DNA from: Agroathelia rolfsii
Lineage: Eukaryota > Basidiomycota > Agaricomycetes > Amylocorticiales > Amylocorticiaceae
Direction: 5' to 3'
Length of the DNA: 64,000 nucleotides
Assembly (NCBI GenBank): GCA_018343915.1
Contig: JABRWF010000004.1
Location: 2,542,001 to 2,606,000, forward strand
A model generated the notes under the pieces. The model was not told where the DNA came from and searched no databases. It worked only from the letters and a program-made list of their open reading frames with translations. Shown piece by piece: positions 1-64,000 of the stretch (the stretch's first letter is position 1; each line of letters starts with the position of its first letter). Made by a program: the position numbers and the translations under genes.

Positions 1-1111
1 TCAGGGGCCGACGAGTCTTTGTTGTTCGGGCGTGATTGTGCGGTGAACCAAGGATGGGAGAGAATTTGTGAGATAGTGAACCGCTTCGAAGAGTCTTTTT
101 GCAAAATATTGGATATCAAATCACGGCATTCTAGAGATAGATTTAGCGATTACATGATGTTAATAGGTGACGGGAGGGACAATGATGATACCTGCAGATA
201 GCCATTCCGGATCTTGGAAACTGTCGTAGATGATTTTGCGACGCATGACTGCTTCGTCGTCATCATCGAACGGCAGCATGCCAGTTAGTAGACAGTATAA
301 AATGACGCCCAGAGACCAGATGTCCACCTCTGGAAAGTTTATGAGATTGAGTATAGACTAACAAAGCAAATCAACAGCCCACCTGCTCCTAGATACTTTT
401 TGCATTCTAGCATCTCTGGCGCAGCATACCCTGTGGTACCACAAAAGGTCTCCATGAGAGAGCTACGCTCAAATTCACGGGCGAAGCCAAAATCCCCCAG
501 CTTCACACGGCATTTTTCATCCAACAGAATATTCTCAAGCTTAAGATCACGGTGAACGACGCCCTTGTCATGGAGATAGGCGACGGCGAGGCAGAGCTGG
601 CCAAATATGATTCTGGCCTCCTCTTCTGAGAAGCGGCCCTTTTCTACAAGGAAATCGAACAACTCTCCACCGGAGCAAAGCTCAGTGACTATCCAAATAT
701 GGCTTTCCGTCGCGATCACTTCGTACATCTGCATAATGTGGGGATGATGTAATTGGCGGTGATGGTGTATCTCGCGGGTCAGGGCGGCCGACATGGCTTT
801 TGGAATCTGCTTTATCGCCACCTTGGTCGACGTGAGTCGATGGGTGCCCATACGGACTTTGCCATACGCGCCTGTGATAGAGAAAGCGCGCACGGAGAAG
901 GGTTTGAATGAATCGGAACAATGGTTACGCATCGCAAAAAAAAAAAGGACTGACCCTCGCCGATGACCTTGCCTAGTGTGTAATTACCTACTACACGTAT
1001 TTTAGAAGAGGAGAGTTCCTTTCCGAGTTCGTTATATGCATTAGCCAACTGGGCCTTTTGGTTCTGGGAGACGGATCCCGACGGCTTGTGGCCGGTGTGA
1101 GCAGCAGGCAT
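1..1111 (-). CDS. CAMK-type Ser/Thr protein kinase, Kin4/Frk1-like (3' end outside window)
   Basis: Exons read by eye are 1111-955, 871-383, 329-192 and 130-1. The last stays open to the window edge, so the C-terminus is missing. The catalytic domain begins about residue 43 with a glycine loop (GKVIGEGAYGKV), which only forms when the intron at 954-872 is removed. It continues through the lysine motif VAIKQIPK, the catalytic loop HRDLKLEN, the DFG motif (LGDFGFAREF) and the activation/APE segment (GTTGYAAPEM), then VDIWSLGVILY. All catalytic residues are present, so an active kinase is expected. The HRDLKLEN loop and the FCGTTGYAAPE segment fit CAMK-like kinases of the Kin4/Snf1-related group. 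In yeasts Kin4-type kinases act in the spindle position checkpoint. Family is fairly sure; the exact orthologue is not. Confidence 0.85.
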
Positions 1112-1609
1112 AAGGAGAAAATGTTACAATGTAAGAATGGAAATTAGGATATCAGAACGAGAGGCGCAGGCACGGGGGCCTAAAGAAGAAGCAGAAGATA
1201 GACAGAGAAATGGAGCAAGAGGAGTATCAGAGTAGTGAAGCAGCAGTCGAACTTGAAGCCAACCTGGCCACCGCCGCCGCAATGGATGTTTCTGCGTCAC
1301 TACTGATGCAGGCCTCTTTACATAAGCACAATCACCGCAATCATTACTACCAAAGGTATAATGTCTGGCACACCTGCTACAACCTCCCTATCTTGGACAA
1401 ATATTCCATTTCGAGTGTCAATTGATCGGACATTCAAAACACAAAGCAATGTATTCATTACAATCTTCCCAATCCCGGACATACATATATATTGCAAGCC
1501 ATCACTCCAGCATCCCCTTTTTCTTACACCACAGCTGCCAAGAGATCCGTCATGAACATAGGATCAACTGTGATATCCAACTAATCATACTTACAATTCA
1601 ACCTGCTTG
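1112..1609. other. Intergenic: kinase promoter side and P450 3' flank
   Basis: No supportable gene. The stretch lies upstream of the kinase ATG (1111, minus strand) and downstream of the P450 stop (1610, minus strand). It must hold the kinase promoter and the P450 terminator. I see no clear TATA box. Confidence 0.6.
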
Positions 1610-4029
1610 TCATGCTGTGAACTTGAAGTCATCCTCGACAACCGCCCTCAACGTCAGCGGCAACTGCGGCGTAATACCATCTCCTTGGGGTGCCGGCACG
1701 ATCGGAGTTTGCACACCCGCCATCTTCCACTCGACGGGCTTTTCCGCGGGAGAGAAATGGAGCGAGAGTAGTAAGGTGGCAAGCACTTGTTCTAGAGAAG
1801 GAATAAATAAGCAAATAAAATTTGAAAGGAAAGAGAAAGCGCTACGCACTCAATTCCATCTCGGCAAACTTGAAGCCGCTGCGAGTGATACAGAATGAGC
1901 TATGTCAATTTCAAGTCAAGGACAACTTACATGCAAGCTCTTCCACCTCCTAAGAAAGTCATCCTATAACACACACGATTTAGTGAGGGAATTTTCATCT
2001 GAAAAAAGAACACCTACATATTTCCATACACACCCGGATAGTGCGAACCATCGGAGGCCATGCCTACCTCTGAGACAGGACGACCAAGCCATCTCTCAGG
2101 CTTCCACTCCTCGGCATCTTCGCCCCATACTTTCTTATTTCTGTTGGACGCATAGATGGACATGATGATGATAGCGCCATTCGGTACTTGGATAGACGAT
2201 ATGGGTGCGCCAGACTTGGATGTCATGGGATACTGTAACGGTAGGGTTGAATCCGCGCGAGCCCTGATTCAACCGGCATCTGAGTTACTGGATATATGAG
2301 GAGAAGAAAAATGACCTTACATGCGACTCAAAAGAATGACAGGAGGGTAGAGGCGTAGTGTCTCTCTGCATACTGCATCGAGGTAGGGCAAGTTCATGAG
2401 TGCGTCGTAAGATAGGAAACTGTCTTCGGCTGCACCGCGGATCTCAGCCCTCAAACGGGCCTGCACTTCGGGCTCTCGTGCTAAAATGTCCAGGGTACGA
2501 CAGAGCGCCGCACTCGTAGTTTCAAATGCTGCAAAAATGAATGTGCTATTGGGAAGCAGATAAATAAGCATCGGAACTTCTCTCTTGGGAAGTAGGGTTG
2601 TTTATCTCTCACTTCATTTGACCAAGTAACTCAGCTTCTGTGAGTCGTTCATGTTCCTCTGCGGCCTGGTTTGCTTTGACTGTAAAAAAACCACATAACG
2701 GCTTGAGACAAAGAATGATGCATCCGAAGCGAGAGAAAACATACGCAGGGCACTCATTAAATCCTTGCCCTTTCCTCTGTCGCCAATATTAACCCCAGCA
2801 TTCTTGTTCTGCGTATTCTGTCTTCCAATCTTTTCCTCGTAGATTCCAAGACTCGTACGATACATGACATTCACAATCCGCCTCATTTCCCTAAGAGCAC
2901 TAATGGGTGACCAGTCCACAAGCTTATTTGCCCAATATGGCGAGAATAGGCGCAAAACTAGAGGAACGAGGGGCCTGAATAGGACAATCTTGAAGGCCGT
3001 GGGACTGATGTTATGATGAATTTTGAATAACTTGATTTCTGCAATAAATAAAAAAACACTTCTTTTTTTCCTCACCTCAACATTTTCACGGCGCCAGCAT
3101 ATTCATTTGTCGAGTTGGGATCCAAGGAAGAGAACGAATAGCCTAGACCGGCCTGGCAAATATACTCAAGCGCGGCTCTGGACACCCAATCCATTATATT
3201 CACTTCGGTAGGCCCTAAAAAGTCAAGATTAGCATCACAGAGCTAAACTTGAGAGTCCATATGGATATTACCAGATCCAATCCGAGAAAGGATAGCATCC
3301 CGTAATTCACCAGCAATTGGTTGAATAACAGGGAGAAGGTCACGCATGTTTGCAAGTGAAAAGACCGGGTTAAGCATCTTTCTCTGCTTTTTGTGTTGGT
3401 CACCTGCGTCGCAAATCCAGTAGTTTAGAAACATTCGTGCCCAGAAATGAATGGTAAGTATCATGAGGCCAAACCTAGAGTCGCCAAGAGACCCTCTCCA
3501 AATATGATTTTGTTGCCTCTGCATACATTTGTTCAGTCTTACTTTCTTGAGAACTTCGAGGGATCGAACAACTAACTGGATGAACATCGGAGTCTCTTCA
3601 TACACTTCCTTCTCTTTGACAACTATATGATGCAAAGCCAGTGGATCAGACACGTATAATTGCTCTCCCTGTTGTGTACGAGATCTAGTCGGTATACAAA
3701 AACAAGAGCCAGCATACAAGAAAAGCATACGCACACCAAAAATACCATGGATCTTCGCAGCACCTCCATATGTCTCAGCTACATCTGTATTGAACTGCCA
3801 TCCGTCGCGATCGAATATTTGGTGATAATTTCCTGAAGACCAGTATGAGTTATAAGACAACAAAACAGCTGGATAATCATGTGAGTGAATGAATACCTTT
3901 CAGCCAATGGGCCTTTGCAGGACCAGGGATATGTGAGAACGGGGAAGGTGGGGCGTTCCACCGTTTGAGGAGCTTCCAGACGACAAACGCCAGGAAGAGC
4001 GATAGGACGGAGCCGCCGATGAGACCCAT
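1610..4029 (-). CDS. Cytochrome P450 monooxygenase, complete
   Basis: Thirteen exons give 559 residues with all phases consistent: 4029-3897, 3832-3735, 3668-3577, 3518-3475, 3403-3272, 3214-3076, 3004-2745, 2679-2613, 2545-2321, 2263-2018, 1963-1931, 1878-1850, 1791-1610. The N-terminus is a signal anchor (GGSVLSLFLAFVVWKLLKRW) followed by the proline-rich hinge HIPGPAKAHW, so it should be an ER-membrane enzyme. The I-helix motif is FAAFETTS, with Ala where Gly is common. The K-helix ExxR is ETLR, the PERF-type motif is WKPERW, and the haem loop is FLGGGRACIG with the Cys ligand present. Basidiomycete P450s of this build oxidise hydrophobic substrates such as fatty acids or secondary metabolites; the substrate is unknown. 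It is next to the secreted-peptide/UstYa region and could be a tailoring enzyme, which is inference only. Confidence 0.92.
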
Positions 4030-5770
4030 ATTGCTGTGATAGCTGACAATCAATCAAGCAAGGGCTCGAGGTGTCGTGTGAGGAGGCAGTGCAAGAAGAA
4101 CTCGCCCACTAGCACTGGCAGTTGAAATATAGTAATCGAGTTTGCATCATTCACAGCTCTACCATCAGTGTTCTTCTTATGGCCGCGCACGGCCGGAATT
4201 ATCAATCAGAAGCGTTGTATGCGTTCAATCCTCGGAAGTATTTTGACCATGCTGTCATTTTTGGCTGCGGCTGCGACCATCAAAACAATGTAGAGGACTA
4301 CCAACAGGAGCACAGGCGCAGCTCATAACTGACGCTGGATGTGTAGGCACACCTTCATACAAGCCAGCTTTGACTATTACATCCGCATTCATCAATCATT
4401 TTTGTATTACTGCGCATCACTTCGCTGCTCGGCAATTTGAATTGCCCACAACGCGCAGGCGCGCGGCTGATCACTAGCAATTGACATCATATTTACCAGC
4501 GTCTAGTTTTCTCAGAGCTGCTATCCGACAATTTATGCAAACGCAGTCAAACCCGGATAACAGTATACCGTTCAGGGGCGCAGGTTTCTACCTGTGCATG
4601 TACAATAGTACCAACTTTTTTGATTCAATTCAGAGGATTACGTACCTGCGCAGCATGAGAATATAGAGGATGATAAAGAGAAGGAAGCCGAGGCCCTAAA
4701 CGGTATGCCGTTGCTCAAGGTGGACTATATAGCTGTTTGCTATTTGACAATAGGGAATACAGGGTGACGCTGTTGAGATTAAAAAATCCTTAACTTGAAA
4801 TAATGAAGTTTTCCTGAGTTGCCTATTATGTTAGTCGCACACGTATAGTATTCGACTCAAAGTACACTGGCCGTTTAGGTAAATACAAGGAGGTGTGCAT
4901 TTAGTAACCCGAGCTGTAATCGGAAAGCCACCGCGCAGCATCAGAAGGACCTCGTCCAGCCCGTACCTGTACTAGAAGCAAAGGGCGTTGGCCTAGAGGA
5001 TCACTCAATATCCATAGGTCCGAATCCTGATTAACTAGTCCTGCGGTGCATACAACTTAGATATCGGTCCATGGACCATAATACCACATGTATTCAATCC
5101 CCTCATGTGATCAGTATATGCATGTCGGACTTCAAGTATACCATGTAACGGCCGGATGTCTTTGAGAATGCCAAAAGATCTCTTGGTCACATCACACCGC
5201 CGGCAGCGACATGCTGGCCGCTGAATAGCAATGAATGTGCGCTGGATCCTGGATGGATGGACTTAATGGGTTCCTGACATATACATTCCATGCCCAAAGA
5301 TGGTGTATCTGCCCATGCGGACACGAACTCTGTAATCAATGAACGGCGCCGCACTCCCTGTCAACTTATAGAGCATGGGTATGATATGATGCCTGTCAAG
5401 GCGCGGAAGTGAGAGAGCTCCGCCGATGATTCAAAGCGATCCACTAGAAAAGGAGTTGGAATGCACGATCAGTCGGTCACTGGAAAGCAGCGACAAATAC
5501 ATGGGTAGAGTCGTAGTCACATGTGCGAAATGTCTATAGATTTTGAATATAATTATATACTTACATGAGGTGATACTAGGTATATCTTTTGTAGTCAGAA
5601 ATGCAGAAAAAAATATATGCAACGTCCCATATGCATAATAGGTAAAACAAAAAGTTGAGGTTGTTTTGTTCTTCAAAAAATAGAAATGGTGCCGCCACCA
5701 CGCTTCTTGGAACGACGCAAACAACGTCGTAGTGCACGCGAATCCAAGTCCATTATCATAGGAAACAGAT
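4030..5770. other. Intergenic, no gene recognised
   Basis: About 1.7 kb between the P450 start and the stop of the small secreted-peptide gene at 5771-6162. Only short open frames are present, without recognisable motifs. It includes the P450 promoter side. I found no W-x-x-x-V-H motif and no clear repeat here. Confidence 0.5.
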
Positions 5771-6162
5771 CTAGATGTAGTCTCCAACCGCAACATGGAC
5801 AGCATTCTTCCATAGATTTGAGCTGTCGGGCGAGACGGTCTGGCGCCTCGAAAGCTCTGCTGGACGTAGGCGCATCAAAAGAAATAATTAGCCTGAATAT
5901 ATATTCCTACTAGGTAGTATTCGTGGAAAAGAGAAGGACATTTCACTTACCAAGTTGGATAGACGTATCTGCGCGACTGTTGGCATCTGAATCATCCCTG
6001 GCAAGTCCACGCGACTCAGGAAGTTCTGTAGGAAGGGAAACGTAAAAATAGATTACTAGCAGGCAACCAGGGTTTCCTGTACATACCTGATGCCATCAGT
6101 GGCAAAGCCAGGCCACATCCAGCCCATACAAGATAGACGCAGATAGTCATCGTAGTACGCAT
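5771..6162 (-). CDS. Small secreted W..VH-motif peptide precursor C
   Basis: Three exons (6162-6087, 6025-5951, 5859-5771) give 79 residues. The first about 23 residues form a signal peptide (MRTTMTICVYLVWAGCGLAL), so the product should enter the secretory pathway. The middle is polar. A dibasic Arg-Arg (LSRRQT) near residue 56 is a good Kex2-type cleavage site. The last 15 residues hold one copy of the shared motif, LWKNAVHVAV, before the stop. Relatives in this window carry 2, 3 and 9 copies of the motif ([L/I]-W-x-x-x-V-H-x-x-[V/I/L]). The first intron falls directly after the signal peptide, as in the three relatives. Likely role, by inference: precursor of a processed peptide. The single open frame across this locus is broken by introns, so gene callers may miss it. 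Confidence 0.7.
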
Positions 6163-7598
6163 GCTAATGGCAGACTGCTAAGAGAGAGTGTGTTCTCGCC
6201 TCTTCAGCCTCCCTAACTTGTGTCGACTGTCAATTATATTACAAAAATAATTAGCACACAGTAGAAGTGACGCTCTCAGACCAATCTAGACCATTTATGG
6301 AATTATAGAAGCAACGGACGAGTCGCAATTATTGCAAACTAGCGTATATCCGCTTGAACAGGTGTGGCGTTTTACTATATTATAAGCGCTACATGACCTT
6401 TAATGGCTTGAGTTGGATACGTCTGAAAAGGTGTTTTGAGAGGAGTGGAATTTTGAAACTGCATAAAGCCATCCTTGGCAGGAATGAATGAATGGATTGT
6501 GCACTACAAGTAATGAGGTAAGAGAGAGAGAGAGAGAGAGAGCGAAGCAATAGCTCGCCCGAATAGAAACGTCAATTACAGAATCGGGATAGCCGACGGC
6601 TAAAAAAACGTGACGATGAATTTGATGATTCTTTCACTGTTTACGTTGCCAATCGTGCTGATCGAGAAGGGTACTTATTACGGTCAAATGAAGCTTGGCT
6701 CAGGGATGGAGCGATGACGACTCCTCATGATGTCAAAATGCGAGTGCTGACTTAAGCATGCCCATTGCCCACGAAAAAAAAAAAAATGAATGAATGAATG
6801 AAAAGAGATTACAAGGACGGAAACACGCAAGCGGCACATGAGCTGCTGACTCATCCATCCATCCATATAAACATCAAAAGGGACATATGATGAGCGGAAT
6901 CCGCCAGATGAAGAAGTTGAAGTTGGATAGAGAAGAAGCAGCAGCAGCAAGTATAGATTTTGCCTAGCCATGATTGCATCCGATGTGATTCCATGATGCA
7001 GTATATGGATAGATAGGGACCAGCCTTTCCCTTATTTTTTCCGCGATGACGAGCACACTAAACGTTGGGTCTTTGCTGACGCTTCTGCGGTCGTCTGGTC
7101 AGACTGCTGTCAGGCTTGCGGGGGTTATCGGCAGTAGATGAGTGCATATAAGGCATCCATCAGATGGAGTGTGCCTCGACAATAATAGAACGTCGAATGA
7201 ATGAACCTGAGCAGATGATGGAAGCAGAGACTAGGAGAATGGACACTTGCTGAGCATGGCTAGTGTAAATGAGCAGGATGTGACGATGGAAGAGACAGAT
7301 GTGCTATAGTGACACAAGCAAATAGCACTGGTGGACGTCGTACATAATGGGTGGCGGTGGCAATGGGGGAAGCTTATCGGGTTGCGTGGCACGTGGACCG
7401 GAGAAGCAAGAGGGAGCATGTGTAGCCGGATGTCAAGATGTTCCCCTGGGCCGGGCTTGGACTGGGACCGTCCTCAGCCTCTTCTTCCCTCTCAGGCCTC
7501 AGACTCCGTCTTCTCCACCGGCTACTGCTTGCTGTTTTTCTCTACACAGCCGGCACTATCTTGCCTTCACCTCACCATCGTCGTCGTTGCTGTTGACC
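6163..7598. other. Intergenic with a GA microsatellite
   Basis: A divergent region between precursor C (minus) and the 7-TM gene (plus). It has a GA dinucleotide run near 6521-6541, an A run near 6776-6785 followed by short GAAT repeats, and no ORF with recognisable features. Confidence 0.55.
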
Positions 7599-8953
7599 AT
7601 GCCCATCTCTAATGACATTGCAGCCCTCATCGGCTTCGCATGCGAGTCCATCCTCTATGGCCTCTACATCCCTCTCTTTCTGCTTTGCATGCTCTACCTC
7701 ACCACTCGCCGTCGCACTCAAGTATACAACGTCCCCATGATTGTCGCCACAATTCTTCTCTTTCTCCTGTGTACTTGTCACTACTCACTCGAATTCAACC
7801 ATTTCTATACCTATCTTGTTCGTCTCTTTCTCTCTCACTTTCTCCAAGGCTGAACAATAACATAATCTTTACACCAACACTCTACCCTCTCCTACCTTCC
7901 CCACTTTCATGCATCTAGGAATCAACTGGCATCGTGAAGGGTTATGCCGATGAGAACCAGTATCTCTACGCAGCAGACGTTATTCTCTCCCTGACCGACT
8001 TCATCGGTGACCTCGTCTTGCTCTACCGCTGCTGGCTTGTTTGGGGTGGCAATTATTTCGTCTGCATCTTGCCATTTTTGACTGCTCTGGGTGGCTTCCG
8101 TACGTATCCATGCATCCCATCAAATAATCTTCCCCCCCCCCCCCTTCTAATTGATGATGATGCTAATCCTCCATCCTTTCCCCTTCTTTTCTTTCCATGC
8201 ATATGACTGCTATCACAAGTGTGCGCCATGTCTGGCCTGGGCATTCTGCGTAACACAAACCCCAACGCACCCGTCGCCCCGCCTGAGCTGGTCCCCCTTG
8301 GAACCGCTTCCTTCGCTCTGCCCCTCGTGACCAACTTCATCATTACCTTCCTCATCGTGGGAAGGATCTACTATATTGGCTACGGCACCAACCTCTTCCG
8401 CCGCCGCCGCCAAAACGACCCCGCGCTCGAAGGCGATCAGGCAGAGCAAGTTGCGCAGAGTACAGCACGCCATATCCAGGATGCGGCGAGTATCATGATT
8501 GAGAGCGGTGCGCTCTACCTGCTCGTCCAGTTCGTCTTCGTCGTCGCCTTCGGTATCGGCAATGTCTCTCAGGCGATTTTGGGCGTGATTGGCGCTCAGA
8601 TATATGTCAGTCCTCTTCCATCTTTTTTTGTTGCTGCTGCTTATACCTTGTCGTGGGAATACTGATGATTCCATCAAATTTATTCCTCATCACTTTGATA
8701 TGTCAAATAGGGCATCGCACCTACACTAATCTCATTCCGCGTCGGTCTCGGCGTCTCTGCCGAATACACCACTGCCGCCATGACGACAACAGGCATCTCG
8801 TGGGCCCGCCCGGCAACGACACGCACGGGGTTCGAGCGTACGAACCATACGTACGCCACCCGGCCGACGATGACGACTGATTATGGCACGACGGATGTCG
8901 AGTACGAGGATATCGAGCCCGCACGCCGCGAGAAACATGATAGCGCCAGCTAG
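7599..8953 (+). CDS. Seven-transmembrane protein of the fungal orphan type
   Basis: Four exons (7599-7817, 7919-8099, 8220-8605, 8711-8953) give 342 residues with consistent phases. I count seven hydrophobic segments. They start with ALIGFACESILYGLYIPLFL near residue 8, include the segment ending LLYRCWLVWGGNYFV and the segment VTNFIITFLIVGRIYYIG, and end near residue 280. A basic loop (RRRRQ) follows segment 5 and a polar, Tyr/Thr-rich cytosolic tail ends the protein. Proteins with this layout, including the YRCWLVW signature, are abundant in Agaricomycetes as uncharacterised membrane proteins; I know no function. The start is the first ATG before segment 1. Its link to the neighbouring secreted peptides is unknown; a receptor role would be speculation. 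Confidence 0.8.
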
Positions 8954-10237
8954 GCAAGTGGGAGTAGGAAAAGTATGGACGCAGTGAGCGTAAGTAGTAG
9001 GAAATAAGTGGGCAAGCTCGATCGGCCTCGAGGCCAAATCTTTTGCTCGCTTTGGCCTTGGTTGAAGAAGGAAAAACGAATGAATGAACATATCTCGCAT
9101 CTCACATAATCACTGTTCATCATTAGGAGAAAAGAGAAAGGGAACGGAAAAGGGACAATGTTTTGTCATGCACTCCTGACTTTTTGTTTTCTTGTTTTTG
9201 GTCTTTTTGATTCCCCTCGTCGCTCTTTTTCTTCTTCTCATCTTTGTTTTCGTCCATTTGCATGACCCTGCTTTACCTTTACTCGGATATGATCTCGTTC
9301 GTAATCATAATAACCAGCATATACAACACAACGTTTCTCTCTCTCTCTTCCCTCCCTCTCCTCTCCTCTTGACTGTTACGAAATACATAAAGACACAACA
9401 TACCCTGCCCTCTCCCCCACCCTTGCGCGCCATTATCTTTGTTACTTGTGCCATGAGCACCCAACAGTCCAGCCGTTTTTCATCTCTTGCGATCATCCTC
9501 TCTGTCTCTCTGTTCGTACCTGCTATATATTCTCTTTTTGTTGTCGTCATCCTTGGTTCACTCTTGGTACATCTGTCTCTATTTTGTTTCTGCCTGCTTC
9601 TGCCTCTGTGTCGCTTTTGTAAACTATTACATAGTACTATCTCATATGCTGTCAAAAGCACACTTATATAGTATTTTCTCTAGACTTTCAAGTTTTGTCC
9701 TGGGACATAAGGAATATCGGAGGGTACTGAATGGTAGTACCATGTCTCGGCGAGGTTGCTCGTATAGGTCTCGTCAATAATAGCACATACGTATTTTGTT
9801 CTGAAGGAATTCATGATACCGACTCACATTCGGAGTCGGAATCAAAATCCGGGGGAGAGGATGAAGCTTACTATGGAGTGTGCTTATTACGGAGAAACGG
9901 ACCGGTCTCTGCTGAACGTGCGACTGACGTCGTCGGCCCGACGATCTGTCGGCCTCGTTATTTTGAGGATTGTTCACACCATCAGGTTCAAGTTGGCACT
10001 ACTGGCAATTTCGCTTCAAAGTTCGAGCTATGTCCTGATGCATGATGCATGAGGGATTACTATCGGCCGGTTGAGTCGCGGTCGCAAGGCAAGAGTCTTC
10101 CTGGACTGGTAGCTAGACTCGTCGGACCACATATAATCGCTGGGCATACGTTTGATCTACAGTCTGATCCCAATTGCGAATCAGGCGGATCAAAGGCTCC
10201 TTTATATTCTAGGCCATGCTTTTAATTTCCTATTTCA
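8954..10237. other. Intergenic, T-rich 3' flank and no gene
   Basis: The plus strand is strongly T/CT-rich from about 9180 to 9660, which produces long but composition-driven open frames. The short open frame at 9731-10045 has no recognisable domain. It probably contains the 3' ends of the 7-TM gene (plus) and the NmrA-like gene (minus), which converge here. Confidence 0.55.
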
Positions 10238-11565
10238 CTAGTTAATTACGGATGACCAGTCTTCCGACTTGATGTACTCTTCCAGAGTCGTCATCTTTCC
10301 TTTGAGCCCGACCTGACATCAGCCAAACGTGTTAGCCAAGCTTACAACCGTCCAGAAACGCAAAGTGACCAAATCGACAAACAGACTTACGTCTTCTGGC
10401 CTGAGAACACCACCCGGCTTCCCACCGTCCCATCCAAACTCGGATGTATATGCTATCCCCTGTGCGACGTCCAGACCTGCGCCGTACGGAATGGCAGCTG
10501 CGCATTCCTCCAATGAAACTTGTTTGAAGCGCGCTCGCACGCCGACAATCTTGCCCCAGAGCGCGGCCATGTTCGCATGCGTATCTTCTGTGCCGGCGCC
10601 CAAGAGCGTTGCTCCGGCGGGAGTATCTAGGAGTGCGAGCACTAGCTTTCCGGTGTCCCCAGTCGCTTCGACGCGGGGAAAGATTGTGTGGGGGTCCGCG
10701 TTGGATCGGAACTCGTACACGCCGTCTTCGCACTGTGCAGGCAAAGACGACGTTTCATATTCACCATTGCCCATTAAATTGGGAACATTTTAAATAGAGA
10801 TACCTTGATAGGTCGAAAGACCGGCGCAAACTTCCAATTCGACATATACGACGCCAGCTGTAGATAAACCGTCTTCTCGGCCACCTCTGGGTGTGCAGAT
10901 TGGATGTACGTCTTGACGGCGGCCTTTGAATCAAAATGGTAGCAATGCGCGTACTTGCCGTTGGTGTTGTCCTTGACGGCGGGCAGGTCGGACCAGATAA
11001 AGCGTTCTAGTGTTGTATTCGCGATGGATGCGACGGCATCGACGAGATTCTTGCCATCTTGAACTTCAAGATCGAAGGTGCGTTGGAGTATTTGCAGGTT
11101 GTATGCGCTCGTTTCGTCGGAAGAGGAGACTGCAGCTTGGTGACCCCTCTCCGTCTCACGACGCATGATGCTCCAGAAATCAGTGACTCCAAATACAAAA
11201 TTCGCACCCTGTGTATAGAAGAAGAAGAAAAAGCTAAAAAGGGTTGAAAATTCTTTAGCTGGTCAACAGCTGCTTACCACAAAGGCTTTGCGCAAAGATT
11301 CAATATCGCCAAGATCAGCCTTGACGACTTCTATGCATTTGCTTTCTAGATATTTTGCTTCAGGCTTTGTAGGATCTCGGGTAACAGCGCGGATCTTCCA
11401 TTTCTTGCCGGTATTGTCCAAGAGCGCCTTAATTACAGAGCCGCCCTAGATGGAGATAAGACAAAGGTCAGTGTGGTCATTATTGGACAAATTTGTATGG
11501 CTGGCGCTCACTTGCACACCACTCGCTCCGAGAACAACAAAGACTTTTAACGTTTCTTCGCCCAT
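10238..11565 (-). CDS. NmrA-like NAD(P)-binding reductase 1
   Basis: Five exons (11565-11512, 11445-11278, 11208-10804, 10732-10391, 10312-10238) give 347 residues. The N-terminus is a Rossmann fold: VFVVLGASGVQGGSV (GxxGxxG, residues about 8-22), then RAVTRDP, where the Arg after strand beta-2 fits NADP(H) binding. It continues with GANFVFGVTDFW and the NmrA-type core (KNLVDAVASIANTTLERFIW). This is the atypical SDR / NmrA family, which includes redox-sensing regulators such as NmrA and HSCARG as well as isoflavone-reductase-like enzymes. Which role applies cannot be decided here. A close paralogue lies directly upstream on the same strand (12694-14009) with the same exon lengths for four of five exons, so the pair is a tandem duplication. 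Confidence 0.88.
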
Positions 11566-12693
11566 AGCATGTGATACTCAGTTAATCAATATAAAGCTGC
11601 TGATTTTTTGTGGCTCCTATCCCATACCATTACTCCTATATTTATATGCTGATGATATGACGTTTGTAGTCAGCGTAGTCAGCGTAAAGGGTATGATAAT
11701 ATATGCGCATGTGGTAAGAGCAAACCTTGATTATCAATTAAGCCGAAACCGGGATTAGTACTTCAGTATCTCAGTTGTCCCCGAGTCACAATATAATTTA
11801 CTATACACTTGACAATAGTGTTCTCTCGTGTTCTCTAACCATAGGCAATAATCGTGATGCTAGTATATATTACCCTCAACTTGAAGATCAATTGCCAACC
11901 TGAACAAATACCATTACTGATGCTAACTTGAACTTGGAGTCGAGATAAAAATCTGCAGGAGAGCAAACCAGTTTTATCAAACGCTGTAGTGGTCTGGCGC
12001 AGTCGTATTTACAATTTATTTCAACTAGGACCATGAGCTGGTCAGGTAAATTCGAAGCATCGGAGTAAGGTCAATAGGGAAAAGGTCACATGACTCATGG
12101 TCTATCTATACCTTCACAGCAGTCACATGTCGCTTGCATGTACTCCCATTTGACTGTGTACGACCATGTGTGACGAATGAAATTCTCTGTCGTTGATCTC
12201 AGCCTGGCCCAAAATCTCGCCTTGGCAGCTATAACATATATAATATTCCCATATGCTTTGAAGTACACGTACACCGCAATTTGCCCATGGTTCCATACTC
12301 AACACTAGTAAAGCTAGGAATATCAAGCCATGTTATACACTGAACGATATGCGGTGCATATAGATGTTCATGTGCCGTCACTTGGATTTAACGCATGATG
12401 GTGCCTGTGTCTCATCTACTACTCTGTAAGATACTCTTTCTCTTGATATATAAGCCCCTAGCGACTCTGTCATCCATCAATGGTGTGCAAACGATTAGCA
12501 CATAAGCACAGATGCACGAATTCCGAAGGAATCGTCTGTGGATCACAATGGAGATGGAGTTGGAACTAATTTGGATTCAATACTAAACGTGCAGAGGCCT
12601 AAAGTTCTCGTCCCGCTGGTACCTGGAAATCAATTTCTCGATAGACTCGGAAGGCTGTTTTCAAATTTAAGCCATGTCTGGAATTTTCTTTCA
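11566..12693. other. Intergenic between the tandem NmrA-like genes
   Basis: AT-rich, with no ORF carrying recognisable motifs. It holds the promoter of the downstream NmrA-like gene and the 3' flank of the upstream copy. Confidence 0.5.
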
Positions 12694-14009
12694 CTAATCA
12701 ATGACAGATGACCAATCTTCCGCCTTGAAATACTCCTCCAGAGTTGTCAACTTCCCTTCAAGCCCGACCTGTGTATAAATTAGCTACGACCCAAAACGCA
12801 AAACAAGTAAACGTACGTCTTTGGGCTTGATAACGCTATTTGCCTCCCGACCATTCCATCCAAACTCAGATATGTAAGCTACAGTTTCCGCGATATCGAT
12901 TCCCGCGCCATATGGAACTCTATCAACACATTCCTCTAGAGAGACCTGCTTGAAGCGTGCCTGTACACCCACGATATTGCCCCATAGTGCGGCCATTTCC
13001 GCGTAGGTATTTTCTGCGCCTGTACCCAAGAGTGTTGTGCCAGCGGGGGTATCCAGAAGTGCAAGTACCAGCTTCCCAGTATCTTTGTATGCGTCGACAC
13101 GAGGGAGGATTGAGTTAGGGTCTGCATTTAATCTAAACTCGTATGCCCCATCCTCGCACTAACAGCAAGGTTTTTATTATTATTACATTTCAGTATCAAA
13201 ACTAAACATTTTTATTATCGAAAATGCCGCACCTTGATGGGAAGATATATCGACGAAATCTTCCAGTTTGTCATGTACGATGACATCTGCAAATACACAG
13301 TCTTCTTGGCCACCTCCGGGTGTGCAGATTGGATATACGCCTTGACTACAGCTTTGGAATCAAAATGGTAAGAATGCACGTATTTTCCGTCGCTGTTCTC
13401 TTTGACAGAAGGCAGATCGGACCAAACGAAACGTTCCAACGTCGTATCCGCAATTGATGCAGCAGCATCAACAAGATTTTTGCCTTCCTGAACGTCTATA
13501 TCGAAGCAGCGCTGGAGTACTTGGAGGCCGTCTGTGTTTGAATTAGAGGTCGCAGCTTGGCCTGTTAGCTCGCGGCGCATAATGCTCCAAAAATCGGAGT
13601 TTGCGAATATGACATGTGCACCCTGTGTGGTGAGTATGTGTCAAAATACCGAGCAAGGTCAATGTTTCCCTCGGAATATGAATGTCTTCTTACCACGAAA
13701 GCCTTACGTAAGGATTCAATGTCTCCAAAGTCGCCCTGGACGACCTCTATGCCTTTGCTCCCAAGGTCTTTTGCTGCAGGCTTTGTGGGGTCTCGAGTAA
13801 CAGCGCGGATCCTCCACTCCTTGCTGGTATCAGCCAAGAGCTCTTCAATTATAGAGCCACCCTGAATGTATCACGAGCAATATATGAATCAGTACAGCCT
13901 GGTCATCTCTGCCAGTGAGTAAAATTATAGCCGAACTCACCTGTACACCAGTCGCTCCGAGAACAACGAATACTTTCGACACTTCTTTGTGCAGATACTC
14001 AGTAGTCAC
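12694..14009 (-). pseudogene. NmrA-like reductase 2, tandem paralogue without a visible start codon
   Basis: The exons match those of the neighbouring copy: first exon ending at 13941, then 13861-13694, 13622-13233, 13158-12817, 12768-12694. Exons 2, 4 and 5 have the same lengths as in copy 1; exon 3 is five codons shorter. All splice sites and phases are intact. The Rossmann motif VFVVLGATGVQGGS and the core (KNLVDAAASIADTTLERFVW) are conserved. However, the first exon has no in-frame ATG. The frame runs back from the Rossmann strand to a TGA at 14012-14010, and the position aligned with the ATG of copy 1 has lost it. Either the start codon was lost (recent pseudogene), or translation begins at CTG or in an upstream exon I cannot see. 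The upper coordinate is the limit of the open frame, not a proven start. Confidence 0.7.
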
Positions 14010-15185
14010 TCAACACAAAGCTGAAGAATCCTCGATTGCTCCTATTCTGCTGCATTCAATCAAGTATTTATGCAATGATGATAGTATTCGCTGACTACTA
14101 CCTCGGGTCTCTCTCTCTCTCTCTGAGTCGGGCCCCATAGTTACACCCAAGAACAATGATTACCAAGTGCGTTTACATGGAAATTGCGTCATATTTGTGT
14201 ATGTCATGGGGTACCTGATTACCAACCAAGCCGCAAGCAGGATCGCTTGCCTTGCATTAACAAGTTCGAATATTTTCAAGTGCAAGGGTGATCCTCGACA
14301 AAAGAAACCCAGGCCCGGTGTTAAACGTTGTCTTTCAAGCTGGATTATGTGTCTAAGACACTAGCAGGTTCAGCAGGCGGTTACCACCACCCCAACCCAT
14401 CTCATTTCTCACCCCTTACCCTGTCTACAACACCCATTGTACTCATGATTTACAATTTTACATTCCAATTGACACGAAATTTACCTTACATGATTCACAG
14501 TGCCCTTGGATAATCGCCGAATACACTACCTGTCGTGGTTGAGATGTAAGCTGACCAGCTTTCGTTGTTTGACCACTCCCTGCTCCCAAACTTGAAAATA
14601 CGATCGAGCTTGCTATGATTTATAGAGGACTTATAACGTCGAAGGCAATCCGTGATCGTGTTTGGGAATTGCTTTGGTGATATGCACGCTTCCATTCAGA
14701 ATTGAAGCCCAACAACCAACAACTTTTCAATAACAGCAATGATTCATTGAAATACCTTACTATCTCCGTTTGTCGCTCGCTATATCACTGCATTCGCCAT
14801 ACATCTTTCTAGTAGAGTGCATCTAGGTGGCATGAGGATGGAATCAACTGCTTGTGTATCATGCGACTGCCCTAGTTTTGGGGCCATGGATTGTGGATGT
14901 ATTTCTTTTCTTGTGTCCACATGAATCAACGGGTTTCGGCACTGGTGCTCTAAATGAAAGCTATTCCAACCAACACTGTATCAATCATTTTTCAATTGTT
15001 GTCATACGTCGGAGTAACAACAGAACGGCGGTGCAAGCTGAAGAGTTTGCATGTTTACATGCTATACTGTACACGAATCAAGAAATAAGTTAACGCCAAG
15101 AAATTAAAATCCTCCAAACTCTATCCTGCAGCCCGCGACAGCCTTCGCCCACCCGGCGTTGGTGGGAATTGCCGTGTTTCGTTCT
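14010..15185. other. Intergenic, no gene recognised
   Basis: A CT microsatellite (tctctctctctctct) lies near 14108-14123. No frame with recognisable domains and no W..VH motif was found. Confidence 0.5.
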
Positions 15186-15970
15186 TTAAAGCTCCCCATG
15201 AACATCAAGCCACGATCTGAGAACACCCCAATCGCGGCATCGGTGGACCATGTCGACACCATTGGCACCATGAGTGATTGTGCCATCTGGGTTGACACGT
15301 TCGACGGCTTCTTCGAGTGTCGTGTCAGCATTACACATGATACCTTGTTTGAGATAGCGAAGGCAGTGAACAAAGTGGTGCTGTGCGTTCTCGCCGCCTG
15401 GTGCTTTTGGATCTGCGTCATCACCATCCGCCTGTTTCAATTTTTTTACGATTGTCGCGCGAGCCCATTCAACGCGCATCACGTCTAGACAGTGTAGTTG
15501 ATGGTACATGGTGGGTATGAATGATTTATTTGTGGATCCCAACATGGTGAAGCCAGAACCGCGCTCGGGGAACAACGTGCCCCACTCGTCATCTGCCATA
15601 ATGGCAAAGTCGGGTGCAGCATCTTTGAGCTCGACACCGACCTCTGGTAGATAAAGTGGCAGTTGCGCAGGGTAGTCTTTGTCAATGTAACCTAAACATT
15701 AAAAGAGAATAAAACTGTTGAATGCTAGCGCAGTGAAAATAAGGAGATGAGCATACTGTATTGCTTCTCTGGCAGGGGTCTCAGCTGAGTAAGAAGGCTC
15801 GCATTTCTGACAGTTGACCCGACATTGAATGAAGTGAAAATGACCAGCGACAGCAAGACGAGTAGGTGAGTGGTTGTAAGGGTTATCAGACGAGCATTGG
15901 TGTCAGCAGCCTTGTCTTGTTGGGAGTTTCTGCTGTAGGGTGGCATTGAAGGAGATCGCAGGGCAGGCAT
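15186..15970 (-). CDS. UstYa-family (DUF3328) oxidase, complete
   Basis: Two exons (15970-15757, 15691-15186) give 239 residues. An uncleaved N-terminal membrane segment lies at about residues 28-50 (THLLVLLSLVIFTSFNVG), followed by a lumenal/extracellular domain. The family hallmark, two His-Cys motifs, is intact: HQLHC at about 135-139 and HHFVHC at about 176-181, followed by LRYLKQGIMCNADTTLE. Proteins of this family (UstYa/UstYb, PhomYc', AprY) catalyse oxidative cyclisation of ribosomal peptides in dikaritin biosynthesis; other members act on non-RiPP metabolites. The first ATG after a TATA-like box (16099-16105) is at 15970. A second at 15946 (MPPYSRNS) is also plausible and would remove eight residues. 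The gene sits between secreted W..VH precursors at 5.8 kb and 17.8 kb. Acting on those peptides is inference. Confidence 0.9.
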
Positions 15971-16098
15971 GAGAACAAAAGACAAGCCCAAAATGCTCAC
16001 ACGAATGGTATATGCTCAGCAGTAGTCAGTAGGTCCGTGTGTGAGTCGGGGGACAGTGTGATGCGCTAGAAGCCTACAGACACAGGAATTGTTGCGGC

Positions 16099-16105
16099 CC
16101 TTATA
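16099..16105 (-). promoter_or_regulatory. TATA-like box of the UstYa-family gene
   Basis: TATAAGG on the minus strand, about 130 bases upstream of the first ATG (15970). No other ATG lies between it and that codon on the minus strand. Confidence 0.4.
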
Positions 16106-16176
16106 ATGTTCTGTATCTGGTATCTGATTATCAACCGACAGTGCGGTGCTGCATCAACACGTGATGGACACCTGGT

Positions 16177-16440
16177 CTATGGACCTCGGATTTCTTCGGC
16201 CAGTATCTGCATTTCTGCTCGCTTGTTTTCGCAACGCTCGCAGCATTTGCTGGGGGCTGCACATCTTTGCACAGGATATTTGCCTTGCGTGAATAGCTGC
16301 CCGTGTCCAAACAGACTCGGGGTTAGGAGTACGTTTCCGCAAGCTTTCCCATCGTTCATCAAAACACATATCGCATCGTGTTTCATGGATATATGACAAG
16401 CCATCATTTCAGTTTGTCCTGAAGTTAAGGGGATGGCCAT
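16177..16440 (-). CDS. Hypothetical 87-residue Cys-rich protein
   Basis: An ATG-started frame on the same strand as the UstYa-like gene, ending about 200 bases upstream of that gene's first ATG. It encodes seven cysteines, four of them clustered near the C-terminus (RCAAPSKCCERC), which suggests metal binding or disulphides. There is no signal peptide and no family I recognise. It overlaps the region where the UstYa promoter should end, so it may be a chance frame. Confidence 0.25.
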   Translation of the reverse strand: MAIPLTSGQTEMMACHISMKHDAICVLMNDGKACGNVLLTPSLFGHGQLFTQGKYPVQRCAAPSKCCERCENKRAEMQILAEEIRGP

Positions 16441-17822
16441 CTGTCTGCCTGTCGCTCTGATTCAAACTTGTGTCCATACACACTAGAGATGATTACAACA
16501 CAACAATCATGGAGCATGATGAAGTATGTTCACTTAATCATGCCGAATTCTCCAATGTCACATCACCATCCAGTGCTGACCACGGAAGGTATTCGCTTTT
16601 TCTCGTTACGGATGGCCATTGCCCCTGGCTCATGACCAGGGCATAATCCTTTTGAGGCTTAGTTACGTGGACTGACAGGTGTAGCTGGAGTGTCACATAC
16701 CCCTTTGAGTACAAAGGTATCCCGATTTGACAACAATGATATGCTTGAACACATCTTGAGCATGCCTGCTTTTCTCCTGACCCTGATAAAAAAAAAAACA
16801 CCAACACTGCTATCTCTGAGCTCGAAATTTTAAGCTATACCAAGCTCAAGAGAATAATCCTGAAATCTGATAAAACACCCTTATTTCTCCGCGGAGCGCT
16901 CAAACGCTGTTCATACTCAGGCTCAAGCTTAGGTACTTGATACATACGTAGACACGAAATCATTTTCTTAATTAGATCTTCAAGTATTTGACAGCATATA
17001 TTCAAGGTGCCTGACCTCCTCCAGTCTTGTTGTAGTGCCTGATCATCAATACGCCATCCATCATCAATTATATCAAAGAAAGCTGAAATTCATCCGTCTA
17101 CCCCCGATGGTGAGGCGGCCCTTCGCGAGGGACGGGTCACATTACCATGATAGCATCGGATCACCTTTCCAACGACGTTTGCATGAGCACTTGGTTGCAT
17201 CCGTCATGGTTTTGATGAATAACTCGCTTAACACTGATAGCACCGTAATTTCCAACAACCCAATCCCCACTAGTGAAAAATGAATCACGGGAAAATGTCT
17301 TTCCCTTCAGGTTCTTAACTGGATTGCTCCGCGTGTGAATGCATATGCACTTGGTTTCGCGGCAAAAACCTGCTCCGCTATATTGCATGCATGTATTGTT
17401 GCCGTCTTGTGATGCGAACAAAACAAAGTGACTAAACGTCCAGGTTGCGCTTGATGGTTTTGATCGAACATAGACGCAGCAAAGTGTAGACGTATGCGCA
17501 TGAACAAAGTTAATATCGAATTATAAACAAGTGCAAAATATGTAAATAAACTCTACCTCCACCTAGTCGACAGTAAATACATGACAATGAGTAATAATAA
17601 TACGAGTGTATAAGTAAGCTTAGAGAAAGAAGGGTAGGGGCTTAAAAAGTTCAAAGCCCTATAGCCTGCAAATAGACCAATAGATATGATGAAGTCGATA
17701 AATAAACGAATAATTTAAGTGTAGAAAAGGCTATTAAAAATAAGAGAAATCCCTCAAGGTGATTCAAGAAGTGAGGGTTCCGAGAACATTCATCATGATA
17801 CCAACCATGCTGCGCAGTATGT

Positions 17823-18269
17823 TTAAGCATTTCCAGCAGTAGGCAATGGTGAATGATCAATGACGGCGTGAACAGCGTCATGCCAAAGGAGCCCGCCAAC
17901 GCTCCTATCAGTGGCGGTGGTGCTAGCAGTTGATGAAATTGATGATGACGACGTCGTCGCCGTCGCCGTCTGGCGAGCGATTAAATCATCAGGCTGCCTG
18001 GGACCCATCGGAGTAATCTTGTCGTTTGTCTGTGGTCCATTAATAAGCATATGAACATGGTCCTTCCATAGTTGTCCGCTTTGGACTGTTGCAGATGAAG
18101 AGGCGCTTTGGTCGACTGACGATATCATGAAAACAATTTAGAAATTAGTTTGCTCTAATGAGAATTGGATGGCAAATGGGAAAGGCTCACCAGGAAGAGC
18201 ATTAGAGGTGGCAATAGAAATGAATGCCACGAAGCCTAAGATCGAGAGTTTACGGAGTGAAAAGAGCAT
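17823..18269 (-). CDS. Small secreted W..VH-motif peptide precursor D
   Basis: Two exons (18269-18191, 18115-17823) give 123 residues. The signal peptide is hydrophobic (LGFVAFISIATSNALP, residues about 10-26), and the intron follows directly after it. Two copies of the shared motif lie about 70 residues apart: LWKDHVHMLI near residue 43 and LWHDAVHAVI near residue 106. The spacer is Thr/Ser-rich and low complexity (TATATTSSSSISSTAS) with single Arg residues (GPRQ, IARQ) before Gln. There are no cysteines. A TATA box lies about 105-110 bases upstream. Likely a secreted or processed peptide precursor related to the genes at 5.8, 22.9 and 25.4 kb. The exact cleavage sites cannot be read. Confidence 0.75.
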
Positions 18270-18372
18270 GTCGATAAATTATTTAGATAGTAGATGTTCT
18301 AAGTCGTAAAACGAGGACTGATGTTGAATATGAGTAGTGGATAGCAGTTGCTACGAATGCCAAACATCCAAC

Positions 18373-18380
18373 CCTTTATA
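18373..18380 (-). promoter_or_regulatory. TATA box of precursor D
   Basis: TATAAAGG on the minus strand, about 104-111 bases before the ATG at 18269. The distance is nearly the same as for the TATA box of precursor B. Confidence 0.55.
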
Positions 18381-19489
18381 CCTCTAGCAGAACAAGAGGG
18401 ATACGTGGATGATCCAGGGACATCGAAAAACCTGTCCGCCGCAGGCACTGCAACATTGGTTGGACAGAGAGACGGCTGCCAGTTCCGGGGCCTGGGGCCT
18501 GTGTCAAACGCCGTGAAATGGTGAAAGATGTGACACCCAATAGCGGTGATCGACGGAGCCGTTTTCCTTCTTCCGTTATGAGTATTTGCGAGAGAGTACA
18601 CTTGGAAATGATGAAATGCAATGCATGCCGACGTTTGGTGGGTATGGATCACCGTCTTGATGACATTAAATGATATATTATTTTTAACGGGGATTGTGGC
18701 TTGAGTGACACTTGCTATAATGTTCAGCATCGAGCAGTAGTACAGCCTCGCGCAGCCGTAAATCCAGCATTTACAGCCACCGTGTGATTCGGAGTGGAGT
18801 CACCATCCCTCTCTGGAACAGCATAAAAAGAACAATAATATTTGCTGGTGTAAGGAATCGACATGTCATTTTGCGGTGCAATCGGATCCATCATAAGTGA
18901 TTGACAATCAAACTAAGAGTCAGTGTGAATACCAGAAAATGCAGACAGGCCAAGGCATCAAATGCTGAAACATCTCTAGACCTAAATAGCTAGATAGAGC
19001 CAAATTGAATTTGACTCAGCAGATGTGTCTGATCAGCCCAAGCAAGCCAAGATATTAGTCTAACTTATGGCCTGCTTTCGCATATCGGATCCGAGGAGAG
19101 AAATCAACATTCTAGCAGCCAGATTCAGCACTGTTGCAATTCGGCAGAATACCTATGAAAACAGAAAACAGACGAATTCATCACATTTATCAAAAATCGA
19201 AAATTAGTGTAATGATGCCAGCAAAAAATTCAAAACAAAATCAAAAGATGAAAACACATATCATATTCAATATCCTTGTCTCTTGATAGTGACAGCGCCA
19301 GGTTCAGATCATGTAGCATCGCTTCAACATCATGATAATACATAACCGATGAATAGAAGAGATGAATATGGGTGTTTCGAAATTGTCTAATTATAAATAT
19401 ACATGTACTGTAAAGAAAAATAAATTTCCGGCATCAATTACAAGTTGATATCACAGACCGTAGTGGCTACTGAAGAGGAGCGCCTTATA
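18381..19489. other. Intergenic, no gene recognised
   Basis: This is the region downstream of the truncated UstYa-like frame, on its strand. I read it for the missing HxxHC-type catalytic motifs and found none. It is AT-rich. Confidence 0.5.
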
Positions 19490-19792
19490 TCAATAAATAT
19501 CTCCTTGATTTTTTCTCGGCAAATCTCTTGTATCTTTCCACAGTTCCGTGCGAGATTGCAATATGCGATAGAGCTCCTGAGTGTTGCGGGAGTTGATTGT
19601 AATGGCTGCAGCGTTGATGAAAAACAGGAGTGCCAAAACTGTGAAGATGGTGAAGCGAGAGACCCGCAGCTCAAGCCATGGGCGCTTAGAAGTGGTGGTA
19701 GTTTCGTTGACTGGTGAGCCATCATGCTCCAGCTCCTTGAAGAGGGCTTCAGTCTCGGTCTCGTCCTGGCTAATGGGCGTATATTGAGGCAT
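19490..19792 (-). pseudogene. UstYa-like N-terminal fragment (membrane segment only)
   Basis: A 100-residue frame from an ATG at 19792 (MPQYTPISQDETE). It has an acidic cytosolic head, one membrane segment at about residues 46-66 (RFTIFTVLALLFFINAAAI) and the linker RTELWKDTRDLPR, which in this family normally leads into the catalytic domain with two His-Cys motifs. Here the frame ends seven residues later (KNQGDIY, stop). No HxxHC motif is found downstream on this strand down to the next gene. This looks like a truncated UstYa-family gene. A short stand-alone membrane protein or a missed intron is less likely. Confidence 0.6.
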
Positions 19793-22700
19793 CTCGAGTC
19801 TGTAAACGTTCAATATGATTAATAGGTTTCATGTAAGTCGAGGTAGCATTTGCGAGCAAGTCGCTCCACTAACAGAGTTATATGGGTACTATTAACAGTA
19901 AATGGTGGTATGAGGCTTGGAGAACCAATGTGCAACCAAGTACTGTCTACTTGGTGGTAAGGAGAAGCGACGGTTCCGAGAAGCAAGGAGATGGCTTAAC
20001 TTCCTGTGCGGTCCAGACATATAAATAATAGTGCACAGGTCTTATGGTGATGATACAGCCCCGGCCAGATACTCAAGTTAGAAGTGTTACACTGTTGGCA
20101 ATGCCGCGGCGTTGCCAAAATTGATGACTGTGTGACATAATTGTGACGTGATGTCGGAAACAAAACACACTTGGAGAGCAAAAAGTATCACCGGCTTCAC
20201 CAGCAAGCCCGGCCCAGTAACGCGCTCATGTCGTGTTCATCATGCACTCCGCAGTTTTCCAGGGAGAAGCTGTTAGAATAGGCAATCCATGCCTCGATAG
20301 GAGTGACGGAGTCACAGTCATGCGGAGCGTGACTCTAGTATGTAGCTACGAATTTCTGTAGTAGTTACTTCATTCGTTTGTCCGCGTACTGCGTCCAAGT
20401 ACAAGGACAAGCGTAATGCTATAATGCTTTTGATATAAATCTGGCTGGCTCACTTTTCTCACAGAAGCCCCACCTTTTTTATTTCATTTTTATTTTTTAA
20501 TACCAATCACTTTACTTTGGGTGAAAGGATCGGTAAAAACAAGAGCCACGTGACCATATTTTTGCGGAGAAGTAGGTCACGTGATTATTTTTATTTTACC
20601 AAATCCTTTATCCAAAGTAGAGGGATTTGTCAAAGGATTGGTAAAAACGATTTTCTTTTGAAAACCCCAGAGTATCATGAGCGTCACTTAACCATCTGTT
20701 ACACTCTTGATTGGAATCGAACAATTTATCCCAGAGGGTCCTATTCTCATACTACTGCACACAAATTATCTCCGCTTGGACTCGTGGAGTTGAGCGTGAC
20801 TGAGCTGTTTTAGTTTTTCGCCTGAGTGGCATTGATGGTTAGATTGGCATTCCAACCTGTTTGGCTTTGACCACTGTTGACAATTAATTACAAGTTGCGT
20901 TTGAGTTCCGTTTTAATCACGATCACAGAGCACGCAGCAGCCTCTCAGCACAAGCAAAATCTGTATTCGAAAAAATAGCTCCTGTCTCACCCGGCATACG
21001 CCATCTCTATTTAATCATTTGCTACGGCTGGAATCTTCCAGCGCATCATACTAATTCATCATTTATCATAGGCAGGCGTGCTCGATGATCGGATCTATCA
21101 TGATGCGCATACTACACCATTCCGACATTTTTTTCGGTGAAATATACTAGGTCCGCACTGAAACTTTGGAAGATATTGGTCATTAAAATAAAAGCAAGGA
21201 CAGTAATGCTTTATAGCCACCTGTACAATATAGTCATCAGATGCATGAGGGAACCCTTGTAGTGACATATCTGTGGAAGTTATCAAGCAGTTATTATTTC
21301 TTTATACCATCACATCACGAGCTCCTAAAAGAATGAATTCACGAAGTGCTTCTTTATTTTCGTCGGAACAGATCGTATCCAGCTTTCAGTCCCACATCCT
21401 TTCTCGTCTCACCTAAAGCATTGTCTTATATTGGGAGAAACGCCGCGTTCCGTCGCTTCCGACCCTGGCGAGCTGAGACGGACCGTCCAAGCAGTCGAAA
21501 GTGGAGTTACAGTGCTCCACACAGGCCCAGAAGCATTGCGATTGTACTTATCGTTTCGCAATCGCATGCAACGTCTATATGGCGTTCAGGAACTCCAACA
21601 AACTACTAGTAAGTCATTTGTCTGCCTGCCAGTGTTTCAGGAACTAGAAAGGGTGATTAACTTCTGTTTTCACGCACTTTATTACCCCTTCTGTCGACAA
21701 CGGTTGAGCTATCTTGCCGACCATAGCTGAGTTAGGGCGGTATAGATCAAACTTTTAAGACATTTGATCCCGTACAACTCGAGGTCCATGCCCATAGTCC
21801 ACGTCTTTCTTGCTGCCGCTACATACTCACAACACATCAATGCAAATAGTAGCGCCCAGCCAACACTGCCGCCAGATCATGAAAACTGGCCCAAATGGAG
21901 AAACATGTCAGTGGGTTCCCTAGTTATGCCAAGCGTAGATCATATGTGCCACGATCGCGAGTAATCGCGAGTACTTCTTTAGCTTGGCTGAAGTACCAGC
22001 AGATATCACGTTAGGCAAGTACAACTTAGGGTTTTCCGAGTCAAGCCAACTGTGGCTATATCGAATCTGGGAAGAGCTTACGTAGGCCAACCATCCACGA
22101 TCGGTCTATCGCTACTTTCGCAAGTCCGAGAAGCTCGCAAGTGTCAAAGCTCGCATTGCGTCAACTGCAGTGCAAGCACAGCACCTATGACTCGGACACA
22201 GACTCAGACTGATTCTCATAGCCTACAATGTATTGCATCAAGGTGGGGCTAATGAGACGTAATCAATGATATATGATGCGTAGCAAAAGCTCACGATCAT
22301 AAAAAATCTGATTGCGTACTCGGAGTAGTCAGAGTATTGGGATTACTATCATGACCGTATTTGATCATCCGGTAGTTATATATGTCACCGGATTCATGTG
22401 GTTTGAGTTCTGCTACAAAGGGCGCCACATTGCTATCGGAAGAGAAGCCTCTAAGACCCAACACATTGCTGCCATTACATGAAATGTCTCATGAGCGATA
22501 GAAACCAGGGATGACTCGTTCCCAAGTTATCTTGCACGAATTCTGCCGACCGCGATTGGGGCAAAAATCATCACCCCGAGGCGGTGATGCTGATGGACGA
22601 TGATGCAAGACTGACTTTACCATGCTGTGACATTGCTATCCGGCGTGGGAGGAAGCATTCGTTGACGCAGGAGGAGTTGGTCCACTATAGCCGAGGTCCA

Positions 22701-22917
22701 TGGCCTTCTTCCACTATTCACTCGGGTAATCCCTATACGTCTTCCAGCTTCCATGTTTGTTCAGAGACACCCCTCTCGCAATGTGCTCTCACCGGACCCG
22801 CGAGCGTGAGCTTAAAAAGCACCTAGAACTAGCATGAGTTTACTATCGCCTCCTCCAGTAATCCCCCCCCCCCCATACAACAAAACGCTACCATATACTA
22901 TCCCCCTTTCCGACAAG
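19793..22917. other. Long intergenic region with one foldback repeat
   Basis: About 3.1 kb without a supportable gene. It contains foldback element copy 1 (listed separately), and only short frames with no recognisable motif between 21.3 and 22.3 kb. A C run lies near 22863-22874, just before precursor A. Confidence 0.5.
20504..20670 (+). repeat. Foldback (MITE-like) element, copy 1
   Basis: Two arms pair with each other: 20504-20539 (caatcactttactttgggtg...) and 20593-20630 (ttttaccaaatcctttatcc...). Inside, CCACGTGACC (20546-20555) faces GGTCACGTG (20575-20583), which extends the hairpin. The right part, to CCCCAGAGT at 20663-20671, matches the reverse complement of 39565-39648 closely. 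The element family is unknown and no transposase is present. Confidence 0.65.
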
Positions 22918-23520
22918 ATGTACGCGCCCGCTATCATCACTATTATTGCTATTGCCGCTTCCACAGTCTCGGCTGCACCCATCCAACCGCGTACGTTATT
23001 TTCATATGTCAGATCTCCTAAATCACCCGAACTAAAAACTCAAACAGAAATCAATGCTCGCGATAATGGTGCTATCTGGTCAACTGGTGTACATAAAACC
23101 ATCGACGAACGCGGGGAGGGCGCTATCTGGTCTACCGCTGTCCATGAATCCGTGGAAAAGCGTGGCACCGATGGCAAGCTTTGGGCATCTGAAGTGCATC
23201 AGACTGTAAACGAACGAGGAGACGGCGCGCTTTGGTCTGTAGACGTCCACAAAGTAGTGGAGGAGCGTGATAAAGGTGCTATCTGGTCTACTGGTGTTCA
23301 CCCGATCGTAGGGGAACGTGGTGAAGGCGCCATCTGGTCTGCTGACGTTCATCAAACGGTGGACAAACGCGGGGAAGGTGCCATCTGGTCTACAGGTGTT
23401 CACCCGACCGTAGAGGAACGTGGGGAGGGCGCTATCTGGTCCGTTGATGTTCACCAGACTGTGGACGAACGCGGGGAGGGTGCTATTTGGTCTGCCGACG
23501 TGCACCAGACAGTCGACTGA
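22918..23520 (+). CDS. Secreted nine-repeat W..VH peptide precursor A
   Basis: A signal peptide (MYAPAIITIIAIAASTVSAA) is followed by nine tandem 17-residue units and the stop. A representative unit is GEGAIWSTGVHPTVEER. Each unit has W-x-x-x-V-H and ends in Glu-Arg or Lys-Arg; the two KR ends are good Kex2 sites, the ER ends are less canonical. An open frame runs through, but 22991-23047 is a typical 57-nt intron (GTACGT...CAG, branch-like ctaaaa). Its position right after the signal peptide matches the intron in precursors B, C and D. Spliced, the product is 181 residues; unspliced, 200. The unit layout resembles Kex2-processed RiPP precursors of ascomycete dikaritins. There are no cysteines. 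Function is inferred, not shown. Confidence 0.85.
   Translation: MYAPAIITIIAIAASTVSAAPIQPRTLFSYVRSPKSPELKTQTEINARDNGAIWSTGVHKTIDERGEGAIWSTAVHESVEKRGTDGKLWASEVHQTVNERGDGALWSVDVHKVVEERDKGAIWSTGVHPIVGERGEGAIWSADVHQTVDKRGEGAIWSTGVHPTVEERGEGAIWSVDVHQTVDERGEGAIWSADVHQTVD
23062..23517 (+). repeat. Nine in-frame 51-bp tandem repeats coding W..VH units
   Basis: Unit starts are 23062, 23113, 23164 (54 bp), 23218, 23269, 23320, 23371, 23422 and 23473 (45 bp, truncated by the stop). Units 6 to 9 are the most alike and alternate between STGVH and SADVH/SVDVH versions, which suggests recent duplication of unit pairs. Units 3 and 4 are the most diverged (KLWASEVH, ALWSVDVH). Confidence 0.9.
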
Positions 23521-25291
23521 GACGGAGGAAACTGAACGCCTCTGTTCACTCAGCCGTTGTCACGAGCAAACCCATCCGATAAGCTATTTATCCAGAAGCG
23601 TCACTAATTATTTAAGCATATTCGCTGGAACTGTTAGTCTGGACCATAACGATATTCTGGAATTGATATCTTGGAATCCTCTTCTTCTTTCTTCTTTCTT
23701 CGCTTCTTCTATCTTGTTTTTTTTTTTATTCATTTCATTTTCGGTTAGTTTATTTGGGCTATCCCCGCTTCCGCCTTACAAATACCAAGTGAAACTTGTA
23801 GACTTTTAGTTGTAACCCTGTAACAAAACATTTAAGTATTTCTATATTTCTATTTCTTGTTGCAGTCTGGCAACTGGGGCAATATAGCATTAATGAAACA
23901 ATAACGACAACAATGAGACGGCTGCCAAAAGTAAGTAGATCCTTGACTCTAAGCGCCGATTCCGTTTTATCTCAGTCCGGTAGTGTCGGAGCTGCATCCT
24001 TAAATTTAGAACTCCGCTTCCGAGGTCGGGGCCATTCCTTCTCTTTCGGCTTGCTTAGCTCCAGCCGATCACGCGATCACGGTGTTGTGCCGTCCATGAC
24101 GAGGCCTGAGGCCTGAGAGTGCATGTATTCTGCTTCAGGCTACCCTTTGCACACTCCCCCTCAGAGCCTGATACTCAAGCGATGATGCTTACTATTCATA
24201 GATAAATGACGAGCTTACTCAGTGCATCAAAACTTATGCGACCCTTTCAATGACATTATTTTTGTGATATGTCTCCGCTGCCCGGACGCATAAACACACC
24301 TTTGTCATCACTACTTCTCTGATCGTACAACTGTACACACTACGGACGAAATGAATATTGTTGAAGTGCTTCCCGTTCTATGTTGCCTTGTCAAGAAAAA
24401 GGTCGTGGCTTCAAGAGACGCCAGCAGTTCTTTTGACTGTATCAGCTTACTACCACAGCAAGCATTCCTTGGAGCTGAGAGATAGCATTACAAAAAAAAA
24501 AAAACTGAAAGCACAGCTCCCATATTTATGACTCATACGATGTGCTGTGCTTTTTCTCTTTCTCCACTTTCTCAAGGTGTTTTGATTGCTGGTTACTGGA
24601 CACACCGTGATGGGCTTGCCTTTCTTTGGGATTCACACATCTGCGACCATCGGAAAGCCAGAGTTTTCACAGTTCGTTTGGCGTTGTTGGGTCAGTATCT
24701 TTCTTTCTCTCCTTGATTTAATTAATTTTTATCATCAGTAATCAGCAGGAGTGCGCATCTAGCTATAACGGAAATTTATCTGGGACAAACTCGCGATCTT
24801 CAAGCGAGCTCTGATGCAGGTCTAGTAAACGGGCACACTTGACCTAGACATATATTCTACAATGACACACAAGCGATTGCGAGGCAAGCGAGTCAGAAGT
24901 TCATGCAACTGCCTGGGCATCAATATGGATCAATCATGGCTGACATAGCCACACGCCATATTTTGATGGCGCACGGTTCCGCCGGCTTTTCTCATCACTC
25001 CAGCTATACTGACCCGTTGTGCAGTCACCACAACCAACTGTGGTATCCAGCTTGGCGAGATTCATTATACCTTTGTGCCTGTCATAATTGACCTGATACA
25101 CAACAAGTTTAGAACAGTAATGCTGTGTTCCCCGTGGGCTGAATGACTCACCCGCTCAGCACCCGCGCAAGACGTAATTTCGTGACTGCTCAGGAGTGAC
25201 GGGTGACTATGGATACTATAGCTCATCGTACCGCGGGTGACTCAAACAAAGAGTTACAGCCATGGTACCTCAAACACTGAATCCACGAGGC
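23521..25291. other. Intergenic between precursors A and B, no gene recognised
   Basis: A T-rich 3' flank of precursor A (T run near 23718-23727), then mixed sequence with an A run near 24491-24503. No W..VH motif, UstYa motif or other domain was found in either strand. Confidence 0.5.
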
Positions 25292-25298
25292 TATAAAG
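25292..25298 (+). promoter_or_regulatory. TATA box of precursor B
   Basis: TATAAAG, 97-103 bases upstream of the ATG at 25395. The same motif and distance occur upstream of precursor D. Confidence 0.55.
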
Positions 25299-25394
25299 TC
25301 TCGTCGTGGTATTCGGCTCGCAGCATTATCCCATTCACGACCAACAGATAACGAATACCTTGCCTCATTAGAACGAACCCACTTAACAATCAAA

Positions 25395-25802
25395 ATGGTG
25401 TCCAAGACATTCTACTTGCTTCTTACGCTAGGGTCTGTAGCCCTTGTCGCACATTCTGCGCCACTTCCTGTAGAGGGTATGTCGCACGACGTGTTATCGG
25501 ATCATCCAATGTATTCCGGCTTATCTCTTCCTGCACAAAAAGGTGCTCTCCATACTCAGGTTTCCCGGGACGGAGACCTTTGGAAAGATGCTGTTCACAT
25601 GACCATTGAATCACGAAATACAGAAGCCGAGGCCTCTACTGAGGCTTCGCAAGTTGGAGCACTCTGGAAAGATGCTGTTCACGTGACTCTTAAATCTCGT
25701 GATGGAGGTCAGTTCTGTCGATCTTGAACAACATAATAAAGAAGCTCAGTCCCTTTGACCACAGAGCTTTGGCACGATGCAGTCCATCAAACGCTATCAT
25801 AA
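25395..25802 (+). CDS. Small secreted W..VH-motif peptide precursor B
   Basis: Three exons (25395-25476, 25543-25707, 25765-25802) give 94 residues. The signal peptide is FYLLLTLGSVALVAHSAPLP. The first intron follows directly after it. Three copies of the motif follow: LWKDAVHMTI, LWKDAVHVTL and, in the last exon, LWHDAVHQTLS before the stop. Each is preceded by a short acidic or Gly linker, and two by Ser-Arg-Asp-Gly (SRDGDLW, SRDGELW). This makes Ser-Arg a likely processing point instead of Lys-Arg. Without the second intron the frame would end at 25727 and lose the third motif copy; splicing restores it, which supports the model. Cysteines are absent. Confidence 0.8.
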
Positions 25803-26471
25803 TAGTCTCGACTCACTTGGAGCATATCAATAATAAGATGCCTAGCGTCATTTCATAGGCTCGGATGCTGTCAACACTTCTCTAAACCTATTTGGATCCT
25901 TGACGCATCCCACCCTGCTGGTCGGTCTTCATGCCACGGTCGACTCACCAAGCTATACCTTGCGTATACAATTTGCGTCCCCCGCATTGGGACTAGGACG
26001 CCACGCACGCAACACGTGCACGCAACACCGGCACGACAATTCCACTCACTTGAATGGGTTATTATTCTCTTCTAGACCTGACATAAATTTTTATGAACAT
26101 TTGTATCGATTGGGACTCGGATTTTGGCATCCTTTTTGTAGCCTTATGACACGACATATCACGATCACATATGTACTTACTTTGATAGACTTTACGACAC
26201 ATATGTATGCCTCTTGATGATTTAATGGTATAAATTGACTTGAAGTGGCCGAGCAAGGATGATGACATAATCAAATTTCGCGATCACGTGTTGGGAAGGG
26301 GTCGATCTCATACTTGGCAACAAGTTCGTTATTGGCGCCGCTGCTGCATCCGCACACACACCACACTGTCGACGCTGCTGGGCCACATTCGTCGTTGGCA
26401 CCACCACAAAGAGGAAGCTACGCAAATCAACGGCTTTCTCGGCCGCAGACAACACGCCACATTATCTCCAG
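25803..26471. other. Intergenic upstream of the Ase1-like gene
   Basis: No gene recognised. It holds the 3' end of precursor B and the promoter of the Ase1-like gene. This is also the likely border between the accessory region and the conserved genes to the right. Confidence 0.5.
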
Positions 26472-29156
26472 ATGACGGACTCATCGTCTGCTTTCAACCT
26501 GACTGATCTCTTGGACTCGCTGCATGCACATCTACAGTCTCAAACGCAACTCTTGCCTGAGCTACATGCCCAGTATGCACCGCTTTAAGACCTACACAAA
26601 AAGTATTGCCCTTCTGAATCACGATTTTCACATGTAATATAAAGACTTGGTCTACCTCCCGGAGCGCTCGCAGAAGAACTCAATGTGTTGCATCAACAGC
26701 TCATGAACGGCGTCGAACAGCAGATCGACGCCAGGAGACAGCAAGTTAATGAGTGGATTTCAAAATGCGAGGACGTCGAGAGGCATTGTCTAGGGTACGC
26801 GCGTGCCCTTGGAGGCAATGTGAATGCGACAGGCAACAGCTTAGAGGAACTCAAGAAGGAGCAAGTGTTGCCAAGAAGATATGACTTGATCTCAGAGCAT
26901 CAGGAGAAGCTTCGACAAGTGCGTCTACTATACAATAATATCACCTCTGAAGCATAACCTGGCATCCCTAGCTCTATCAAACTAAACTAGAGCAGCTAAA
27001 TACGCTCGCAAATCGACTCAGCGCCCTCGCAACAACGCTTGGATCTGACTTCTTCTCTCGTGAATTCATGGAGCAACAGTTTGTACAAGACGAAGAAGCC
27101 AACAATGACGGCTCCTACCGCGATGTTACTCCTGAGAAATTCCTGAAGCTCGAAAAAGAGCTTGTACGTGGCAAAGCTGAAGTGGTACGTTTCGTGTCTC
27201 CCATGTTCACCCTTTCTCTTAATCCTTATGCTGACCGCCCTCCAGTCAAACCGCCTAGCACAGCTTCTAGGAGCATTTGTTCAGATCGATTGGCTCTATA
27301 CGGAACTTGGCATCACGCCACCCTCACTTGATGACCCTGGTACATTCTCCTTCACCGTGCCCATGACTTCTTCACATTCACCTCCGTCATATACCAATAA
27401 TAATGATTCCCAAGAAGATGATCCTTTTACCATTTCTACACCCACGCCTGGAGCTCGCAAGTCATCGTTATTATTCAACTTCAACTCCAACCCACTGCCA
27501 TCGTCGACTTCTATAACAACACCTGCCGCATCCTCATCCACATCACTACCCAGCGAGACCGACTATCAACGCATCTTCCTATCGTTCGTCGATCGCCTCG
27601 AAGAAATGGCAGATGCCGATGCCCAACCTGCTTCGGTACTACTACGAGACGTCGACCCGTCACCCGCTCTCCTCTCGTGGGCCGCCGCCACACAGTCACG
27701 CCTGGAAGAAATCAAGCGCACGCGCGAGGCGAGTATCCAAGCTATGTACGACCAGCTTGAGCCACTCTGGCGACGGCTGGGAGTGTCCGATGAAGAGATG
27801 GATGCGTTTGTGGAGCAACACCGTGGTAGTACGGAACAGATTGTACGGCAATATGAGGAGGAGCTCGCGCGGATGCTGGAATTAAAACGGGAGAGTATGC
27901 ATGCGTTTGTGGCTAGTGCGCGGGATGAGATCACCAAGTTATGGGATGAGCTCCTGGTTGGCGAAGAGGAACGAGCGGACTTTGCTCCATTCTTTGATGG
28001 TGGGTGTTTGTCATCTCGAATACCGTTCAATGTTCGTTTTTTTCCCCTCTAATTTTCTCCTCTCATCTTTCAGACGAGGCGACTGAAGAGCTTCTCGCCA
28101 TTCACGAAGACGAGGTTAGAAGGCTCAAGGAAGACCGTCGATCAAAAGCACATCTTCTTGCCGCTATCCGTAAGTATTTCGACATCTGTCGGGAGGAACG
28201 CGAGCTGGCTGCCGCTGCTTCGGACCAATCACGTCTTCTTGGACGAGGTCCCCGAGATCCCGGTAGGCTATTGCGTGAGGAGAAGATGCGCAAGCGCGTC
28301 AACAAAGAAAAACCTCGAGTATGTGATTATTTCCTCTATTCATATCTCAAACCGGTCTCATCGTTATCATATGGTTATCTAGCTGCAGCAGGATTTACTC
28401 CTTTCCATCCCTGCATGGGAAGCCGAGTCGGGGCGCAAATTTATGGTGAACGGCGAGAGCATCCATGAGATATTGCTCCAGGCTGCGGGCGCTGCTGCGG
28501 CCGAACAGGAGAACAAGCGCAAGAGCCAACCATCCCGCGCAGGCTCCGTCCCACCACGTGCTACTACGCCTGCTGCCAACAATAACCCCTCTCAGGGGCA
28601 TGCGGCCCCTCCTGCTACCACTAGCAGCAAAAAACCAGGGACGGTACGGTCCGCTCCGTCTGGGAGTCAGAATGCACCGAATAAGAGGATGAAACTCATG
28701 TCAGACCCTCCGCCCAGTGTTAGCAAGCCTAACACACGCAGCCAGCAACGTGGCCTGCTAGCATCAAATCGAAAGGCGCTCAACGGTGGCAGCAGGGCGG
28801 CAGGGACCACCGCACGCAGCGTGTCGTCGCCTCACAAGATTGGTGGTTCGTCCGTGTCACGTCCAACACCGATGGCAGCGGGCTTGCGGTCCGGTACGGC
28901 GAGGAATCGTGCCATGTCTGCCACTAGTACAATTGGCACTGGTGGTAGCACACAGCGAGTTGCATCAACAGTGGATACGACACAGCAGGCGGTGAAGAAG
29001 GCTGCGCGGGCTCGCAGAGAAAGTTTCAAGCCACGGCCAAGTGTTGACGGCGGTATGGCTCCCTCGACGAATCACAATGCGGCCGCTGGCCGCTTTGCAC
29101 AGGGAGCAAGAGGCCTGTCAGGGCTTGTAGTCAAGGAAGAGGAGGTTTCATCATGA
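26472..29156 (+). CDS. ase1: Ase1/PRC1/MAP65 microtubule-bundling protein
   Basis: Six exons (26472-26572, 26645-26918, 26972-27184, 27246-27999, 28074-28318, 28383-29156) give 786 residues. The N-terminal two thirds are long coiled-coil helices with the family layout: LPPGALAEELNVLHQQL near residue 38, the central rod, then the spectrin-like microtubule-binding part (ITKLWDELLVGEEER, HEDEVRRLKE, LLLSIPAWEAESGRKF). The last about 250 residues are Ser/Thr/Ala-rich and basic, as expected of the disordered tail that adds microtubule affinity and carries CDK sites. Family members cross-link antiparallel microtubules in the spindle midzone and are needed for anaphase spindle stability and cytokinesis. 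The start is the first ATG of the conserved head (TDSSSAFNLTDLLDSL). Confidence 0.9.
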
Positions 29157-30204
29157 TGATAACGATGGATCACGATTATGTTATATTTCATATTGTCCTT
29201 TCCCATCTCTCCATTTTGTTTGTACGCGGCCACTGCAGACATTCTTTTTCTTGCTATTCAATATTTTCGTTTTCTACATGCTGTCCTCTGTCTCTTTTTT
29301 TCTATCGGTCGTTATCTAACTATGAGATTCAATTTATGTTGTACGATTATTGTGATTCAATGCATAGGTTCTATTAATATTGATGATAATTGCGTTTATA
29401 TCGTGGGTCATCCTTAACCTAAGTCACCTTGGGAAACTATAAAGTTTCTTGATGGTCAGCTGACCACTTGCCTTGCTCAGATGTTGAAATGCGGATTCGA
29501 CGCCTGAATGAAGTTTTTACTCCCAGTCAATACTCGAACTCGAACCTCCTCTAATGCTACTAAACTCCAACATTTATCATTGAAAAGTCTTTCATTCGAG
29601 AAACTTTGATATTGTACCCACATTTAGAATCATCTGAAAGCCAACTGTCGATATAAACTGAGTTGGGCCACTTCAAGTTTGGATTGTGTAGCTACTCGGA
29701 TTGGGTAGCTACTTGACATCACTACCTGACTCAGCTAGAGCTTTTTTAGTTGAAGATAGCTAAACGTTGTATTAGTTTTGACCCATTCCAAATTTACGTC
29801 AGGTCATATCTTCCTCCTAAAGAAAGGAGAAGTTTTGAGCTGGTATCCAACGTTGGTGTCCACTACTAAACTTCCCCCACAAATTGGCATCAATGACGGG
29901 ATGGCTGCTCAGTACACCCTGCTCGCAGAGAGCTTGTTTCTTTGAGAATCCAGCGCGGATGGAAGCTCTATAATCAGTTATCCTATCCAAGTGTTCATTT
30001 CACTCTCAGCTGTACGTCTGTCGAGCTTGATAGGAGCGGTTCGACTTCGTTCTCCTGGTTCCCTCCTTACCCTCCCCTTACTCCCTTCTAGCCTATTCCC
30101 ACTTCTCCTATCTTTTCCCTATAAAATAAACGACCCATGCGGGATGAGCATCACATAACTTGATATTACACCCCCCACTACCTGCCTTTAAAACGACTAT
30201 AACC
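29157..30204. other. Intergenic with CT-rich promoter region
   Basis: No gene recognised. The last 150 bases are pyrimidine-rich (30046-30119), followed by a TATA box. This is a common core-promoter layout in fungi for well-expressed genes. Confidence 0.55.
30120..30128 (+). promoter_or_regulatory. TATA box of the unknown gene at 30205
   Basis: TATAAAATA, 77-85 bases upstream of the ATG at 30205, directly after a CT-rich tract. Confidence 0.55.
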
Positions 30205-31398
30205 ATGCCTTACTCACATTTCGAGTTTGCCCACAAGGCACTTGACTTGTCACAATTTGCACATGTTGCAGACCAGCTATCCGAAAGGGACTGTAACCCG
30301 GACGAGAAACTATGGTTCAACGGACTCAACCCTCTGCGGATAACGATCCGTGCGATGAGCGAAGTGGAGAGGCCAATGAAGATACAAGGCTCTACTACTC
30401 CTTCGGATCTCGAGTCCCTTAGTGAGCCCTCAGATTCATCTTCTCTATTCTCAGCTCCTTCTGCCATAGAGCCTCTCGCCAAAGGGCATGGTTCCTACAT
30501 CTTCACCAATACTTTGGCGAGATCAACAAGGACTTCAATCGAAAAAGTCGACAAGGCTTTCAGTGATATGTCCTCAATCAGCAATGCAGCGACCATCGCC
30601 GAAAGCGAATATGCCATGGAACCATTCGACGGAAAGAACCCTGAGATGCACTTGGCGTCCTCAGTGCAATCGATTGGCGATAGGCTTCCTCGTGAGGCTG
30701 ACATTGTTCCCCCTGTCCCCAGCCTATCTTCCCATGTGTCAGCAATGGCCAGGCCGGTGGATGACTTGGAAATTTCCTTCCGTCCAAACGTAGCCGATCT
30801 CCCCACGCCCACACCCAAGCATCCAATGCGCACCGCCGTTAAGGACTTCATCATCGCTCACTTCGACTTGCGTGATCGACCTCGGCCCTACTGCTCGCCA
30901 GTCCCCGTCCTGGTGATCGACGACTCGGAGATCTCGTTCCGCCCCAATGTTCGTCCTCCCTCCAAGCGGCGCGCAGCGTATAATACCGTGAAGGGTTTGC
31001 TCACCGCCTTGACTGAACTCGGGCATCGCTCGCCTCCGATGACTTCGATCTTCGCCGCCCTCGACAATGCCTCCTCAAGGAACCCTGATAGTGTGGATGC
31101 CGGCCTGCTATCAGAGGATCTCTTGGAGATGTGTTGCGGTGATTGGAGATTCAACGGGAAGGTACCCGCAAAGAAGCCAAGGAGTTTCAAGAAGAGCGCG
31201 AAGAACATCAAAAAGTGGGCCGGGCGCAAGTTCAACGAAACTCGTGAGGGGTACCAAGATCTCAAAGCGGCGGCGTCGGAGAGAAAATCCATCGGATTCT
31301 TCAAAAACAAAAACAACGGAGTCCCGACAACTGATTCGAGGAACTCAACGTGCTTTTTTTATATGGTTTTTTATATTCTCTTGTGTCCTGAACTTTAA
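30205..31398 (+). CDS. Unknown 397-residue protein, intronless
   Basis: A single open frame. The first ATG after the TATA box is at 30205 (MPYSHFEFAHKALDL). There is no signal peptide or clear membrane segment until a hydrophobic stretch at the extreme C-terminus (CFFYMVFYILLCPEL), which could be a tail anchor or read-through of a 3' region. The middle is Ser-rich and acidic. A phrase is duplicated: DDLEISFRPNV near residue 190 and DDSEISFRPNV near residue 240. The C-terminal quarter is basic (KKPRSFKKSAKNIKKWAGRK). No known domain recognised. The lack of introns in a 1.2-kb gene differs from most neighbours. Confidence 0.6.
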   Translation: MPYSHFEFAHKALDLSQFAHVADQLSERDCNPDEKLWFNGLNPLRITIRAMSEVERPMKIQGSTTPSDLESLSEPSDSSSLFSAPSAIEPLAKGHGSYIFTNTLARSTRTSIEKVDKAFSDMSSISNAATIAESEYAMEPFDGKNPEMHLASSVQSIGDRLPREADIVPPVPSLSSHVSAMARPVDDLEISFRPNVADLPTPTPKHPMRTAVKDFIIAHFDLRDRPRPYCSPVPVLVIDDSEISFRPNVRPPSKRRAAYNTVKGLLTALTELGHRSPPMTSIFAALDNASSRNPDSVDAGLLSEDLLEMCCGDWRFNGKVPAKKPRSFKKSAKNIKKWAGRKFNETREGYQDLKAAASERKSIGFFKNKNNGVPTTDSRNSTCFFYMVFYILLCPEL

Positions 31399-32131
31399 GC
31401 TGCCTAATGCTCTGCTCTCTGGGATTCTTTCCGCTTTCAAGTTCCAATCTGGCTCTGGCTTAATCCTTGGCTCTATTTGTCTGTTTGACTCTACTGGTTG
31501 GCTCTTATTCTCGGTGTTCTTCTCTCTCCTGTATCTGTTCTGGCGTCTGTGTTTTTGTTTTTCTCTTTGATATTTTTATTCATATTATTTCATGGTTTTG
31601 TCATTTTACTTCAATATCTCCCGGCCGGGTTTTTTTTTTTTTTTTTTTTTTATACTTGGGGTTTTTTTTCCCTCTCAAGGAGGGCTTTTTCCCCAGACCT
31701 TTTTTTTCTTCTGAGGATTCAACTCCTCATTTTTCTAATATCCCACCCTCGGGCTGTTCCGATGCCATGACAAATGTTCGTGGTGGGGTCTGATCGAGGC
31801 GACGATATAAAGAAACTGAGTCGAATTTCATAATATACCAGGGCGTATTCATTGCTGTTATGCCTGCCGAATTAATCTATGGACCAGTGCATATAGCAAA
31901 ATGATAGTAGCGTAGACGATTGAATCCGATGAATATGATCTTAACATTAAAACATAAGTCTCCGTTAACTTTTCTGCTTCTGACTTCTGAATATGTAGCT
32001 ATTATTGGTATACGCATACATGCTTCGTAACATTGGGAACGAATAAATAAAAGTTCTTTACGAGGGAAAAAAAAAATACATGGCTGTTGAACTTGTGTTT
32101 ATCATTTTGAAATATCGTCAGAGCAATATCT
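31399..32131. other. Convergent 3' region with a long T run
   Basis: Between the stop of the unknown gene (plus) and the stop of Pol2 (minus). It is strongly T-rich on the plus strand, with a T run of about 22 at 31629-31650. No gene is visible; it should hold both polyadenylation regions. Confidence 0.55.
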
Positions 32132-35100
32132 TCATAATGAATGCGATAAGAGCATTCTATCGGCCATTTCCTGCAAATCAACGGTGTTAGTTTTTGCCTC
32201 GATGCCAGTTGGGATTGCAATAATTACTCTTAAGTGGTTGAAGCCATAAGCCCTGGCGACATTCACAATGGTCCTCAGCTTTCTTCTTACTTCCACTCTG
32301 CTCACGGTAAGCTCGTACGCCCCGGAGCAATGACAATGCTTTGACAGATTGTCAGATTGGATTTGCTTGCACTTCGAGCAGCGAAGATCCTGTTGCGCCG
32401 ATGTCCTCTCAATCTCATGCACTATCTCGATAACCATCAACTCAATCGCCAGTCGGTCGTACTCGCCACCACAATCGACACAAAGCCATTTCACCGAGCT
32501 CGAAAGCTGTTGGCCGTCCGGTTGAAGGTCCAAGTCCCGACAGAAGTCAAAGTCGCGAATGCTGTCGCAGTACCGGCAGGGTACATTGGACAACTTAAGC
32601 GGCTCACATGGATTACGGAAGATGGCAGCGTCTGCGAATTCTTTGACACCGACGAGCTCGAGTAAGTTTCGCTTTAGCAGACCGACTTCAACACTGTGAT
32701 CCTTGACGAGGGCGAAGACGGCGCATGTGAACTTAACGAACTCTAGTGCGGCGTTCGTCAGATTAAGGTGACTGCCCGGCCGGATTGGGAACATGAATGC
32801 TTCCACAGAGTCATCTCCCTCTCTATGAGCAACGACTTCCCTATCTTGGATATTGGAAACGAGCTTGAGCATGCGTCGAGTCAGCCGACGAGAGATGAAC
32901 TCCTGCACGATCTCCGTCTCCTTGGTTTGCTGTGCATTCTTCTGCGTCGCATCCGGGATTCCGTTCTCGATGACCCGGAGGGGCGCACGTCCCAAGTCAT
33001 TAAGTTTCTGCCGCGAGCGGAACAGCTCCACGACAAAGAAGCGAACGGCTGCGGCAAAGTCATCTTGTATGGCCGGGGGCAGGAATTCCTGGATGTTCCA
33101 TTTCATCTCTAGGGAGAGCTCCTCCGGCGGCTCGATGGCAAGTGGGTCCTCACACACGATCCCAGCCATATTAGCCTGATCCATCAGAACGAGGAAGTCA
33201 TAGAACCGTTCGGTACTGAGATACACATGTTGGAAAAGCTCGTTGGATGTGACGGCAGTGTTGATATAGGTTGCATACGCATGAGCCGTACCCGGTGGTT
33301 TCGATGTTGCCAGGAGAATGCGACTGAAATCAGCATAGACGACGTGCGAGCCAAGTCGCTTGAACTCCGCAAGCATTTGAATGAACGTCTTTCTCATAAG
33401 GCCGTGGACGAATCGATGTAGACTAGGATCGTACATTTGCGATGATTTTGAAGTAATCCATCGCAGGAAATGGTCAAGCGCAACCGAAGAAGGGCTTTCG
33501 AAATCACTGCGAATCCTGTCGAGTAGCCAAGATTTGACCATCCCACGAAGAATAGCAAATATCTGTGGAGAAACGTGCGACTCGCCGAGCGTAAGGTCTC
33601 TCGATCCCTCGCCCGAAGCATATTCGTTGAGCGTGCGTGAGGTGGAGTCAAACGCTGTGGATCCACCAGTGCCTTCCAATTCGTTGATAGCAGTTGAGTG
33701 AAGAACGGCATCAACGGCCAGATTACGAACAGATATTTCGAGGCAGACGTTCGTATAACAGCCGGAAGAGACGAACTCTGTTTTTGGAAGAGGCTCTGTG
33801 GATCTGATGTCTTCCTCGATTCCTCCGAGGTCGGGCTTATCGCCAAATGACCACCACAGGATGAAGTCTTGTTGAGTGAGTTGTCGAGCGAAACTAACAT
33901 CCGAGAGGAACAGTGGCTGATCTCCATCAATGTGTCCAAAGGGTATGTTATAGTAATTCGCCATTGCCACCAGCCGATCGAGTTGTGGGCCAACAGACAA
34001 GTATCGGTTGAGCATCTTGGCACCTATCTGCGTTTGCCATGGGAAGATGTCGAGTGAATGCGGTCCAACAGCCTTGGGCATGGATACGATGGGGAACTTG
34101 GCGAGTTTGGGTACTTGAGTGTCAAAGTAATACTGCTCTTTTACCGAGGAAACGACAATCGCGTAGCCTTTATCCTCGAGCAGACCGAGCTCAACAGATA
34201 TCGCTTTCAGAGCAGCTTTATCGGTAGTGTGATATGCAGTGGTAAATTCGTGATTTGGAGGATAATCCATTGCTTCGCAAGTGAACCCCTTCTGCTGACG
34301 TTTTTGCAGCAGTTCCATGTATTGCTCGGAAAGACGTGGGATTTGCTGGCGTCTGGTCGCTGAATCGACGATATGGAGTTTGACTGTCCCACGAGGAGTG
34401 AACAAGGCAAAAAGATGAAGGGCCGTCGTTTTGGAGCATGCGTGGTATAAGAATACATATTCCAGAGCGCGCCCGCCGTCTAGATGCTTTCTACGGGCAC
34501 TGGTATTAGTTAATGCTGGCTCCAATTGATTGAGATCTAAGCCCATCATTTGGGCACGGTTGATAGACATGCTGAGATCATCGATGACACAGGTCTTTCC
34601 AAGACGCAGAAGAGCTCTGATGACGAGAGGGATCTAAAAACACGAGTTGTTAGAAAGGGAAAATGTTCAGTACAAGTCGAACCTACCTGCTGCTCGAATA
34701 CACCAGAAACATTGGGATCATTGGTGAGCTGCATGAAGTGGTCCTCCCCCTCCTGGTACAGGTCTTCGCGTACAACAATCTTATAGAGATTTTCGGATGG
34801 AAGCGCTCGAGGCAAGGTTCTCTGAACCTTTTCGACAGAATATAGGTCTTTTCGGAAGAGCTCATCCCTGGGTGGGACTCGGAATTGGAGGTAGAACACC
34901 CTGGGAATGCGAACCGGAATCGACGCCAACGATCCATCGTAAGCAACCCACATGTTGAACCGTCCTGGGACCCTCGTAGCCCTGAATTGAACGATGTCGA
35001 GTCGGCGGTCTGCACGAACCTTTGTTCCGCTGAACATCGACGGGACGATGGCGGATGAAGAACCTCCAAAGACGGCTTGCTGGCGTTTTTTCCATCGGGG

Positions 35101-38100
35101 GCGCATGGTGCGGATACAATCCTTGTAGGATTTGCGTGGATCCGCAACAGGTGGAAGTGAGTTAATAGCATCACCAGGGGACGGCTCCGGTAATTTGTCT
35201 TTGAGAAGCGGTTTGCGAGTGAAGACAGTGATTTTCTTGCGATCGGGCATGGTTTCCTTGTTGATGCCGATATCTTCCATGTCTTCTAAAGCAGATGCTG
35301 ATTGAGTGCTTGCATTCGCATCAACTTTCGAGAAGAAGCTGGTAAGTTTGTTCTGCTTCAGCTTGTCTACGGAGTTTGCGACCCTTCGATGAAGCCAGTC
35401 AGGGTGGCGAATGCGCGGAACGGGGTTGTGGACCTTTTGCATGGCCGCAGGAATGGTGATAAGCTTTTGAATGACCGAACCAAGGCGCTCGATGTAGTAT
35501 TGCCAGTCCAGAATGGATCTAAGGTCGAACGCGGTGAGACTGCTATCCTTAAGCCATTTGCGAAGATAAGCCCGTTTGACGCTTTCTTCAGCAGAGAAGA
35601 TGGCAACTGGGACGGCGCGCTCGGTGACAGGGGCCCCGAGGGGTTTTTCAGAAATAATGAACTTGCAAGCAAGACCTTTGTCCTTGACCATCTGATTGCC
35701 CAAGAACTCTGCAAGACGCCTGGCGGTGCTGATACTAGTCGACTTTTGTCCGGCATATTCAGCCAGCGTCTTGGACATACTCCGGTTCTCAGCGATGAGT
35801 TCAACAAGTTCTTCATCTGCAAGAGCCTCCGCTTTGCTAAACAGGACGTCCAACCATTGATCGGCGACTTTTGCTACTGCAGCGTAGCATTCCTCCGTCG
35901 TAGTACCCAATAAGAACTTTTCGAAGAGTTGCGACTGGAAGATCTTAATGAGCTGCAGTTCACCTCGTCGCTTGACCTCGAATCCTTTCAGCTCGGCCAG
36001 CGAGCCATCGTCGTTAAAAACGGCATAACGCTTCTTCAGCAGCTTATCCTCCTCCTTGGACGAAGGGAGAATCATGGCCTTGTACGGTCCATCGAGCTCG
36101 AAGAAAATCGAGTTTTCGCTATGAATTTTGTACTCGCCTGACTCTGGATCGTAATCGTGATACTGGTGATTAGTGAACTGCGCATGCACAAGGTGATTCA
36201 GCATCGTGCACGGATACGAAATGCCGATGGTCTTGCCGCTTGCGAGCTTGAATTTGAAGTTTTCCGGGAACACGCCAGGAAGCATGCACCAGATTCCGTC
36301 CGTGTCCAGCTCCAGCGGTCGTCCGATCTGCTCGACCAGCATACGCGCCATCTGAATAATGGTCGCGCCGGTGAGACAGGTAATGCCAGCCATCTCCATA
36401 GAGTGCCACCGCGCACCCTTGCGCATGACGTAGCCATAGAAGGAGTTGAGGATACACTTGTGGGCCAGTTGCAGAGAATCGTACAAAACGATCATCTTCT
36501 TCGCTTCTTCGACCTCGGCCATGGATTTACCGCTGGATATGACTGAGTCGAGGTTCTTCTTCCATGTCTTGTGGAGGCCCTTGTATTCATACCGACGGTC
36601 ACGGAAACGGCGCACGGTATCGACGTAGAAAGGGTTTTCCCTCTGGCATACGATCGCTTCGCGGTTTTCGATCTTTGTGTCGCGCATCTTCTTGTACACC
36701 TTACGAGAGTAATCACCCAAGCGCTTGTGAAGCAATGCTGTTTGCTCCGACGTGCTCAACTCGTGAAATCTACGCTGTGGGCCACCAGGCTTTTTAGAAG
36801 GGAAAGTCTCCTGATTGAGAGCATGCTTAATCATGTTGAACTCGTCCCGATGCGCGGGGAAGAATTCTCCTCTCCATGCCCATTCCAAACGTCGGTCGCA
36901 GGACTTGCCCGGGCGATTATGGTCGCATACAGCACAGACGGACTCGTCGACCATTGAGTCTGGCTGCAGACGATTCGACAACATGATGTTGGGGTACATG
37001 GCGGCAACGTCAAGATGGTAAATGAGTGGCTTGTCCTTGCGGATTGGGTTGTCGCGCATGACTTCGAGTGCAGATTGGATAGCGGCCTTGACTTCATCGT
37101 AGTTGGTCACATCCTCCAAGGATTCTTTGTTCTCTTCGACGATGCAGAATTGGAGTGCCGCGTCGAGATCGTCGATAAGCTATCGAATATATATCAATGA
37201 AATGAAGGGGGGGAAAATGCTCAAACCATGAATAAATTACCTGCTGCACAGCGGCTGGGACAACTTTGAAGTCAGTAGAAATGTCACTACGGAAAACGCC
37301 AGCTTCAAGTGCTTCGACGTGACCGCCAACATATGTCTCTGAAGCAAGAAGATGACCTTCGTACATGTTCGTGAATGTCTCTTCGTGTCTGTTGGGCATG
37401 ATGATCTTGCCGCGGAAAGCTTCCACCTGGGAGGATGTATTTCAGTAGTTGAAGATGTTATACGCGATATTGTACTGACCATGAGAAGCGTCTCACACAG
37501 TGTCCCACTACCCTTCCGCAACACTTCATCCGGATTTAACGGAATGATATTACAAAGCGAAAAGATGAAAGGATGCACATATTTCATGTAGAGATAATAT
37601 GTTGCTACTGCATCGGAAACGGAGTATTGAGCGAGCTCCGTGGGGCGCTCCATAGCATATCTTCAGTAAAGACTCAGATGTGATGTCTGCTTAATTGTCG
37701 AGCTTTACTTACGGGGTCATCAATTCCGGATCGAGTTCGATAGGATTATATCCCAGCTTCGCCGTAGTAACGGCCTTGAGACCTTGACTACCCTGCGGGA
37801 GATAAGAATCGCGCTTGACCCAGCGGAAACAATCCATGTGAACACAGGTCCGACTCTTATATTCGTCATCAGAGTCTTTTGCGAATCCAATCTCGAGAAA
37901 CATGTCTATGCCGTTGGCCTTGGCTCGGGCATCCATGAACGGAAAATCGAAGAAGTCACCGTTAAAAGTGGCCATGACTGTAGGCTTGACTTCTTGGAAA
38001 TGCTGGAAGAATCGCATAATAGTCGCTGCCTGATAGAGCGAGTCAAAAATGTGTTCAGAGACATGCGATCGACGTTATACCTCATTAGGTTCATTGAAAA

Positions 38101-39321
38101 TAATAAAGGGGCCTTCATAGCCCTCACGTGGTGTATACTCGAAATCCTCTATATCTTCGCTGACGATCTCACGGTTGGTGATAAGATACCCTTGCCCATC
38201 GATCATGTAAGAAATCATCATGACTTGGTCAGTGGCCTGGTCGGGGAACTTGAGTGGGGCCTTGGTAGTCTCGATATCGTACGCCATCACGACGGGATCC
38301 GCACGTTTTACTTTCTCCGTCATCTGAACCAATGTTGGCTGGCCCGTGTTAAATGTAACGGAATACCAGAGACCGACACGAATCTCGTTATCCATAGCCA
38401 CACGTAAATAGTATGGGACGTCGTATTCACGGGCGTCGATTATCGCTTCACTCGGATCCTGGCCGCGCAACCGCGTAGGATCAACCCAAGAGTTTTCAAG
38501 CTCAACATCGAGATTTGCGCCGCCGAAACTTTCGTTCGCAGAGGCTCGGACTACTTCGGCATATGCATCGACAGCATCACGTTTGGATCCGTTGGCTAAG
38601 GCAAGAGGTACGATATCGCGCCGCACGGTCAAAAGATCGGTGACGTTGTGGAAACAGAGTTGGAGATACAGTCGTTTGTGTCCCATAAGATGGTTGGGCA
38701 TTTTGAGATCTTCCTTGTACTGTCGTACGATACGAGACAACACTCCTTCGTATTTCTTTTTAAGCCATTCTTCTACCATGGCTTCCGTGCCGCTCTATAG
38801 TGTACAGTTAGTGACTTGAAAATGAACAGAAAAAAAGAGTCGGGCATACTTTGCAAGCGATTTGAAAATAAGGCTCGTATTGTAATGTAGCCTTGAACAT
38901 GCCACCGTCGTCTTGGATGAAGTAATAGTCTACTGCTGCCTTGCCAGTGGGCCAGTCGGGATCCTTTAGCAAAGTCTATACTAAAAGCGTAAACAATACA
39001 CCATCTCAAGCTGAGATTATTTGAGCTCACCGGATGCATGTTCACCAACCATCCCTCCTTTCTAGTACCCTCCTGAAGCCTCGCAAAACCGAGTTTCTCG
39101 TCAATCTCATCATTCAGCCTGGTCTGTTCAAACCTCTCGGCGGATTGGGCTCCTTCTTCGTCCCGTACAGGTGGTGCATCACTAGTTGTTCCGGCTCTAG
39201 ATCCCCCGCGACCTCTGCCTCCTCTATTGCTACCACCGCGATAGCCCCCAGATCTAAAGCTGCCTCGACCCCGTCCGCGTGAGGTCAGACCGAACGTGCC
39301 GCGCTGAGCGCCGCGAGCCAT
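32132..39321 (-). CDS. pol2: DNA polymerase epsilon catalytic subunit
   Basis: A multi-exon gene of about 7.2 kb; the ATG is at 39321. The N-terminal about 50 residues are Gly/Arg-rich ([16 protein letters not shown]). The 3'-5' proofreading exonuclease follows, with Exo [17 protein letters not shown] and Exo [16 protein letters not shown]. The B-family polymerase has motif [20 protein letters not shown], motif [15 protein letters not shown] and motif [13 protein letters not shown], where DTDG is the Pol epsilon form. The last exons carry the inactive second polymerase half and the C-terminal zinc/Fe-S module ([30 protein letters not shown]) that binds Dpb2. Both active sites look intact. This is the leading-strand replicase. 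The first exon is 39321-39031; the two largest open stretches are 37119-34683 and about 34624-32132. Confidence 0.96.
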
Positions 39322-41028
39322 TCGAAATATGTTCTGAGTTCCTTCAAAAGAATTGATGGCACAAAGATTTATCAAAGATGAGACCAACAAGAGTGTGAGG
39401 AAATGACAGGATGAGCGTATGCTAACTGGTGCGACCTTTCACACAATTAATCGAATCCGGGCGCGTCGCGACGCGTTGTTGGAGTTTAATCCCATATCCC
39501 TTGATTAAAAAATAAAAATAAAAAAAGTCACAGATACTCGTAACGCATAACGCTTTATACTAACACTCTGGGGTTTTCAAAAGAACAATGTCGTTTTTCT
39601 CAATCTTGTGACAAATCACTCTACTTTGAGTAAAGGATTTGGTAAAAAGTCCAGGCCCCGTGATTCATTCTCTACCAGAATGTGATGATGTGATACTTTT
39701 ATTTTATTTCATTTTTTTATCAATCCTTTTACTCAAAGTGCAGCGGCTAGCAGAATTATCGGTAGAAATAGCACTTTCCCCTGGGAAACTCCGGAGTGTA
39801 AGTGAGCGGAACAAGAAATCCGTCACACTGCCGTCAGCTCCTTATATGCCAAGCCAGCAAGATGTCAGAGTTATATTTTTATTTATTTTTATTTCTACGT
39901 TTATACACCACATCATAAACCGAAAACAAACTGCGGTATAAATCCAGAAATAAAGACAAATAATGCAGGACACACACGATCCCACCAAATACTCATGTTA
40001 GAAGCAGCTTTCCTGATTTAGAGGACAAAGAATTGGAGAGGGGGGAGGAGGATAAGGAATGAAAATCGCAACGAGAAATACAGAACCGCCTTGCCTACGA
40101 TCCCGGGGAAAATATTCTAACTAATAAACCTAAATACAAGAGGAAAGCATTGAGAAAAAAATATAGTAGACGCCACATAGAGGAACCCTCCCCATAGCTG
40201 CGCAAAGAGAGCGGTGAGCTCCTTATGGATGATCCGGGGGGTTTCAGTGAGTAAGAACTTGGGAGTGGAAAAGATCGGCTACAATCCGAATCACCCCAAG
40301 TACTTACCCGAGTCTCAGACTGTGGCCAACTTTGATGTGCCTAAATGCATTGGTAGGTTGATCTCTACGCACCCAACCATTTATTTCAAAGCAGGGTTCT
40401 GTTCCCTTTGCCACAGATGCGGAGGTAGAGTAGCCTGAGGGTGCCAGTGTCCTCGGACGGTAACGACAGGAGTCTTTTTATCAATAGGACAAAACACAGA
40501 TGGATGGCCTTCCAGTATGAAGTTCGCTGCCGCCCACTCGATCGGAATAATGTACAAACGGGTACGCATTGGTACATGACATGCATGACACTTGGGCTGC
40601 ATGTGCACATCAATATCGAGCAATGTGTTAATGCTCCTTGGTTCGAACTATCATTGAATGCGGCAGTCGCATGCACTAGCACTCACTGGCAGCGATCAGT
40701 CCTGTCCTTCGAGCCGTCACTCATGCGGATGGAAGTGGGGTGCTAGTGACGTCGCTCCTCCTCTTTGAATAACTATCTTTACAGGCTAGATCCCATCGCC
40801 ACTTTTCAATATCCCGTAAAAATAAGGTAGCACTAGTATCACTTGAAATATGTTCAACTAGTTCTATGGTTTAACAGGCACACAAAATCCATAGTATTCA
40901 TACAGTATATCGAGGTTACTTTTGCGGTTATCTTCATCCCGTAATCATAAGATTAAACAATAAAGTAACAAATAGATCCACCTTTCCTTTAAATTCCATC
41001 AAATACTACCAGAGATACTGCACAAGAT
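39322..41028. other. Intergenic upstream of Pol2 with foldback repeat
   Basis: Contains foldback element copy 2 and the Pol2 promoter. A perfect-looking 12-base palindrome-like block cgcgtcgcgacgcg lies at about 39461-39474, close to the Pol2 start. It resembles the MluI cell-cycle box (ACGCGT core) that drives replication genes in yeasts, but this is only a resemblance. No gene recognised. Confidence 0.5.
39560..39745 (-). repeat. Foldback (MITE-like) element, copy 2
   Basis: Arms are 39612-39648 (aaatcactctactttgagta...) and 39712-39744 (tttttttatcaatcctttta...). Reverse complemented, 39565-39648 matches copy 1 at 20593-20671, including the shared outer block TTCTTTTGAAAACCCCAGAG. The inner spacer is different from that of copy 1. 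Confidence 0.65.
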
Positions 41029-44000
41029 TCATTGCCAGCTAGAGTTCGGGCCATCACCTCGTTGGCCATGTCCAGATGATTTTCTGGGCCATCCCGAGTC
41101 CTGTTGTCGCTTCGAGTCGTGATCGCGCCCCCAGCCACCGCCACCACCGCTATGCCGTCCTCGACTGCGGCCACGGCCACGCCATCCACCACGCGGGCCA
41201 CCACCAGGTGATCCTCTGTTATCACGTTCATACCCAAGATTCCTATCACGATCGTCCCGCCTTTCAAAGTTTCCGCCCATACTGGGTTGGTCCCACGATT
41301 GCGAGGGAGGCGAATGGAATGACTGTTGTAGCGGATGAGGAGGTGATGCCTGCATCAGACCCGACCCTCCTGGTTGGTACGGAGCTCGAGGTGAAGACCC
41401 TGGAGGTATTCCAGGGGGATATTGCTGTGGCAGCCCCGACGAGGGTGGATATGCACCCAGATAGGGCATTTGTGGAGGTGAGGCAGCAGCAGTGGGTGGA
41501 GTATTCGGCCATAGGGACGGTGGGCCAGGTGTAGGTGGTGTTGGCGTGCTCGTAGGGAACTGGGGCGTTGATGAGGAAGATTGCAGTGCTGCACCTAGAG
41601 GCGTAGAAGATAGAGTTCGTATCATAAGCTGGATCTGCTCAGGCGTAAGCGATGCAACTTCAGCAGCTAAAGCAGACGGGTTGATTGCAGGTGGCGTTAC
41701 ACTGGGAACGACGGGCGGAGATTGCGACTGGGGAAGCACGGGCACAGACGAAGAAAGTGACGAAAGTTGGGGTAATAATGAAGAGAGGGCAGAAACCGGT
41801 GCCGAAGGTGGTGGTTGAGGTGGTGCGACAAGCTTTCCCTTGTTAAGAACCCAGACACCAATAAGGAGATCGTACGACCTGTTGGAAGGTATCTTCATGT
41901 TATCCAGCATTTCCATAAACTCCGGTAGGGCATCCGTGGCCTTGAGCGGAATGATATATAATTCCTTTCCTGGATGGTGTTCCTTTGGACGTGTGCCCCA
42001 AGGAAATATCAGCCCGTGGCGACTGTTGAAGCATTAGGTTAGTACAACAGATATTTTGACAGATTATGATAATCCTTACTTCTTTGAGATGAGGAAATTG
42101 CTCAACGTATCGAAACCCTCCTGACTCTCTGGAGTATTCGGTAGAAACGCAGCCGCTATCAGCTCCTTGGAGGAGTTGAGTCGCATCTGCAACAAAAACT
42201 TGACAGAACTCTCGACTTGCACCCGTCCATCGATCCGTAAGAGTTCCTGTGGGAACAGCGTGTGCCACAGGCGCGAGTCAGCTTCCAAGATGCGTCCCCC
42301 AACTTGGCGGGCGGTGATTGACGTTTCTTGAGGCGTAGCTGAGTCAGTCGGCATGCTGATCTAAAAGAAAAGAAAAGAAAAAGATTGAGCATTCCAACTT
42401 ACATCATAGGAATGGTTCGACATGGTACTCACTTTACCAGACCAAACCTGCGGCAGAGCCTCGAATCTGGCGCGGGTGGCTTCAGGACTGTTATCCTCCT
42501 CTATTTTGGTCTCAGTAGTCTCCGCGCCCTCTTTTTCGAGGAACATATCAAAGTCATGATCATCCAATGCCTCATTCGTGGCATCTATCTGTAATGAAGT
42601 GGGATCCTCTGAGACGCGCTCATCCTCGGGTGGTGGGGACATTTCCATAGCATCATCGCCATCCTCATCTTTGTCCTCTCCGTCCTTGGTCGTCAGCTTA
42701 TCCTCCTTAGCAGTAGACGCATTCCAAAGCGCATTGAGATTGAATGAGGATGTGCGGTGATGCGGCAAAGTCGGCTTCGCCACAGGCACGGCGAACGGTG
42801 AAGGCCCAGAGGACATTGAAGGCGACAGCGCCACAGGAGATGCAGACGTCGGCGCACCATAACCCGCATCCGAGTTAGATGGCTCCTCGTCGATGTTAAT
42901 TAAATCGGCCAGATTAAGCTCCTGTGCTCCGTCCATGGCAAAGTCAGACTGTGTATGGATGAATAATGGCTTTGACGGTAATGGTGGTGGGCCACCCCAG
43001 GACGATGCCTCGCCACTGTGGGACTGTGCGGCGGCGGCAAGAGCAGCAGCCGTGCGCTGTTGCTCCTGCTCCTCGGCAGCCTTTAATCTGGCGATCCGCT
43101 CGCGCTCTCTACGCTCCTCTGCCTCGAGCTCACGCTCACGCTCCTTGTCCAGCTCACGTGCGCCGACAATATCACCGTTGACATCCTCGATGTCTTGTAG
43201 ACCTTTGTGTGTGATCTTGGCGCGCGGCGCAGTCGTCTTTTCGAGCAAAGTCGAATGCGCCAGAGCCTGTTCTGCGGCGGCCTTGATGAATTCCTGTTGT
43301 GCCTCGTTCGCCAGTTCGGTCGAGGACATGCGCGAGATTGCCAACGGCGTAACGTGGTAGGATGCAATCCGTTTGTGAATGACAACTCGATCAGGTTTGG
43401 ATAGATTGAACTGTAACATGCGGAAGCGTTCCCTATAGTAAAACTGAGTTAGACCTCTTGTCCAATCCAACGAATACACGCGATTAGTACTCACTTGTAC
43501 TTGGCGCTGGCTGCCATATCACCCTGCTTATCTGGTTCTGCGTAGGCTTCAAAGACACAGCGCTCCAGCTCAGTAGCGAACGCATGTGCCTCTTTTCTCA
43601 ACACTTCGCGCTCCTCGTCCGTCAGCGTCGTAGGGTCCCTTTCTACGCGCTCTCCAGTCTCTTCAACATCCTTCTTCTCCTCGTTTATTCCGCCCCCTCC
43701 TTCTTGCCCTCCTGTCTTCTCTTCTCCTTCCACCTGCATGCCATCTTCGCCAGTAGCAGCCACCGCACGACGCTGAGGAAGGTGAGGATACTTGAGGAAA
43801 ATAGTCATAAACACCTCCTGCAGCCTCCCGAGGCAATAGCTCCTTGTGGCATCGTCCTCGGCGGTCATACCAGCGGAGGACTTCCTCCGCTTATGTGACG
43901 ATGCAGACGTGGAGGGGCCCGGCGCTGCGTTGCTCGTCTTGCGCTTTATACCGCCCCCAGCACCAGCTGGTGGTAATGTTGGCGGAGCAGGCGAGGCGGA

Positions 44001-46103
44001 CATCGAGGTACCGCGGCGCCCCATCGTGGTTGATGATGAGCGTGGGGCTTTCGATGACGAGGTGACGGTGGTAGTAGTAGTAGTGGCGGTTCGTGATCTC
44101 TTGCGCCCGCCACCAGTGCTTTCATCATCGATAGAAGACGAAGAGGAGGCGGAAGAGACAGAAAGCCGTCTCGATTTTCTCTGTAGGTTTTCGGTAAGAT
44201 GGAATCGTCAGCTCTCATCCTTACATCAAACGACATGCGTCAAAAGAAAAAGCATGCATACCTTCTTCCCTTCCTTGCCATGCGCATCCCGATCGTCGAC
44301 ATAATCATCTCCACTGCCGTCTTCCTCAGAATCAGAGTCAATCCTCGTTATAGGCGGGACAAAAGACGCCATGGCGGATTTGATCTTCTCGTCGGTTTCG
44401 GATGCGCCACCGCCGCTGCCTCCTCCCGTTACACCACCGCCTTCGTCGTCTGTCGATGGGGGTATGGGAATAACGGCATTTTCATCGTCGCTCACGAGTT
44501 CGAGGGCATCTGGGCCTTCCCATTCATCTAGTAGAAAAAGGGAAAAGAAATAGCAAAAAAATATATGAGTACTTGATCGACGTCGTGCTTTCCGAGATTT
44601 GACAAATGGAGAAAAGAAGGGGGATTAACTATGATATTTGTGTGTATGCACAATAATGTAACTTCAAGGATATCCAGAGATATATATATCAAAAAAAAAG
44701 AGAATCATAATCATGCATACAAATACAGCCAACTGCTCATAGCGGCGAGGTGTGTAATATGCGCGTCGAAATCAAGAGAGAGAAGAACCGCTTCGTTCTC
44801 TTTGTCTGTCTCTCTTTTTGATAAATCGACGATATGATCATGCTCAACACTCGTCTGGCCTGTCTCTCCTCCTATCTTTTTGTTGGTGATGGGAGAGAGA
44901 AAAAGACAAATGAAGGACGTGTATATTCTATACACACATGACAGACTCAGACGGGGATCGAAATATACCTCGTTTTTGTGTGTATATGATCATATGTTTT
45001 GTGGGAGTACTCAGGGAGAGAGAGAAAGAAGAGCTGAGAGTTGTCTTTGCGTGGAATGAACGAACTCGAACGTGATGGTGATGGTGGTACATGAGGGTCC
45101 AGCAACGTCAAGTATGCATTCGGCGTGGAAAAAGGAAAGGTAAAAGAAGGGAAAGTGAAAGGGGGAAGACAAGCGAGTGGAAAAGTAACAACTACACGCA
45201 AAGGGCATTCAAAGGGAGAAAACAAATAACAAAACTCACATGTGATGGGCCGGCCAGTCTTGGCCTGACAAGGGGGACAGACATACACACCTACAAAAAG
45301 AAAAAAAGTGTAAATGATAGGCAATGCGGTTCTGAGCACCATTAACAAAAAAGAAGCCAGCCTGGGGCCCAAATGATAACTTACTGATATCTTCCGCCTT
45401 TTCCTCCGTCAAGTCGACACACTTAAAATGAAACCTAAGTTGATATGTCAGCCATTCATACCGACCGGAAGGGAGCTTATGAACAAAACTGTGATGATGA
45501 TAAACACACGTACCAATCTCGACAAACCCCACAATTAACCATCGGCGATCCATCATCCGGCCCTCGACATACACAGTACTCCCTCTTCGCTTTCGCCTTT
45601 GTCTTCTTCGTCTGCGGCTGCGACTGTGTCTTGGTTTTTGCATTCGCCAGGGCGGCTGCTTGACGTTGCGATCTGCGTGTGGGCACGGCAGCAGGAAGAG
45701 CGGTGCTAGAGCTAGAGTTGGCGTTGGGACTGGTAGAGGAGGGCGAGGTGGACGAAGCCGTAGGTGCGTCTTCCATCTTCACATCAAGTTTGGTGTCTTC
45801 AAGCATCTGGTCGTGTGCCGAGGATTGTTGTTGCATGGCGGGTACTGACGACGGTGAGGATACCGGTGGCTGCTCATCGACGGGCACAGGCTCGACTTTG
45901 ATCGTAACGGTCTCCTCATGCTTATCTTGCCCGTCCTCCATCGACGGTAGCGGCGGCACGCTCTCATCGCCCTCTGCGGATGGCAGCGGCGCATTTGGCG
46001 CTGGCGCGTGCGCAGCAGACATAACCTCCTCCACTCCCACCTCTCCCGTTATCATCTTCTCATCCTGCTGAGGATGAGATAGCTCAGCCGAGTTGTCAGA
46101 CAT
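41029..46103 (-). CDS. bye1: Bye1-like protein: PHD finger, TFIIS central domain, SPOC domain
   Basis: The ATG is at 46103. After an acidic, Pro/Ser-rich start and a basic patch comes a PHD finger spread over three exons: YCVCRGPDDGSPMVNCGVC, WFHFKCVDLTEEKAEDIS, VYVCPPC (Cys4-His-Cys3 complete). Next are an acidic linker, a Ser/Thr-rich stretch, and the TFIIS central domain (SYCLGRLQEVFMTIFLKYP through ISRMSSTELANEAQQEF). Then a charged coiled coil (ERERELEAEERRERER), the SPOC domain (QVWSGKISMPTD through DLLIGVWVLNKGKL), and a Pro/Gly/Arg-rich tail. In yeast, Bye1 binds RNA polymerase II through the TFIIS-like domain and H3K4me3 through the PHD finger. The intron at 45239-44528 is 712 nt, ten times the local norm. 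Splicing there gives an uninterrupted frame (GRPIT-YEWEGPDALELVSDDE). Confidence 0.88.
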
Positions 46104-46934
46104 AACAATATTACAAAAAGAGATTTAGAGGTAAAGCAGAAGAGAAAAGAAGAAAAGAGGATTGTGTCTGAATCAAGCAAAAAAAAAAGCAAACTACAAC
46201 CAAGCCCAAAACGCTCTGGGCAGCCAGTAGTATCAAGTTCGGTCAAGACCCAAGGAAATTGTTCTTTGTTGACTTTTTGTGCTTCCCTTATTTCCTTTAT
46301 CCTCTTTTCACTGAAAAAAATAAGGCGGTTGATGAGACGAAAGGAGATTGGATGATGACGTGGTGGCGCGCGATTACGTTGTGGCTGACGCAGCGTCTGT
46401 CGGAGCTTCAAATAGGCTATTCTTGATCACGCTCGTCCATTGCCATGTCAACTTTTTCTTATCCATATTATTGTTATCAAGTCTAAACTTCAAAGGAAAT
46501 ATGTTTACTTGGAGTACCTGGGCCTTTTGATTAGACTGCCTTAATTATATAAGTAATACACTATGATGTCATTCAATTGCTTATGATCATGATGAACACG
46601 TCTTGATCCTTGGCAATACAATTGTAAAATATTGCACCTGGGTGCTTATTATCGGACATCCTTGGCAAAATATCGACCTTGAGTAGCGCTCAGCTGAGAT
46701 CAAGTGCGCATTCATTGCCCTTGGTACTGGTTACATATACGCCCTCAAACCGCACACAAGCTTTAGGCCCTGACCATTTCCAATTCAACGAGACATTTCC
46801 AGTACATTATCACCACTTCTCTACGTACAGATAGAAGCCCCTAAATGCCATGGAATTATCTGAGTTTCATGCTATAATTAGGATGAAGAAGACCATATAT
46901 CCGACGAGAATCGGTATCTTGAGAATTGTGCTAT

Positions 46935-47809
46935 GGAACAGCACATCAAATGAGATCTTTTCAAAGCATTGTGTATGAATTATTCTTCTGTTACAGCAGG
47001 TCAAGAAACGATAAACCACCTAGTCCCGGGGGGGGGGGTCTTAGTGGGGCCTACTATATTTGGGGAGAATGTCATCAGAAAAACACATTGTTAACCCAGC
47101 CTAAACGGCTTGAACGGCCTGAGCGGCCAAAGGTTTGCTTGTCATTCCTCCGCTTGTCTTTTCTCAGAGTTTGAGATTCCGAGTCTGTCACCGACACCAT
47201 GGCAGTACTGCTGTATCGTACTCTCTGTGGATGTTTGAGAACACACCTACTAGATCTGCTCCTAATTATCATAATATACATTATTTTCTTCATGACTAAT
47301 AATCATCAAGACCTGTATAATGCCACGACACCATAATATTCTTGACTCTTAGAAGTATCTCCTCCATATGCACAAAAATGGTATGATTTGCCATAATTCT
47401 GTTAGGTATAACAATATCAGTAAGCGTACATGCCGAAGAGTCAAGGGGATATATGAAAAAAAAGGTATCAAGGGCAAGCATTTTCTCTGGTCGTCGACAG
47501 CCTGAGGTTTTAGGGTATCTACCTCTTGCAGTGCGCATATGCCCTACTATTTAATTTTTTTTTCTTCTCCTACTCATATAGTATAACATCTCGAGGTCAG
47601 GCCGTTCAAGCCATTTAGGCTGGGTCATCCACGTGCCTTTCTGATGTCATTCTTCCCAAATATGGTAGGCCACCCCTTAGCACTAGGTGGTCTATCGTTT
47701 CTTGATCTGCCGTAAATGCGGGGTTGCTACAACTGACGTATTTCTTCAAAGTAAAGCTATGCTCGCATTTGGTGCCTCGAAGGCCTTCTATCGCATAAAA
47801 TTTGTCCAT
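46935..47809. repeat. Inverted pair of retroelement-like fragments
   Basis: The left copy (about 46935-47127, plus) and right copy (about 47595-47809, minus) align over at least 120 bases. They share caagaaacgata.accacct, tatttggg.agaatg.catcaga and cccagcctaaa.ggcttgaa. The right copy is open for 64 residues and ends in CSNPAFTADQETIDHL, similar to the Cys/His module at the end of LINE (Tad-like) reverse transcriptases. The left copy is frameshifted. Both are probably dead. Confidence 0.5.
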
Positions 47810-48230
47810 TCAATGATTGTAGATTCTGTACGATGTTAAAGAAGACTTTCTAGGGCGAAAAAAAAAAGGTAAGACATTCTTTGTGCGGTTAAAATGACTC
47901 AGATGTCGAAGTTTGATGAGAATCTGAATCTTTAAAGTTCATATGGAACATATTGAGTACAGACAGTCACTTCTGGCCTAATTGATTTCCAACTTGAGAT
48001 GAAATGACCCCAAATTTTACGTGTAAAGAAAGGGTATCTTATATTCAAATAGGTGTCTCCACGAGGCCTATGCAAGAGGGTTGCCAGTATGCCGCCTTCC
48101 GTCCCAGGATCACAAGAACGACAAGCCGACGCACGGATTGCAAGTGGGCGACATGTGAATGCCTGCGTATCGTACTCCTTAAGCTTGCCGGAGACCGACG
48201 GCAGAACTTGTACTCTGCACATCCATGTCC

Positions 48231-48571
48231 CGCCGCATACACGCACTGTGACGAGCATTTGACGCGTGTGTTCACATCATGTAAAACAGAGGTCGTGTCT
48301 TTGATTGGGGGCAGTGTGTTGCTGGCGTTGTCAGATAGGATTTCTGCGACGCTCTTGTCTTTGCGTATGCAAAGACAAGTACCAAGTATACCGCACCGTA
48401 TACTGTGACGGGTACTTGACGCGTGTGTTTTTGGATCAGAGGCCATATATATTTGATCGGGAACAATGTCTAAGTGGGTTTACCAGATGTATATTCAACT
48501 GATTCTGCCGGAAAAAAAGAAAAGAAGACTGATTATACATGCGATGTTCTTGTCTTTGTATGCGAATATAT
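48231..48571 (+). repeat. Diverged tandem duplication
   Basis: Unit 1 starts near 48231 and unit 2 near 48388. Shared blocks include tgtgacg.g.a.ttgacgcgtgtgt (48247 and 48404) and cg.tcttgtctttg (48349 and 48545). The offset grows from about 157 to 195 bases because of indels. A perfect 11-bp stem with a 4-base loop (cttgtctttgc gtat gcaaagacaag) lies at 48354-48379. Confidence 0.5.
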
Positions 48572-49654
48572 AAAGCCCCTTGATACGCATATGCCCATTG
48601 CTTGAAACAAGGACCCGGATTTTGGTCGCCTTTTGAAGTAGGTGAATGTGAGAGCGTCGGTATAAATAAGGAAAACATCCGCAATGTGCCGGGCACGTTG
48701 TGGTAACATGAATACTACAAGTGATTGAGTGTTATATAGAGTGTATGAATGTTACTGCAGAGTCAGACGGAGGCAATAGGCGCCACAATAGCAGCAGTCT
48801 AATTAGTTGGCAACAAGACTGAGACTGCAACTGCAACTGCAACTGCACCCGCGCCCGCCTCTTGGGCGCTTCAAACACCGGCATCCTTCTTTTGGTCGAT
48901 GTTTTGCATTCATTTTGGCTGGCAATCGACATCGGTCCGATATTGAGGACATGTGATAGGACAGGATTCTGGTGAGGATTGGCAAGATAGGAGAAGAGGC
49001 CGGATAAGGCGTGCAGACATGCGTCCATGGCTGATTGCAGCAAGCGGCATGAAATCATCGCTGACGTTCTTTCTTACACGGATCAAGCCTTTTGCCCAAT
49101 CCCAATCGCCATCTTCTTCGACGAGGAGAGAGAGCGCAGAGTGTGAGCAGACGTTGGTGCCGAGGCGACGCTTCTTTGGAAAATTCATAGACCAGTCGAT
49201 GACCACGCTGGCAACGACAACGACCACGACCACGACAGCGACAAACTACTAGTGCTACTAGTACTACTCCTACCTTGTTCAGCAGCCGCCTGCTTGCCAG
49301 CTCAGAACTCTTCCAAAGGGTCTAGAGAACTGTCTGATTACCGACAACGAGGCTGATCTCCGTCTCGCTTGTCGTCTTCTCACCGTCTCTGAGCTCATTG
49401 CCTATCTCGACGTCCGGGTCGACGTTCCTTGCTCTCCCCCCCACCTCCCCTTCACCGTCACCACTCTCTCGTCTGATTTTCTTCTTGACCTTGTCAGCAT
49501 CTCTGCGACCCTGCTAGGTCGAGTTCTGTTGGTCACATTTCCTCCAGCTGTAATCTGTTCAGGTGACTTGCTCCTCCTCGTTCTCAATTTCACCTCTATA
49601 TCTAATCTATTTTCTTCATTGTCCAGCTGAGTGATCAACGTGTATGTTTCTCAC

Positions 49655-52390
49655 ATGCTAGATGCCGTGCTTTCTCCTCCTGGTGCCACTACTGTAAACA
49701 ACCCTGCTGCTGCTAGCACCGTCTCTCTCTCTTCATCGTCGACACAACGATCAGTATCTGCAGCAGCCGCCACCAGTCTAGCCACGATGCTATCCCCCAC
49801 GCGTTCCCCCACCTCCCCGTCAACGAGGTCCCACCACCACCACACCGAGATCGGCACGCCAGACCCCGCCGTCCGCGCCCCCACCTTCAAGCGCATCGCA
49901 TCCACTCTCGAGCAGAGCATTCGCGGCGCAACCCGCTCATCCAAAGCAAAGTTCGCCCTCGTACCCCACCACGGCGATCCCAACTTCTCCAACGACAGCA
50001 CCACGCTCACCACTTCTTCCACCGCCAGCGTTGCCAGCAAAGGCAAGGAACGCGCCATCACCCCCGACCCCCACCGGGCGGTGCACAAGGAGAGATCGAG
50101 GGTGTTCACCACCCGCGGCGTCTTTCGTCGCACTGGCGCAGTCTCACCCACTTCACCGTCACATCCACCACCATCTTCCTCTTCGTCGCGTTTGGTGGGG
50201 CAGGATGATAGTAAACCGGATGAGCATCCCGCCCGCCGCGCAGGTTTTACGAGCTTCATCACGCCTTCGCTGCGCGGTGCGTCCATGTCGTCACCATCGC
50301 TTCTCCCAACTGTGCATCAAGCATTCGCAGCTGTCGGTGCCGAGGTGTCGTCCTCGTCATCGGGCAACGGGAGCAACAGCAGCAGCAAAGATAAGAGGGA
50401 AAAGAACAAGGATCGGGAGGCAACAGTCACATCCTCGAGTACAGCGACAGCGACGACGACGACGACGACGACAGGCAAACACAAACGTGCGAGCCTGCAG
50501 CCTGCACCCGTGAGCAAGCCCATGCCACTCCAGCCGCGCGAGGGCCGGTCGAGCTTGGACACTGTGCCTGGTCAGCATCACGCCCATGCCCCTCCCTCGT
50601 CCTCGTCCTCGTCCTCCCACCATCGCCACGACCACATCCACCACGCATCATCTCGCTCCACAGCGCATGCGGCTGCCGCGAGTAATACTATTAACAAAGC
50701 GGAGCGCGAGAGGGACATTAATGTCAACAACGTTAATCATGCTAATGCTAATAATACGACAAACGCCACGAAATCCTCTTCTTTTTCTTCAATGTCCCAA
50801 AATCAACAGCAGCAAAAGCAAGCACAGACAAGATCTTTTTCCAATTCTACTTCTTCAACCGCGACGGCTACGGTATCGCGAACGGCCGTCAACACCAGAT
50901 CGATTACGGCCACAAGTACTTCGTCAACGGCAACAGTCACACCTGCGAATATCCCAGCCGCCTCGGCATCGGTGACATCCCTACTGGCATACTCGACCCC
51001 CCCGGAGTCGCCCGTAATGCATTATGCCCCGCCGTCGTCTGCCGCCGTCAATGCCAATGCTCATACTACTACCACTTCATCATCTTCCTCGTCGCGTGCT
51101 GGTTTGGGCTCATTACCGCCACTGTCGTCCTCGACTACGAAGAGATCCGGGTTGAGCTCCGGTCTTGGGAGTAGTAGTACCAGCCATCTACCTCTCGATC
51201 AGTATGGTCATCACCAGCAGCAGCAGCAGCAACAGCAACAAAGATCGACTTCCCCATCCCCGTCCTCCCCAAGCCCGCTCCGCTCGCGCTCGCAACTCGG
51301 CACGCGGCGCATTTCTGGTGGTGGAGGGGGTGGTAATGGCGGCGCCCTTGCCTCGCCGACCTCGCCAACTTCACCGACCTCACCGACAGCAACTTCTGCA
51401 GCTTCAGCTTCGGGCACCTCGTCCATCTCACCGCGCCGCGCGTCGATGGAGAGCGGATCGCGCAGGCCATCGGTGGTGGATGGTACCGGCAACCCGCGGA
51501 GGATATCGGTAGATCCTCCTCCGGCAAGGCGGGCGGGTGAAGTGGGGGGAGTGAGATCGGGAGCGACGACGCCTACGTTGCGGGATGGGTACAGTAACCA
51601 TCATGGGAGCAGTCATCGAACGAATTCGACGACGACGACGAGTCCTTCGTCGTTTACGAAACACGTGAACGCGTCGACTTCGTCGTTGATCCAGGGCTCC
51701 GCCGCCACCGCCGGTGGTTCAGGGTCTGTGTCGTCCCGAGCAGCGGGACGTGCGTCGCCTTTACCTTCTTCGCCTTCCTCGCCGTCTCCGTACTCGCGAA
51801 ACCACCACCATCATCATAATCATCACCATTCTCATCGCCACTCACATGACAGAAACGCAGGGGGAGGGAGTAATCCCGAACACCGCGACCTCATTCGACA
51901 AGCCGCGCGCGTGCTCTGTGCACACCTAGCCCATGCACGACCGCCCGCGTCGCATTTCACGCGGTCGGAGTGGGACCAGGTCGAGGTGCGGATGCAGGCG
52001 TTGGCGAGGGCGGAGAGGGTGTGGAGTAAGACTTCTTCTTCTGGAGCTGGGGGTGCGGGGAGTGGGGTTGTTGGAAGTAATGGAAGCGCTTCGGGCAGTC
52101 AGGTTAATTTGTCGCTCGCGGCAGGTGGCGGGAGCGGTGGGAGTGAGGAGAGGGAGAGGAGGTATTTTGGTGAGGCGGTGAGGGATGGATATGTTCTTTG
52201 CCAGTGCGTCCTTTCTTTTCCCCTCCATTTCTGCTTTTTTTTTTCGTTGCATTAAACTTTATATGGGCTTTTCTTTCTCTGATCTTGATCGTATGGATCA
52301 ATGGCTGATGCATATATTCTTCTTTCTCCTCTTCCTTTCTATTTTGACTTTGTTCATTCCACACGATCGAAATAACAATATCAAACATTC

Positions 52391-52427
<37 letters not shown>

Positions 52428-55400
52428 AGGTTCATGAACAAAATCCAGCCTAATGCCATCACGCGCCCGAACCCCAAAGATGACCCAGCAGCACACGCGA
52501 GCAACATCCACAAGTTCCTCACCGCCGCGGCACTCTATGGCGTCCTGCCTGCCGAGCGGTGTTCAAAGGACGACATACTCCCTCCATCATCATCACCATC
52601 TCCCGATTCCGTCAGCAACAGCCTTATCTTGCCCAGCCAGGAAAGCCTCGCGCGCGTGGCCAAGACGATCCTCGCGCTCGAAAGGCTCCATGAAGAGCTG
52701 GCGCCGACGCCGTCTTTGTCCTCCCTGGTACGGTCATCGAACAATAGCAAGGTTTCCATAGTATCTGGTGCTCAACAACAACAGCAACAGCAACAAGCAT
52801 CGAGGAAGCAGCGCACGACGCCCGTACCGGCCCAGATCGTCACGTCCGGCTTGGGCGGGTACGTTGCCAACTCGCGCGCGGCAGCGTCGACGCCTAATTT
52901 GGGTAGTAGTGCGGTGCAACGATCGGTATCGCCTGTGAGTCCTAGTGCTGGTGGTGGTGGTGGTGGTAGTAGTAGGGCAGCAAAGCATAGGTCGACATCT
53001 TCCAAGAGGTGGAGTCCGCCTACGCCGGCGTTGACGACGGTCAGTTCTGGGAGTGGGAGTGGATCTGGGTCGTCGGATGAGGAGAAGAGTAGGAGCAGGA
53101 GTAGAAGCAGGAGCAGGAGTAGAAGCAGGAGCAGGAGTGGCGTTGCGGGAGTTGGCAAGGATGACAGGAGGGAGGGTGACGATGACGATGACAATGACGA
53201 TGATAATGAGGTTGCTGTTGCGGACGATGACGAAGGGGGAGAAGAAGAACAAGACCACGATCGGACGCTGCGCTCACCACGAAGGTCTTCGGCGTCGAGG
53301 GACTCGGACGATGGTGCTTCTTCTCGGCCGCTCTCGCCTGCGCATCTAACACGTTCGCCTACGCGCTTGTCGTCGTCGGCGACGCGTCAGAGGCGGGAAA
53401 GTGAAGACGACGATTTGTTTACGCCGTACAAGGGGCATCGGCCTCACCATCAGCATCATCATCATCACCATCATGCCCACGACATCACCAGGAGCAGCGG
53501 CAGTGGTAATGGCAACGTCTCATCGTCGCCGGCGACATCTCCGCTGGACGTGCGCCAGTCGCTATCGAGCAGCATCATGTCCGATAACACCACTTACAGC
53601 CTCTTTCTCGACTCGCGCCAGAACAACCCGAGCGGAGGGGGTGCGAACCGCTACGGCACCGTGCGCACGATGACGACGGATACTACCTCTATCATGGACG
53701 AGAGCGGCAATAACTGCAGCAGCAGCAGCCCCGTCGAAGAAAGCGCTCTCAGCAGTAGTGCTACTACCTCCGGTGGAGTCTTCATCCGCGACGGCCACCA
53801 GCACCACGGCCGGCGCATGCGCGAGCGTAAGATGAGCGAGCAAGCACCCCTCGATCTCAGCCGTGTCGCGGAAGAGCCTGCGTCGGGCGGCGAGGAATCA
53901 CGCGATCCGGACATCATCGCGCTCGAGAGGAAGCACCGCATCAGGCTCGGCAAGGCGGTCTGGCCAGATGATTTTATGGACGCTTTCCCTGGCAGCAATG
54001 GCTCTGCAGTCCAGGACACCACCAGCAGCGCCGGCGGGACACCGTTGTCATCGTCACCTATTCCCATCATCAGGCGCTCATCGGACGCGAGAGCAAATGC
54101 GTTTGCTGGAGGAGAGACAATGTGGCCATCAACGCCATCTCCCGTGGGCACACCTACGCGCTCGACACCGCCTCGTAAGTTGGCGATTGTCGAGCGTACA
54201 GGCCAAGATGGTGTTGATGCGCTTCCCAATCTACCTCGTCGTCCCACCCACCGGTCGCGGCACAGTATAGATGGAGCTGGTACTACGACTTCTTCTGGAT
54301 TGGTGCCTAAGGAGAGCATTCTCCGTCGCGATGTGTCCCCGCAGAGCCGGCTTATGCTGAGAAGGAACAGCAGTCGCGGACCGCATCGTAATGCGATGAT
54401 CCTTGATGGTGTTTCTGTGGGCGGCATCGTGCCGTTGTCTGCGTCTCCCCCGAAACATATTCCGTTCCCGCGCACGCCTGAGAACGAGGATGGGCCGCCG
54501 TCGCCAGATGGGAGTGGTGTAATGCCTTCTGCGATCATACCCGAGAGACTGAAGCTCCGCGGCAGGTTCCAGAGTGATATCGATGGTGCGCCGGGAAGGA
54601 AGCGGCCGACGTCATATGAGGAGGTGGACAGTCGTCAGCGTCGGTCGCGCATCGAGAGTATGGTCAACCTCGGCGGCGGCGGTGGTGTGAGGTCGAGTAA
54701 TGCGAGCGCCAGCGATCTACTGTCCTCGCGTGACTCGATGGATGGGAGTGTACGGCAGACGCTGATTGTGAAAGAGGATGGCAAGACGCCAACGAGCTTT
54801 GTAAGTGCTATTGACCAGAGGTGTACATTTTGTTAATTATACTAATCTTTTTTTCAAAGGCTATTGGGAACTGTGTTGGAAGGGGTCAGTTCGGTTCAGT
54901 CTATCGTGCGCTCAACATCAATACTGGGCAGATGGTTGCTGTCAAGCGGATCGGACTGGAGGGCCTCAAAGAGGAAGAAGTTACGCAACTCATGCACGAG
55001 GTCGATTTGCTCAAGAGCCTAAGTCACCCTAGTATTGTCAAGTATGAGGGCATGGCTAGAGATACCAACACTCTTAGCATTGTTCTCGAGTCAGTATAGG
55101 GTTTACCATTGATCCGTTGACGCTATTCTCATGTTTTCACTCAGGTATGTGGAGAATGGCTCTCTCGGACAGACCCTCAAGGCATTCGGCAAGCTCAATG
55201 AACGGCTCGTGGCCAGCTATGTACTCAAGATCCTCGAGGGACTCGACTATCTTCACCAGAACGACGTCGTACACTGTGACCTCAAGTCGGCCAACATCCT
55301 CACGACCAAGAATGGCAACGTAAAGCTCTCCGATTTCGGTGTCTCGCTCAACCTGCGCGCTATGGAGCGCCAGGAACACAACAATGTCGCCGGCACGCCC

Positions 55401-56895
55401 AACTGGATGGCGCCCGAGGTAATCGAGCTCAAGGGCGCGTCGACCAAGTCCGACATCTGGTCCCTGGCCTGCACGATTGTCGAGCTCTTGACAGGACGGC
55501 CTCCATATGGTGACATTGCCAACACGATGACAGGTACAGTCTTTTATTCCCCTTACACACTCTTTTTAGCCATCGAACGCTGATCACTGTATGCAGTGAT
55601 GTTCCGTGTTGTCGAAGACGATATGCCGCCGATTCCTGAAGAGTGTTCCGAGGCCTTACGTGACTTCCTCAAGCAATGCTTCAACAAGGATCCTACCAAA
55701 AGACCCAGCGCCGAACAGCTGGCCGAGCATGACTGGCTGAAACAGAGCTTTGGACTCGATAAAGTAGGCTCTTCACATCCTTCTTTTGCTCTTTTCGAGA
55801 TCCTGACTATTGTCTACGCAGGATTTACGCCAACAGGACAGCATTCCGTTCCTGCGTCGTGTGAGCACTGATTTGCATAAAGCCGGTCAGGCTGCACGGA
55901 TCAACTCGCTCGGTGACCTTGTCCAAGAGATTGCTCAGCCGTCAACGCCAACCAAAGCTGCGCTGGAGGATACCAACGGCCCGCCCAACCCACTTAATCG
56001 ACAGCTATCTTCAGGCGTCGTGTCTGATCCAGCGGACATCATCTCCCCCCGCGACCACGATTTTCTAAAGACCACCCTCAGTCAAGGTAGGATGTTCGCT
56101 CTCATCATACTTTATGATGCTCAGAGATATGTTTGTTTGTCTCTAGCTGTCACTTGTCGCGTTTGCCTCTTGGCTGTGAAGAAAAACGCTGTAATCTGTA
56201 AAGAGTGCAGCCTTTTAGCACATAGCAAGTGCTCACAGCACGCCCCTCCAACATGTGGCCTGCGCTCTCAGCTGCTCATGTACGCACAGTATGCTGAGAA
56301 GGGTCAACCACCTAATCCCTACCTGAACTGGGAAGCCTTGGGCAGTATTTATCCTACCAGCCCTACTTCAGAAGGGTCTCAGTCGGTATCTCTTGCTACT
56401 CCTCGGACAAGTATCGATGGTGTGAGGCCCGTCGTGAGCCCGAGCGGCGACTCGTCCAATATCCATCCACCAACAGCGTTCAAGTTGGGTCATGTACTGA
56501 AGCGGGCCAAGTCACCCACCGGTCCGCCCGAGCCTATTCGTGTGTCCAGTCCGGACACCTCAGAAGTGAAAGAGAGGAAACCGACAAGGAAGCCATCGAT
56601 ACTCAGGCGCTCTCGCGACCCTCCGGCCGTCTCCTTGTCCAGCAACCGCTCAAGTCTACGGAGCGCCGTGACTGAATCTTCACATGAGCGTCGACAGTCT
56701 GGCATCACCGAGGCAGATTCGGAAGTTGGTATCAGTGCTCCTCGATCTTCTCGCATGACATCGACTACAACCGACTCCGACGCTGCAGTGTTCGTTAGTA
56801 CGTCATCATCCATAGAAGAAGAGCGTCGCCGTAATCGTCACAAGAGACGAGGCGAACAAGACTCCAAATCAAATAACAACTGTATTGTGCAATGA
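49655..56895 (+). CDS. Cytokinesis/septation kinase of the S. pombe Cdc7 / SepH / Cdc15 type with CH and C1 domains
   Basis: Seven exons (49655-52203, 52430-54800, 54860-55089, 55145-55533, 55597-55763, 55822-56086, 56147-56895) give 2239 residues with all phases consistent. Residues 1-760 are disordered Ser/Thr/His-rich sequence. A calponin-homology-like domain spans about 760-920 (DGYVLCQFMNKIQPNAI, SNIHKFLTAAALYGV). A second disordered part follows. The kinase domain is at about 1640-1905: VGRGQFGSVY, VAVKRI, catalytic loop HCDLKSANIL (HCD instead of HRD, usual in this family), LSDFGVS and AGTPNWMAPEV. A C1-like zinc domain (CRVCLLAVKKNAVICKEC...HSKC) is near 1993-2020. Family members start the septation (SIN/MEN) cascade at the spindle pole body. 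The frame starts with GTG at 49631, but the first ATG is 49655, which I chose. Confidence 0.88.
52393..52426 (+). repeat. 34-base poly(A) tract next to a splice acceptor
   Basis: An uninterrupted run of 34 A ends directly at the CAG acceptor (52427-52429) of the first intron of the kinase gene. A pyrimidine tract would be expected there. Confidence 0.9.
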
Positions 56896-59800
56896 ACTCT
56901 TTCCATTTCTTTTCCTGATTCATTTGATCCTTTGATCATGATACCATGATACCTGTTATCTAATCACTAATCTACGCCCCTTCCATCATCAGTGGTACAC
57001 TCTTCTCTTCTCTTTTTTTTCTTTTTCCATTTCTTGCAGCATTTCGACATTTCATTCATCATGCACTCAACTGGCACTCATATCCCGCTTCATCTCGCAT
57101 TTTGTTCGGTTGTCTCTTCTACTCTTACTGTCATTTCCGTTACACTGCCCCGAACATTGTTCAGCTGTTCTCATTTGAACATATGCTGTTGTTCTTCTCC
57201 TACCTCTCTTCTGCCGCCACTTTTGAACGGTTAATATTACGCGCGTCCCCTCGCTCGCCTATCCATCGATCATCTTTTCCTTTTCTCTTGTCCCATCCGT
57301 CTTAGTCTCCCAACTCAAAGTGTATATACCTATCTGTTTCAGTGTTCTCCATGCGCATGTTTCCGTATTTTCATTATTGATACACGTGCATGCCGTGGTA
57401 CTGGCGCAACGTAATATAATTGTTTTTAGTGTATTTCTTGTTTGTATGATCCGAAAGAGAGAAATGAAGGAAACTTGTCAACTTGACGCTCCTTCTGGTT
57501 CTGCTGGATAAGGCTTGCTTATCGGCGCCAGGGCTATTCAGACGTAATTATTTATACCATCGCAGCTGTTACCCCATCGGTAGCATCCTCGAATGGCTTG
57601 CACCACGAGCCCCGTCCTTGATTGGGGTATCATAGGTCGAGCTCCAGTGGCAGCAGCATTGGAGCCCAGCAACCTGAGAAAGCTGCCATTATCATCGTCG
57701 ATGCGTCCGAGAGAGCAGGATCTAGACTACCCAGCCTTCTCAGAATTGGGCATGTGGCTAAGGCACGGCATTGCGGCATGAAGGGGGGTTATCATTCGAA
57801 TACTATGGCCATCTTTGCCGCTGCCATTCCAATTGAAGCTGCTGCGGTGGAAGAGCAGAATAAGGAAATTGAATGGAGTTGGGTCGTCATTCTTTAAATT
57901 GCATATAAATCCACTGGCATCAAGCCACCACCAGAAGGCCAAATAGCGTCTTATTTTACGTATACATGTCAAGGGTGGACTTGTGTTGCGGCTGGAGCGG
58001 GAATAACATCAGAATGAGTTCAAAACGCCATCGCCAGTGACGTGAGGGATAATAAGTACCAAGTAGACGCTTGGGCCGCTCTTTCGATCGATCTCGAGTA
58101 AACAGGATTCAGTGCGTGAGGAAAAAAGGCCAGACTTTGCTGGTTCAGATCCCAGTGGCAGTAAAATGCTTTGTGTTAGTTAGACTGAACCTGGAGATGA
58201 CACTGGCATATAAGCCCTCATGTGCCCTTTTCAGTGGTTTTAACCAGTTTTCGCGTCCGCAAGCGGCGTAGAAGGTCAGCTGACAGAAAATGGAATGCTG
58301 CGATATTAAATCGATCTCACAAGCCACAGGGGCGAAAGGTGCTCCACCGATTTAAAGACTTGAAAGCTTGAACATATCTGGACCCATGGCAGCTGCAATA
58401 AGAGCAAGATGACTTCATAATGCCAGTCAAGGATAAATTGTCATGCTTCGAAGATCGGCCTAATGAACGTGAGCGGTGATCGCAGGTGACTGGTACCAGT
58501 GACGAAAATTGGCCCTCTATGATTGCCAGGACCAGGCGCTCTTCAGCGCTCAGCCGTGACCTGTTTCTCCGCCACAGATCCGACTTGATGAGAATCGCCA
58601 GAAAATCAGCGAGTGACCACATTAGAAATTGAATTGTCGAAGAATGCACGAGCCGAGGTTCGTCCATGATATCGCTGGCAAATGCCAGTGGGTCACGAGA
58701 TAATTCTATGCATAGGTTCAAGGAACCTATTGTGAGGGCCTGCTAAGGAAATACTGTGATCAACACAATAGAATGGCGTCGTCGACGGACGCCACCTGTG
58801 CCTCTTTCATGGCTGTATACTGGCGACACTGATGGGAGAAACAGACGTAAATACCAGCGCATATGCATTATGGGAATGGCACGTCAAGAAAACACCATTT
58901 TTGTAAACAGGGGTCAAGTTACTTGAGTAGTTCCCTCTTTCTCTCTGGGCTGATAAGGAGGAAGAGACTCGAGTCATACAGCACGCCGATCATATGCAGA
59001 ATGACATATTGGAATCAGAAACGTCAGAGTAAATTGATGTGCGTTGATGATCTGTCAAACGCATTGACACCAAAGCCCGAGAAATGCACAAGGCCAATAC
59101 CTGTTTTGTTCTACCCTGAAAATAGTAAAGATGGGGAAAGGCGGGACAGAGAAGCAATGCGCCGGTCGGCGTCGGGATCACCATTTGCTGTAGGCTTGGA
59201 GACACATTTTTTTGTTCGGGCCAAGTCTAAACTGTCATGCATGAACAACACGGCTGAACCGATGTGGCGGCGGCCCTGGGGCTGTGGGTAGTACTGGTCG
59301 CTTATATCATAGACACGTTAACCAACGGGGCCCGCTTCCTTCGCATCCAATCTTGAGCTTGAGGTCTGAAGGATGATAGTAGTAAATGTCTATGGAGCCC
59401 TGTGCATTGGACCGTTCTATTGAAAATGTGGATTCAGTTACCGGATGACTGAAAAAAACACGTGAAATTGTCAAGCAGTACTAGTATTAGCCACTGGTGG
59501 ATGAGAATCACAATCTTGGAATACGAAAAACTGTTTACGATATCATCAAGGGTGCAGCGAGAGCCGAGCAACTCCTCGCTTACTACAGGCGGACGACCCT
59601 GAGTGGTTTGCTCACCATCAGGTGGCACAAAACATGTGGATAGCTTTTGGAGTCGAGTATGATAACACATGAATTAGTAGACAGAAACAAAAAAACTTCT
59701 TTTGATAAATTATTACCACTTGGGGCTGTGGTTAAGGAGAACAACAGAGACGTGGTCCTTGGCTTGTTCCTACACTACTACATAATACTGGCATAGTTAG

Positions 59801-60071
59801 TATGATAGGCGCCCCTACTACAAAGTCCCTGTTTGAATTGTATAGTAGTACAAAATTGCATGCTTCAAGGAACCCGAAGAGGAAAAATGAAAATGGAAAG
59901 CGCAAAAAAATGAAAATGAAAAGAATTTGATCACATGGGACTGACTCCTTTTGCCGCGAGGCCAGGGACACTTGCAACGTGGCCGACGAAATTGAAGCGC
60001 TGAGAGTCTGCTAGTTGAGGTGATGACGGCGGGTCAAATCAAGGAAGCCGAAGTTTGCTTGGGTTTGAACT
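56896..60071. other. Long intergenic region, no gene recognised
   Basis: About 3.2 kb after the kinase gene. The first 600 bases are T-rich 3' flank. The frames at 57.6, 58.3-58.7 and 58.9-59.3 kb have no recognisable domains or consistent exon structure. No repeat was obvious by eye. Confidence 0.5.
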
Positions 60072-60917
60072 TTATGAATTCATGATGTCTGGGCGCGGGC
60101 CTACTCCTGGCTAGTGAGTAAAGAAAAAATGGTGGCAAAACACGAGAAAGACCTTGTACCTGATATTCCCGTATCTTGGAACAAAACATGGTATGTCTTA
60201 TCCACGCATTGACGTGGAACGGTCCTGTCAGTGTAATCCATGCGCTACATCTTGCGCATTTGACAGAGCCTGGGAGGACCTCTGCCGTATGTGGATGGTT
60301 CTCCAGCTCGGCTTTCCTTTTGGCGATTTGTTGCAAGAGCTGACTGGGGGCACTACAAGACAAAAGTGGGAGCAGTTAGCAGCTGACTGTGATGCTTGTG
60401 TGTCTATCAGCCGCTTAGCTACGCACCTCTTTTTGCGAGGATTAGAGGCTCGACGAGAGGTGCCCTCTGCTGATCTGTAAGGATCAAACAACAAAACGAT
60501 ACCCGTTAGAAATTCAAGACTGTGAGATTTTCTGGCCAGAATCAAAAAAAAGGGTTACGAACTGTCCGTGTACATAGCCAACGCAACTGGCCAAGTGTTC
60601 TTCAAATTCGATGCTGATAAAAGTAGAAATAAGCAAACTAAAACAAAAGAAAAGTACTTCTCCCCAGATGACAAGGAGTCAGTCACAAAGAGAGGCACAT
60701 ATATTTTTACTTACGCATATAGTCCCTGTGATTTGCAAGAAAGAAGAACATCTGAGCTTGAGCCCGATCGGCGAAACACAAAGGATACTAGATATTAAAA
60801 TAAAAAAAGAGGAATATCGGTTCCTACCTTCCAGGGCGCCCCCTTGGCGTATTGGAAGAGAGTTCCACAGCGCGGGCAAGGTGCTTCTTCGAAGTCGACG
60901 ATGAGTGCGAGGTCCAT
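60072..60917 (-). CDS. Small zinc-binding protein with an 11-nt microexon
   Basis: Five exons (60917-60828, 60725-60715, 60474-60427, 60352-60160, 60110-60072) give 126 residues. The first exon has a CxxC pair (APCPRCGTLFQY). The fourth has a second CxxC followed by Trp, His and Cys (KCARCSAWITL ... WIRHTMFCSK), a pattern that should bind zinc. The segment RKAELENHPHTAEVLPGSV before it resembles basidiomycete proteins with this module whose function I do not know. Exon 2 is only 11 nt (GGACTATATGC) between GT-AG introns. Skipping it puts an early stop in the frame, so it is needed for the model. Nuclear role possible but unproven. Confidence 0.55.
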
Positions 60918-61593
60918 GTGTGCGAGGGGGGGCTTTCAAGGAGAGCGGTGCGGGCTCACAGCGTCAAGATAAACCCAATCCAGAAAGGCACGTCTCACAT
61001 TGCCATCCGGCTGACAAGCCAGGGACAATTTATCATAGTTTTTTCGACATACTTCGATCTGTAGATGGTTCCTAACTTGCAAACGTAAGGCATTCAAAAA
61101 AGCCGGGCTGCCGTATGTCATTCAGAGCAATCTCCGTGATGGATAGAGTCCGCGAGGCGAGTCTGTCTTGCATGCCGTGGATTATTGACGCCGCTGATTA
61201 CCCTGCTTTTTATTCTCGTCCGCGCGCGAAAGTTCCATGAATAAGAACAGAAGGAGAAGAAACAAGATTGAGTGATTATAGTTATTAACACCAATGGAAA
61301 TTCATTGAAATCGAACAAACAGCAATACTCCAGAACACTGTCATGCCGAACTATTCAATTCATTATGAATTGGGAAACGCAAAATGCGTAACGGGCAACC
61401 CGACTGATTGCAAGCGTAAATGCGCATAATAGCATAATAACGAAAGAAGAGGGTGAGAAGTGAAAATCAATGGCTGTCACCAATCGGCATGGAATAGGAA
61501 CACCTCGCAGCGACGTTCTACATGTAGATGCCATTGGTATATTTGCCCGATGGGTGGCAGGATCATTGATAGATAATGATCCTATTACGGAGG
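60918..61593. other. Intergenic, no gene recognised
   Basis: Separates the zinc-binding gene from the dynactin-like gene, both on the minus strand. It holds the promoter of the first and the terminator of the second. Confidence 0.5.
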
Positions 61594-62968
61594 TTACTCA
61601 TACCCGAGCCGCCTGCGCTCGTCCTTGGCCCGCTCTATTTTGACAATCCTCTCCTCCGCCGAGGTAATCACATCGTCCCACGAAACAAAGAGCTCTGACA
61701 ACGCGTCAACCTACGTGTGCGCGAGCACAGCCATAAGGGCCATCCATCATCAGTAACGTGTGGGAGGGGAATGGGGACAGGCTAAAAGCATAGAGAAAGC
61801 CACGTCAGACATACCTGCGTTGTATGGCGTTCCATGAGGACAGCTAGACGTTTTTCTAATGATGAAGCCATTCGCTCGTCATCTTCGTGCGCTTTGATCA
61901 GCGCTTCTAACCTAGGTAGAAGCTCCTCATAATCTATTTGAGGAAAGACGCATGACCAGCCCGAAGAAAGAGATGGAGAAATGTACAAGCAATAACATCA
62001 TCATCATCATCATCAGTATACCGAAGCGGCACGAACGACATGGGAGAACAGATAGAACAGAAAAAGGCGCCAATTACCACATACCTGCCAACTTTCCAGC
62101 ACCCGTGACACCTTTCTTTTCGAGAAGCTCAATCTCCCGCATGTCCCGTTCGGCAGCACGGATGTCAGGCTCCATCTCCCTCAGGTAAGCGTCCAGCTCA
62201 GCAGCAGTCATGCTTTCGTATGACGGTGGGCCATTCGCGCCAAGACCCGCAAGAGCAAATGCGGGCGTTAGCAAATGGCTGTATTGGTCATCTGATGATA
62301 TAATAAACACGCAGATCTATGTATCAATGAATGCTGCTGTAAACGTATGCAATCGTAATAGTGTGCACAGCACTGGCAGCGGTGCACTTTTTTTTTTTCA
62401 CGTGCAAGGAACATATATGCGTGCACAATGAAAACAAGAGGAAAAATTACAGACGAAAAGATAAAAATAAAAACTCACAGTGGACCATAAACCGCTTCAG
62501 GCCCTCGTTTCCATTCACGACCTCATTCAGACGCCGCTGCACGTCCCCCGCGAGGCGCAATAGACTCTGGCCGTTCTTGGTGATGCTGGGGATGATAACC
62601 GCTGTCCTCTCCCTGTCCTTACCCTTCCTGCTATCCTTCTGCACGCCCACGAGGAGCGCTTCTAGCCACCGCAGGCGCAGCTCTAGTGCCAGCACAGGGT
62701 CGACGATCACAGGACCGGCAACGGTGCCCCCTGTGGGCAGTGATAGTGTTGGAGGTGGCGGTTGTGCTTGTTGTTGTTGGTCCTGTGGGGATACAGCAGG
62801 AACAGGAGCTGATGAGGATGAGGATGATGCCTCAGATGATGGTGAGTCGGGTACAGACACCATGCTCTGGAACGACACAGCCGTCGTGGGCGATAGAGGC
62901 GGGGGTGTCGTCGGGTTGGAGAAGACGCGCGAGCGCTGCAGGTCTCCAAGAAATACGCTCCCGATCAT
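61594..62968 (-). CDS. Dynactin subunit 3 (p24 / RO-3)-like protein
   Basis: Four exons (62968-62479, 62291-62085, 61933-61815, 61710-61594) give 310 residues. After a disordered Ser/Pro/Gln-rich start, helices begin with LALELRLRWLEALLVG near residue 96. They continue through LLRLAGDVQRRLNEVVNGNE, LKRFMVHYDQYSHLLTPAFA and DYEELLPRLEALIKAHEDDE, and end in QVDALSELFVSWDDVITSAE. The order and spacing fit the p24/p22 subunit of the dynactin shoulder; in particular the final VSWDDV segment matches the FVQWDELL segment of the animal protein. The subunit stabilises dynactin, the dynein activator for nuclear movement. The match is by eye on a low-complexity coiled-coil family, so other coiled-coil proteins remain possible. 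Confidence 0.65.
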
Positions 62969-63501
62969 GGAAATTTAGAGGTGTTGGCACTGGCAACGGA
63001 TGGCAAGCGACAGGATGTTGCTATTGAAGCTTGTGTGCGCGATTGTGCGCGTGGTAACACTCAAATCCAACAGTAAGCAAAAGACACTCTCAGAGAAGAC
63101 TAGATTGGAACGATGTTCAGTAGAACAGCTCGAGCTGCTGCCAGTAGTGCCAGTGGACCCAGGGAGTAGTGGTATGTAGCAAAGGGACCTTGGGAAAGAA
63201 GCAACCATGACGTACTAATACTAATCCATGTTAAGAAGCCGTGTTGTGTTTACAATTAGTCCAATTAGTAGAAAACCTTCTATTTATTCTCCTTCAACGG
63301 CAACGCAAGAATGAGATATGTTTAACCAGCGTCCCAAATGTCACCAATCACGAAAACGTAAGAAGAAGAAAATAGCATGCAGTAAAGATAGGAAATGTCG
63401 AGGTTCTAAGGAAAACCGACCAAGAGAAACAGCAGAAAGTACTAGTACACAAACTTGGAAACTTGAGGATTACAGCTATGTCAATTAGAAGAAAAATGTA
63501 T

Positions 63502-63555
<54 letters not shown>

Positions 63556-63614
63556 ACCGCTTTCAGTAAGCAAATTATATCAATAAATAAACACCTGAGA
63601 GAAAAAAAACCCGA
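62969..63614. other. Intergenic with GA microsatellite
   Basis: The dynactin-like promoter side. A (GA)n run of about 28-30 bases lies at 63522-63551, preceded by GAAA repeats. No gene seen. Confidence 0.6.
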
Positions 63615-64000
63615 TCAAACAGTTTCCCTAACCTCCATAGGTATCTGGCTATACCCCTCCGCTTCCGCCCGCCGTCCGAACCTAAACACGCCTTTGACGC
63701 CCTCCCATACGTCTCCCACGGTAGCCCGCGCGCTCATCATCAACGTCTCGCCGCGGACCTCCTCACCCGGCATCACGCTGGCCTGGGGGCGCAGCCACCA
63801 GCGGAGCATCAGCGAGCTCATCACGACGCTCACGCTCGAGAACGCCATCGCGCCGCCGGCGAGCATTGGGTGCATGTACAGCCCAAACGGCAGCAGGAGG
63901 CCCATCGCGAGCGGGATGCCAAGCAGGTTGTATATGCACGCCCAGACGAAGTTCCGGCGGATGACGGAGAAGATGCTCCGTGAGAGGTGCAGCGCCGCGA
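63615..64000 (-). CDS. ccc2: Cu(+)-transporting P-type ATPase, C-terminal end (5' part outside window)
   Basis: Only the last about 128 residues are inside the window; the frame is open to base 64000. The sequence has the last two membrane helices and conserved loop of P1B copper pumps: RRNFVWACIYNLLGIPLAMG, the GLYMHPMLAGGAMAFSSVSV segment (MxxS motif SSVSVVMSSL), then LRWWLRP and a short cytosolic tail. In fungi the Ccc2-type pump loads copper into the secretory pathway for multicopper oxidases such as Fet3 and laccases. Family assignment is firm; orthology to Ccc2 is likely but needs the missing N-terminal metal-binding domains. Confidence 0.88.
   Translation of the reverse strand, partial: AALHLSRSIFSVIRRNFVWACIYNLLGIPLAMGLLLPFGLYMHPMLAGGAMAFSSVSVVMSSLMLRWWLRPQASVMPGEEVRGETLMMSARATVGDVWEGVKGVFRFGRRAEAEGYSQIPMEVRETV

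Follow-up and report, generated by a model that had tools for sequence, protein, structure and literature searches.

Judging from its genes, the locus of the basidiomycete Agroathelia rolfsii described here probably yields a small set of related, modified peptides. The reading we favor, at a rough probability of 0.52, is a dikaritin-like agaricomycete RiPP locus, in which peptides with a Trp/His core would be released at single Arg residues and oxidized by a UstYa-family enzyme. We favor it because the UstYa gene sits among four precursor-like genes, an arrangement kept in both haplotypes. The genes, their common motif and kinship, the selection acting on them, the family of the enzyme, and the co-location in both haplotypes are what the analysis shows.

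A gene family with a Trp/His core

The window (i.e. the whole stretch of 64,000 nucleotides that was analyzed) carries the core [LI]W...VH..[VIL] in four small genes, termed A to D (Table 1). The initial annotation had claimed one, two, nine, and three copies for these genes; all 15 copies were recovered in place, and the gene ends agreed. At the DNA level, with a pattern that also permits Phe or Met as first residue, 15 matches were counted in the window, compared with a mean of 0.16 and a maximum of 2 in 100 dinucleotide shuffles. For the whole genome (37.7 Mb), this wider pattern gave 142 matches versus 131 with a reversed control. Lone matches elsewhere therefore look like chance and clusters alone count; the idea of a motif widespread across the genome was rejected on the same numbers. 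Three of six inspected lone matches sit in short frames without family features. The matches at C3:1243066 and C3:1252987 lie in what we take to be long CHAT-like frames, and the match at C8:1842452 presumably in a rhodanese/molybdopterin-like frame. Outside the inspected six, the lone matches include the close pairs C6:1342490/1343265 and C2:4898588/4902043 (Phe or Met as first residue).

Table 1. Genes and core copies in the window (positions counted from its first nucleotide)
Feature	Position	Strand	Product and exons	Core copies (positions)	dN/dS
Cytochrome P450	1842..4029	-	PF00067, 147 bits; exon ends approximate		
Gene D	5771..6162	-	79 aa; exons 6087-6162, 5951-6025, 5771-5859	1, LWKNAVHVAV (5786-5815)	0.28
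NmrA-like protein 1	10238..11565	-	PF05368, 138 bits; in both haplotypes		
NmrA-like protein 2	12694..14138	-	PF05368, 139 bits; without separate counterpart in the other haplotype		
UstYa-family oxidase	15186..15970	-	239 aa; exons 15757-15970, 15186-15691; PF11807 (DUF3328), 70.2 bits		0.06
Gene C	17823..18269	-	123 aa; exons 18191-18269, 17823-18115	2 (at 17859-17888 and 18042-18071); sequences LWKDHVHMLI, LWHDAVHAVI	0.28
100-aa protein	19490..19792	-	single exon; one hydrophobic segment; ELWKD tail; no Pfam match		0.09
Gene A	22918..23520	+	181 aa; exons 22918-22990, 23048-23520	9 (23074-23514)	0.21
Gene B	25395..25802	+	94 aa; exons 25395-25476, 25543-25707, 25765-25802	3 (25578-25796)	

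Each of the four genes begins with a signal-peptide-like exon, directly followed by a phase-1 intron. They had been described as unalike outside the motif, which is correct at the level of sequence, but the common position and phase of the intron show kinship: genes A to D are diverged relatives of one precursor gene. In a crude hydrophobic-stretch test for signal peptides all four passed, as did, depending on the gene, 75-325 of 2000 shuffled N-termini (4-16%). The first intron of gene B is inferred from an indel that, if it were exonic, would put the second haplotype's copy out of frame; the third core of this gene occupies a short exon of its own.

Gene A is built of 17-18-aa units with Arg at every unit border, and Arg lies 5 or 6 residues upstream of each core (9/9). 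Dibasic borders were found at two of its nine units and at none in genes B and C, while gene D has one RR, about 10 residues upstream of its lone core. Across the precursor-like genes the borders are thus mostly single Arg. Since dibasic sites are almost absent, genes A to D depart from the dibasic rule for precursors in both its forms. In dikaritins, dibasic Kex2 sites lie between the recurring cores; surveyed KEPs (KEX2-processed repeat proteins; Umemura 2020) are defined by three or more repeats, each 8 aa or longer, flanked by KR, KK, RK, or RR sites.

Neither a protein search with gene A nor a search with a seven-row precursor alignment (whose gene B row, 116 aa, retained the first intron) detected a relative at E ≤ 10, sensitivity being low for such short repeats. 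The viral contigs searched yielded nothing informative. A literature search for six core strings gave no match, and no paper with this Trp/His core was found; the initial annotation had stated that it knew of no described RiPP with this core.

The UstYa-family enzyme and its neighbors

A complete UstYa gene had been announced among the motif genes, and this was borne out. The two-exon gene encodes a protein with one predicted membrane helix and both HXXHC motifs of the family (HQLHC at residues 135-139 and HFVHC at 177-181), and its Pfam score exceeds the gathering score of 25 bits. Across 20 aligned sequences, made up of the query and 19 others chosen from 55 matches, the His and Cys columns of these motifs did not vary. 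Named relatives from many agaricomycetes shared 34-48% identity; that the precursor searches nevertheless detected no relative counts against the favored reading. Among solved structures no sequence relative was found, and the AlphaFold model was poor (pLDDT 61), helix 33-63 being a confident part of it. At a distance of 1.9-9.4 kb from genes A to D, the gene provides the DUF3328 member expected in a dikaritin cluster. Passages of two reports (PMC12186524, PMC12874468) class DUF3328/UstY enzymes among the dicopper oxidases and describe how they join aromatic side chains by cross-links.

In the mechanism that we propose, the four diverged precursors, with 1 to 9 core copies each, would enter the secretory pathway by means of their hydrophobic N-termini and be cleaved beside single Arg residues by Kex2-type proteases. 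The membrane-anchored UstYa enzyme would oxidize the core in the lumen, presumably depending on copper by analogy with the family reports. The conserved Trp and/or His would be the most likely sites of oxidation, for example in a side-chain cross-link spanning 4-5 residues, and the P450 may act as a tailoring enzyme on the product.

The P450 and the two NmrA-like genes named by the initial annotation are real as judged by Pfam, with the reservation that one NmrA-like gene is confined to one haplotype; the 3' end of the P450 gene probably extends past position 1842. The 100-aa protein is kept in both haplotypes, and its dN/dS suggests a working gene. Its candidacy as a recognizable UstYa remnant was rejected, as there was no profile match to UstYa, and a search of the genome returned only the protein itself and its own allele.

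Conservation, a second locus, and alternative explanations

The two haplotypes are collinear; the second, with a DNA difference of 12-19%, retains genes A to D, the UstYa gene, and the P450 gene. For genes A to D dN/dS was 0.21-0.28 (the two gene B sequences compared end inside the stop codon, with all 94 residues present), and the allele of gene D likewise encodes 79 aa. The Trp, Val, and His positions of the core had changed at 1 of 51 positions versus 62 of 390 outside the motif (Fisher p 0.005), whereas the comparison with the rest of the motif (12 of 119) was not significant (p 0.11); both counts cover genes A to D and gene E2 of the second locus. The proposed selection on W...V-H is hence supported against the sequence outside the motif, but not against the remainder of the motif. 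In gene A, the other haplotype has Ala in place of Val in one of the nine cores.

Two more family genes, E1 and E2, were found at C2:995-997 kb; like genes C and D, they carry one or two cores. In the genome's contigs, the nearest UstYa match to this locus is at least 646 kb away, which weakens the link and belongs to the outcomes that the initial annotation had named as speaking against its reading. Given the density of UstYa genes, a UstYa neighbor within 10-20 kb at one of the two loci would arise by chance with a probability of 0.02-0.04; the linkage counts as one event for all four genes, not four. Two other UstYa loci adjoin repeat proteins with signal-peptide-like sequences (C4:394287-395070 and C3:4155289-4155539). 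In another fourteen UstYa regions, mostly taken to 1.5 kb on each side, nothing was flagged as a repeat protein at the threshold applied, and the association of UstYa with such proteins is statistically weak. The repeat detector gave no match in a control set of 148.9 kb, on which the odds are based; four loci near the second family locus, 12.1 kb in total, are excluded from it. The detector is insensitive: it flags genes A and B of the cluster (gene B through a DNA repeat translated in a different frame) and misses C, D, E1, and E2.

The family locus without a nearby UstYa gene would be expected if the products were linear, at most trimmed signaling or defense peptides and the enzyme were a neighbor with a different substrate. 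We regard this explanation as possible, though not probable. It accords with passages of a report on Coprinopsis, Lentinula, and Pleurotus, in which KEP peptides are linear and minimally modified (PMC9769878), and with the 103 of 1680 basidiomycete KEPs found near DUF3328 genes (Umemura 2020). The position of UstYa amid four precursor-like genes in both haplotypes, at the low chance given above, and the repeat proteins at the two other UstYa loci speak against it.

We think it unlikely that the products function uncut, in the manner of small secreted effectors, adhesins, or wall proteins whose W...VH repeat serves structure or binding. The single-Arg borders would suit such proteins, and the genes with one or two cores (C, D, E1, and E2) look less like polyprotein precursors, but the nine similar units of gene A with their bordering Arg residues, as well as the faster change outside the core, speak against it. 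Least probable is a small-molecule pathway formed by UstYa, the P450, and the NmrA-like proteins, with the motif genes as bystanders. Although NmrA and P450 proteins are generic, and DUF3328 enzymes are also reported to halogenate and hydroxylate, none of the gene models between 0.2 and 29 kb (part of them put to Pfam) is as large as a PKS or NRPS gene, and one NmrA-like gene is missing from the other haplotype.

Relation to dikaritins and basidiomycete KEPs

Dikaritins (ustiloxins, phomopsins, asperipin-2a, and victorin; possibly epichloecyclins) combine a signal peptide, which is putative in the present genes, with a multi-core precursor and a nearby UstYa-family enzyme, as seen here. The likeness to their trio that the initial annotation proposed is supported by UstYa among the precursor-like genes of both haplotypes and weakened by the near absence of dibasic sites. 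Confirmed dikaritins come from ascomycetes in passages of a review (PMC9233826) and of a further paper (PMC12048977), whereas the present locus is from a basidiomycete. Ustiloxin, phomopsin, and asperipin contain Tyr cross-links, while the cores described here lack Tyr and have Trp and His instead. Also unlike dikaritins, the locus has four diverged precursor genes, and no tyrosinase or methyltransferase scored above cut-off among the gene models put to Pfam.

Basidiomycete KEPs resemble the putatively secreted products of genes A to D in that they are secreted and have repeats with basic borders. Expression of C. cinerea KEPs in P. pastoris is reported to give products that seem to be cut after single Arg (Vogt 2022). 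More tentatively, basidiomycetes might own a UstYa-modified, single-Arg-cut class of which this locus is the Trp/His-core member, the UstYa enzyme serving the four genes nearby and two in trans. If this were true, surveys that demand dibasic sites would miss such precursors, and the low basidiomycete share of repeat precursors near UstYa genes (6.1% versus 30.1% in ascomycetes; Umemura 2020) would partly be an artefact of the dibasic filter. Our observations suggest that the usual filter may conceal precursors of the single-Arg type. With its defined core, this UstYa locus of a basidiomycete predicts the modified residues and allows a concrete test for UstYa-modified peptides in mushrooms. Trp repeats also characterize KEP type P-3 (Fonsecaea, Cladophialophora, Galerina, Psilocybe, and Coprinellus; partly agaricomycete), which passages of the survey describe as W accompanied by P; according to these passages, four of seven P-3 KEPs lie near DUF3328 genes.

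Motif genes and UstYa on two haplotypes

In the assembly (37.7 Mb, 8 contigs), the window lies at C4:2542001-2606000. The 15 copies of the motif [LI]W...VH..[VIL] reported for its four small precursor-like genes (D, C, A, and B) in the initial annotation proved to be real and far more numerous in the window than expected by chance. Gene models were obtained with a small splice-aware script and subsequently compared by eye with the sequence. A hydrophobic first exon with a phase-1 intron immediately after it is common to all four genes (4/4). For gene B, whose frame in the window is open even without this intron, we infer its presence because the copy on C5 (the other haplotype's contig) is 1 base shorter in this stretch and would lose its frame unless the stretch were spliced out.

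The UstYa assignment was likewise confirmed (PF11807, 70.2 bits). Within the genome its allele was the sole close match and four other places matched weakly; PF11807 gave at least 36 exon-level matches across the assembly, corresponding to at least about 29 genes over both haplotypes. Named relatives with E <1e-20 belonged to agaricomycete genera, and one weak named match (E 0.0015) was to Stictis, an ascomycete. H and C of both HXXHC motifs were invariant when the query was aligned with 19 sequences selected from 55 database matches (20 sequences in all). Two such motifs are proposed as a sign of RiPP-related members in PMC12048977; PMC12186524 and PMC12874468 describe DUF3328 enzymes as using a dicopper site and O2, with halogenation and hydroxylation also found in the family.

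C4 and C5 appear to represent the two haplotypes of a single chromosome, running in opposite directions: for seven C4/C5 pairs of pattern matches (C4 0.38-2.57 Mb), coordinate sums were 4.31-4.34 Mb. The haplotypes are collinear and strongly diverged: across the cluster, the main blocks of the alignment are 81-88% identical in DNA (12-19% different). Motif genes and UstYa are co-located on both. As for the enzymes annotated as flanking them, the P450 and NmrA 1 occur on both haplotypes, whereas a separate copy of NmrA 2 was found only in the window's.

Selection on the genes was evident from dN/dS between alleles (C4 cluster versus C5; E2 from the second locus described below). Residue changes between alleles were counted over genes A, B, C, D, and E2. 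Changes affected 1 of the 51 aligned positions held by W, V, and H of the motif, 12/119 positions of other motif residues, and 62/390 outside the motif (W/V/H versus outside, p 0.005; W/V/H versus other motif residues, p 0.11; other motif residues versus outside, p 0.14). On C5, AH replaces VH in one core of gene A.

Features of the cluster and of related loci, with protein lengths and allelic dN/dS
Feature	Location	Length (aa)	dN/dS	Observation
Gene D		79	0.28	
Gene C		123	0.28	
Gene A		181	0.21	repeat-detector match
Gene B		94	0.22	repeat-detector match
UstYa	window 15186-15970 (-)		0.06	
Small protein	window 19490-19792	100	0.09	one hydrophobic segment; no Pfam family; no other match in genome
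Membrane protein model	window 7599-8953			multi-helix; between gene D and NmrA 1; no Pfam family over its cut-off
NmrA 2	window 12694-14138			copy-number difference within cluster between haplotypes
Cluster, other haplotype	C5:1.754-1.776 Mb (L061, L062, L074)			
Second locus (E1, E2)	C2:995-997 kb; C8:2.494 Mb (L063, L064)		0.46 (E2)	
E1 copy on C8	L064 5980-6310			broken: in-frame stop, Trp and His lost from motifs
Tandem UstYa array	C4:381-392 kb			
KYGYTVTV repeat gene	C4:394287-395070 (L076)			repeat-detector match; adjoins the array
Short SP starts	C4:386014; C4:387719			two, related; near the array
SP-like starts	C5:3869301-3872500 (L080)			two, very similar to the C4 array's; adjoin other UstYa matches; no repeat by the detector
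H[LI]DSIAAR repeat gene	C3:4155289-4155539 (L021)	61		repeat-detector match; adjoins UstYa matches

A second locus of the motif family

A genome-wide listing of the motif gave 142 matches against 131 in the reversed control, with one additional cluster of L/I-type matches per haplotype. This second locus consists of E1 and E2. Both genes have an SP-like (signal-peptide-like) start, the core LWKDHVHxSI, and a phase-1 intron. In their last exon, the E of E[LI]W...VHQxIS is completed, a layout shared with the last exon of gene B. A search with the E2 protein matched E1, the copies on C8 (the other haplotype), and weakly gene B (E 0.007), as well as one unexplained place on C1 (E 0.57); genes A, C, and D and the C5 copy of gene B were not reached. 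Judged by this match and the common exon layout, gene B and the E genes are homologous. The E1 copy on C2 is intact.

Neighbouring genes encode an SDR, an old-yellow-enzyme type oxidoreductase, an alpha/beta hydrolase, and, presumably, a lipase-like protein. The proposed linkage of motif genes to UstYa holds at the cluster but not here, where the nearest match at the sensitivity of the exon-wise PF11807 search lies 646 kb (C2) or 806 kb (C8) away. Positions no more than 10 kb from a UstYa match make up 1.1% of the assembly, and those no more than 20 kb away 1.9%; with the four cluster genes counted once, the chance that at least one of two independent loci is linked is 0.021 or 0.038, respectively. 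Linkage beyond chance is thus suggestive only.

Processing sites and relation to dikaritins

In gene A, one Arg precedes each of the nine cores by 5 or 6 residues (as KR in 2/9), and in gene B an Arg stands four residues upstream of two of the three cores. Gene D has RR upstream of its single core; the gene C sequence contains no dibasic site. Because of this pattern, genes A-D fall outside the formal rule for KEX2-processed repeat proteins (KEPs) and fail the test of the dibasic borders with which dikaritins are described. Release of the cores at single Arg is plausible by analogy, since products of C. cinerea KEPs expressed in Pichia seem to be cut after single Arg, according to Vogt and co-workers (PMC9769878). 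In the proposed pathway, the precursors would be secreted and cleaved at single Arg, UstYa would oxidise Trp/His of the core, and the P450 may have a role.

The likeness to dikaritins drawn in the initial annotation holds for the anatomy, i.e. multi-core secreted-type precursors plus UstYa as read from the genes, but not for the borders. Since that test failed and the product is only a predicted one, we do not file the locus among dikaritins. As a kind, loci with UstYa and repeat proteins are known or expected in this group, because basidiomycete repeat proteins near DUF3328 genes form a recorded class (103/1680, PMC7329392) and 16 UstYa-like genes of Pleurotus were judged probably involved in dikaritin production (PMC8893723). 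The variant features here are (i) the Trp/His core, (ii) four diverged precursor genes, (iii) single-Arg borders, and (iv) distant members. The initial annotation knew of no described RiPP with this core, and a search of open-licence PMC papers gave no match to six core strings; among the papers listed, titles and abstract starts named no proven basidiomycete UstYa RiPP.

Repeat proteins at other UstYa loci

As a second test of the link, we searched for SP-like starts with a repeated 8-mer peptide (at least 7/8 identical) no more than 650 bases downstream; this gave four matches, located in three of four UstYa regions (68.2 kb). In 14 further UstYa regions totalling 63.6 kb (most with 1.5 kb on each side, one of 10.6 kb) and in 148.9 kb of control regions, counted without the four loci around the second family locus, no match was found. 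The chance of all matches falling in UstYa regions was 0.010 when the first four regions were considered, 0.014 for those at least 9 kb long (3/5 with a match), and 0.049 over the full set of 18. With the window excluded, these values became 0.049, 0.068, and 0.17. Flanks of 1.5 kb test little, because in the cluster UstYa has no motif gene that close. When the cut was relaxed to 6/8, the first UstYa set gained two matches, the second locus and the further 14 regions one each, and the controls none; these additional matches look spurious.

The SP-like protein beside the tandem array carries several copies of TKYGYTVTVENKASLDFAF. This locus looks like a basidiomycete example of the dikaritin type with a Tyr core. 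The protein on C3 is of secreted type, contains its repeat twice, and has an intron following the SP.
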